From Prevotella sp. (lineage in GTDB: Bacteria > Bacteroidota > Bacteroidia > Bacteroidales > Bacteroidaceae), in assembly GCA_017478025.1 (NCBI GenBank), contig JAFVGZ010000035.1, forward strand, positions 1-36,784: a DNA stretch of 36,784 bases. Direction: 5' to 3'. A program made the translations under genes and the position numbers. Below, piece by piece: positions 1 through 36,784 of the stretch (position 1 is its first letter; each line of letters starts with the position of its first letter). The notes beneath the pieces are model-generated. The model did not search any database and was not told the DNA's origin. It saw nothing but the letters and a program-made list of their open reading frames with translations.

Positions 1-141
1 AATTCTAAAATTCTATCCATTCTTGATAATAGATTAAAGATTGGGAATTAGAGAATTTGGCTGGCCGCGATGACAGAATGAAAAAATTCTAAAATTCTAT
101 CCATTCTTGATAATAGATTAAAGATTGGGAATTAGAGAATT
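1..141. repeat. Two perfect 57-bp direct repeats upstream of the rpoZ-like gene
   Basis: Bases 1-57 recur without a mismatch at 85-141, separated by a 27-bp spacer (58-84). Each copy begins with AATTCTAAAATT and ends with AATTAGAGAATT, so its ends are imperfect inverted repeats of each other. No coding potential is seen. The window starts at the first base of copy one, so further copies may lie upstream. It is probably a dispersed intergenic repeat; a transcription role is not shown. Confidence 0.8.
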
Positions 142-188
142 GAGGGATGGCGATTTTGAATTTTGAATTTTAAATTATAATTTATAAA

Positions 189-536
189 ATGGATTACAAG
201 AAGACAAAGGCGCCGGTGAATACCGTTACGCGCAACATTATGGATCTCTGTGAGAGTACTGACAATATCTATGAGAGCGTTGCTATCATAGGACGCAGGG
301 CAAACCAGATTTCGTATGAGATCAAGCAGGAGCTCAGCAAGAAGCTGCAGGAGTTTGCTAACTATAACGACAATCTCGACGAGGTCTTTGAGAACCGTGA
401 GCAGATAGAAATCAGCCGCTACTATGAGAAGCTGCCAAAGCCAACACTCATAGCTACGGAGGAGTTCCTGAACCACGAGGTGTATTGGCACGATCCTGCC
501 AATGACAAGCAGTATGACGATGATGATGACTTCTAA
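189..536 (+). CDS. rpoZ: RNA polymerase omega-like subunit (Bacteroidetes Rpb6 type)
   Basis: A 115-residue protein matching from memory the Bacteroidetes Rpb6/omega family, the small RNA polymerase subunit that helps assemble beta-prime. The start MDYKKTKAP, the block IYESVAIIGRRANQI and the segment EVFENREQIEISRYYEKLPKPTLIA are typical. The C-terminus is very acidic and ends in a run of Asp. The ATG at 189 follows an AT-rich leader with no obvious Shine-Dalgarno sequence, usual in this phylum. The gene lies 11 bp upstream of the DUF4293 gene, an arrangement seen in other Bacteroidetes, so the two are probably cotranscribed. Confidence 0.85.
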   Translation: MDYKKTKAPVNTVTRNIMDLCESTDNIYESVAIIGRRANQISYEIKQELSKKLQEFANYNDNLDEVFENREQIEISRYYEKLPKPTLIATEEFLNHEVYWHDPANDKQYDDDDDF

Positions 537-547
537 ACGGTACGGCT

Positions 548-937
548 ATGTGGCAGCGTAAACAGACCATCTATCTCTTGCTGGTGATAATCCTCATGGT
601 GCTTACCGCGTTGTTTGCCACCCCCACAACGGCTGATGGCTTTGACCTCTTTCCTATGTCTGCCCTGTGCGGCATAGTATCGGCATTGGCACTTGTGGCC
701 ATCATGCAATTCAAGAACCGCAAAAGGCAGCAGCAGCTCTGCAATACGAGCATCATCTGCACTCTGTGCTGGATAGGCGTCTTCTGCTACTACCACTTCT
801 TTGCTGAGGGTCAGGATGTCAGCACCATACCGTTTGCGGCTGTGCTGCCTGTGGTGGCGATAGTATGTCTGTTTATGGCAAAGGCGGGCATCAAGCATGA
901 CGAGGACCTGATACGCTCAATGGACAGGATAAGGTAA
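548..937 (+). CDS. DUF4293 family integral membrane protein
   Basis: A 129-residue protein with four predicted membrane segments at about residues 8-27, 37-58, 66-88 and 93-113, joined by short loops, and a charged C-terminus (DEDLIRSMDRIR). The start MWQRKQTIYLLL and the pairing with the preceding omega-like gene fit the DUF4293 family of Bacteroidetes inner-membrane proteins. No function is known for the family and no catalytic motif is visible. The ATG at 548 follows the rpoZ stop by 11 bp. Family assignment rests on architecture and context, not on a search. Confidence 0.75.
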   Translation: MWQRKQTIYLLLVIILMVLTALFATPTTADGFDLFPMSALCGIVSALALVAIMQFKNRKRQQQLCNTSIICTLCWIGVFCYYHFFAEGQDVSTIPFAAVLPVVAIVCLFMAKAGIKHDEDLIRSMDRIR

Positions 938-967
938 GACGAATTTAAGTTCCTGGAGTAGGAAAAC

Positions 968-1155
968 GCCCTGAAAGGGCAAAAGCATGTAGCCCAGGGC
1001 AGCGCCCTGGGTATGAATGCAAACAGTAACCACGCCCTGTAGGGGCAGCAGAACAACAGGAATGAACTTCTTTTGCCCTTACAGGGCGCAGCCACATATC
1101 GGTCCAAAAACCCAGGGCGCTGCCCTGGGCTATAAGCAGGTTGCCCTTTCAGGGC
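968..1155. repeat. Nested palindromic (REP-like) repeat cluster
   Basis: Six hairpins lie in 188 bp: GCCCT-N3-AGGGC type at 968-980, 1034-1046, 1075-1087 and 1143-1155, and CCCAGGGC-N3-GCCCTGGG at 993-1011 and 1111-1129. They are ordered symmetrically, so the left half (968-1046) is an imperfect reverse complement of the right half (1075-1155) around a 28-bp centre. No gene is seen. It lies between the DUF4293 gene and mazG and could fold on either strand or extrude as a cruciform. Confidence 0.85.
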
Positions 1156-1191
1156 GCACTTACGAAACTTGAATAAGACGAACAAGACGCC

Positions 1192-1983
1192 GTGCATACA
1201 AGAGAAGAAATACTTGCAGCTTTCTCACGCCTGCTGGACGTGCAGGATGAGCTGCGCGAGAAATGTCCGTGGGACCACAAGCAGACGAATGAGTCCCTGC
1301 GCCCGCACACTATAGAAGAGGTGTATGAGCTGTGTGACGCCATCATGAGCGACGACCCCAAGGAGATTCAGAAGGAGATGGGCGACGTGATGGAGCACCT
1401 GGTGTTCTACTCTATCATAGCCCGCGAGAAGGGGCTCTTTGATATGGGCGACGTGCTGACCAAGGAGGCCGAGAAGCTCATCTTCCGTCATCCTCACATC
1501 TATGGCGACCAGACGGCAGCCAACGCCGAGGAGGTGAGCCAGCTGTGGGAGCAGGTGAAGCAGAAGGAGAAGGACGGCAACAAGACCGTGCTGAGCGGTG
1601 TGCCCTCTTCGCTGCCATCGCTCATAAAGGCATACCGCATACAGGACAAGGCGCGCAACGTGGGCTTTGACTGGGATGAGCGCGAGGACGTGTGGAAGAA
1701 GGTCTTTGAGGAGATAGAGGAGCTGAAGGCGGAGCTGGAGAAGGGAGACCGCGAGAACTCAGAGAGAGAACTGGGTGACGTGATATTCTCTATCGTCAAC
1801 GCAGCACGACTGTATCACCTGAACCCCGATACGGCTCTGGAGAAGACGAACCGCAAGTTCATAGAGCGCTTCGGATACATAGAGCGTAAGGCACGTGAGG
1901 CAGGCCGCGACATAAAAGACCTGACCCTGGGAGAGATGGACCAACTGTGGGAAGAGGCGAAGAAAGTGAAGAGTGAAGAGTGA
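1192..1983 (+). CDS. mazG: Nucleoside triphosphate pyrophosphohydrolase MazG
   Basis: A 263-residue protein with two tandem MazG (all-alpha NTP-PPase) domains, at about residues 20-110 and 150-255, as in the E. coli enzyme, which hydrolyses NTPs to NMP and pyrophosphate. The N-terminal domain has CPWDHKQTNESL, EEVYELCDA and KEMGDVMEHLVFYS; the second repeats the acidic helices (EEIEELKAELE, ERELGDVIFSIVNAARL). The start is GTG at 1192, giving MHTREE, the usual family start; no in-frame ATG fits better. The last codons (encoding KVKSEE) fall inside a repeated sequence also present near 21302, so the 3' end of the gene merges with an intergenic repeat. Confidence 0.92.
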   Translation: MHTREEILAAFSRLLDVQDELREKCPWDHKQTNESLRPHTIEEVYELCDAIMSDDPKEIQKEMGDVMEHLVFYSIIAREKGLFDMGDVLTKEAEKLIFRHPHIYGDQTAANAEEVSQLWEQVKQKEKDGNKTVLSGVPSSLPSLIKAYRIQDKARNVGFDWDEREDVWKKVFEEIEELKAELEKGDRENSERELGDVIFSIVNAARLYHLNPDTALEKTNRKFIERFGYIERKAREAGRDIKDLTLGEMDQLWEEAKKVKSEE

Positions 1984-1996
1984 AAAATCACGTTCG

Positions 1997-2042
1997 GGCG
2001 GATTTGTAATCCCCCCGCAGCAGTCGGATTCCAAATCCGACT
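1997..2042. repeat. Two adjacent hairpins downstream of mazG
   Basis: A perfect 9-bp stem with a 3-nt loop lies at 2022-2042 (AGTCGGATT / AATCCGACT). A second, weaker hairpin sharing the GGATT/AATCC core is at 1997-2014. No T-run follows, so this looks more like a REP-type element than an intrinsic terminator, though it may protect the mazG mRNA end. Confidence 0.6.
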
Positions 2043-2052
2043 GAGCAGAACG

Positions 2053-2115
2053 GAATTTTGCATTATTAATTTTGAATTTTGCATTATTAATTTTGAATTA
2101 TGCATTATTAATTAT
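2053..2115. repeat. 21-bp AT-rich tandem repeat, three units
   Basis: Units start at 2053, 2074 and 2095. The first two are identical (GAATTTTGCATTATTAATTTT) apart from their boundaries; the third is degenerate at its end. The array lies just upstream of the lipoprotein start codon at 2126, and is open in that gene's frame, which is why a longer but unlikely N-terminus can be read. Confidence 0.8.
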
Positions 2116-2125
2116 TAATTTAACT

Positions 2126-2692
2126 ATGATGCGTCATTTACTAACCTTCAGTATTTTTGCTGCTATTGCGACGTTTATCATGTCATGCAATAGCAAGAGC
2201 ACCATGCCGGGTGCAGGAGAATTGGACTCTGACTCTGTAGAGGTTTCCGCTGTTGCGGATACCGCAATCTATGGAACGGTGGACGAGTCAACCACTATGC
2301 ACATGCTGACCATCAATATGGAGAACGGCAAGCAGCAGACGTTTGCCATGAACCTCGACACCTTAGGCAGCGACATACAGGGCGGTATCTTTGCCGGTGA
2401 CAAAGTGACCCTGACCGCTACGAACGGCGAAGACGGTATGCAGGTGGTGAAATGCGTGAACCTCAGCACTCTGCTGGGCAAATGGACTTCGCTGGACAGG
2501 AATTTCCAGATAGAGGAAAACGGTGTGGTGAAGAGCAACCTGGCAGCCGAGAGCAACCCCTACACGGTGTGGCAGATGGTGAATGCACGCATCATACTGA
2601 ACGCCGACACGTTTGACATCCTGACACTTGGCGCTGACAGCATGGAGCTGGAGAACAGCAAGGGAATCTTTATCTACAAGCGCCAGAGGTGA
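2126..2692 (+). CDS. Lipoprotein with a lipocalin-like C-terminal domain
   Basis: About 188 residues from ATG 2126. The N-terminus is a lipoprotein signal peptide: MMRHLLTF, a hydrophobic stretch, then lipobox IMSC with the lipidated Cys near residue 20. Residues 50-110 form a beta-rich segment with little identity to anything I recognise; from about 118 the pattern LLGKWTSLDRNFQIEENGVV, continuing to GIFIYKR, resembles the small lipocalin-like proteins of Bacteroidetes. An in-frame start at 2072 would add a peptide encoded by the tandem repeat and destroy the signal sequence, so ATG 2126 is preferred. The stop overlaps the dnaG start (GTGA), suggesting translational coupling. Function unknown. 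Confidence 0.75.
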   Translation: MMRHLLTFSIFAAIATFIMSCNSKSTMPGAGELDSDSVEVSAVADTAIYGTVDESTTMHMLTINMENGKQQTFAMNLDTLGSDIQGGIFAGDKVTLTATNGEDGMQVVKCVNLSTLLGKWTSLDRNFQIEENGVVKSNLAAESNPYTVWQMVNARIILNADTFDILTLGADSMELENSKGIFIYKRQR

Positions 2693-4758
2693 TTGACAGA
2701 CCTACCGTAGAACGCATCAAGGATACGGCAGACATAGTGGATGTCGTATCAGAGTTCGTTTCGCTGAGAAAAGTCGGAGTGAACTATCGCGGCCTGTGCC
2801 CGTTTCACGATGACCACACCCCATCGTTCTACGTTTCTCCCACAAGGCGCACATGCCATTGTTTCGTGTGCGGCGAAGGCGGGGACAGCGTCGGCTTTAT
2901 CATGAAGATGGAGCAGCTGACCTATAAGGATGCTCTGTTGTGGCTCGCGCGCAGGTATAATATAGAGGTAGTAGAACGCGAACTGACCGAAGATCAGAAG
3001 CGAGAGCAGTCAGACAGGGAGTCGATGTATATCGTCAACGACTGGGCCGCTGATTATTTCACGGACATACTGTTCAACAACGTGGACGGTCACGCCATAG
3101 GCCTGCAGTACTTTAAGCAGCGAGGCATAAGAGAGGATATCATAAAGAAATTTCGCTTGGGCTTCTGCCTGCAGGACAAGACGGCGATGACGCAGGCAGC
3201 AATACAGAAAGGCTTCAAGGCCGAGTATCTGCTCAAGACAGGCCTGTGCTACAAGCGCGGCGAGAGCAAGGAGAACGAGAGCGAGGAGATAGACCCCAAG
3301 ATGCTGACAGACCGGTTCTACGGCAGGGTGATGTTCCCTTGGCTGAACGTCAGCGGCAAGGTGGTAGCATTCGGCGGACGAGTGTTGGACACGCGCACCA
3401 AGGGAGTAAGCCAGAAGTATGTCAACTCCCCCGATTCGGACATTTATCACAAAGACCACGAGCTCTACGGCATCTTTCAGGCAAAGAAAGCCATAGCGAA
3501 AGAAAACCTGGTATATATGGTGGAGGGCTACACGGACGTCATCTCCATGCACCAATGCGGCATAGAGAACGTGGTAGCCAATTCGGGCACGGCTCTGTCG
3601 GAATATCAGGTGCACATGCTGCATCGCTTTACACCCAACATCGTGCTGCTCTATGACGGCGACGCAGCAGGCATAAAGGCGGCGCTGAGGGGTACGAACA
3701 TGCTGCTGAAGGAGGGGATGAACGTGAAGGTGATGCTGCTGCCTGACGGGATGGACCCTGACGAGTTTGCGAAGAAATATCCCGCCGATGAGTTCAGGGC
3801 TTACATCAAAGAACACCAGACGGACTTCATAGCTTTCAAGACACGCGTGCTGCTTGACGGAGTGACCGACCCGCACCAGCGCTCAGAGGCCGTGACGAGC
3901 ATCATAGAGAGCGTGAGCGTGATTGACGACCCCGTGATAAGGGCGTCATACATACAGGACTGCGCATCGAGACTGGGATATAGCGAGCAGGTGCTGATAG
4001 CCAAGATGAACGAGCTCATCAAAAACCAGCGCGAAGAAAAACAGAAGGAAGAGAGGCGCAGCAACAGAGTGCAGAATGCTGATACCGCCACTCTGCCCCA
4101 CCCCACCACAGACACACAAGCAACTCCGGCCGTGCAAACGCAGCAGCAACCCCAGCAGCAAATGCAGCAGCAAACGCAGGGGAACGTCAGCACAACGGGC
4201 ATGAGACCGAGACCGACAGGAAGCAAGGCAAACCTGACGGTATCGGAACTGATAATGAAGCTGATATTCCTGCACGGAGCGGACATCTGTCTGGAGAATG
4301 TGGAGACAGAGGACGGGGATGTGATATCGCTCACCGTAGCACAGCTGATACAATACAACCTGAGCCAGGACGAACTCGCCTTCAGCCTCCCTATATATAA
4401 TAAGGTATTAAGCGAAGCTGCCGAAATGGCCGGAGTGACAGGCACGGAGATCCTGACTCACTTCACCCAGCACTCTGACTACGACATCTCCTCACTCGCC
4501 ATACGGCTGACATCAGACGAGCTGATGAAGAGCGAGGAGGAGCTGAAGCAGAGCCCGCAACAGCTGTTTGATACCGCCGATCACCTGCTGCTGGACTTCA
4601 GGAACGAGTATCTGAACATCATGATGAACCAGCTGAAACAGGAAATCATCGCCGCGAAAGATGACCCGGAGAAGCAACGGCAACTGATAGGCGAGCTGCA
4701 GCAGATGCAGAAGCAACGCGCCGCAATAGCCAAACGCATAGGAAGCTGCGTGAGATAG
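2689..4758 (+). CDS. dnaG: DNA primase DnaG
   Basis: A 689-residue DnaG primase, which makes RNA primers for replication. The CHC2 zinc finger has ligands C37, H40, C58 and C61. The Toprim catalytic core has MVEGYTDVISMH near residue 279 and LLYDGDAAG near residue 323. A Gln/Pro/Thr-rich low-complexity linker (about 470-510) separates the core from a C-terminal helical region that should bind DnaB helicase. The start is GTG at 2689, overlapping the lipoprotein stop by 4 bp and giving MIDRPTVERIKDTADIVDVV, the conserved primase start. A hairpin terminator follows the stop immediately. Confidence 0.96.
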   Translation: MIDRPTVERIKDTADIVDVVSEFVSLRKVGVNYRGLCPFHDDHTPSFYVSPTRRTCHCFVCGEGGDSVGFIMKMEQLTYKDALLWLARRYNIEVVERELTEDQKREQSDRESMYIVNDWAADYFTDILFNNVDGHAIGLQYFKQRGIREDIIKKFRLGFCLQDKTAMTQAAIQKGFKAEYLLKTGLCYKRGESKENESEEIDPKMLTDRFYGRVMFPWLNVSGKVVAFGGRVLDTRTKGVSQKYVNSPDSDIYHKDHELYGIFQAKKAIAKENLVYMVEGYTDVISMHQCGIENVVANSGTALSEYQVHMLHRFTPNIVLLYDGDAAGIKAALRGTNMLLKEGMNVKVMLLPDGMDPDEFAKKYPADEFRAYIKEHQTDFIAFKTRVLLDGVTDPHQRSEAVTSIIESVSVIDDPVIRASYIQDCASRLGYSEQVLIAKMNELIKNQREEKQKEERRSNRVQNADTATLPHPTTDTQATPAVQTQQQPQQQMQQQTQGNVSTTGMRPRPTGSKANLTVSELIMKLIFLHGADICLENVETEDGDVISLTVAQLIQYNLSQDELAFSLPIYNKVLSEAAEMAGVTGTEILTHFTQHSDYDISSLAIRLTSDELMKSEEELKQSPQQLFDTADHLLLDFRNEYLNIMMNQLKQEIIAAKDDPEKQRQLIGELQQMQKQRAAIAKRIGSCVR

Positions 4759-4789
4759 GGATTTTCCTTTTCTATTTAGGGAAAATCCC
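4758..4789 (+). terminator. Hairpin after dnaG
   Basis: A perfect 10-bp stem GGGATTTTCC (4758-4767) / GGAAAATCCC (4780-4789) with a 12-nt loop overlaps the dnaG stop. No clear T-run follows, so termination strength is uncertain. Confidence 0.6.
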
Positions 4790-4813
4790 TGTCTGCGTTA
4801 TAGGGAATATCAC

Positions 4814-4821
4814 TACCTTTG
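4814..4821 (+). promoter_or_regulatory. Bacteroidetes -7 element for the Ser/Gly-rich secreted protein gene
   Basis: TACCTTTG matches the TAnnTTTG -7 consensus, 50 bp upstream of the ATG at 4872. I do not see a clean TTTG -33 element at the expected 19-20 bp upstream spacing. Confidence 0.6.
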
Positions 4822-4871
4822 CAAGTGAAGAAGAAAAAGAAGTATCAAACCCTCAAAACAGTATTCCAATT

Positions 4872-6080
4872 ATGAAAAGGCTCTTACATATCTCCCCACT
4901 CTCACGAATAGCAGCAATCGTGGCTCTGCTGATGATAGCAATCCAGGCATCGGCTATGACATACGAGCAGGCAAGAGAGCAGGCTCTGTTCCTGACTGAC
5001 AAAATGGCATACGAGCTGAACCTCAGCCAGGAGCAGTATGAGGCAGCATACGAGATAAACCTGGACTATCTGATGAGCGTTACCACCGTTGATGAGGTCT
5101 ATTCCAACTACTGGTATCAGCGCAACATCGATATGGAGTATATCATGCTTGACTGGCAGTACTCTGCCTTCTGTGCCACCAACTATTTCTATCGCCCATT
5201 GTATTGGGACGCAGGTTTTTGGCATTTCGGGATATACACCTACTACCCCCACAGGGATGTGTTCTACTTTGAGCGTCCTGCTGTCTATGTGTCATATCGC
5301 GGAGGTCACGGATGGAGAGCCGGAGGCGGTCGCTCCTGGTATGCAACGCGCACAACACACTATCGCGGTGTCAATCGCGGCACACACGTGGGACTCCGTG
5401 ACCACTATGACCGCAGGAACGGTACGGACATAAACCGTCACGCTATGTCACGCACCAGTTCGAACATCAATCGTCAGAACATGCGCGGAACCACCACACA
5501 CAACGGATACCGTAGCAGCACACGCACAACCGTAGGCAATAACAGCGGAAGCAGCTATAGGGGTTCACGCAGTTCGAGGGGCGACAACGATGATATGTAT
5601 TCAAGCGGTCGTTCAGGCTACAGGGGCAGCGACGGTAGCAGCTCAGGCAGTTATAGCAGCGGCAGCACTTACAACAGACACGACTATAGCGGCGGCAGCA
5701 ACAGGCAGAGCTACGGCAGCGGCAGCAATATCAACAGACAGAGATACGGCAGCAGCTCAGGCACCTATGGCGGTTCAAGCAGCTCAAGAAGCTACGGCGG
5801 TTCACGCAGCTCAAGCAACTATGGAGGTTCAAGCAGCTCAAGAAGCTACGGCAGCTCAAGCAGCTCAAGCAGCTCAAGAGGATATAGCGGCTCAAGCAGC
5901 ATGGGCTCACGCAGTTCAAGCAGTTATGGCGGTTCACGCAGCAACATCTCCAGCTTCGGAGGCTCAAGCAGCATGGGCTCTCGCAGCTCTGGCAGCTATG
6001 GCGGAACACGCAGTTCTGGCAGCATGAGCGGAGGCGGTTCACGCGGAGGATACTCTCACGGCTCCATGAGCAGACATTAA
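4872..6080 (+). CDS. Secreted protein with a long Ser/Gly/Tyr-rich low-complexity tail
   Basis: A 402-residue protein of unknown function. Residues 1-28 are a Sec signal peptide ending in QASA. Residues 29-160 are helical then extremely aromatic (YSNYWYQRNIDMEYIMLDW, NYFYRPLYWDAGFWHFG). From about residue 195 to the end the protein is almost only Ser, Gly, Tyr, Arg and Asn, in repeats such as SYGGSSSSRSYGG. The DNA of the tail (5640-6050) is built of AGC/TCA/GGC codons and is minisatellite-like. Similar proteins occur in Bacteroidetes without assigned function. It is a single-gene unit with its own -7 element. The tail is probably disordered and could be cell-surface or matrix-like; that is inference. 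Confidence 0.75.
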   Translation: MKRLLHISPLSRIAAIVALLMIAIQASAMTYEQAREQALFLTDKMAYELNLSQEQYEAAYEINLDYLMSVTTVDEVYSNYWYQRNIDMEYIMLDWQYSAFCATNYFYRPLYWDAGFWHFGIYTYYPHRDVFYFERPAVYVSYRGGHGWRAGGGRSWYATRTTHYRGVNRGTHVGLRDHYDRRNGTDINRHAMSRTSSNINRQNMRGTTTHNGYRSSTRTTVGNNSGSSYRGSRSSRGDNDDMYSSGRSGYRGSDGSSSGSYSSGSTYNRHDYSGGSNRQSYGSGSNINRQRYGSSSGTYGGSSSSRSYGGSRSSSNYGGSSSSRSYGSSSSSSSSRGYSGSSSMGSRSSSSYGGSRSNISSFGGSSSMGSRSSGSYGGTRSSGSMSGGGSRGGYSHGSMSRH

Positions 6081-6126
6081 AACTGTTATACAAACTGGAC
6101 TTAGCCTATAAAAAAACTTAAAAGTT

Positions 6127-6158
6127 TTGGCTGGAAAGAAATAAGTTTGTATATTTGC
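6127..6158 (+). promoter_or_regulatory. Promoter of the glutathione-peroxidase-like gene
   Basis: TTTG at 6127-6130 (within GTTTTGG) and TATATTTG at 6151-6158 are separated by 20 bp, a full match to the Bacteroidetes sigma-ABfr consensus. The ATG at 6198 lies 40 bp downstream. Confidence 0.85.
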
Positions 6159-6197
6159 ATCAATATAGATTTATTTCTGAACAAAGAAAAGAAACTG

Positions 6198-6665
6198 ATG
6201 AATTCAATACATGACATTACGGTAAAGGATCGCAAGGGCGTTGCGGTACCGTTAAAACTCTATGCAAACGAAGTAGTACTGATTGTAAACACAGCAACAA
6301 AAAGTTCATTCACCCCTCAATATGCCGACCTGCAGGCCCTGTATAAAAAGTATCATGCTCAGGGCTTTGAGGTTCTGGACTTCCCCTCTAACCAGCCGAC
6401 AAAGTCGTGTCCGGGCACCGACGAGATGGTGCACCAATTCTGCAAGGACACGTACGGCACGGAGTTCCCACGATTCAAGAAGGTGAAGGTAAACGGCAAC
6501 GAGGCTGACACTCTATACAAATACCTGACAGAAAAGCAACCAGGCGAGATAACAGAGGACTTTACCAAGTTCCTCGTAAACAAGATAGGTAAGGTAGTAG
6601 CCCGCTTCGGCGCCTCTACTCCGATGAGCGAGATAGAGGAAAAAATCACAGCACTATTGGCGTAA
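6198..6665 (+). CDS. Glutathione-peroxidase-like protein lacking the catalytic residues
   Basis: A 155-residue thioredoxin-fold protein of the glutathione peroxidase family; these normally reduce peroxides through a catalytic Cys or Sec assisted by Gln, Trp and Asn. The scaffold is intact (NTATKSSFTPQYADLQALY, FEVLDFPSNQ, CPGTDE, TKFLVNKIGKVVARF). But the peroxidatic Cys of the usual KCGFTPQ is Ser36, the Cys of FPCNQF is Ser64, and the WNF motif is EDF at 120-122. Only the Gln and the resolving-type Cys82 remain, plus an unusual Cys71. The ATG at 6198 gives the family start; an upstream in-frame ATG at 6147 lies in the promoter and is rejected. It may be an inactive homologue with a redox-binding or other role, next to trxB. 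Confidence 0.82.
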   Translation: MNSIHDITVKDRKGVAVPLKLYANEVVLIVNTATKSSFTPQYADLQALYKKYHAQGFEVLDFPSNQPTKSCPGTDEMVHQFCKDTYGTEFPRFKKVKVNGNEADTLYKYLTEKQPGEITEDFTKFLVNKIGKVVARFGASTPMSEIEEKITALLA

Positions 6666-6692
6666 AGCAATCGCACAGTAAGCTATCCTTAC

Positions 6693-6715
6693 GGTGGGAA
6701 TTAATAGAACCCGCC
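6693..6715. repeat. Dispersed 23-bp hairpin element, copy 1
   Basis: GGTGGG-N11-CCCGCC forms a 6-bp stem in the gap between the peroxidase-like gene and trxB. The same 23 bases, differing at one position, occur at 31263-31285. It may act as a terminator or an RNA-end stabiliser. Confidence 0.7.
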
Positions 6716-6742
6716 TTATATAAACCAGAAACAGCATAACGC

Positions 6743-7690
6743 ATGTCAACAAAATGTCTTATACTTGGCAGTGGGCCAGCAGGTTACACCGCCGCTATCT
6801 ATGCAGGAAGAGCAAACATCTCTCCTGTGCTCTATTGCGGACCTCAGACAGGAGGGCAGCTAACCCAGACCACAGAGGTTGAGAACTTCCCCGGATATCC
6901 CAACGGCGTTGATGCCAACCAAATGATGATGGAGCTGCGCGAACAGGCAGAGCGTTTTGGTGCTGACATACGCGACGGTATCATCACGGAGATAGATTTC
7001 AGCAAAAGGCCATACGTAGCCAAGACCGAAGAGGGTGAGAGCATAGAAGCCGACACCATCATCATCTCAACAGGTGCAAAGGCAAAGTATCTGGGTCTGC
7101 CCGATGAGGAGAAGTATAACGGTATGGGGGTCAGCGCATGTGCTACGTGCGACGGCTTCTTCTATCGCAAGAAGGTGACAGCCGTTGTGGGCGGTGGAGA
7201 TACAGCTTGTGAGGATGCGCTATACCTCTCAAAGCTGTGCAAGAAGGTTTATCTGGTGGTACGCAAGAACTACCTTCGCGCCTCAGATATCATGCAGCAG
7301 CGTGTGAAAGAGGCAGAGAACATCGAGATACTCTTTGAGCACAATGCCATAGGACTGTATGGCGAAAACGGAGTGGAAGGGATGCACCTCGTGAAGCGCA
7401 AAGGAGAAAGCGATGAGTCGCACTATGACCTTGCTATCGACGGTTTCTTCCTCGCCATAGGCCATAAGCCCGTCACGGAGTTCCTGAAGGGAAAGGTGGC
7501 CCTTGATGAAATGGGTTACATAAAGACTGTCGGCACTACTCAGCAAGTATGCGATGAGAACGGCACACCCATACCGGGTGTCTTTGCCGCCGGAGATGTC
7601 TGCGACCCCGTTTATCGTCAGGCTATCGTGGCAGCAGGCTCAGGCTGCAAGGCTGCGCTGGAGGCAGAGAAGTATCTGCAGACACTCTGA
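6743..7690 (+). CDS. trxB: Thioredoxin reductase
   Basis: A 315-residue low-molecular-weight thioredoxin reductase, passing electrons from NADPH through FAD to thioredoxin. The FAD-binding motif GSGPAGYTAA is at residues 9-18, the redox disulfide CATC at C133 and C136, the NADPH-binding GGGDTACEDA near 150-160, and the C-terminal FAD motif GVFAAGDV near 282. Length and order are standard. The ATG at 6743 lies 78 bp after the peroxidase-like gene; a hairpin element sits between, so the two may be separate or partly coupled transcripts. Confidence 0.96.
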   Translation: MSTKCLILGSGPAGYTAAIYAGRANISPVLYCGPQTGGQLTQTTEVENFPGYPNGVDANQMMMELREQAERFGADIRDGIITEIDFSKRPYVAKTEEGESIEADTIIISTGAKAKYLGLPDEEKYNGMGVSACATCDGFFYRKKVTAVVGGGDTACEDALYLSKLCKKVYLVVRKNYLRASDIMQQRVKEAENIEILFEHNAIGLYGENGVEGMHLVKRKGESDESHYDLAIDGFFLAIGHKPVTEFLKGKVALDEMGYIKTVGTTQQVCDENGTPIPGVFAAGDVCDPVYRQAIVAAGSGCKAALEAEKYLQTL

Positions 7691-7795
7691 CGAATTGACT
7701 CCCCAAAAAGGGGATGCCGAGGTGAGTCCGAGGCGGTTCAAAGGCAAATCTGAGGTAATTATAAGCCCAGATAATAAGAAACTTTTCAAAAAACA

Positions 7796-7827
7796 TTTGC
7801 ACAACTGAAAAATTTATATTAACTTTG
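7796..7827 (+). promoter_or_regulatory. Promoter of tRNA-Leu
   Basis: TTTG at 7796-7799 and TAACTTTG at 7820-7827 are spaced by 20 bp. The mature tRNA starts 25 bp after the -7 element. Confidence 0.85.
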
Positions 7828-7851
7828 CACCCCGTTAAGGTAAGTCACCCA

Positions 7852-7933
7852 GCCCAGATGGCGGAATTGGTAGACGCGTTGGTCTCAAACACCAATACTT
7901 CCGGGTGTACGGGTTCGAGTCCCGTTCTGGGCA
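7852..7933 (+). tRNA. tRNA-Leu (anticodon CAA)
   Basis: The acceptor stem GCCCAGA / TCTGGGC closes perfectly. The anticodon stem TTGGT / ACCAA encloses loop CTCAAAC with anticodon CAA, reading UUG. A long variable arm (class II) and a T-arm with GGGTTCGAGTCCC follow. The discriminator is A; CCA is not encoded. It is a single-gene transcript with its own promoter and terminator. Confidence 0.95.
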
Positions 7934-7945
7934 CATAGAAAAGGA

Positions 7946-7983
7946 AACGACCGATACGGAGAATAACATCTGTGTCGGTCGTT
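7946..7983 (+). terminator. Terminator after tRNA-Leu
   Basis: A 12-bp stem AACGACCGATAC (7946-7957) / GTGTCGGTCGTT (7972-7983), with one G-U pair, is followed by a short T-rich stretch. Confidence 0.8.
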
Positions 7984-8087
7984 TTCGGTTTATTGCAAGA
8001 AAGACCCGGGTATTTTGGCACGCATTTTGTCTTATCTTACACCATCACATGAATCCTATAACCACATAGATACATACATTACAGGAT

Positions 8088-10583
8088 ATGAACAACAACT
8101 TTTCCTCCGGCGTTATGGCACTTCTGAACAAGAGCCGCCGTGAAGCCATAAGACATAAAAGCCCTGTGGTGAAGCCAGAGCACCTGCTTCTGGCTATGCT
8201 GAAAGAGAAAGATACCTTTACTGACAAGATTATAAACAAACTGAAGCTGGACAAGATTGCGATGACCCTTGACTGCGAAAGTGCTATGAACGGTAACAAC
8301 GAGCCGCAGACATCTGACACGCAGGAGACAGACAATCTTGAAATGGATAACAAACTGAACAGCATCATGGTGCTGGCATCACTCGAAGCCCGTATAGACA
8401 AGACGGAGACGATAGACGAGAAGCATTTGCTACTCGCGATGCTGCATGACTCAAAGGGCAATGAGGCCCGCACCATTATGGAGAATAACGATATGACATA
8501 CGACAATGTGACAGAATGTCTGACAGAGGATGTGAGCACCCCCGTCAACGGGATGGAGCTGTCTGACGATGATTACAACGATACCCTTGAGCCCGAAGAC
8601 AACAACAAGAAGCCTGCCACCGAGACCCAAACGCCACAGAAAAAGAATGGCAAGACACCGGTGATTGACACCTTCTCTGTAGATCTGACACAGGCTGCTG
8701 CCGAGGGTAAGCTGGACCGCGTGGTGGGCAGAGAGAAGGAGATACAACGCCTTCAGGAGATACTCTGCCGCAGAAAGAAGAATAATCCTGTGCTCATCGG
8801 CGAGCCCGGCGTGGGAAAGAGCTCTATCGTGGAGGGACTGGCACAGATGATTGCAGAACGCATGACATCTCCTGTGCTTCACAACAAGCGACTCGTTTCC
8901 CTTGACCTCTCTTCTATGGTTGCCGGTACGAAGTATCGCGGGCAGTTTGAGGAGCGCATCAAGAACCTGATAAAGGAGCTTGCCGAGAATCCGGACATCA
9001 TCATCTTTATCGACGAGATACACACCATCATAGGTGCCGGCAACGCTCAGGGCAGTATGGATGCTGCCAATATGCTCAAACCCGCATTGGCTCGCGGAAC
9101 GGTGCAATGCATCGGTGCCACAACGACAGACGAGTATCGTAAGAGCATAGAGAAGGACGGCGCGCTGGAGCGCAGGTTCCAGAAGATACTTGTGGAACCC
9201 TCTTCACCCGAGGAGACCATACATATCCTTAATAACATAAAGGATCGTTACGAGGAGCACCACCACGTGAACTATAACCCTGAGGCTATCGAAGCCTGTG
9301 TGAAGCTCACGCAGCGGTATATCACAGACCGTGCATTCCCCGATAAGGCTATCGATGCCCTGGACGAAGTGGGCTCAAAGATACACCTGCACAATGCCGA
9401 TGTGCCGAACGAAATCATTGAGATAGAGAACACCATACGCGACGTGAAAGAGAAAAAACTCCAGTCCGTTCGCGACCAGAACTTTGAGTTGGCTGCCAAT
9501 TACAGAGACCAGCAAAGTCGTCTGGAGAGCGATTTGGAGCGTCTCCACTCAGCGTGGCTGCGCGGCGACAGCGGAAACCGTAACGAGGTGACCGCCGACG
9601 ATGTGGCTGATGTGGTGTCGATGATGTCTGGAGTGCCTGTGCAACGTGTTGTTGACAGCGAAGGAGAAAGGTTGCGCAATATGGCAGGAAAACTGAAAAC
9701 GGCCGTGATAGCCCAGGACAAAGCCATAGAGACAATGGTTCACGCCATACAGCGTAACCGCATAGGATTGCATGACCCCAACCACCCTATCGGAGTGTTC
9801 ATGTTCCTCGGACCTACCGGAGTGGGTAAAACCTATCTGGCCAAGAAACTGGCCGAAGAGATGTTCGGCTCTGCCGATGCCCTGATACGCATTGACATGA
9901 GTGAGTATGCAGAGGCGTTCAACACATCACGTCTCGTCGGTGCCCCTCCGGGATATGTGGGATATGAGGAGGGAGGACAGCTTACCGAGCGTGTCAGACG
10001 CAAGCCGTATAGCATTGTGCTGCTTGACGAGATAGAGAAAGCTAACGCCAACGTGTTCAACCTCTTGCTTCAGGTGCTTGACGAGGGTCGCTTGACTGAT
10101 GGTAATGGTCGTCTCGTTGACTTCAGGAATACCGTTATCATTATGACCAGCAACGCCGGAACGCGTCAGCTGAAGGAGTTCGCTCACGGTGTGGGATTCA
10201 ACGCAGCAGGCAGCAGAGGCTACTCCATGAGCGAGAAGGATAAGGAGTATGCCCGCGACATCATACAGAAATCGCTCAGCAAGCAATTTGCGCCTGAGTT
10301 CCTGAACCGTCTCGACGAGATTATCACCTTTGACCAGCTGGACCTCGATGCCATCAAGAAGATAGTGGATCTGGAGCTGAAGCCCGTCTGCGATCGTGTC
10401 AGAAATCTGGGTTACGAACTGGTCATCAGCGATGCGAAGAAAGAGGAACTGGCAAAGAAGGGCTACGATGTGCAGTACGGAGCACGACCGCTGAAGCGTG
10501 CCATACAGACCTACGTAGAGGATGTGGCGTGCGAGAAGATACTGTACGGAAATCTTGAACCCGGACAGACCATTGAAATTTAG
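8088..10583 (+). CDS. clpC: ClpC/ClpA-type AAA+ unfoldase subunit of Clp protease
   Basis: An 831-residue HSP100 protein that unfolds substrates for ClpP. The N-terminal substrate domain carries two Clp_N repeats (about 1-145). AAA-1 has Walker [10 protein letters not shown] at 238-246 and Walker [15 protein letters not shown]-like helical segment ([16 protein letters not shown], about 465-480) marks the middle region. AAA-2 has GPTGVGKTY near 575 and [15 protein letters not shown] tripeptide near residue 703 (in HGVGFN) is the expected ClpP-docking loop and argues against the disaggregase ClpB. The ATG at 8088 gives [14 protein letters not shown] strong terminator follows, so the gene is probably monocistronic. 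No clean -33/-7 pair was found upstream. Confidence 0.92.
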
Positions 10584-10594
10584 ATTCTTATTTT

Positions 10595-10637
10595 GACTTT
10601 GTGGGGCTTTAATCAAGTTCTCACAAAGTCTTTTTTT
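10595..10637 (+). terminator. Intrinsic terminator between clpC and trmD
   Basis: GACTTTGTG (10595-10603) / CACAAAGTC (10622-10630), a perfect 9-bp stem, is followed directly by seven T (10631-10637). Confidence 0.9.
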
Positions 10638-10662
10638 ATAACAAACATAACACTTTTAACCC

Positions 10663-11364
10663 TTGCGAATAGATATTATCACCGTACTGCCTGAGATGTT
10701 GTCAGGCTTTGTCAATGAGAGCATTCTCGGACGTGCCCAGAAGAAGGGCCTCGCCGAGATACACGTTCATAACCTGCGTGACTATACAGCCGACAAATGG
10801 CGCCGCGTGGATGACTATCCTTACGGAGGCGCAGCAGGTATGCTCATCCAGTGTCAGCCATTGGATGCCTGCATCTCTGCGCTAAAGGCTCAGCGTCACT
10901 ATGACGAGATCATCTTCACCGCTCCTGACGGAGAGACCTTTAACCAGGGAATGGCTAATGAGCTGAGCCTGAAGGAGAACATCATAATCATCTGCGGACA
11001 CTACAAAGGCATCGACTATCGCATCAGGGAGCATCTCGTGACCCGTGAGGTCTCTATCGGCGACTACGTATTGACCGGAGGAGAGCTTGCAGCAGCTGTG
11101 ATGGCCGACAGCATCGTGCGCGTCATACCGGGCGTTATAGGCGACGTAGAGAGTGCCCTCTCCGACTCCTTTCAGGACAACCTGCTCGAGCCGCCTGTCT
11201 ATACACGTCCCGCAGAATATCATCCCATAGACAACCCCGACGAGACATGGGGCATACCGGAAATACTTCTCTCCGGCCACGAGGCAAAGATAAAAGACTG
11301 GGAAATGGAGCAGGCCCTTGAGCGAACGAAAAGGCTAAGGCCAGACCTGTTAGAAACAGAATAA
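10663..11364 (+). CDS. trmD: tRNA (guanine-N1)-methyltransferase TrmD
   Basis: A 233-residue SPOUT-class methyltransferase that makes m1G37 in tRNAs with G36, preventing frameshifts. The start is TTG at 10663, giving [13 protein letters not shown], the conserved N-terminus; no ATG is available. The knotted SAM site is seen in [12 protein letters not shown] (about residue 107) and [13 protein letters not shown] (about 129). Length is normal. It is separated from clpC by a terminator and ends before its own terminator; no consensus promoter is visible in the 25-bp gap, so some readthrough from clpC or a weak promoter is likely. Confidence 0.95.
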
Positions 11365-11373
11365 CAAGAAATG

Positions 11374-11410
11374 ACGTATATATCCATTACGCGGGTATAT
11401 ACGTTTTTTT
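11374..11410 (+). terminator. Intrinsic terminator after trmD
   Basis: ACGTATATA (11374-11382) / TATATACGT (11396-11404), a perfect 9-bp stem, runs into a T-tract at 11404-11410. Confidence 0.85.
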
Positions 11411-11477
11411 ATGCCCACACACGACACCTCAAGTACAAAAAAATGAAACCTCATTTCTGAGATTTCATCTTTCTTTG

Positions 11478-11551
11478 CGGTGCGTACGGGACTCGGACCC
11501 GTGACCTCCAGCGTGACAGGCTGGCATTCTAACCAACTGAACTAACGCACC
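11478..11551 (-). tRNA. tRNA-Asp (anticodon GTC)
   Basis: Read on the minus strand, acceptor GGTGCGT pairs with ACGCACC, followed by discriminator G. The anticodon stem CCAGC / GCTGG encloses CTGTCAC with anticodon GTC. The T-arm contains GGGTTCGGGTCCC. CCA is not encoded. Confidence 0.95.
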
Positions 11552-11571
11552 TCCTTGTTTGTTTGCGGTTG

Positions 11572-11603
11572 CAAAGGTAGTAAGTTTTTTCGTTCTCACC
11601 AAA
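11572..11603 (-). promoter_or_regulatory. Promoter of tRNA-Asp
   Basis: On the minus strand, TTTG at 11603-11600 and TACCTTTG at 11579-11572 are spaced by 20 bp, a consensus promoter 20 bp before the tRNA. Confidence 0.85.
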
Positions 11604-11633
11604 TAATTTCGGCTTTTTTTTGAAAGAACTCAC

Positions 11634-12344
11634 TTATTTCATCAGATTATTGAGATTTATCAAGTCTCTGACACCTTCTGAGGCACTACATTGCAGATGC
11701 GTCACATTGGGTTTTGATGCCACAGGATTGGGATCTATAAGATAAACAGGCACCCCAGAAGGGACATATTGCACCAATCCCGCAGCAGGATAAACATTGA
11801 GTGATGTGCCGATGATGACGAAAAGCTCTGCCTTCATTGTCTCCTGGATGGCATCATACATGTTTGGCACCGCCTCACCGAAGAATACGATATACGGCCT
11901 CAGCAGCGAACCGTCTTCTGCTTTGAAATCGTGTGGCACCTCCAGGCCTGTCTCTCCAAAGCCCTCATGGGGCAGCTGTATATGGTATCGCGGGTTATCC
12001 ACATCGCGCGAAGAACACATCTTCATCATCTCTCCATGAAGATGTATCACATTTGTCGAGCCTCCAGCCTCGTGCAGCGCATCCACATTCTGCGTGATGA
12101 CGGTCACGTCGTGCTTCTTCTCCAGCTCTGCCAGGAGGCAATGGCCCTCACAAGGTTTCACATCCTTATACTTCACGCGCAGCATGTTATAGAAGTCATT
12201 GACATAGTTTGGGTCTGCCTCCCACCCTTCATGCGTAGCGACACGCTCCACAGGGTAGTTATCCCACATACCACCGGCACCTCTGAACGTGCTCAGTCCA
12301 CTCTCTACCGACATTCCGGCACCTGTTAATACGACAATTTTCAT
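11634..12344 (-). CDS. cobB: Sir2-family NAD-dependent protein deacylase without zinc cysteines
   Basis: A 236-residue sirtuin that removes acyl groups from lysines using NAD. The NAD-binding motif GAGMSVESGLSTFRG is at residues 8-22, the TQNVDALHEAG segment and the catalytic His in IHLHGEM follow, then LLRPYIVFFGEAVP. The four Cys zinc ligands of classical sirtuins are absent: the region after the catalytic His has one Cys only (KMCSSRDVDNPRYH). This form is, as I recall, common in Bacteroidetes. The Tyr of the Sirt5-type Tyr-x-x-Arg motif is present (FYNMLR) but the Arg seems shifted by one, so acyl preference is uncertain. Gene starts at ATG 12344. Confidence 0.9.
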   Translation of the reverse strand: MKIVVLTGAGMSVESGLSTFRGAGGMWDNYPVERVATHEGWEADPNYVNDFYNMLRVKYKDVKPCEGHCLLAELEKKHDVTVITQNVDALHEAGGSTNVIHLHGEMMKMCSSRDVDNPRYHIQLPHEGFGETGLEVPHDFKAEDGSLLRPYIVFFGEAVPNMYDAIQETMKAELFVIIGTSLNVYPAAGLVQYVPSGVPVYLIDPNPVASKPNVTHLQCSASEGVRDLINLNNLMK

Positions 12345-12399
12345 AAGGCTGTATAAGATTTGATTGAACGATGTTAAGATTAGGTTTGTTTGAACGATG

Positions 12400-12407
12400 C
12401 AAAGTTA
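12400..12407 (-). promoter_or_regulatory. -7 element upstream of the sirtuin gene
   Basis: TAACTTTG on the minus strand, 56 bp before the start codon. No TTTG element at the usual spacing was found. Confidence 0.55.
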
Positions 12408-12441
12408 CGGTTTTTATTCCAAATATCACAACATCTATTGC

Positions 12442-12480
12442 AAAAAAACAGGTGAAGGGGTAATAAAACTCCTTCACCTG
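12442..12480 (-). terminator. Intrinsic terminator of the OmpA-family gene
   Basis: A perfect 10-bp stem, CAGGTGAAGG (12449-12458) / CCTTCACCTG (12471-12480), is followed on the minus strand by seven T (plus-strand A-run at 12442-12448). Confidence 0.9.
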
Positions 12481-12515
12481 CTGTGTATCACTCTGTCTAT
12501 GACAGACCGGAGTGC

Positions 12516-13355
12516 TTACTGATTCTCCTTTGGTGCCTGACCGATGAGGTCCATGAACTGGTCGAGCTTAGGAGTGATGATAATCTGTGTGCGACGGTTC
12601 TTGTTCTTACCGGCAGCGCTGTTGTTATCAGCAACGGGGTTGTACTCGCCACGTCCTGCAGCGGTGAGGCGCTTTGGATCTACGCCAAACTTGGTCTGCA
12701 GAGCCTGTACGACACTTGATGCACGGAGGCAAGAGAGGTCCCAGTTGTTACGGATGTTGGTCTGAGAGATAGGCACATTGTCGGTATTACCCTCGATGAG
12801 CACGTCATAGTCAGGATAGTCCATGATGATCTTGGCAATCTTTGACAATGTAGCATCTGCTGCAGAACTGATCTGGTAAGAGCCGCTCTTGTAGAGCATA
12901 TTGTCTGACAGCGAGATGTACACTACGCCCTTCAGCACCTGCACGTCAACATCCTTCATGTCCTCCTTAGAGAGAGAGCGTGTGAGGTTGTTGGTCAGAA
13001 CGAGGTTCAGCGAGTCGCTCTTTGACTTTACCTCGATGAGATGGCGTATGTACTGGTTAGACTCATTTATCTGATCCACGAGCTTAGCCACGTTGACAGA
13101 GCTGGAGTTAGCATTGTTCAGACTCTGCTCCAGGCTCTTAGCCAGAGCGTCGTTGTTGTTCTGACAAGACTTCAGCTGATCAGAGAGGCTGTTGATGCGT
13201 GCATTGGCAGCAGCCAACGACTCACGTGAATTCTGATACTGAGCACTCAGCTCCTTGTTCTCATTCTGGCAGTTTACCAATTCCTTCTTGCTTACACAGC
13301 TGCTGATAGCCATACTTCCGACTACGAGAGCAGCAAATAACATTACTTTCTTCAT
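12516..13355 (-). CDS. OmpA-family peptidoglycan-binding lipoprotein
   Basis: A 279-residue outer-membrane lipoprotein. The signal peptide ends in a lipobox (AISSC, Cys about residue 20). Residues 25-115 form a coiled coil rich in Asn, Gln, Ser and Leu. Residues about 150-265 are the OmpA C-terminal domain that binds diaminopimelate in peptidoglycan: GNTDNVPISQTNIRNNWDLSCLRASSVVQAL and GRGEYNPVADNNSAAGKNKNRRTQIII, with the conserved NR-R block. The overall layout resembles E. coli YiaD-like or Pal-like tethers. It sits downstream of fhs (131-bp gap) and ends at its own terminator. Confidence 0.88.
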   Translation of the reverse strand: MKKVMLFAALVVGSMAISSCVSKKELVNCQNENKELSAQYQNSRESLAAANARINSLSDQLKSCQNNNDALAKSLEQSLNNANSSSVNVAKLVDQINESNQYIRHLIEVKSKSDSLNLVLTNNLTRSLSKEDMKDVDVQVLKGVVYISLSDNMLYKSGSYQISSAADATLSKIAKIIMDYPDYDVLIEGNTDNVPISQTNIRNNWDLSCLRASSVVQALQTKFGVDPKRLTAAGRGEYNPVADNNSAAGKNKNRRTQIIITPKLDQFMDLIGQAPKENQ

Positions 13356-13486
13356 AATAAAAGCGATTTTATCTGTTATGGATAAATTTGGTTTACTAAT
13401 TATCGAGATTTCTCTCTTCTGGTTTACAGTTTCTAATCCTTAGACTATGTTTTGTGGTGCGAGGTTTATTCCTCTTACACTTTTTC

Positions 13487-15154
13487 TTATGACAACCCTA
13501 CTATCTCGCCATCTACCACGTCTATGTGCAGCGCCTGCGGCTCCTTTGGCAGACCCGGCATTCTCATTATGTTACCTGCTATGGCTACCACCATTTCCGC
13601 ACCGGCAGATATGACGAAGTCCCTGATGGTGAAGTCAAAGTTCTCAGGCACGCCGTACTTTGTGGCTTCGTCTGAGAAGGAGTACTGTGTCTTGGCAATA
13701 CATACCGGCAGATGCGAGTAACCGAACTTCTCATAGAGCCTGAGGTTCTTCAGCGCCAGAGGTGCAAACCTCACCCTGCTTGCGCCATAGATATTCTTAG
13801 CTATCTTCTCAACCTTTGTCTGTATGCTGTCCTCATCATCATAGGCGAAGCGCAGCGGTTCTGACGGGTGCTCCTCAATCTCCTTTACCACGACCCTTGC
13901 AAGCTCCTCAGCGCCTTTACCGCCTTCCGTGAAGGCATTGTTCTCAGCAAAGGCCACACCCATTTCTTTACAATGTTCGCGCACGAGAGCCATCTCCTCA
14001 TCGGTGTCAAAGGAATAGCGATTGAAGCAGACCACCACGGTCTGTCCAAATGACTGTATGTTGCGTATATGCTTGTCCAGATTCTTGAAGCCCTCCTTCA
14101 GGCCCTCTGCATTCGGCAGCTTGATATCTGTCTCTGGCACACCGCCGTGCATCTTCAGGCCCTGTGTTGTGGCAACGATGACTGTCAGCTTTGGAGTGAG
14201 GCCGGCATTTCTGCATTTTATGTCAAAGAACTTCTCCGCACCCAGGTCAGCGCCGAAGCCTGCCTCTGTCACCACGTAGTCTCCGAATGTCATCGCCGTG
14301 CGTGTTGCTATGACGGTGTTACATCCATGTGCTATATTTGCAAACGGTCCTCCGTGAACGAAGGCCGGAGTATTCTCCGTTGTCTGCACCAGGTTGGGGT
14401 TTACGGCATCCTTCAGCAGTGCCACAATACTGCCGCCTACTCCCATATCCTTCACGGTGAAGGGTCTGCCGTCGTATGTCACGCCGAGCAAGATATTGTC
14501 TATGCGGCGGCGCAGGTCATCCAAGTCCTTTGCCAGACAGAGAATCGCCATAATCTCTGATGCCGGCGTGATGTCAAATCCACTCTGCATCGTCACGCCG
14601 TCCATGCGTGCTCCGAGACCGGTCACGATGCTTCTCAGGTTGCGGTCATTCACGTCCAGCACGCGCTTCCACAGCACGGTCTTCAGGGCAAACGTGTCTG
14701 ACTGGCGACGGAAGATGTAATTGTCGAGCAGAGCCGAAATCATATTGTGTGCAGACGTCACGGCGTGAAAGTCACCCGTGAAGTGGAGGTTGATCTTCTC
14801 CATCGGCAGCACCTGAGCATATCCACCTCCTGCAGCTCCGCCCTTCATTCCGAAGCAAGGTCCCAGCGAGGGCTCGCGCAGAGCCACAATCGCCTTCTTG
14901 CCGATAGAGTTGAGCCCCAACGTCAGACCTATACTCACCGTTGTCTTGCCTATACCGGCCTTAGTCGGCGTGATAGCCGTCACCAGTATCAGGTTACTCT
15001 TACTTACCTTCTCCTCATCTATATTCGTATAAGGAATCTTGGCAATATACTTGCCATACGGTTCCAACTGCTCCTCGGGTACATTGATTTTCTCAGCGAC
15101 CTTCTGTATGGGCAGCAGTTTCACCTCATGTGCTATTTCTATATCTGTCTTCAT
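13487..15154 (-). CDS. fhs: Formate--tetrahydrofolate ligase
   Basis: A 555-residue 10-formyl-THF synthetase, which ligates formate to THF with ATP to feed purine synthesis and one-carbon metabolism. The nucleotide-binding loop is [16 protein letters not shown] (about residue 62), followed by [30 protein letters not shown] and the [11 protein letters not shown] segment typical of the family. The start at 15154 ([11 protein letters not shown]) is chosen because the longer in-frame extension to 15229 lies upstream of a -7 element. Length matches the family. Confidence 0.95.
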
Positions 15155-15166
15155 AATTTCAAGCCA

Positions 15167-15174
15167 CAAAATTA
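15167..15174 (-). promoter_or_regulatory. -7 element upstream of fhs
   Basis: TAATTTTG on the minus strand fits TAnnTTTG and lies 12 bp before the ATG, implying a very short leader. No convincing -33 element. Confidence 0.45.
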
Positions 15175-15253
15175 ATACTAAGTTTTGATATACGCAAGAA
15201 ATGCGGCAACATTTTGAGTTTCTTAGCAAATCAGCACTTCTTTTTACAAGGCA

Positions 15254-15283
15254 AAGCCGCAGACATTCACATGCCCGCGGCTT
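15254..15283 (-). terminator. Possible terminator hairpin after the Ig-repeat gene
   Basis: AAGCCGC (15254-15260) / GCGGCTT (15277-15283) pair perfectly with a 16-nt loop, 58 bp past the stop. The following minus-strand bases are only moderately T-rich, so this is tentative. Confidence 0.4.
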
Positions 15284-15340
15284 CCTATATATTACAATTT
15301 ACACAATAAGATTTGTCACACTACGTATGCTCTTTTGGCA

Positions 15341-18300
15341 CTATTGTTCTAGCTTGCTGATAACCTTTATCGTGCAGCTGACGTTGTGGTTACTCTTCAG
15401 CCAGATGCGTACGGTGTACTCGCCTGCCGGAGCATTGTTGACGTATATCGGCCAGCCCTGAGGACCATAATGTTTCTGGAGGGAGAAGTAGTTGTTGGGG
15501 TTGGTCTCGGGATCAATCTCAAGGGCATTGAAGTCTATCTGCTCATTGTCGCTGTCCTTTGGTGTAAAGTCGAAGCTGAAGGAGAGATAACCATAGCCGG
15601 TATAAGTGAACTCTTCCACACTCGGCTTGATCATCGTGTATTTCCAGCCTTCGCCGGTGGCGACCGTGAGGGTGGTCTGGACGCCCGGCTTGCTCTTCAG
15701 TCCGAGACGCACATACACGCCCTTGTTGTTGTTCGACTTCATGGAGGTGAGGGTCTGCGTGGCGGCATCCCAAGTGAAGAAACCTTCGTCAACACCATTC
15801 CTCGCGTCCTCGTAATTGGTCGCCTGACCCTTTATTTCCACGTCGTCCCAGTCCCATGTGGCTTCCTCTTCGTAATACCCCTGCAGGTTCACCTTCGTAC
15901 TCTCGCCAACCTTCACCCAGTCTTTCTCAGCCTGGACTTGGAAACTGGTGATGGTAGGTTCATGCATCTTCATCGTGCCCTTGCCATAGACCTCCAGCTC
16001 TACTTCCTCGCTCTGTTGGGTCTCTGGATTATAAGCCTGAGTGGTGAATACCAAGTAGTAGAGCAACTCATACTCGCCAGTGTAATCGTCTTCCTGCTCA
16101 TCGCCCGGACCACGGCGCAGCGCTTTGGCTTTGGCAGTCGTCTGGTTGCATGGCTTTCGTATCATAATCTTGCTCTTGCCATCTGGCTTGATGTCGCCCT
16201 CGGTGGACATAGAGCCACCTTCTCCACTTGAACAGAAGAAATCGCTCGACACATAGAAGCCGTCGTATAGGCCGAATCCCACTTTTGCTCCCGGAGTGTT
16301 CTCAAACTGCTTTCCTGTGAGCAGCAGAACAACATCTGCCATTGTCAATGGAATATGTCCGTACAGCATACCTTTCGTATTGGGGTTACCCTCTGCGTCC
16401 TCAACCTCATCATTTAATTGGAAATCGATGAAGTCTGTGGTCTTCTTCCATTCAGAATAATCAGGATTATAAGGACGTGTCACCGTCTCGCCGGTCTTCT
16501 TGTTCTTCACAACGTAGGCATTGTCCAGTTGGTCGGCCTTGTTCAGGTCATCGTCGCCAGTGTCGCAAGGGGTGCTGGCAGGCTCAAGTTTGCCGTCGGA
16601 GCCGATCTTCACCGTCGTCTCCACTTCCACTTCACCGTCGGAGTACTTCACCTTGGCCTTGGCCTTGATAGTGGCACCCTTGAATTTGCCCCTGTTCTTG
16701 ACTTTGAATTTGCAGGGAGCCTTACCGGATTTGTCGGTATATGACCACTTCCATTGGGGAGCTTCAGGGATGTCCTCCACGTTATCGGTCTCAAACTCTA
16801 CCGTGACTCCCTCAACGGGACGGTCGGCATCCTCGCCCTCAATGCGCTCTTCTACCACAAAAACAATTTCTCCATTGCCATTTTCATCCACCACTAAAGG
16901 TTTTGTGCCGCCCTCGCCTTCGTCAAAAATCCTAATCTTCGGCTTGGCCTTATCCTTCGAAGGTCTGTCACCGGTGCCATCGTCAATAATCGTGATATGG
17001 GCGGTTTTGCGATCTGACCATTTAATATATGTTTCATCATCAAACAGGATGACAATCTCTTCTGTCAAACCAGTAACGGTGCCTTCTGTCGCATTTTCTG
17101 AGGGGAGGAACTCTGTCTGGCATATTCCGTCTTTGTTGGTGATGGCATAATCGGGATCTGCCGTACCGTTAGTGGCTGTGAAGAGCAGCTTCTTGTCAGG
17201 ACATGCCACCCACTCGCCGTTCTTATATTCCAAAAGCTCGTAGCGGATAGTTGTCGATCCGTCTCCATCTCCTCTACTCATCTCCACTTCAGGGGTGAGG
17301 CATTTCAGCTTGTAGGGGATCAAGTTGAATACATCAGACAAGCGGTAGTCGTGCCAAATGTCGTGCTCGTCAATGAAGGAGCAATATGCAAAGACAAAGG
17401 CATATTTCTTGTCCTTGTCAATTCTGAATGAAGTGGCGGCCTTACCCTCCGCATCGGTTTCTGCAACCGTGTTTGTCAAGCTGCCAGATTCACATCCGAA
17501 CTCAACTTTCATTCCCTGGAAGGGCTGATACACGCCATCGACCAGCTTGGTCAATGAGAATACCACATCCTGACTCTGCTCAGGATATATATAAGAGAGC
17601 TGCTCGGCTGGCAGAACCCTGCTGAACTGATAGTCGTCAGGCAACAGCTCCGTCGTCGCTTTAATTTCCCGTGTTCTGCCTTCTTCAAGTTCTACGCTGC
17701 ATGTGGCTGTGATAGAGCCGCCAAAGACTTCAGAGACTTGCCCAGCGGTAAAGGTGGCAAATGCAGCAGAACCACTATACATAAAAGAAGTATTTTTGAG
17801 GGTGACGCCAGTGGCTTCGAAGTCAATTTCCCCTTCACCTTTGCATTCTTCCCATTGACCGTTATTATACTCATAGAGCATGAAGTAGCACTCTTGTTCG
17901 CTGCCGTCGTCCCTCACGGCCTGCTTTGGGTGGACTGCCGCCAGCTTGAAGGGCATCAATTCGAAGTCAAGACTTTCAGCGTAGCTATGCCAAATGCCCT
18001 GTTCGTCGGCGAAAGAGCAATTTGCATACACAGTCGCGTAGTCCTTGTCCTTATTGAGCTGGAAAGAAGTAGTAGCCAAGCCCTCTGCATCGGTTTTGAC
18101 AAGCGTGCTCGTTAAGGTGCCGCCTTCCAGACATCGGAAGCTGACTTCCATTCCCGGGCAGAACTGATACTTGCCATCGACGAGCTTGGTCAATAAGAAC
18201 GTTACTTCCTGGCTCTCCTCTGGATATATATCGACGGGATTACCACCATCAGGGGAAATCCTTGTAAACAGGTAGTCGTCCAATACCAACTCAGTCGTCG

Positions 18301-19465
18301 CAGCACCTTGCCACACCTTGCCGCTTTCAAGCGGTATGTCGCACTTGGCCGTGACGGAACCTTGACTGAAGCTTTTCCCAGCGGTAAAGTTGGCTATAAA
18401 GCCATAACCCCTATTCATGTCAGATGTCTTGGTGAGGGTGACGCCAGTGGCTTCGAACTTGGCTTCGGCTTCCTTTTCGCTCACATTCCATTTGCCGTTA
18501 TGATACTCATAGAGCGTGAATAAGCAATCTTGTTCGCTGCCGTCATTACGGACAGCCAGCTTGGGGGTGAGAGCCTCCAGCTGATAGTTCAGGGTAATGA
18601 ACTTGGCTGTGGCTGTGCCCGTGTACAGTCTGCCATTGTCATTGTCAACCAAGAATCTTGCCGTGACGGGGTATTCCTTAGCGTCATCGCCATCATTATG
18701 GAACGTGACACGAGCCATTCCAAAGGCATCGGTAGTAGGGCTTTGAGTCGAAATAAATCCTTCTGGGGCACTAAACTCGATGGTTGCACCTGTGTAAGGC
18801 TTCTTGCCAGACGGGGATACTTCGTAAACCGCAAATATAGCTTCTGCCTCTTCATTCGGGCCGAGCTTCTGGTCAGGGCTCAGACACTCTATGGTGTAAT
18901 CGCCGTTATACTCCACATAGGTCCTGGCGGTGTATCTTGAAACATTGCCGCTGTTGTCCGTGAAGGTGTACAGACCTTGGATGATATCAGAGAAGCCAGG
19001 TTCCCACAAGTATGCTTTAGGCGTATAGACAACAGTAGCGACGCCATTGTCGTTTGTTGTGGCGGTGATTGGCGCGAGGGTGCCTTTGTTAGCCGTGAAC
19101 GTGACTGATTCACCACTGACGGGCTTCATCTCGCCCTCGTCATTGGTTGTCAACTTGAAATGCAAGGTGATGGGCGATGTAGAAGTATAGACAAACTTGT
19201 CTTGCGCCACCAGTTTGAAGGAAGGAACAGCCGAGATGGATTTCACCTGGTCGAGTGAGATGTCCTTTGTCTCACCATTCTGCTTGATTGAGAGGTTGTT
19301 TCCCTTCGCATCAAACTTCATCTCCGTGCTTTCTGTTGCAGAAACGCGTTCCACGACAGTACCAGACCCGTTCCTGATGATGAGGTCATTGCCCACCTTT
19401 TCGTTCTGAGCCATAGCCACGATGCTGAGCATCATAAGCCATGAAAATAGGAATAGCTTCTTCAT
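15341..19465 (-). CDS. Large secreted Ig-like repeat protein
   Basis: A 1374-residue secreted protein of unknown role. Residues 1-19 are a signal peptide. Residues 26-80 share the hydrophobic spacing of the small protein encoded just upstream. From about residue 85 come invasin-like (Big-1-type) modules marked by patterns such as GESVTFTANKGTLAPITATTNDNGVATVVY and TDAEGLATTSF. A super-repeat of about 210 residues occurs twice (296-505 and 506-718), each an A module (VRNDGSEQDC, EATGVTL) followed by a B module (YPEESQEV, LTKLVDGKYQ), with a diverged third A module to about 815. The C-terminal 550 residues differ and contain charged stretches. The start ATG overlaps the upstream stop by 4 bp. 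It is likely a surface or extracellular rod. Confidence 0.8.
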   Translation of the reverse strand: MKKLFLFSWLMMLSIVAMAQNEKVGNDLIIRNGSGTVVERVSATESTEMKFDAKGNNLSIKQNGETKDISLDQVKSISAVPSFKLVAQDKFVYTSTSPITLHFKLTTNDEGEMKPVSGESVTFTANKGTLAPITATTNDNGVATVVYTPKAYLWEPGFSDIIQGLYTFTDNSGNVSRYTARTYVEYNGDYTIECLSPDQKLGPNEEAEAIFAVYEVSPSGKKPYTGATIEFSAPEGFISTQSPTTDAFGMARVTFHNDGDDAKEYPVTARFLVDNDNGRLYTGTATAKFITLNYQLEALTPKLAVRNDGSEQDCLFTLYEYHNGKWNVSEKEAEAKFEATGVTLTKTSDMNRGYGFIANFTAGKSFSQGSVTAKCDIPLESGKVWQGAATTELVLDDYLFTRISPDGGNPVDIYPEESQEVTFLLTKLVDGKYQFCPGMEVSFRCLEGGTLTSTLVKTDAEGLATTSFQLNKDKDYATVYANCSFADEQGIWHSYAESLDFELMPFKLAAVHPKQAVRDDGSEQECYFMLYEYNNGQWEECKGEGEIDFEATGVTLKNTSFMYSGSAAFATFTAGQVSEVFGGSITATCSVELEEGRTREIKATTELLPDDYQFSRVLPAEQLSYIYPEQSQDVVFSLTKLVDGVYQPFQGMKVEFGCESGSLTNTVAETDAEGKAATSFRIDKDKKYAFVFAYCSFIDEHDIWHDYRLSDVFNLIPYKLKCLTPEVEMSRGDGDGSTTIRYELLEYKNGEWVACPDKKLLFTATNGTADPDYAITNKDGICQTEFLPSENATEGTVTGLTEEIVILFDDETYIKWSDRKTAHITIIDDGTGDRPSKDKAKPKIRIFDEGEGGTKPLVVDENGNGEIVFVVEERIEGEDADRPVEGVTVEFETDNVEDIPEAPQWKWSYTDKSGKAPCKFKVKNRGKFKGATIKAKAKVKYSDGEVEVETTVKIGSDGKLEPASTPCDTGDDDLNKADQLDNAYVVKNKKTGETVTRPYNPDYSEWKKTTDFIDFQLNDEVEDAEGNPNTKGMLYGHIPLTMADVVLLLTGKQFENTPGAKVGFGLYDGFYVSSDFFCSSGEGGSMSTEGDIKPDGKSKIMIRKPCNQTTAKAKALRRGPGDEQEDDYTGEYELLYYLVFTTQAYNPETQQSEEVELEVYGKGTMKMHEPTITSFQVQAEKDWVKVGESTKVNLQGYYEEEATWDWDDVEIKGQATNYEDARNGVDEGFFTWDAATQTLTSMKSNNNKGVYVRLGLKSKPGVQTTLTVATGEGWKYTMIKPSVEEFTYTGYGYLSFSFDFTPKDSDNEQIDFNALEIDPETNPNNYFSLQKHYGPQGWPIYVNNAPAGEYTVRIWLKSNHNVSCTIKVISKLEQ

Positions 19466-19905
19466 TTGCGTACTACTTTAGTGGTTACATTTCCGTTCTT
19501 GATGAGATACACTCCCTTGGGGAGTTCGGAGAGAGATTTGAGGTTCTGTCTGACTACACGGCCATTGAGGTCGTAAGCCACGCAACCGTCTGAAAGGATG
19601 TCGAGGTCAGTTGCCTTGACATTACGAATGCCGGTGCTCACATTGCTGAAGGTGAACTTGTTCAGGTTCTCCAGCGGCCAAGACAGTTCGGTCTTTTCGC
19701 CCTTGAGTGTCATGACACCGTTGTCAAGGGTGAATTCCGGCATCTCGTCGAACAGCACCTCAGTCTTGCTGCCATCGTTAAGCAAGATGATAATCACAGG
19801 ATTATAGGCTGGCTCTTCATGTTGTGCCCAGGCTCCTGTAGAGCAGAGCACGGCAAGGAGTAGCACCATTGCCGTCCTTGCAAATAGATTGTTTTTCCTT
19901 TTCAT
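19462..19905 (-). CDS. Small secreted protein with type IX secretion-like C-terminal module
   Basis: A 147-residue protein: signal peptide to about residue 27 (GAWAQ), a beta-rich segment (residues 33-85, IIILLNDGSKTEVLF, EFTLDNGVMTL, WPLENLNKFTF), and a C-terminal stretch AYDLNGRVV, LPKGVYLIKNG, VTTKVVRK. The last block is the pattern of the C-terminal sorting modules recognised by the Bacteroidetes type IX secretion system, here shorter than the full domain. The stop overlaps the Ig-repeat gene start (ATGA), so the two are translationally coupled and may be secreted together. It could also be an anchor or adaptor for its large partner; the sequence does not decide. Confidence 0.72.
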   Translation of the reverse strand: MKRKNNLFARTAMVLLLAVLCSTGAWAQHEEPAYNPVIIILLNDGSKTEVLFDEMPEFTLDNGVMTLKGEKTELSWPLENLNKFTFSNVSTGIRNVKATDLDILSDGCVAYDLNGRVVRQNLKSLSELPKGVYLIKNGNVTTKVVRK

Positions 19906-19989
19906 ACGCGAAATTAATTAGATTGGTTATTAGTTGTTATTATTAGATTGGTTATTAGTTATTGTTTTTCAGTTATTGGTTAGCATTAT

Positions 19990-20004
19990 GTTTATTTTTT
20001 AAAC
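19990..20004. promoter_or_regulatory. Candidate operator GTTTA-N5-TAAAC upstream of the Ig-repeat operon
   Basis: A 15-bp palindrome with the same half-sites as the two sites at 21025-21039 and 21058-21072, differing from the latter at one spacer base. It lies 85 bp upstream of the 147-residue protein's start. No consensus promoter is evident nearby. Confidence 0.5.
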
Positions 20005-20038
20005 ACTATTGAGGATAATTATCCCTCAAACACATACA

Positions 20039-20072
20039 GGCTAAGAAGCATTACAATCCGTGTTTCTTAGCC
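20039..20072 (-). terminator. Hairpin at the 3' end of the regulator gene
   Basis: GGCTAAGAA (20039-20047) and TTCTTAGCC (20064-20072) form a perfect 9-bp stem spanning the stop codon. There is no clear T-run on the minus strand, so it is a possible terminator or RNA-end structure. Confidence 0.45.
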
Positions 20073-20392
20073 TCATCAACGTCCTTGTCGGGCACTCGCT
20101 GTTCAAACATCCGTCTCAGTCCCTGCTCGTATGCATGGAGCGCATCGTGGCCCTTGTGGGTGATGCGGCAGACGGTATGTGAGAACCTGCCGAGACCAGA
20201 CTTGGACACTTCGAGGTAACCAGCCTCTTTCAGAGTAGTGATCTGCACACTGAGATTGCCACGCGAAGAATCGGTAATCTCACAGAGATATACGAAATCT
20301 GCACTCTCCAACGAGTCGAGCGCCACCATGATCTTCAGCCGCAGCTCGTTGTGCAGCAGGGGGTTTATGACAGCAAACTTAAATGAACTCAT
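20051..20392 (-). CDS. Winged-helix transcriptional regulator
   Basis: A 113-residue protein with a winged helix-turn-helix of the ArsR/MarR-like type found in Bacteroidetes (HTH_34-like): NELRLKIMVALDSLESADFVYLCE, then recognition helix SRGNLSVQITTLKEAGYLEVSKS and a wing (HTVCRITHKGHDAL). No ligand or metal site is visible. It is the second gene of a two-gene unit behind a membrane protein (31-bp gap). Paired palindromes at the operon promoter suggest it represses its own operon. Confidence 0.82.
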   Translation of the reverse strand: MSSFKFAVINPLLHNELRLKIMVALDSLESADFVYLCEITDSSRGNLSVQITTLKEAGYLEVSKSGLGRFSHTVCRITHKGHDALHAYEQGLRRMFEQRVPDKDVDEAKKHGL

Positions 20393-20423
20393 AGCATATA
20401 TTTTATAAATAGGTTTGTTTTAG

Positions 20424-21014
20424 TTACGAATAGTACTCTCTGACGTACCTCTTAAAGAGATGGCCGGGAATGATGAGCGCTATGACGGTGATGAACGATG
20501 TCACAAGCAGCTGGAACGGCCAGTATTCGCCCTGCAGAAAGAGCGGAACGACGGAGAGTAAGGAGGCGATGATACCGCATACGGTCTTTGGACGAAAATC
20601 CAGGATGATACCCGTCAAGAAACACCCCAAGCCACAGAGCAGTCCCAGATAGGAGAAATAGAATTTCTCAAAGACGCCAGCAAACCCCATTGCTGCTCCA
20701 CCCACACAAGATGCGATGCCGATGAATATCCATAGCGTCAAGATGTAACCCTGCTCATGTGTCCGGTGTTGCGTACGCTTGTAATCAACGCGGAGATAGT
20801 GTATCATCAGCGGAGCACCAATCATCGGTATGAGGGTCCACAGCCACACACACCAGCCTTCACCCCACATCATCAGAGCAAGAAACTCGATAAAGAGTAT
20901 GATTGCAGTAGGATAGCCCCAAGCCAGAAAGAGGTTCTCGCCAGTCACGTCTTTACGGCTCATGACCTCACCGCGCATACGGTTAATTATATCTAATTCC
21001 TCTTCGGAAGTCAT
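20424..21014 (-). CDS. Multispanning membrane protein paired with the regulator
   Basis: A 196-residue protein of unknown function. A cytoplasmic N-terminal helix (EEELDIINRMRGEVMSRKDVTG) precedes about five membrane segments at residues 29-48, 53-70, 90-112, 118-137 and 143-185 (the last probably two). The loop HYLRVDYKRTQHRTHEQGY is basic. The gene is first in an operon with the winged-helix regulator, an arrangement seen repeatedly in Bacteroidetes, where the membrane protein is assumed to be a regulatory or stress-related partner. No motif supports a specific activity. Confidence 0.72.
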   Translation of the reverse strand: MTSEEELDIINRMRGEVMSRKDVTGENLFLAWGYPTAIILFIEFLALMMWGEGWCVWLWTLIPMIGAPLMIHYLRVDYKRTQHRTHEQGYILTLWIFIGIASCVGGAAMGFAGVFEKFYFSYLGLLCGLGCFLTGIILDFRPKTVCGIIASLLSVVPLFLQGEYWPFQLLVTSFITVIALIIPGHLFKRYVREYYS

Positions 21015-21024
21015 TTATCGTTAG

Positions 21025-21079
21025 GTTTAAATATTAAACATTCGATGCAAATGTAATGTTTATTTATTAAACTTACAAA
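21025..21079 (-). promoter_or_regulatory. Promoter of the membrane protein-regulator operon with two operator candidates
   Basis: On the minus strand, TTTG at 21079-21076 and TACATTTG at 21055-21048 are spaced by 20 bp. Two 15-bp palindromes GTTTA-N5-TAAAC flank the -7: one at 21058-21072 in the spacer and one at 21025-21039 at about the transcription start. This is a typical repressor arrangement, presumably for the operon's own winged-helix protein. Confidence 0.7.
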
Positions 21080-21128
21080 TAACACATACACTTTTAACCT
21101 TTATTAAGAACCTAAAGAAAAGATGTTT

Positions 21129-21216
21129 TCTAACATGAATGCCCATGAATTTCTTTTCCTGCAGGTTTAATTTATGATCAATTCCTGGTAATACGTGTTT
21201 TGAAACTCCTTCATCC
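21129..21216. repeat. Dispersed intergenic element, copy 1
   Basis: Starts TCTAACATGAA, contains CCCATGAATT and an AATTCCTGGTAATACGTG segment, and ends with AAACTCCTTCATCC. A related copy is at 22822-22929, in the same orientation, with small insertions. No coding content. Confidence 0.65.
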
Positions 21217-21301
21217 TCATCATTTCTTTCTCCTTTCATTCGCTAATTTTGTTTTATTGTTCACATCCCTCCCCCCAAGGGGGAGACGGAGGGGGCTAAT
21301 T

Positions 21302-21331
21302 CTTCACTCTTCACTCTTCACTTTTCACTTT
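21302..21331. repeat. CTTCACT-type tandem repeat shared with the mazG 3' end
   Basis: Four heptamer-like units of the CTTCACT/TTTTCACT type. The reverse complement (AAGTGAAGAGTGAAGAGTGA) forms the last codons and stop of mazG at 1965-1984. Confidence 0.65.
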
Positions 21332-21674
21332 TTCTGTTTGCAAAGTTACTATTAATTTCTGTCCTTTTCTGAAAATCGCGAAAAAACTGCATCACATTAA
21401 CATCCGTTTAGACGGCATTTTAACATTTCGGCATCTTTCGATTCATCATGTAATAATGGCAAATGAATAAGACCCTAAAAGCATGTAAATAACAAGGTAA
21501 TACCATTGAGATAACCACCTAAAAGCAAAGGTTTTAGACGACAAAATATCTACTTTGAAAACAGCTGAAAATGTGGTAGTTACGTTAATACACAAAGAAA
21601 GCATGGCAAGAGCATTCTGTATGAGAAATACGCACAGCATTAACAAACGAAAGGTACGTTAACATTTGGGGGTG

Positions 21675-21839
21675 CGTCCAAACGTCCAAACGTCCAAACG
21701 TCCTTTTTTGTTATTGTGGGGGGAGGAAGAATTGTATTTATTATAAATATTATCTCTTCGCGCGTACCTTATTAATAATGGAACCCGTTTATTACTTAAA
21801 ATACTAATTTGGACGTTTGGACGTTTGGACGTTTGGACG
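21675..21839. repeat. Perfect 29-bp inverted repeat built from 8-bp tandem units
   Basis: The left arm (21675-21703) is 3.6 copies of CGTCCAAA; the right arm (21811-21839) is the exact reverse complement, 3.6 copies of GGACGTTT. The 107-bp interior is AT-rich with a run of seven G. The arms can form a long hairpin or cruciform on either strand. Confidence 0.9.
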
Positions 21840-21865
21840 TCTCTTAAAAAAAATCCTTTTACTCT

Positions 21866-21896
21866 TTTGTCAATAAAAAGAAAATTCGTACCTTTG
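21866..21896 (+). promoter_or_regulatory. Consensus promoter inside the gene-free region
   Basis: TTTG at 21866-21869 and TACCTTTG at 21889-21896, 19-bp spacing. Transcription would start near 21903. The only following frame begins at ATG 21943 (54 codons to 22106) and has no recognisable features; a T-run at 22196-22203 could end a transcript of about 300 nt. Confidence 0.6.
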
Positions 21897-22273
21897 CAAG
21901 CGATATTTGAAAACCTGATCAGACTTCTACAGACCGAAAACATGCATCTAAATACCCCCCAACTCGGAGTAATTCCAGCAGGGATTTCTCATTTAGGCAA
22001 GACTATCACAGCCTCGCAGCACTTTGTCATACGTACCATTGTTACGGGGCTGCGTCATGACTGTAGGCGATGGACAGCGATAGCATTCTGTGGGCGAGAA
22101 CACTAACAAAGGACAGATGGCTGTGCGGCGTACCGGAAAACCTGTAGGAATGCATGCGAAAATGGTTTCAGGTTTCAAATCTCTCAATCATGCGTTTTTT
22201 TTAAAAACAGAGAACAATCGGACTGACGAAAATCAAGAAGAACTATACAAAATAGCAGATTTTTTGAAAATTG

Positions 22274-22305
22274 TTTGCGCACACAGTAATTTCGTCGTAC
22301 CTTTG
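22274..22305 (+). promoter_or_regulatory. Second consensus promoter in the gene-free region
   Basis: TTTG at 22274-22277 and TACCTTTG at 22298-22305, 20-bp spacing, a full match. It heads the candidate transcript ending at 22688. Confidence 0.75.
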
Positions 22306-22311
22306 CATCGT

Positions 22312-22688
22312 CAAAAGAAACATAGCAAAGATTGTTTAGGTTAGTAGAAATTATAGATTGATTTAGGTTTTTAGCAAAGTTAGGTAAAAGATTAAAAAGG
22401 GATAACAATGATGCAGTCAAGGGCAAGGGAAGGTTTCAAAACCTCCACCTACCCAAAGACGGTCAAACTTGAAAGAAAAAAAAAGTTCTGAGCGATCAGA
22501 CAACATAGAATAGATATTGTTTAGGTTAGTAGATATATAATAGATTTAGGTTTTAGTTATTAGGTTAGAAAAGATTGTTAAGGCTCTTGCCATCAGGAAA
22601 ATTTAGAAGATTTTTCTATTTACAAAGCAAAGTTTTACATCTTTTGGGCACACTGCAAGTCGCGAAGACTAGCAGCGTGTTTTTTTTT
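22312..22688 (+). ncRNA. Candidate non-coding or leader transcript bounded by promoter and terminator
   Basis: About 375 nt lie between a consensus promoter (22274-22305) and a strong intrinsic terminator (22649-22688). Inside are imperfect 75-bp direct repeats at 22319-22393 and 22502-22576 (each with TTGTTTAGGTTAGTAGA). Between them, a 27-codon frame starts at ATG 22408 after AAAAAGGGATAACA and ends at 22491 (MMQSRAREGF start, basic C-terminus). No known RNA family is recognised; tmRNA and RNase P signatures are absent. It could be a small RNA, a small-protein gene, or the leader of a lost operon. The 3' and 5' limits are inferred. Confidence 0.4.
22649..22688 (+). terminator. Strong intrinsic terminator in the gene-free region
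   Basis: Outer stem CACACTGC (22649-22656) / GCAGCGTG (22672-22679), inner stem AGTC (22658-22661) / GACT (22667-22670) with loop GCGAA, then nine T (22680-22688). Confidence 0.85.
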
Positions 22689-22725
22689 GCGCCCTACGGA
22701 AGGGGAAAGAAATCAGATGGTTTTA

Positions 22726-22986
22726 TTGAAAGAAATTTTGGGGGGATTGAAAGAAATTGGAATAATTAGAATAATTAGCTCGCGCAGTTGGGCTATTCTG
22801 CTACAAAAACAATTATAATTCTCTAACATGAAAACCCATGAATTAACCCATGAATGTCTTTTCTCACGGTTAATTTGTGATTAATTTGTGGTTCAATTCT
22901 TGGCAATTCGTGTAAAACTCTTCACATCCGCATGGCATTATTCTAATTATTCCAATTTCTTTCAAGCCCACCAAAATTTCTTTCAA
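22726..22986. repeat. 50-bp inverted repeat around a 161-bp interior
   Basis: The left arm (22726-22775) and right arm (22937-22986) are reverse complements at 48 of 50 positions. Each arm contains TTGAAAGAAATT twice in direct orientation. The interior carries copy 2 of the dispersed element (22822-22929). The shape resembles a small non-autonomous element, but no target-site duplication was identified. Confidence 0.8.
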
Positions 22987-23015
22987 GCCCATAAAATTTC
23001 TTTCCAGAAAAAGTG

Positions 23016-23927
23016 TCAGTACTCTATCTGCTGCAGGAAGAGGGCATTGGCGGGCATGGATTCTCCGGCGCGGGTGCGCTGCTTGCTTTCCAGGACTACG
23101 CGGAACTGCTCTAATGTCATTCTGTGGCGACCTACCTCTACGAGGGTGCCGACGATGGCGCGTACCATATTACGCAGGAAGCGGTTTGCCTTGATGACGA
23201 AGACCCAGTCGGTGGGAGCCTGCGAGACTTCCGACATGGGACAAGAGACCGAGGACATGGAATCAGAGGCTGAGGATATGGGACAAGAGACCGAGGACAT
23301 GGGTAAAGCGGCAGACGGTACAGGCATCCAACGGGCTTCGACAACGTTGCACAGCGTGGTCTTGACATCTGTGTGGACCTTGCAGAAGCTTGCGAAATCC
23401 TTGTATTCCAGCAATATAGCCGCAGCCTCGTTCATCAGATGGAAATCCAGCGTTCGGCGCACACCGTCGCTGTCTTTCCACGTGAACGCCTCCCATGTGT
23501 AGTGGCGGCTGAAGGGAGTCTGAAACGTTGTTACGTAGTAGTGATATGTGCGCCATTTGGCCGAGAAGCGAGCATGCATATCCTCGGCGACGGGTTCGAT
23601 TTTGTAAACCACAATGTCGGGTGGCAGCATGCGATTGAGGCGATAGGCCAGCTGCACCTCATCAATGTCATGCAACACCTCCACCGAATGAAAACCGTCT
23701 GCCTCGGAGAAGGTTTCAGATGTATCGGGAATATCAAAATGGGCCACCATGTGAGCTGCATGTACGCCGGTATCTGTACGGCCTGCACCTGTCACACTAA
23801 CAGCACGTTGCAACAATACGCTCAAGCAACGCTCTATCTCGCCCTGCACGGTCATAGCACACGGCTGAACCTGCCAGCCGTGGTATCGCGTGCCATCGTA
23901 GGATAAATGAATAAAGTAACGCTTCAT
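23016..23927 (-). CDS. truA: tRNA pseudouridine synthase TruA
   Basis: A 303-residue enzyme that makes pseudouridine at positions 38-40 of the tRNA anticodon arm. The catalytic Asp is D52 in GAGRTDTGVHA; YFIHLSYDGTRYHGWQ, ARFSAKWRTYHYYV and ANRFLRNMVRAIVGTLVEVG are family blocks. Start at ATG 23927 (MKRYFIHLSYDG); an in-frame extension to 23987 is rejected because it runs through the intergenic promoter region. It is longer than most TruA because of a Ser/Cys/Met-rich insertion at about residues 206-231 made of 7-residue repeats, between the strand with the VVEARWMPV block and the conserved FVIKANRFLR region. The insert keeps frame. Confidence 0.94.
   Translation of the reverse strand: MKRYFIHLSYDGTRYHGWQVQPCAMTVQGEIERCLSVLLQRAVSVTGAGRTDTGVHAAHMVAHFDIPDTSETFSEADGFHSVEVLHDIDEVQLAYRLNRMLPPDIVVYKIEPVAEDMHARFSAKWRTYHYYVTTFQTPFSRHYTWEAFTWKDSDGVRRTLDFHLMNEAAAILLEYKDFASFCKVHTDVKTTLCNVVEARWMPVPSAALPMSSVSCPISSASDSMSSVSCPMSEVSQAPTDWVFVIKANRFLRNMVRAIVGTLVEVGRHRMTLEQFRVVLESKQRTRAGESMPANALFLQQIEY
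23233..23310. repeat. 21-bp minisatellite inside truA
   Basis: Units at 23233-23253, 23254-23274 and 23275-23295, then a partial unit. Units 1 and 3 differ at one base; unit 2 is more diverged. The 21-bp length keeps the reading frame and gives 7-residue repeats of the type SSVSCPM in TruA. Confidence 0.85.
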
Positions 23928-23991
23928 GGTTGCGAAGTTACTACTAAGTCTTGAAATGTGCAAGAATTTAACATTTTTCTTGCACATTTAT

Positions 23992-24022
23992 TTTGCCATG
24001 TCAGATATTTTTACTAACTTTG
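23992..24022 (+). promoter_or_regulatory. Promoter of the ilv operon
   Basis: TTTG at 23992-23995 and TAACTTTG at 24015-24022, 19-bp spacing. The leader to the ilvD ATG is about 118 nt and contains a small hairpin (GTTTTGT / ACAAAAC, about 24063-24088). No branched-chain-rich leader peptide is visible, so classical attenuation is not supported. Confidence 0.8.
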
Positions 24023-24146
24023 CAACCTATTATAAGCAGGATATCCGATTATGAGCTGACAGGGTTTTGTTGTATAACAAACACAAAACTGCTCAAAGCC
24101 GAAAAGATTAAGCAACAAAACAAAAAGAAAACAAAACATAGACATT

Positions 24147-25988
24147 ATGAAACATCAACTTCGCAGCGCTGTCTGCACAGAAGGACGCCGTATGGCCGGG
24201 GCACGTGCCCTGTGGGTTGCCAATGGCATGAAGAGAGAGCAGTTCGGAAAACCCATCATAGCAATCGTAAACTCATTCACACAGTTTGTGCCGGGACATA
24301 CTCACCTGCATGAAATTGGCCAGATTGTGAAGAAAGAGATTGAGAGCCTGGGATGCTATGCAGCAGAATTCAATACCATCGCCGTTGACGATGGCATAGC
24401 AATGGGACACGACGGAATGCTCTACTCCCTACCCTCCCGCGACGTGATAGCAGACTCTGTGGAGTATATGGTCAACGCTCACAAGGCTGATGCAATGGTG
24501 TGCATCTCCAACTGTGACAAGGTGACTCCGGGCATGCTTATGGCAGCGATGCGCCTGAACATCCCCGCAGTATTCGTCAGCGGCGGCCCTATGGAGGCCG
24601 GCAAGATAAACGGTGAGAATGCAGACCTTATCACAGCTATGATTAAGGGCGGCGACCCAACCGTAAGCGATGAAGAGCTGGCAGAGGTGGAGCAGCGCGC
24701 ATGCCCCGGCTGCGGAGCCTGCTCGGGTATGTTCACGGCAAACTCCATGAACTCGCTGACCGAAGCCATCGGTCTCTCCCTGCCAGGCAACGGATCCATC
24801 CTCGCTACACACAAGCGCCGCATACAGCTGTTCAAGGATGCTGCGCACCTGATAGTAAAGAACGCACTTGCATACTATGAGGACGGCGACGAGAGCGTAC
24901 TGCCACGAAGCATCGCCACGCGACAGGCGTTCCTCAACGCTATGACACTCGACATCGCTATGGGCGCCTCTACCAACACCGTGCTTCACCTGCTGGCCGT
25001 GGCCCAGGAAGGCGACGTAGATTTCAAGATGCAAGACATCGACAACCTGTCACGCAAGGTGCCGTTCCTGTGCAAGCTGGCTCCTAACTGGCAGAAGTAC
25101 TCCATACAGGAGGAGAACCGCGCCGGCGGCATCCTGGGCATACTCGGAGAGCTGGCAAAGGGCAACCTGCTGGACCTCACATGCAAGCGCGTGAACGGCG
25201 CTACGCTGGGTGAGGACATCATAAAATACTCTATCACAGGCCTGCAGTACAAGGACGGCAAGTGGAGCAACAACCCTATGGCAGCAGTGAGCGCCGAGGT
25301 GGGCGGCATCTACGGATGCGCTCCTGGCGGCAAGTTCTCTAACGTCATGGGTTCGCAGGAGAACTACTGGGAGTCACTGGACACCGACCGTGAGAACGGA
25401 TGCATACGCGACATAGAGCATGCCTACACTAAGGACGGCGGAATGGCAGTCCTCTTCGGCAACATAGCACAGGACGGCTGCGTGGTGAAGACCGCAGGTG
25501 TGGCACCTGAGCTGTGGCACTTTGAGGGTCCGGCAGTAGTGTTTGACTCACAGGAGGATGCCTGCGAGGGCATTCTGGGAGGCAAGGTGAAGAAGGGTGA
25601 CTGCGTGGTGATCACCCACGAAGGTCCTAAGGGCGGCCCTGGAATGCAGGAGATGCTCTACCCTACCTCATATATCAAGTCCATGCACATGGGCAAGGAG
25701 TGTGCGCTGATAACAGACGGACGCTTCTCTGGCGGCACATCAGGACTCTCCATCGGACACATCTCACCAGAGGCAGCCAGCGGAGGCAACATCGGAAAGA
25801 TCGTTGACGGCGACATCATTGTCATTGACATACCAAGCCGCTCCATCAATGTGAAGCTCTCTGACGAGGAACTGGCAGCACGCCCACAGCAGCCGCTGAA
25901 GCGCAACCGCGTGGTGAGCAAGGCGCTGCGTGCATACGCTCAGTCGGTATCTTCGGCAGACAAAGGCGGAGTGAGGATAATTGATTAA
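24147..25988 (+). CDS. ilvD: Dihydroxy-acid dehydratase
   Basis: A 613-residue Fe-S dehydratase for the third step of isoleucine and valine synthesis. Cluster and active-site motifs are present: the Cys in [10 protein letters not shown] (about residue 124), [17 protein letters not shown] (about 189-205), and the C-terminal [19 protein letters not shown] 24147 gives [22 protein letters not shown], the normal N-terminus. It is first in the operon ilvD-ilvB-ilvN-thioesterase-ilvC, read from the promoter at 23992-24022. Confidence 0.96.
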
Positions 25989-26073
25989 TGCATAATGCAT
26001 AATTGCTTAACGCATATTTATATGTCCTTTCAGGTATAAACATAAAAAAAAGATTGATATTACATAGCAACAA

Positions 26074-27810
26074 ATGGAACAAGTAACAGGTGCAGAGGCA
26101 CTTATGCTCTCATTAAAAGCAGAGGGCGTTGAGACGATTTTCGGATACCCAGGAGGTGCCATCATGCCGACTTATGATGCTCTCTATGACTACACACGTG
26201 GTGAGAAGAAGGCATTTGACCACATACTGGTAAGACATGAGCAGGCAGCAGCACATGCCGCAGAGGGATATGCACGCGTCAGCGGCAAGGTGGGCGTAAC
26301 ACTCGTGACATCAGGCCCGGGCGTGACAAACACCCTTACCGGCGTGGCTGATGCGATGATGGATTCAACCCCGATTATCGTTATTGCCGGACAGGTAGCC
26401 ACAGGAGTGTTGGGCTCAGACGCCTTTCAGGAGGTGGATCTTGTGGGATTGGCACAGCCTATCACCAAGTGGGCCTATCAGATACGCTCCGCAAAGGACA
26501 TAGCATGGGCTGTCAGCCGCGCTTTCTACATAGCACGCTCAGGACGCCCGGGACCAGTAGTGCTGGACTTTACAAAGAATGCTCAGACGGAGAAGATAAC
26601 GTATGAACCCACGAAGGTAGATTTCATACGCTCATACGTGCCATATCCGGAACCGAAGAAAGAAGACCTGGAGGCTGCAGCAGAACTCATCAACAATGCG
26701 AAGAAGCCAATGGCTCTCGTAGGACAGGGCGTAGAGCTGGGCAATGCACAGGAGGAGCTGAAGGCATTCCTTGAGAAAGCCGACATCCCAGCCGGTCGCA
26801 CCATGCTCGGACTCTCTGCCCTGCCATCCAATCATAAGCTCAATATGGGTATGCTCGGTATGCACGGCTCCTATTCCGTAAACCTAAAGGAGCAGGAAGC
26901 CGACGTGCTCATAGCTATCGGCATGCGCTTCTCTGACCGCGTGACGGGAGATGTGAAGCGCTATGCTAAGCAGGCAAAGATCATACACCTGGACATTGAC
27001 CCGTCGGAGATTGACAAGTGTGTGAAGACTACCGTTGCCGTTGTGGGCGACTGTAAGGTAACGTTGCCGGCACTTACCGCATTAGTAAATAAAAATGACC
27101 ACTCTGACTGGAAGGAGTCATTCCAGCCGCTGCGCAAGAAAGAGATAGACAATGTCATCACTCCTGCCACAAAGCCTACGAGCGGACCGCTGCTGATGGG
27201 CGAGATAGCACACGACGTAGCAAAGATAGGCTACGAGCTGGCAGAGAAGGAAGGTAAGATTGGTTCGCCGATACTGGTGACAGATGTAGGTCAGAACCAG
27301 CTGATGTCATGCAGATACTTCAAGTTCCACGACAAACGCTCTATCGCCACTTCAGGCGGTATGGGAACTATGGGTTATGGCATACCAGCCGCAATGGGTG
27401 CCACATTCGGTGCACCAGACAGAACAGTATGCTGCTTCATGGGCGACGGTGGACTGCAGATGGTCATACAGGAGTTTGGAACCATCATGGAGTATGACAT
27501 ACCGGTAAAGATGATACTGCTGAACAATAACTATCTGGGCAACGTGCGTCAGTGGCAGGATATGTTCTTCAACAAGAAGCAATCGTTCACTCCGATGACC
27601 AATCCTGACTTCGGACAGATAGCTGCAGCATACGGCATACCGTACCGCTGCGTGTCAAAACGCGAGGAGCTGAAGGAGGCCATCACGGAAATGCTGACCT
27701 GCAAGGGGGCTTTCCTGCTGGAGACAGTCATCAAGCCCGATATGAATGTGGAACCAATGATAGCTCCAGGCAAAGCCATCGACGAAATGCAACTTAACAT
27801 TGACTGCTAA
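26074..27810 (+). CDS. ilvB: Acetolactate synthase large (catalytic) subunit
   Basis: A 578-residue TPP- and FAD-dependent enzyme condensing pyruvate with pyruvate or 2-oxobutyrate. The catalytic Glu lies in VRHEQAAAHAAEGYARVSG; the TPP/Mg motif is MGDGGLQMVIQEFGTIMEYDIPVKMILLNNN near residue 457, followed by GNVRQWQ. The gap to ilvD (85 bp) contains a TGCATAATGCATAATT-type repeat. The ATG at 26074 gives MEQVTGAEALMLSLKAEGVETIFGYPGG. The ilvN start is 8 bp downstream of the stop, so the two subunits are translated together. Confidence 0.96.
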   Translation: MEQVTGAEALMLSLKAEGVETIFGYPGGAIMPTYDALYDYTRGEKKAFDHILVRHEQAAAHAAEGYARVSGKVGVTLVTSGPGVTNTLTGVADAMMDSTPIIVIAGQVATGVLGSDAFQEVDLVGLAQPITKWAYQIRSAKDIAWAVSRAFYIARSGRPGPVVLDFTKNAQTEKITYEPTKVDFIRSYVPYPEPKKEDLEAAAELINNAKKPMALVGQGVELGNAQEELKAFLEKADIPAGRTMLGLSALPSNHKLNMGMLGMHGSYSVNLKEQEADVLIAIGMRFSDRVTGDVKRYAKQAKIIHLDIDPSEIDKCVKTTVAVVGDCKVTLPALTALVNKNDHSDWKESFQPLRKKEIDNVITPATKPTSGPLLMGEIAHDVAKIGYELAEKEGKIGSPILVTDVGQNQLMSCRYFKFHDKRSIATSGGMGTMGYGIPAAMGATFGAPDRTVCCFMGDGGLQMVIQEFGTIMEYDIPVKMILLNNNYLGNVRQWQDMFFNKKQSFTPMTNPDFGQIAAAYGIPYRCVSKREELKEAITEMLTCKGAFLLETVIKPDMNVEPMIAPGKAIDEMQLNIDC

Positions 27811-27817
27811 GAACAAC

Positions 27818-28366
27818 ATGGAACAGACGGAACAAACATTATACACCCTGCAGGTATTCACAGAGAACATTGCAGGTATCCTGAACCAGATTACAAGCGT
27901 ATTTACACGCCGACAGATAAACATTGAGTCGCTCAACGTGTCACCTTCATCCATCAAGGGGGTACACAAATATACTATTACTGCCTATAGCGACGAGGAG
28001 ACGATGAACAAAGTGGTGAGGCAGATAGAACGCAAGATAGACGTTGTGAAGGCTCACTTCTACACCAACGAGGACCTGTTCCTCGTGGAGGTGGCACTCT
28101 TCAAACTCTCTACCCCACTCCTGCTGAGCCATCCGGAGGCAAGCAAGGCCATCCGTCACGCCAGAGGCAGAATAACAGAGGTGAATGAGACTTTCTGTAT
28201 TGCCGTGTGTGAAGGTACGACAGATTATATCCTCTCGCTATTCCACGAACTGAGCCAGATACATGGACTCATACTGCAGTTCACACGCTCTGGACGTATT
28301 GCCGTGACAAGATCATGCCAGGAAGAGGTAAGCAAATTCCTGCATGAGAGAGGGGAGGAAATTTAA
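27818..28366 (+). CDS. ilvN: Acetolactate synthase small (regulatory) subunit
   Basis: A protein of about 182 residues. An N-terminal ACT domain (TLQVFTENIAGILNQITSVFTRRQINIESLNVSPS) normally binds valine for feedback control, followed by the C-terminal small-subunit domain (GRITEVNETFCIAVCEGTTDYILSLFHEL). ATG 27818 is preferred, 8 bp past the ilvB stop; a TTG at 27800 within ilvB would add six residues. The C-terminal domain is full length. Confidence 0.93.
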   Translation: MEQTEQTLYTLQVFTENIAGILNQITSVFTRRQINIESLNVSPSSIKGVHKYTITAYSDEETMNKVVRQIERKIDVVKAHFYTNEDLFLVEVALFKLSTPLLLSHPEASKAIRHARGRITEVNETFCIAVCEGTTDYILSLFHELSQIHGLILQFTRSGRIAVTRSCQEEVSKFLHERGEEI

Positions 28367-28375
28367 TTTAATGCA

Positions 28376-28440
28376 GAATTAAGAATGCATAATGCATAAT
28401 TAATAATGTATAATGCATAATTCATAATGCTTAATTTATA
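28376..28440. repeat. AT-rich TGCATAAT repeats between ilvN and the thioesterase gene
   Basis: Several copies of ATAATGCATAATT-like units occur in tandem. The same motif occurs after ilvD (25987-26003) and a related array lies at 2053-2115. No coding content. Confidence 0.7.
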
Positions 28441-28448
28441 GGTAAGAA

Positions 28449-29213
28449 TTGGAAAAGACTGAGAAATACTCATACACAGCGGACACGTTCCATTGCGACT
28501 TCAATCATGAATTGTGTTTCGGGCATTTGGGCAATGCTATGCTCAATGCTGCCGATGTGCACTCAACGGTGCGCAACTTCGGCATGACATACCTTAACAC
28601 CATACACAAGACATGGGTACTGTCACGCCTCGCTATAGAGCTTAGCGAGACTCCACTGGAGCATGATCCGCTGACAATCGAGACCTGGGTAGAGAATGCC
28701 ATGAAGTATTTCACCAAGCGAAACTGGGCCATCACATCTGCCGATGGCACAAAGACCTACGGCTATGGCAAGTCTATCTGGGCCATGATTGACACCGAGA
28801 CCAGAAGTCCTCAGGACATTCTGGCTATCCATGACGGCAAAATCAAGGATTATCTTTACCCCGAGAAGGAGTGCCCTATAGCAGAGGTGTCGAGGGTGAT
28901 GTTCCCATCACACAGCGAGAATGTTGATGAGGAGTCATTTGTCGTAAAGTATAGCGACATTGATGTGAACGGTCACCTGAACTCCATGAAGTATGTGGAC
29001 CACGTGCTGGACACGTTCAGCACAGACCACTACAGAGAGTATCACCTGCAGCGACTGGAGATAGCATACGTAGCAGAAGGTCACTATGGCGACACTATCG
29101 TCATGCAGCATGTGCAGGAGGATGAGTTCAGCCACTCTTATCGGCTCGTAAGACGTGCTGAAGAGAAAGACACTGAACTGTGCCGCGTAAAACTTAGATT
29201 CATAAAACGATAA
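28449..29213 (+). CDS. Acyl-ACP thioesterase
   Basis: A 254-residue double hotdog-fold thioesterase of the FatA/FatB-like family (PF01643), which releases fatty acids from acyl carrier protein. The N-terminal hotdog has ELCFGHLGNAMLNAADVHS and TWVLSRLAIELSETP; the second carries the active-site signature YSDIDVNGHLNSMKYVDHVLD. The start is TTG at 28449 (MEKTEKYSYTADTFH); no ATG is available. Its place between ilvN and ilvC is conserved in Bacteroides, as I recall, and suggests coupling of branched-chain amino acid and (branched) fatty-acid metabolism. Confidence 0.9.
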   Translation: MEKTEKYSYTADTFHCDFNHELCFGHLGNAMLNAADVHSTVRNFGMTYLNTIHKTWVLSRLAIELSETPLEHDPLTIETWVENAMKYFTKRNWAITSADGTKTYGYGKSIWAMIDTETRSPQDILAIHDGKIKDYLYPEKECPIAEVSRVMFPSHSENVDEESFVVKYSDIDVNGHLNSMKYVDHVLDTFSTDHYREYHLQRLEIAYVAEGHYGDTIVMQHVQEDEFSHSYRLVRRAEEKDTELCRVKLRFIKR

Positions 29214-29251
29214 TTTTTTTATAACCAAAACAACTTTAAACAACAACAACA

Positions 29252-30295
29252 ATGGCAAAAATGAATTTTGGTGGCGTTATCGAAGAGGTAATGACACGCG
29301 AGGAGTTCCCCCTCGAGAAGGCTCGTGAAATCCTTAAGGATGAGACAATTGCAGTAATCGGCTATGGCGTACAGGGCCCTGGTCAGGCTTGTAACCTCCG
29401 CGACAACGGTTTCAACGTAATCGTTGGTCAGCGTCAGGGCAAGACTTTTGAGAAGGCTATCAACGACGGTTGGGTACCAGGCGAGACTCTCTTCTCTATC
29501 GAAGAGGCAGCTGACAAGGGTACTATCATCATGTGCCTGCTCTCTGATGCAGCAGTAATGTCTGTATGGCCTACTCTGCAGAAGTACCTCACCCCAGGCA
29601 AGGCTCTCTACTTCTCTCACGGTTTCGCTATCACATGGTCTGACCGCACAGGTTGTGTTCCTTCTAAGGACATCGACGTTATCATGGTTGCTCCTAAGGG
29701 TTCCGGCACATCTCTGCGCACCATGTTCCTCGAGGGACGTGGTCTGAACTCTTCTTACGCAGTATATAACGATGCTACCGGCAAGGCTCTTGACCGCACA
29801 CTGGCTCTGGGTATCGGTATCGGCTCTGGCTATCTCTTTGAGACAACATTCCAGCGCGAGGCTACATCTGACCTCACCGGCGAGCGCGGCTCACTGATGG
29901 GTGCTATCCAGGGTCTGCTCCTCGCTCAGTATGAGGTGCTCCGTGAGAATGGTCACACTCCTTCTGAGGCTTTCAACGAGACAGTAGAAGAGCTGACACA
30001 GTCACTCATGCCTCTCTTCGCTGAGAAGGGTATGGACTGGATGTACGCTAACTGCTCTACCACCGCACAGCGCGGCGCCCTGGACTGGTATCCTCGCTTC
30101 CACGACGCTATCAAGCCAGTAGTACAGCAGCTCTACGAGTCTGTAAAGACCGGTAACGAGGCACAGATCTCTATCGACGCAAACTCAAAGCCTGACTACC
30201 GTGTAGGTCTGGAGAAAGAGCTTGCTGCCCTCCACGACTCTGAGATGTGGCGCACAGCTGAGACCGTTCGCCAGCTCCGCCCAGAGAACAACTAA
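29252..30295 (+). CDS. ilvC: Ketol-acid reductoisomerase
   Basis: A 347-residue class I enzyme converting acetolactate to 2,3-dihydroxyisovalerate with NADPH. The nucleotide loop is GYGVQGPGQACNLRDNG (about 32-48), followed by VAPKGSGTSLRTMF and the metal-binding EATSDLTGERG, where Asp and Glu match the family pair. Codon choice differs from its neighbours (many GCT, TCT, GGT), suggesting high expression. The last 77 bases are repeated downstream at 31088-31164 beyond the toxin-antitoxin pair, with three silent differences. It is last in the operon and followed by a hairpin terminator. Confidence 0.96.
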   Translation: MAKMNFGGVIEEVMTREEFPLEKAREILKDETIAVIGYGVQGPGQACNLRDNGFNVIVGQRQGKTFEKAINDGWVPGETLFSIEEAADKGTIIMCLLSDAAVMSVWPTLQKYLTPGKALYFSHGFAITWSDRTGCVPSKDIDVIMVAPKGSGTSLRTMFLEGRGLNSSYAVYNDATGKALDRTLALGIGIGSGYLFETTFQREATSDLTGERGSLMGAIQGLLLAQYEVLRENGHTPSEAFNETVEELTQSLMPLFAEKGMDWMYANCSTTAQRGALDWYPRFHDAIKPVVQQLYESVKTGNEAQISIDANSKPDYRVGLEKELAALHDSEMWRTAETVRQLRPENN

Positions 30296-30354
30296 TTTCT
30301 GCATCACACACCTCACAGTCACATAGGCTGCTGAGGAACATACACAAATAAAAA

Positions 30355-30390
30355 CATCCGGCGTAGTCCCAAAAGGACTTACGTCGGATG
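30355..30390 (+). terminator. Terminator after ilvC (copy 1 of a duplicated hairpin)
   Basis: CATCCGGCGTAGTCC pairs imperfectly with GGACTTACGTCGGATG around a CAAAA loop. A T-rich tract follows only at a distance. The same hairpin in variant form is at 31296-31325. Confidence 0.75.
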
Positions 30391-30511
30391 CTTTGCTTAT
30401 ATTCGGATTTTTTTCTGTCACCCGCTTGCTCTCCGAAATTACCAGATTCCCAGAATAGAACTACATGCTGAAGAGATATCTTGGCATATAGCTCATTTTA
30501 TGGATGTTTTC

Positions 30512-30542
30512 TTTGTATTATCAGAAATAATTCATAACTTTG
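30512..30542 (+). promoter_or_regulatory. Promoter of the toxin-antitoxin operon
   Basis: TTTG at 30512-30515 and TAACTTTG at 30535-30542, 19-bp spacing, 28 bp upstream of the antitoxin ATG. The preceding stretch from 30391 holds nothing else I recognise. Confidence 0.8.
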
Positions 30543-30570
30543 CAGGCAGAAATTAAAATGTTTTGAAGTT

Positions 30571-30810
30571 ATGACTGCATTACAATTAAATGCGGAATTG
30601 TTCCGTGAGCTGAGCATTATCGCAGAAAACGAAAACCTGATGAAAAAGGCCGTCAAATATCTCAAGAAGCTATCCGCCAAGAAGCAGGCAATGGACGAGA
30701 CTGAGTATTTGCTATCATCTCCTGCAATGGCTGACATCATACGCCAAGGCCAGAAAGACATTGAGGAAGGTAGAGGACGTGTCATCAAGTTGGAGGATAT
30801 ATGGAAATAA
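30571..30810 (+). CDS. Antitoxin of a YoeB-type toxin-antitoxin pair
   Basis: A 79-residue protein with a helical basic N-terminal half (LFRELSIIAENENLMKKAVKYLKKLSAKKQ) and the C-terminal pattern typical of RelB/YefM-type toxin-binding tails (ADIIRQGQKDIEEGRGRVIKLEDIWK). It should neutralise the RNase encoded directly downstream, overlapping it by 10 bp, and probably represses the shared promoter. The exact antitoxin family is not certain. Confidence 0.82.
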   Translation: MTALQLNAELFRELSIIAENENLMKKAVKYLKKLSAKKQAMDETEYLLSSPAMADIIRQGQKDIEEGRGRVIKLEDIWK

Positions 30811-31070
30811 AATTCATGCCGAAAGCTGAAGAAGATCTGGCTTATTGGAAGGCAACAGGCAATAAACGCATAATGATGCGCATCACAAAATTGTTGAGCG
30901 ACATTCTTCAGCACCCTTACACTGGCATCGGGAAACCTGAACCATTGAAAGGCGACTTACATGGCATCTGGAGCCGTCGTATTACTGATGAGCATCGTTT
31001 GGTGTATTCCGTCAGTAATGGGATGGTTTATGTCTATGTTATTTCTATGCGTTTCCATTACTCCAAATAA
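30801..31070 (+). CDS. yoeB: YoeB-family mRNA interferase toxin
   Basis: An 89-residue RelE-superfamily endoribonuclease that cleaves mRNA on the ribosome. Family features include the GIGKPEPLKGDLHGIWSRRI block with its catalytic Glu and Arg, DEHRLVYSV, and the C-terminal SMRFHYSK with the catalytic His. All expected active-site residues are present, so the toxin looks functional. It starts inside the antitoxin gene (10-bp overlap) and is the last gene of the inserted segment before the duplicated ilvC end. Confidence 0.92.
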   Translation: MEIKFMPKAEEDLAYWKATGNKRIMMRITKLLSDILQHPYTGIGKPEPLKGDLHGIWSRRITDEHRLVYSVSNGMVYVYVISMRFHYSK

Positions 31071-31087
31071 ACTTATACTTCCATGAT

Positions 31088-31164
31088 AGCTTGCTGCCCT
31101 CCACGACTCAGAGATGTGGCGCACAGCAGAGACCGTTCGCCAGCTCCGCCCAGAGAACAACTGA
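31088..31164 (+). pseudogene. Duplicated 3' end of ilvC
   Basis: These 77 bases match 30219-30295 at 74 positions. The differences are TCT/TCA (Ser), GCT/GCA (Ala) and TAA/TGA (stop), all silent. The codon before the match in the ilvC frame is TAG and there is no start, so it is not translated. Silent-only changes indicate it diverged as part of a working ilvC, either the displaced original end or the end of a donor gene. Confidence 0.95.
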
Positions 31165-31192
31165 TCTGCACACATAATTCTGCACAATAATC

Positions 31193-31233
31193 ATAGAGGT
31201 CTGCGACATATATCGCGGACCTCTATTATTTTT
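31193..31233 (+). terminator. Intrinsic terminator after the ilvC-end copy
   Basis: ATAGAGGTC (31193-31201) / GACCTCTAT (31218-31226) with inner GCGA / TCGC pairing, followed by TATTTTT. Confidence 0.85.
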
Positions 31234-31261
31234 GGGGGGGCATCTGATAAAAAAAACATCA

Positions 31262-31286
31262 AGGTGGGAATTAATAGAACCCACCT
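31262..31286. repeat. Dispersed 23-bp hairpin element, copy 2
   Basis: AGGTGGG / CCCACCT stem around AATTAATAGAA. It is the same element as at 6693-6715, with a perfect stem here. Confidence 0.7.
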
Positions 31287-31295
31287 AAATTAAAA

Positions 31296-31336
31296 CATCC
31301 GGAGTAGTCCTATTAGGATTGCTCCGGATGTTTTTT
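31296..31336. terminator. Bidirectional terminator between the ilvC-end copy and yidC (copy 2 of the duplicated hairpin)
   Basis: CATCCGGAGTAGTCC (31296-31310) pairs with GGATTGCTCCGGATG, followed by six T on the plus strand and preceded by a plus-strand AAAA run that serves the minus strand. It can end transcripts from both sides (ilv/toxin side and yidC). Related to 30355-30390. Confidence 0.85.
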
Positions 31337-31358
31337 GTGTCGCGTATGGTTGTCGTTG

Positions 31359-33290
31359 CTATTTCCTCAGCTGTGCATTCTTGCGTGCCAGTTCTTCTCG
31401 CTTTTTCTGCAGTTCCATCTGCTGCTGTTGCATTGCCTGAAGGCGTGCTGCCATTCCAGACATTTTCTTCGGATTCTTCTTGTTCTCTTCACGGCGGGCC
31501 TCAAGGATGGCGAGGAGTTTCTCATCATCGGTAGTCTTGCGTAGTACCCACATTATCAGGGCTGAGAAGAAGAGTGATACGAAGTAGTAGAAGTTCAGGC
31601 CGGAGCTATAGTCGTTGAACATGAAGAAGAACATCAACGGCATGAGCAACATCATCCATTGCATCATCTTCATCTGCTCTGCCTGCTGTCCCACCATCTG
31701 GTCCTTCTGCTGCTGCATGGTGAACCAAGAGTAGAGCAGGTTTGCCAAGCAGAACAAGATGCACGTCAGAGACAGGTGATCACCGATGAGCCAGAGGTTT
31801 GAATTCCATTCTATGATAGGATCGTAGGTGGAAAGGTCGTCAATCCACAGGAAAGACTCCCTGCGCAGCTGGATGGCGTTAGGCACAAAGTTGAACATTG
31901 CAATCCAGATAGGCATCTGTATGAGCATGGGCAAGCAGCCAGAGAGGGGACTCACTCCGTATTCTGAATACATCTGCATCATGGCCTGCTGCTTCTGCAT
32001 AGCATCCTCAGGCTTGTCATACTGCTTCGTTGCCTCATCAAGCTTCGGACGCAGCACACGCATCTTGGCGCTGGACATATAGCTCTTCTTCACCATTGGG
32101 AAGGTTATGCCCTTCAGTAACAGCGTGATAAGTATGAGTATAATGCCCATAGGAATAGCCATAGAGCGGAGGAAGTCGAACACGTAGAGCGTAAACCAGC
32201 GGTTGATGTAACGGAACAGTGGCCAACCGAGATATACGAGACGCTCTAACTGGAGGTCCTTGCCAAACGTAGAATTCTCCTCCTGACGCTGCAGGAGGCG
32301 GAAGTCGTTGGGACCATAGTAGAACTCCAGCTCTGTCGGCTTGGCTCCGGTTGGATCGAAGGCAGTTTTCAACTTGGCCTGATAGAACTTGAGATAGCCC
32401 TTGTCCTTATTCTTGTCCAAAGGTATGCTCGTCAGGCTGACATCCTTTCCGAAACCCTCCTTTGCTATCATAACAGCGGAGAAGAACTGGTTCTTGAATG
32501 CCACCCAGTCAATATCCTCATCTACGCCCTCATCGGTCTTTTCGCTTGTCTCATTGAGATAGTCCGTGCCGCCTTCTGTAAAGTGATATGTCAGCGTGGA
32601 ATAGCGGTTCTCAAACGAATAGCCCTTCTCCTGCTGCTTGCACTTCTCCTGCCAGTCCACGTCGATGCTATTGGTGCTCGGTGGGAACAGGCCTGCCATA
32701 CCATTGGCGGTAATGGAGCATCCCAACATATAGTCACCCAGCATTTTGTAGCGGATAGTAATATCCTTGCCAGGAGCGGCCTGTGCCACGAAAGTGACAG
32801 AAGAGTCGGTGACTTCTGTTGGCGTAAAGTTCAGACTGCCCGTAGAGATGTTTTCCTCCTTGGCGGCCAGCGTGAAGTTCAGACGCGACGTGTTCTTGTC
32901 GTAAAGTGTTACGTCGGCGTTACCGTCATTGTCCTGGTAATTCTTCACTACAGCCTTCTCCACTACAGCTCCTTTAGCGGCAAACGTCAGTTCAAGTTTG
33001 TCATTCTTCAGGACAACAGTCTTAGAGGCAGAACCGATGGTGTCCTGCTTGGCCATGAAGAAAAGCGAGGTAGAGTCTTCTGCCGCAGCCTTTGCCGAAG
33101 CAGCCGCCTTGGTAGCCTTCTCCACTTCTTTCATCTTCATCTGTTCTTCAGCCTTCTTTTGGCTGACGGCAGCAATTGAATCTGCCTGTCTCTGTGCTGC
33201 TATATCTGCCTCCGAAGGCTGATTATACCACGTGAAGCAAAACAGCACGATAGCTATGAGAATAAATCCCGTAAGTGTATTCTTATCCAT
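31359..33290 (-). CDS. yidC: Membrane protein insertase YidC
   Basis: About 643 residues. An N-terminal membrane anchor (TLTGFILIAIVLFCFTWY) precedes a charged Ala/Lys-rich stretch and a large periplasmic domain (about 80-350), then the Oxa1-fold insertase core with five membrane segments; GIILILITLLLKGITFPM, LPMLIQMPIWIAMF, LTCILFCLANLLYSWF and the MLLMPLMFFFMF block are recognisable. The C-terminus is a basic, Gln-rich helix (MAARLQAMQQQQMELQKKREEL), expected to contact ribosomes. Start ATG 33290 (MDKNTLTGF) is chosen over an upstream frame extension because a -7 element lies at 33307-33300. Confidence 0.95.
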   Translation of the reverse strand: MDKNTLTGFILIAIVLFCFTWYNQPSEADIAAQRQADSIAAVSQKKAEEQMKMKEVEKATKAAASAKAAAEDSTSLFFMAKQDTIGSASKTVVLKNDKLELTFAAKGAVVEKAVVKNYQDNDGNADVTLYDKNTSRLNFTLAAKEENISTGSLNFTPTEVTDSSVTFVAQAAPGKDITIRYKMLGDYMLGCSITANGMAGLFPPSTNSIDVDWQEKCKQQEKGYSFENRYSTLTYHFTEGGTDYLNETSEKTDEGVDEDIDWVAFKNQFFSAVMIAKEGFGKDVSLTSIPLDKNKDKGYLKFYQAKLKTAFDPTGAKPTELEFYYGPNDFRLLQRQEENSTFGKDLQLERLVYLGWPLFRYINRWFTLYVFDFLRSMAIPMGIILILITLLLKGITFPMVKKSYMSSAKMRVLRPKLDEATKQYDKPEDAMQKQQAMMQMYSEYGVSPLSGCLPMLIQMPIWIAMFNFVPNAIQLRRESFLWIDDLSTYDPIIEWNSNLWLIGDHLSLTCILFCLANLLYSWFTMQQQKDQMVGQQAEQMKMMQWMMLLMPLMFFFMFNDYSSGLNFYYFVSLFFSALIMWVLRKTTDDEKLLAILEARREENKKNPKKMSGMAARLQAMQQQQMELQKKREELARKNAQLRK

Positions 33291-33299
33291 AATTGGGCG

Positions 33300-33307
33300 C
33301 AAAGTTA
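33300..33307 (-). promoter_or_regulatory. -7 element upstream of yidC
   Basis: TAACTTTG on the minus strand, 9 bp before the start codon, implying a nearly leaderless mRNA. No -33 match at the usual spacing. Confidence 0.45.
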
Positions 33308-33358
33308 CAATTTTTTTCTGGCATAGGAAAGGTTTTATCATCTTTTCTCTGCTAAATC

Positions 33359-33389
33359 GTTGAAATATAAATTAAAATTATTACCTTTG
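33359..33389 (+). promoter_or_regulatory. Promoter of the DUF3078 gene
   Basis: TTG at 33359-33361 and TACCTTTG at 33382-33389, 20-bp spacing, 50 bp before the ATG at 33440. Confidence 0.75.
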
Positions 33390-33439
33390 CATTGCTTTAC
33401 AACTATACACATACCTATTTGAATAAAAATATCATATTC

Positions 33440-34618
33440 ATGCGACTGTATTTCTCTTTTGTAGCATTCATGACTTTTTTCTGCCTTACAAGCGCTAAGG
33501 CACAGAGTGATACACTCTTTTCGCTTATGAACTACAATCCACAGATAATAGCCAAAGCCCTTACGCTTGACTCCACCGAGCTTACATTAACAGAGCGTAC
33601 AGCACTCCGCACGTATCTCTCACATCCAGAGTTAATTACGCGTACTATTCGAGACAAGCACTCTAACAGTCATAATGACTCCATATTAGCACCTGACATC
33701 GAGGATGTAACCCTCTCTCCTGTCGTTGCTCTTATAAATACAGACAAAGGGGATTCTGACAAATCAAACGCAGAATCAATCATGCCTCTGCCAGGAGAAA
33801 ATGTTGAAATGGTTGTTACCAAACCAAAGTTCTGGACAGTAAAAGGTGACTATTACCTGCAATTTATGCAGAATTATGTGTCAAGCAATTGGTATAAAGG
33901 CGGTTCAAACAGTTACTCCATGATGGGAAATACAACAATGGAGTTTAATTTTGACAACAAGGAAAAGATCAAATGGGATAATAAGGTTGAGTTGCGTCTC
34001 GGCTTTCAGACCAATGAGTCTGATACCGTAAATAAATTCAGAACGTCTGAAGACCTGATCCGCTATACATCAAAATTTGGCATTCAGGCACATAAGCAAT
34101 GGTATTACACCTTGCAACTCATTGCAAGCACACAGTTTGCAAAAGGTCTTAAGAATAACGACAAAAAAGTATATTCTGATTTCATGTCGCCATTTACGAT
34201 GAATGTCTCACTCGGTATGGACTATACAATAAAGACTAAAAATGATGTCCTTACCGGTACGCTGCACTTTGCCCCCATTGCATTTGACCTAAAATATGTT
34301 GACCGTAGAGAATTAGTCACTTCTTATGGCATAGATGAAGGCAAGCATAGCAAAACAGACTTCGGTTCGGAATTCACAGCAAACATAGAATGGAAACCTA
34401 TAGACTTTTTCAAATGGAAAAGCTATCTGTATCTTTATACCTCCTATCACAGATTTGAATTTCAATGGGAAAACACTCTTACTGTGCAATTTAGCAAATT
34501 CCTCTCCGCCAATATTTATCTCTATCCCCGCTTTGATGACAATACAAAACGAGTGGATGACATGTCATATTGGCAGTTTAAAGAATATCTCAGTGTAGGA
34601 TTCAGTTATTCCCTCTAA
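33440..34618 (+). CDS. DUF3078 outer-membrane protein
   Basis: A 392-residue protein. A signal peptide ends at SAKAQ (about residue 22). The first 110 mature residues are mostly helical and acidic; from about 130 the sequence is aromatic-rich beta strands: WYKGGSNSYSMMGNTTMEFN, KWDNKVELRLGF, YFTLQLI-like alternation, ending in YLSVGFSYSL with a C-terminal aromatic/Leu end as in outer-membrane barrels. It matches the DUF3078 family, of unknown function, in Bacteroidetes. Start ATG 33440 (MRLYFSFVAF); an in-frame extension from 33392 overlaps the promoter. Its codons are more AT-rich than those of genes to the left. Confidence 0.82.
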   Translation: MRLYFSFVAFMTFFCLTSAKAQSDTLFSLMNYNPQIIAKALTLDSTELTLTERTALRTYLSHPELITRTIRDKHSNSHNDSILAPDIEDVTLSPVVALINTDKGDSDKSNAESIMPLPGENVEMVVTKPKFWTVKGDYYLQFMQNYVSSNWYKGGSNSYSMMGNTTMEFNFDNKEKIKWDNKVELRLGFQTNESDTVNKFRTSEDLIRYTSKFGIQAHKQWYYTLQLIASTQFAKGLKNNDKKVYSDFMSPFTMNVSLGMDYTIKTKNDVLTGTLHFAPIAFDLKYVDRRELVTSYGIDEGKHSKTDFGSEFTANIEWKPIDFFKWKSYLYLYTSYHRFEFQWENTLTVQFSKFLSANIYLYPRFDDNTKRVDDMSYWQFKEYLSVGFSYSL

Positions 34619-34663
34619 CATTCACTAACATACGCTATCCCATAAACCAAATCTATTTCCATC

Positions 34664-36538
34664 GTGATATTCAACAAAGAACTTTCACTCGCCTGGCAAA
34701 TAATCAACAATACCGACACACACCTTTTCCTGACAGGAAAGGCCGGCACGGGTAAAACGACATTCCTGAAAGAGTTGCGACGACAGTCGATGAAAAGAAT
34801 GGTGGTGCTCGCACCTACCGGAATAGCAGCTATCAACGCACAAGGTTCGACTATACACTCTTTCTTTCAGCTCAACATTGGGCCGCAATTGCCCAATATG
34901 CATTCGTCGCGCAACAAGAACTATTCTTTCAGGAAGAACAAAATCCAACTGATTCGCTCACTTGATCTCATCGTAATTGATGAGATTAGCATGGTACGAG
35001 CAGACCTTCTTGATGCAGTTGATCAAGTTTTGCGCAGATATAGAGACAGACAAAAGCCTTTTGGAGGTGTTCAAATGCTCATGATAGGAGACATGCAGCA
35101 ACTGTCTCCCGTTGCAAAAGATGAAGAATGGAAACTATTGTCTGAGTATTATCAGACTCCGTACTTCTTTTCCAGCAACGCACTTAAATCAACAGATTTC
35201 GTCACCGTAGAATTACAAGAAGTATTCAGACAAAGCGATCCGGTCTTCTTAGAGCTCCTGAATAAAGTGCGCACGAATACCATCGATGATTCTTCCTTGA
35301 GCCAGATTAATACACGATACATTCCCAATTTCGCACCACGAAAAGAAGAAGGTTACATAAGACTGTGTACCCACAACCGCCAAGCAGACTATATCAACCA
35401 ACGCGAGTTGGAATCACTCAATGCACCGGCAACAACCTTCACCGCTGATATTGAAGGGGACTTCCCTACTATGTCCTATCCTACTGATAAAGAACTTAGC
35501 TTGAAGGTTGGCGCTCAAGTGATGTTCATTAAAAACGACTCTTCTCCAGAGAAGGCATACTTCAATGGCATGATTGGAGAAATCTTGCAATTTGACGAAA
35601 AAAATCTTATTCATGTTCGTTGCTTAGATGACGAACGTATCGTCAAGGTGGGTCGTGAGAGATGGGAAAATACGAAATACTACCTCGATAATGAGACAAA
35701 GGAGATATCAGAAGAGATCGTAGGCAGTTTTGAACAATATCCACTGAAGACTGCCTGGGCTATTACCGTACACAAAAGTCAAGGATTAACCTTCACCAAA
35801 GCCATTCTGGATATACAGTATAGCTTTGCTCATGGGCAGGCATACGTGGCTCTCTCACGCTGCAAGAGTCTTGAAGGGCTCGTACTCAGCTCACCAATAG
35901 CACGAAATGCAATTATAAATGACAGTCAGGTTGAGCAATTCTACAATGATCCACGACATAGCCAACCCGATAGCATGAAACTGAAGGAGATGGAAGTTAC
36001 ATATCGTCAGCATACCATTGACGACCTATTCTCTATGCTGCCATTAATTCAAGGCACTAATGACATCACGCGCCTTTTGAGAGAACACTTCTATACCAAG
36101 TTGCCAAAGACATACGCAAAATGGAACGAAGCTGTAGAAAAGTTGAAAGAACTGGACCGTGTGGCACATAAATTCCACAATCAATACTCTAAAATTCTCA
36201 TCGCATCAAACGAAGAACAACTACAAGAACGTATTGTAAAAGGTGCCTCTTACTTTGAAAATGAACTGTTATTCTTCAGAATTCTGCTAAAATCAACTCT
36301 CATAAACACTAACAATATCGCAGTACAAAGACGCAGCAATGATATTCTTACATCCATAAAGAACACATATCAAATAAAATTCCAACTCCTGCACTATGTT
36401 GCAAATAATGGGTTCAAACTGCAGGAATACTTAAAGACCAAGGCAACAATCACCCTAAAGCTTGAAGATAATGACCCATCTTCAAAGTATAAGAATACGA
36501 GGAAAAGATATCAACGCAAAAAAGACTCACAAGACTAA
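34664..36538 (+). CDS. PIF1-like superfamily 1B DNA helicase
   Basis: A 624-residue helicase. Walker A is LTGKAGTGKTTF (about 23-34), motif Ia LAPTGIAAINAQGSTIHSFF, Walker B LIVIDEISMV (about 104-113), motif III MLMIGDMQQLSPV, and the C-terminal helicase motifs AWAITVHKSQGLTF and AYVALSRCKS (about 365-405), all in PIF1/RecD order. The last 150 residues carry no motif I recognise and are mainly helical and Lys-rich. The start is GTG at 34664 (MIFNKELSLAWQIIN), 45 bp after the DUF3078 stop, possibly the same transcript. It is AT-rich in codon use. Function in replication or repair of structured DNA is inferred from the family. Confidence 0.9.
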   Translation: MIFNKELSLAWQIINNTDTHLFLTGKAGTGKTTFLKELRRQSMKRMVVLAPTGIAAINAQGSTIHSFFQLNIGPQLPNMHSSRNKNYSFRKNKIQLIRSLDLIVIDEISMVRADLLDAVDQVLRRYRDRQKPFGGVQMLMIGDMQQLSPVAKDEEWKLLSEYYQTPYFFSSNALKSTDFVTVELQEVFRQSDPVFLELLNKVRTNTIDDSSLSQINTRYIPNFAPRKEEGYIRLCTHNRQADYINQRELESLNAPATTFTADIEGDFPTMSYPTDKELSLKVGAQVMFIKNDSSPEKAYFNGMIGEILQFDEKNLIHVRCLDDERIVKVGRERWENTKYYLDNETKEISEEIVGSFEQYPLKTAWAITVHKSQGLTFTKAILDIQYSFAHGQAYVALSRCKSLEGLVLSSPIARNAIINDSQVEQFYNDPRHSQPDSMKLKEMEVTYRQHTIDDLFSMLPLIQGTNDITRLLREHFYTKLPKTYAKWNEAVEKLKELDRVAHKFHNQYSKILIASNEEQLQERIVKGASYFENELLFFRILLKSTLINTNNIAVQRRSNDILTSIKNTYQIKFQLLHYVANNGFKLQEYLKTKATITLKLEDNDPSSKYKNTRKRYQRKKDSQD

Positions 36539-36647
36539 TCACCCTTTATCATTAGTGTCATATAATATTATTATCTGCAAATAAACACACATAATAATAC
36601 ACCTTATTTATATATTCACGAAGAAATACATTCTTATATGATAACGC

Positions 36648-36683
36648 AAAAAAGCCTCACGAGCTGTTGCTCATGAGGCTTTT
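36648..36683 (-). terminator. rRNA operon terminator
   Basis: AAGCCTCACGAGC / GCTCATGAGGCTT forms a long stem (one G-U or mismatch) around TGTT; on the minus strand it is followed by a T-run (plus-strand A-run at 36648-36653). It ends the 5S-containing transcript and could also stop readthrough from the helicase gene. Confidence 0.85.
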
Positions 36684-36691
36684 GAAATGAA

Positions 36692-36784
<93 letters not shown>

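Follow-up and report, generated by a model that had tools for sequence, protein, structure and literature searches.

How can a chromosomal toxin-antitoxin module move without a carrier mobile element? A locus in a Prevotella sp. genome (NCBI GenBank assembly GCA_017478025.1) raises this question, in that an antitoxin-YoeB pair lies there between two copies of the 3' end of ilvC. The window, by which we mean the whole stretch of DNA analyzed, comprises 36,784 nucleotides (contig JAFVGZ010000035.1, positions 1 to 36,784 of the forward strand). The repeat, its recurrence around other modules, and one clean empty site at another locus are direct observations. Our best explanation, to which we assign a probability of roughly 0.6, is that a self-contained module came to lie behind ilvC through an insertion that brought a long direct duplication, as one case of a recurrent process, and that DNA of a sister lineage was joined here one-sidedly. 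The repeat and its flanks consist of the following features.

29252..30295, + strand: ilvC, ketol-acid reductoisomerase, intact, 347 aa (PF07991 6.3e-42, PF01450 1.6e-39, TIGR00465 4.2e-92)
30219..30296, + strand: repeat copy 1, the ilvC 3' end including the stop TAA (repeat listing, BLAST, alignment)
30346..30394, + strand: hairpin T1, terminator-like, behind copy 1, partner of T1', without a third match in the genome
31088..31165, + strand: repeat copy 2, the ilvC 3' end closing with TGA and not attached to any gene, with an abrupt left edge
31185..31234, + strand: terminator-like hairpin with a T-rich end, without a counterpart behind copy 1 (inverted repeat, alignment)
31249..31290, no strand: dispersed intergenic element, also on several other contigs of the same genome
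31287..31334, + strand: hairpin T1', partner of T1
31359..33341, - strand: convergent gene of 660 aa (ORF), which we take to be yidC-like

The last 77 bases of ilvC (30219-30295) are present again 869 bp further downstream with 3 differences, and 75 of 78 positions are identical between 30219-30296 and 31088-31165. The initial annotation had described this duplication with three silent differences, and checking the codons bears it out: 30241 T/A (TCT/TCA, Ser), 30259 T/A (GCT/GCA, Ala), and 30294 A/G (TAA/TGA). BLAST within the window lengthens the pair to 90 columns at 93% identity (E 1.6e-30). What the annotation missed is that homology continues beyond the stop codon, with indels, up to the hairpins at 30346-30394 and 31287-31334, which differ from each other by 9 substitutions in 48 aligned positions. 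A whole-genome search with T1 (E 0.001) matched only T1 itself and its partner, which was hit on both strands on account of its palindromic sequence. Since the hairpin pair is private to the two copies, the left version of the duplicated unit spans ∼176 bases and the right version 247; the right-hand excess (∼70 bases) includes the hairpin at 31185-31234 and the dispersed element at 31249-31290. Past the right edge of the repeat homology is still seen, with a score attained by 0 of 200 shuffles, and none is seen past the left edge (score attained by 105 of 200). Copy 2 is not the tail of a longer, decayed ilvC paralogue, since IlvC matches there at residues 328-347 only. An inverted pair around the module (30350-30379 and 31306-31335) amounts to the two palindromic hairpins and lies outside the cargo ends. 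Two further repeats occur elsewhere in the window: a perfect 57-bp direct repeat at the contig end (1-57 and 85-141), and a tandem pair of ∼640 bp with 69% identity (17306-18582), perhaps paralogous or internally repeated coding sequence.

Between the copies lie the following.

30502..30545, + strand: promoter-like stretch preceding the antitoxin gene, similar to the sequence upstream of two loci on contig 43 of the same genome
30571..30810, + strand: antitoxin-like gene, 79 aa (ORF; Pfam DUF2683 below threshold, 20.2 bits against a cut-off of 27)
30801..31070, + strand: YoeB/Txe family toxin, 89 aa (PF06769 4.5e-29, TIGR02116 2.2e-29)

The presence of an antitoxin-YoeB pair, already proposed by the initial annotation, is confirmed by the ORFs, which overlap by 10 nt, and by both toxin profiles. 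The toxin passes the curated cut-offs (TIGR02116, 101.5 bits against 51.8; PF06769, 100.7 bits against 27), its relatives of solved structure by sequence are 3oei (RelK) and 2a6q (YoeB), and its KPEPLK, EHRLVY, and FHY stretches align with RelK. We take the catalytic residues to be Glu, Arg, and the C-terminal His-Tyr, as in Escherichia coli YoeB, and toxin activity here is predicted. No YefM/Phd profile matched the antitoxin at E 0.001, and NCBIfam gave it no match of any kind at that threshold. The promoter-like stretch, presumably of the Bacteroidetes promoter type, matches the two contig 43 loci at 71% and 76%, and a pattern built from those two loci finds them and nothing else. The listed ORFs contain no other likely cargo gene between the copies and, as previously noted, no integrase, the largest being those of the module and a frame of 138 aa that overlies it on the opposite strand. 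Rfam at gathering thresholds gave no match for the cassette stretch, and PADLOC gave none for either protein of the pair.

The two copies of the ilvC end are more alike than their hairpins. Drift at the rate of the paired hairpins predicts 9.0 differences, 5.6 of them non-silent, against the 3 and 0 observed (P of at most three differences, 0.021; P of zero non-silent, 0.004), with divergence gauged from a single short hairpin pair. The suggestion that the ends are alleles of a working gene gains support from this comparison; the argument originally given for it, that the differences are exclusively silent, is correct as an observation and weak alone, with a probability of ∼0.05 under the drift model. 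The copy-2 combination TCA/GCA/TGA is found in 2 of 18 relative ilvC rows (L024 and L029), or 2 of 17 genes given that one genome (G111) is listed twice, a match that depends on three sites. Silent-only coding differences next to 9 of 48 in the hairpins and a ∼70-base difference in unit length, together with the shared copy-2 states, indicate that both copies are most likely working ilvC ends from two lineages. This allelic look favors one-sided homologous capture at ilvC; gene conversion between the copies could also reduce their divergence.

The annotation had further named, as a check, relatives in which ilvC adjoins the downstream sequence directly, and none appeared among the loci compared. 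The search covered 200 genomes starting from ilvC and 200 starting from yidC, with at most 30 loci compared per search and flanks of up to 1.5 kb. Among 23 relative ilvC loci (flanks no longer than 1.5 kb, and shorter in several at contig ends) and the orthologous pair L104/L105, none has an adjoining yidC-like gene, and ilvC is absent from 29 of 29 relative yidC loci. The sequence after ilvC varies among the relative loci compared, and 187 of 200 genomes have a match somewhere in 31088-32300.

A second cassette of similar layout is present in the same genome. On contig 43, 105 bp comprising the end of a gene and its terminator are repeated at 97% (locus L004, 1156-1957); we presume the gene to be serA-like. 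Between these copies lie a stretch similar to the promoter region of the module in the window and an orphan antitoxin-like ORF that ends at 1780, 72 bp short of the second copy (1853), with no toxin gene in the gap. About 3 kb beyond this cassette, a YoeB-family toxin occurs in a module that shares the promoter-like pattern. We considered the serA-like locus for an aligned empty site and rejected it: G170, the nearest relative at 90% over the gene, carries a different terminator and no module, and represents a module-free state. The genome has five YoeB loci, and only the module of the window is bracketed.

To follow the pattern across the genus, a toxin search was run in which 162 of 398 genomes matched, and several of the 29 best relative loci showed direct repeats bracketing the module. 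We defined a bracket as a direct repeat on both sides of a module within 1 kb and selected 100 stretches by hand among the matches listed, roughly in E-value order; for the first 29, a scan at ±1.5 kb had come before. Once the window and two small loci from its own genome were added, the sample comprised 104 modules in 102 of 103 sequences, 95 of them non-edge. At ≥30 bits, 25 of the 95 YoeB modules are bracketed, compared with 9 of 324 small gene units of other kinds (Fisher p 4.8e-11); at ≥60 bits the counts are 16 of 95 and 4 of 324 (p 3.7e-8). The window and both members of L104/L105 are part of these module counts, which become 23/93 and 14/93 without the window and one of the pair. Control positions were bracketed in 246 of 8,591 cases at ≥30 bits, and we regard the gene units as the better control because the control positions overlap each other. 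The insertion with long target duplication that the annotation had named as an alternative is thus supported as a recurrent pattern around YoeB modules. No bracket was found at ≥30 bits in 70 of the 95 modules, and six of the seven closest toxin relatives (L047-L053) lack one over 1.5 kb or as far as the contig reaches, while the seventh (L048) has one of 30 bp only. Weak cases are L134, whose 180-bp repeat may reflect paralogy (we take it to be the start of a Phd-type antitoxin-like gene), and L092, L096, L154, and L319, with promoter-like repeats; they stay in the bracket counts, save L319, which belongs to the subset excluded from the 65 modules described below. Other toxin-antitoxin-like cargo also lies between direct repeats (L094, 8613-9597; L137, 6445-7943; L096, 5735-7553), which we label, by our own reading of the sequences, as DUF4160/DUF2442-like and PIN-like. 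The pattern may therefore extend beyond YoeB.

Outside the genus the signal is present at lower frequency. We scanned 80 loci in named genomes and set apart 14 Prevotella-like or Bacteroidales loci that overlap the genus sample; of the 12 non-edge loci among these, 2 are bracketed at ≥30 bits and 1 at ≥60. Among other bacteria, 7 of 65 non-edge modules are bracketed at ≥60 bits, compared with 3 of 196 small units (p 0.0028) and 30 of 3,450 positions, and the contrast is weaker at ≥30 bits (9/65 and 11/196; p 0.034). Inspection by eye identified terminator-like hairpins as the repeats in Chitinophaga cymbidii NBRC 109752 (L268) and Streptomyces sp. MJM8645 (L306) and, in an assembly labelled Helicobacter cetorum, a repeated start of the downstream gene (56 bp at 100%).

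Repeat lengths across loci range from about 24 to 180 bp, and, judged by eye, they consist of the 3' or 5' end of a gene, a terminator, a promoter-like stretch, or a tRNA gene, with several left unclassified. Stems of at least 10 (one mismatch allowed) are present in 8 of 28 repeats compared with 28 of 420 intergenic controls, two of the 8 being one orthologous locus. This enrichment is compatible with hairpins taking part in the event as well as with selection for harmless landing.

The clearest view of the event comes from another locus, at which genomes G210 and G111 share one common YoeB-module insertion. In G158 the same upstream gene is followed by one repeat copy, which makes it a clean empty site relative to both; its left flank is that of copy 1 and its right flank is that of copy 2, in G210 and G111 alike. 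The duplicated stretch is ∼64 to 66 bp, with identical copies in G210 and 4 differences in G111. In a Chitinophaga MAG, a complete tRNA-Leu(GAG) and the stretch upstream of it are doubled around the YoeB module, compared with a single tRNA-Leu(GAG) behind matching upstream sequence in four genomes (L360, L361, L362, and L364); only the left side aligns in these four, so that we count them as a single-copy state instead of a full empty site. The repeat in G350 is native sequence from upstream of the downstream gene, and the G020 locus has it once; this single-copy state was the sole outcome of a comparison with arbitrarily chosen relatives. We rejected G117 as a clean target duplication: its copy 1 is 97% and its copy 2 85% identical to a single stretch in G278, and that stretch sits ∼1.2 kb past the point at which G278 and G117 diverge. 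Separately, the last 39 bp of a gene in G350 occur again at 97% in G037 (L178, 2776-2814, and L100, 7576-7614), where they follow a protein extension of ∼300 aa, as if a gene tail had been displaced.

The mechanism that we infer for the ilvC locus runs as follows. The antitoxin-YoeB module would have entered behind ilvC along with a duplicated ilvC 3' end and terminator-like hairpin, and, given the long direct duplication, ilvC and its downstream neighbor would both have lost nothing. The earlier proposal of an insertion that keeps the gene whole agrees with this, ilvC being intact at 347 aa. The incoming DNA, probably derived from a sister lineage, would have brought an ilvC end of its own. 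Homology would have joined it on the ilvC side, with an illegitimate joint at 31087/31088, either through a single crossover of a ligated fragment or through homology-facilitated illegitimate recombination. The ilvC transcripts would then stop at T1, with ilvC retaining its full coding end, while the module would be driven from its own promoter-like stretch and use the hairpin behind copy 2. The same process, as we picture it, would have placed part of the YoeB modules of the genus, and fewer elsewhere, between direct repeats of target sequence. Homology beyond either edge, scored as a signal when at most 10 of 200 shuffles reach the score, is absent in 22 of 29 bracketed cases, the seven exceptions being the window, L004, L115, L134, L161, L276, and L319; one-sided homology may thus not be the general mechanism.

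Those 22 cases are among the evidence for a different account of the locus, in which the module simply inserted with a long target duplication and no second lineage contributed. The G158 empty site and the identical ∼64-bp copies in G210, which simple target duplication predicts, speak for such an event (the G111 copies differ at 4 positions), as do several perfect repeats (L173, 50 bp; L174, 41 bp; L077, 30 bp; L313, 56 bp; L306, 33 bp). At ilvC itself, however, the copies show zero non-silent changes against the ∼5.6 expected from drift at the hairpin rate (P 0.004), and we consider simple target duplication unlikely there, though a serious contender. An integrase-mediated element that used the gene end as its attachment site, with the integrase since lost or acting in trans, is a much more improbable explanation. 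Phage 21 and e14 are integrase-mediated elements of this kind at the end of icd, and both the gene-end duplication with silent differences and the doubled tRNA-Leu of the Chitinophaga MAG resemble attachment sites. Yet there is no integrase between the copies, and repeats of about 24 to 180 bp in targets that look unrelated in sequence and kind are unlike the product of one recombinase specificity. The variable repeat lengths, unrelated-looking targets, and recombinase-free cargo argue against a transposon as well, and we rejected an IS or transposon given a duplication of at least 77 bp here and of variable length elsewhere, in place of a short target duplication of fixed length. Chance, or an error in which two strains were merged in a draft assembly (43 contigs, 84.7% complete), is scarcely credible, since named strain genomes show the pattern too (L268 and L306) and it is enriched over gene-matched controls, and no shared sequence is apparent that would presumably have led an assembler to join 31087 to 31088.

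Returning to capture with a long duplication as the preferred reading, we tentatively extend it, at somewhat less than even odds, to type II toxin-antitoxin modules across bacteria. Such modules may be integrase-free mobile cassettes that enter by long target duplication or gene-end capture, preferring terminators and gene ends, where the upstream gene, the module, and the downstream gene all keep complete signals, and that spread from lineage to lineage via the homology of captured ends. The signature points to integrase-free movement of modules that leaves the neighboring genes undamaged, and a countable signature (25 of the 95 YoeB modules of the genus) combined with a clean empty site makes the question of movement testable.

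In the part of the literature searched, we found no report of a long target duplication around toxin-antitoxin modules, and the route that the signature suggests for YoeB modules was found reported there only for restriction-modification units. Within the known yefM-yoeB/Txe family, the toxin described here is a clear homologue, whereas the antitoxin upstream of it differs from that of the yefM-yoeB operon in having no YefM/Phd profile hit. The sections of PMC3240628 relevant here describe homology-facilitated illegitimate recombination and the integration of a ligated fragment by a single crossover; the pairing of a homologous joint with an illegitimate one matches the one-sided edge at ilvC, but those sections concern laboratory integration of small DNA molecules and not the spread of toxin-antitoxin modules. 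Duplications that arise in transformation through alternative pairing of repeats are treated in part of PMC3784515. The closest parallel is found in passages of PMC3874152 (citing Nobusato 2000 and Furuta 2010), according to which some restriction-modification systems insert with long, variable target duplications of ∼100 bp, a mode of insertion that is also mentioned in a portion of PMC3031569. As those passages present it, the restriction-modification case is likewise an addiction-type, recombinase-free module between long direct target copies of variable length; it differs from ours in that the cargo here is a YoeB toxin-antitoxin pair and that the two ilvC copies look like two alleles.
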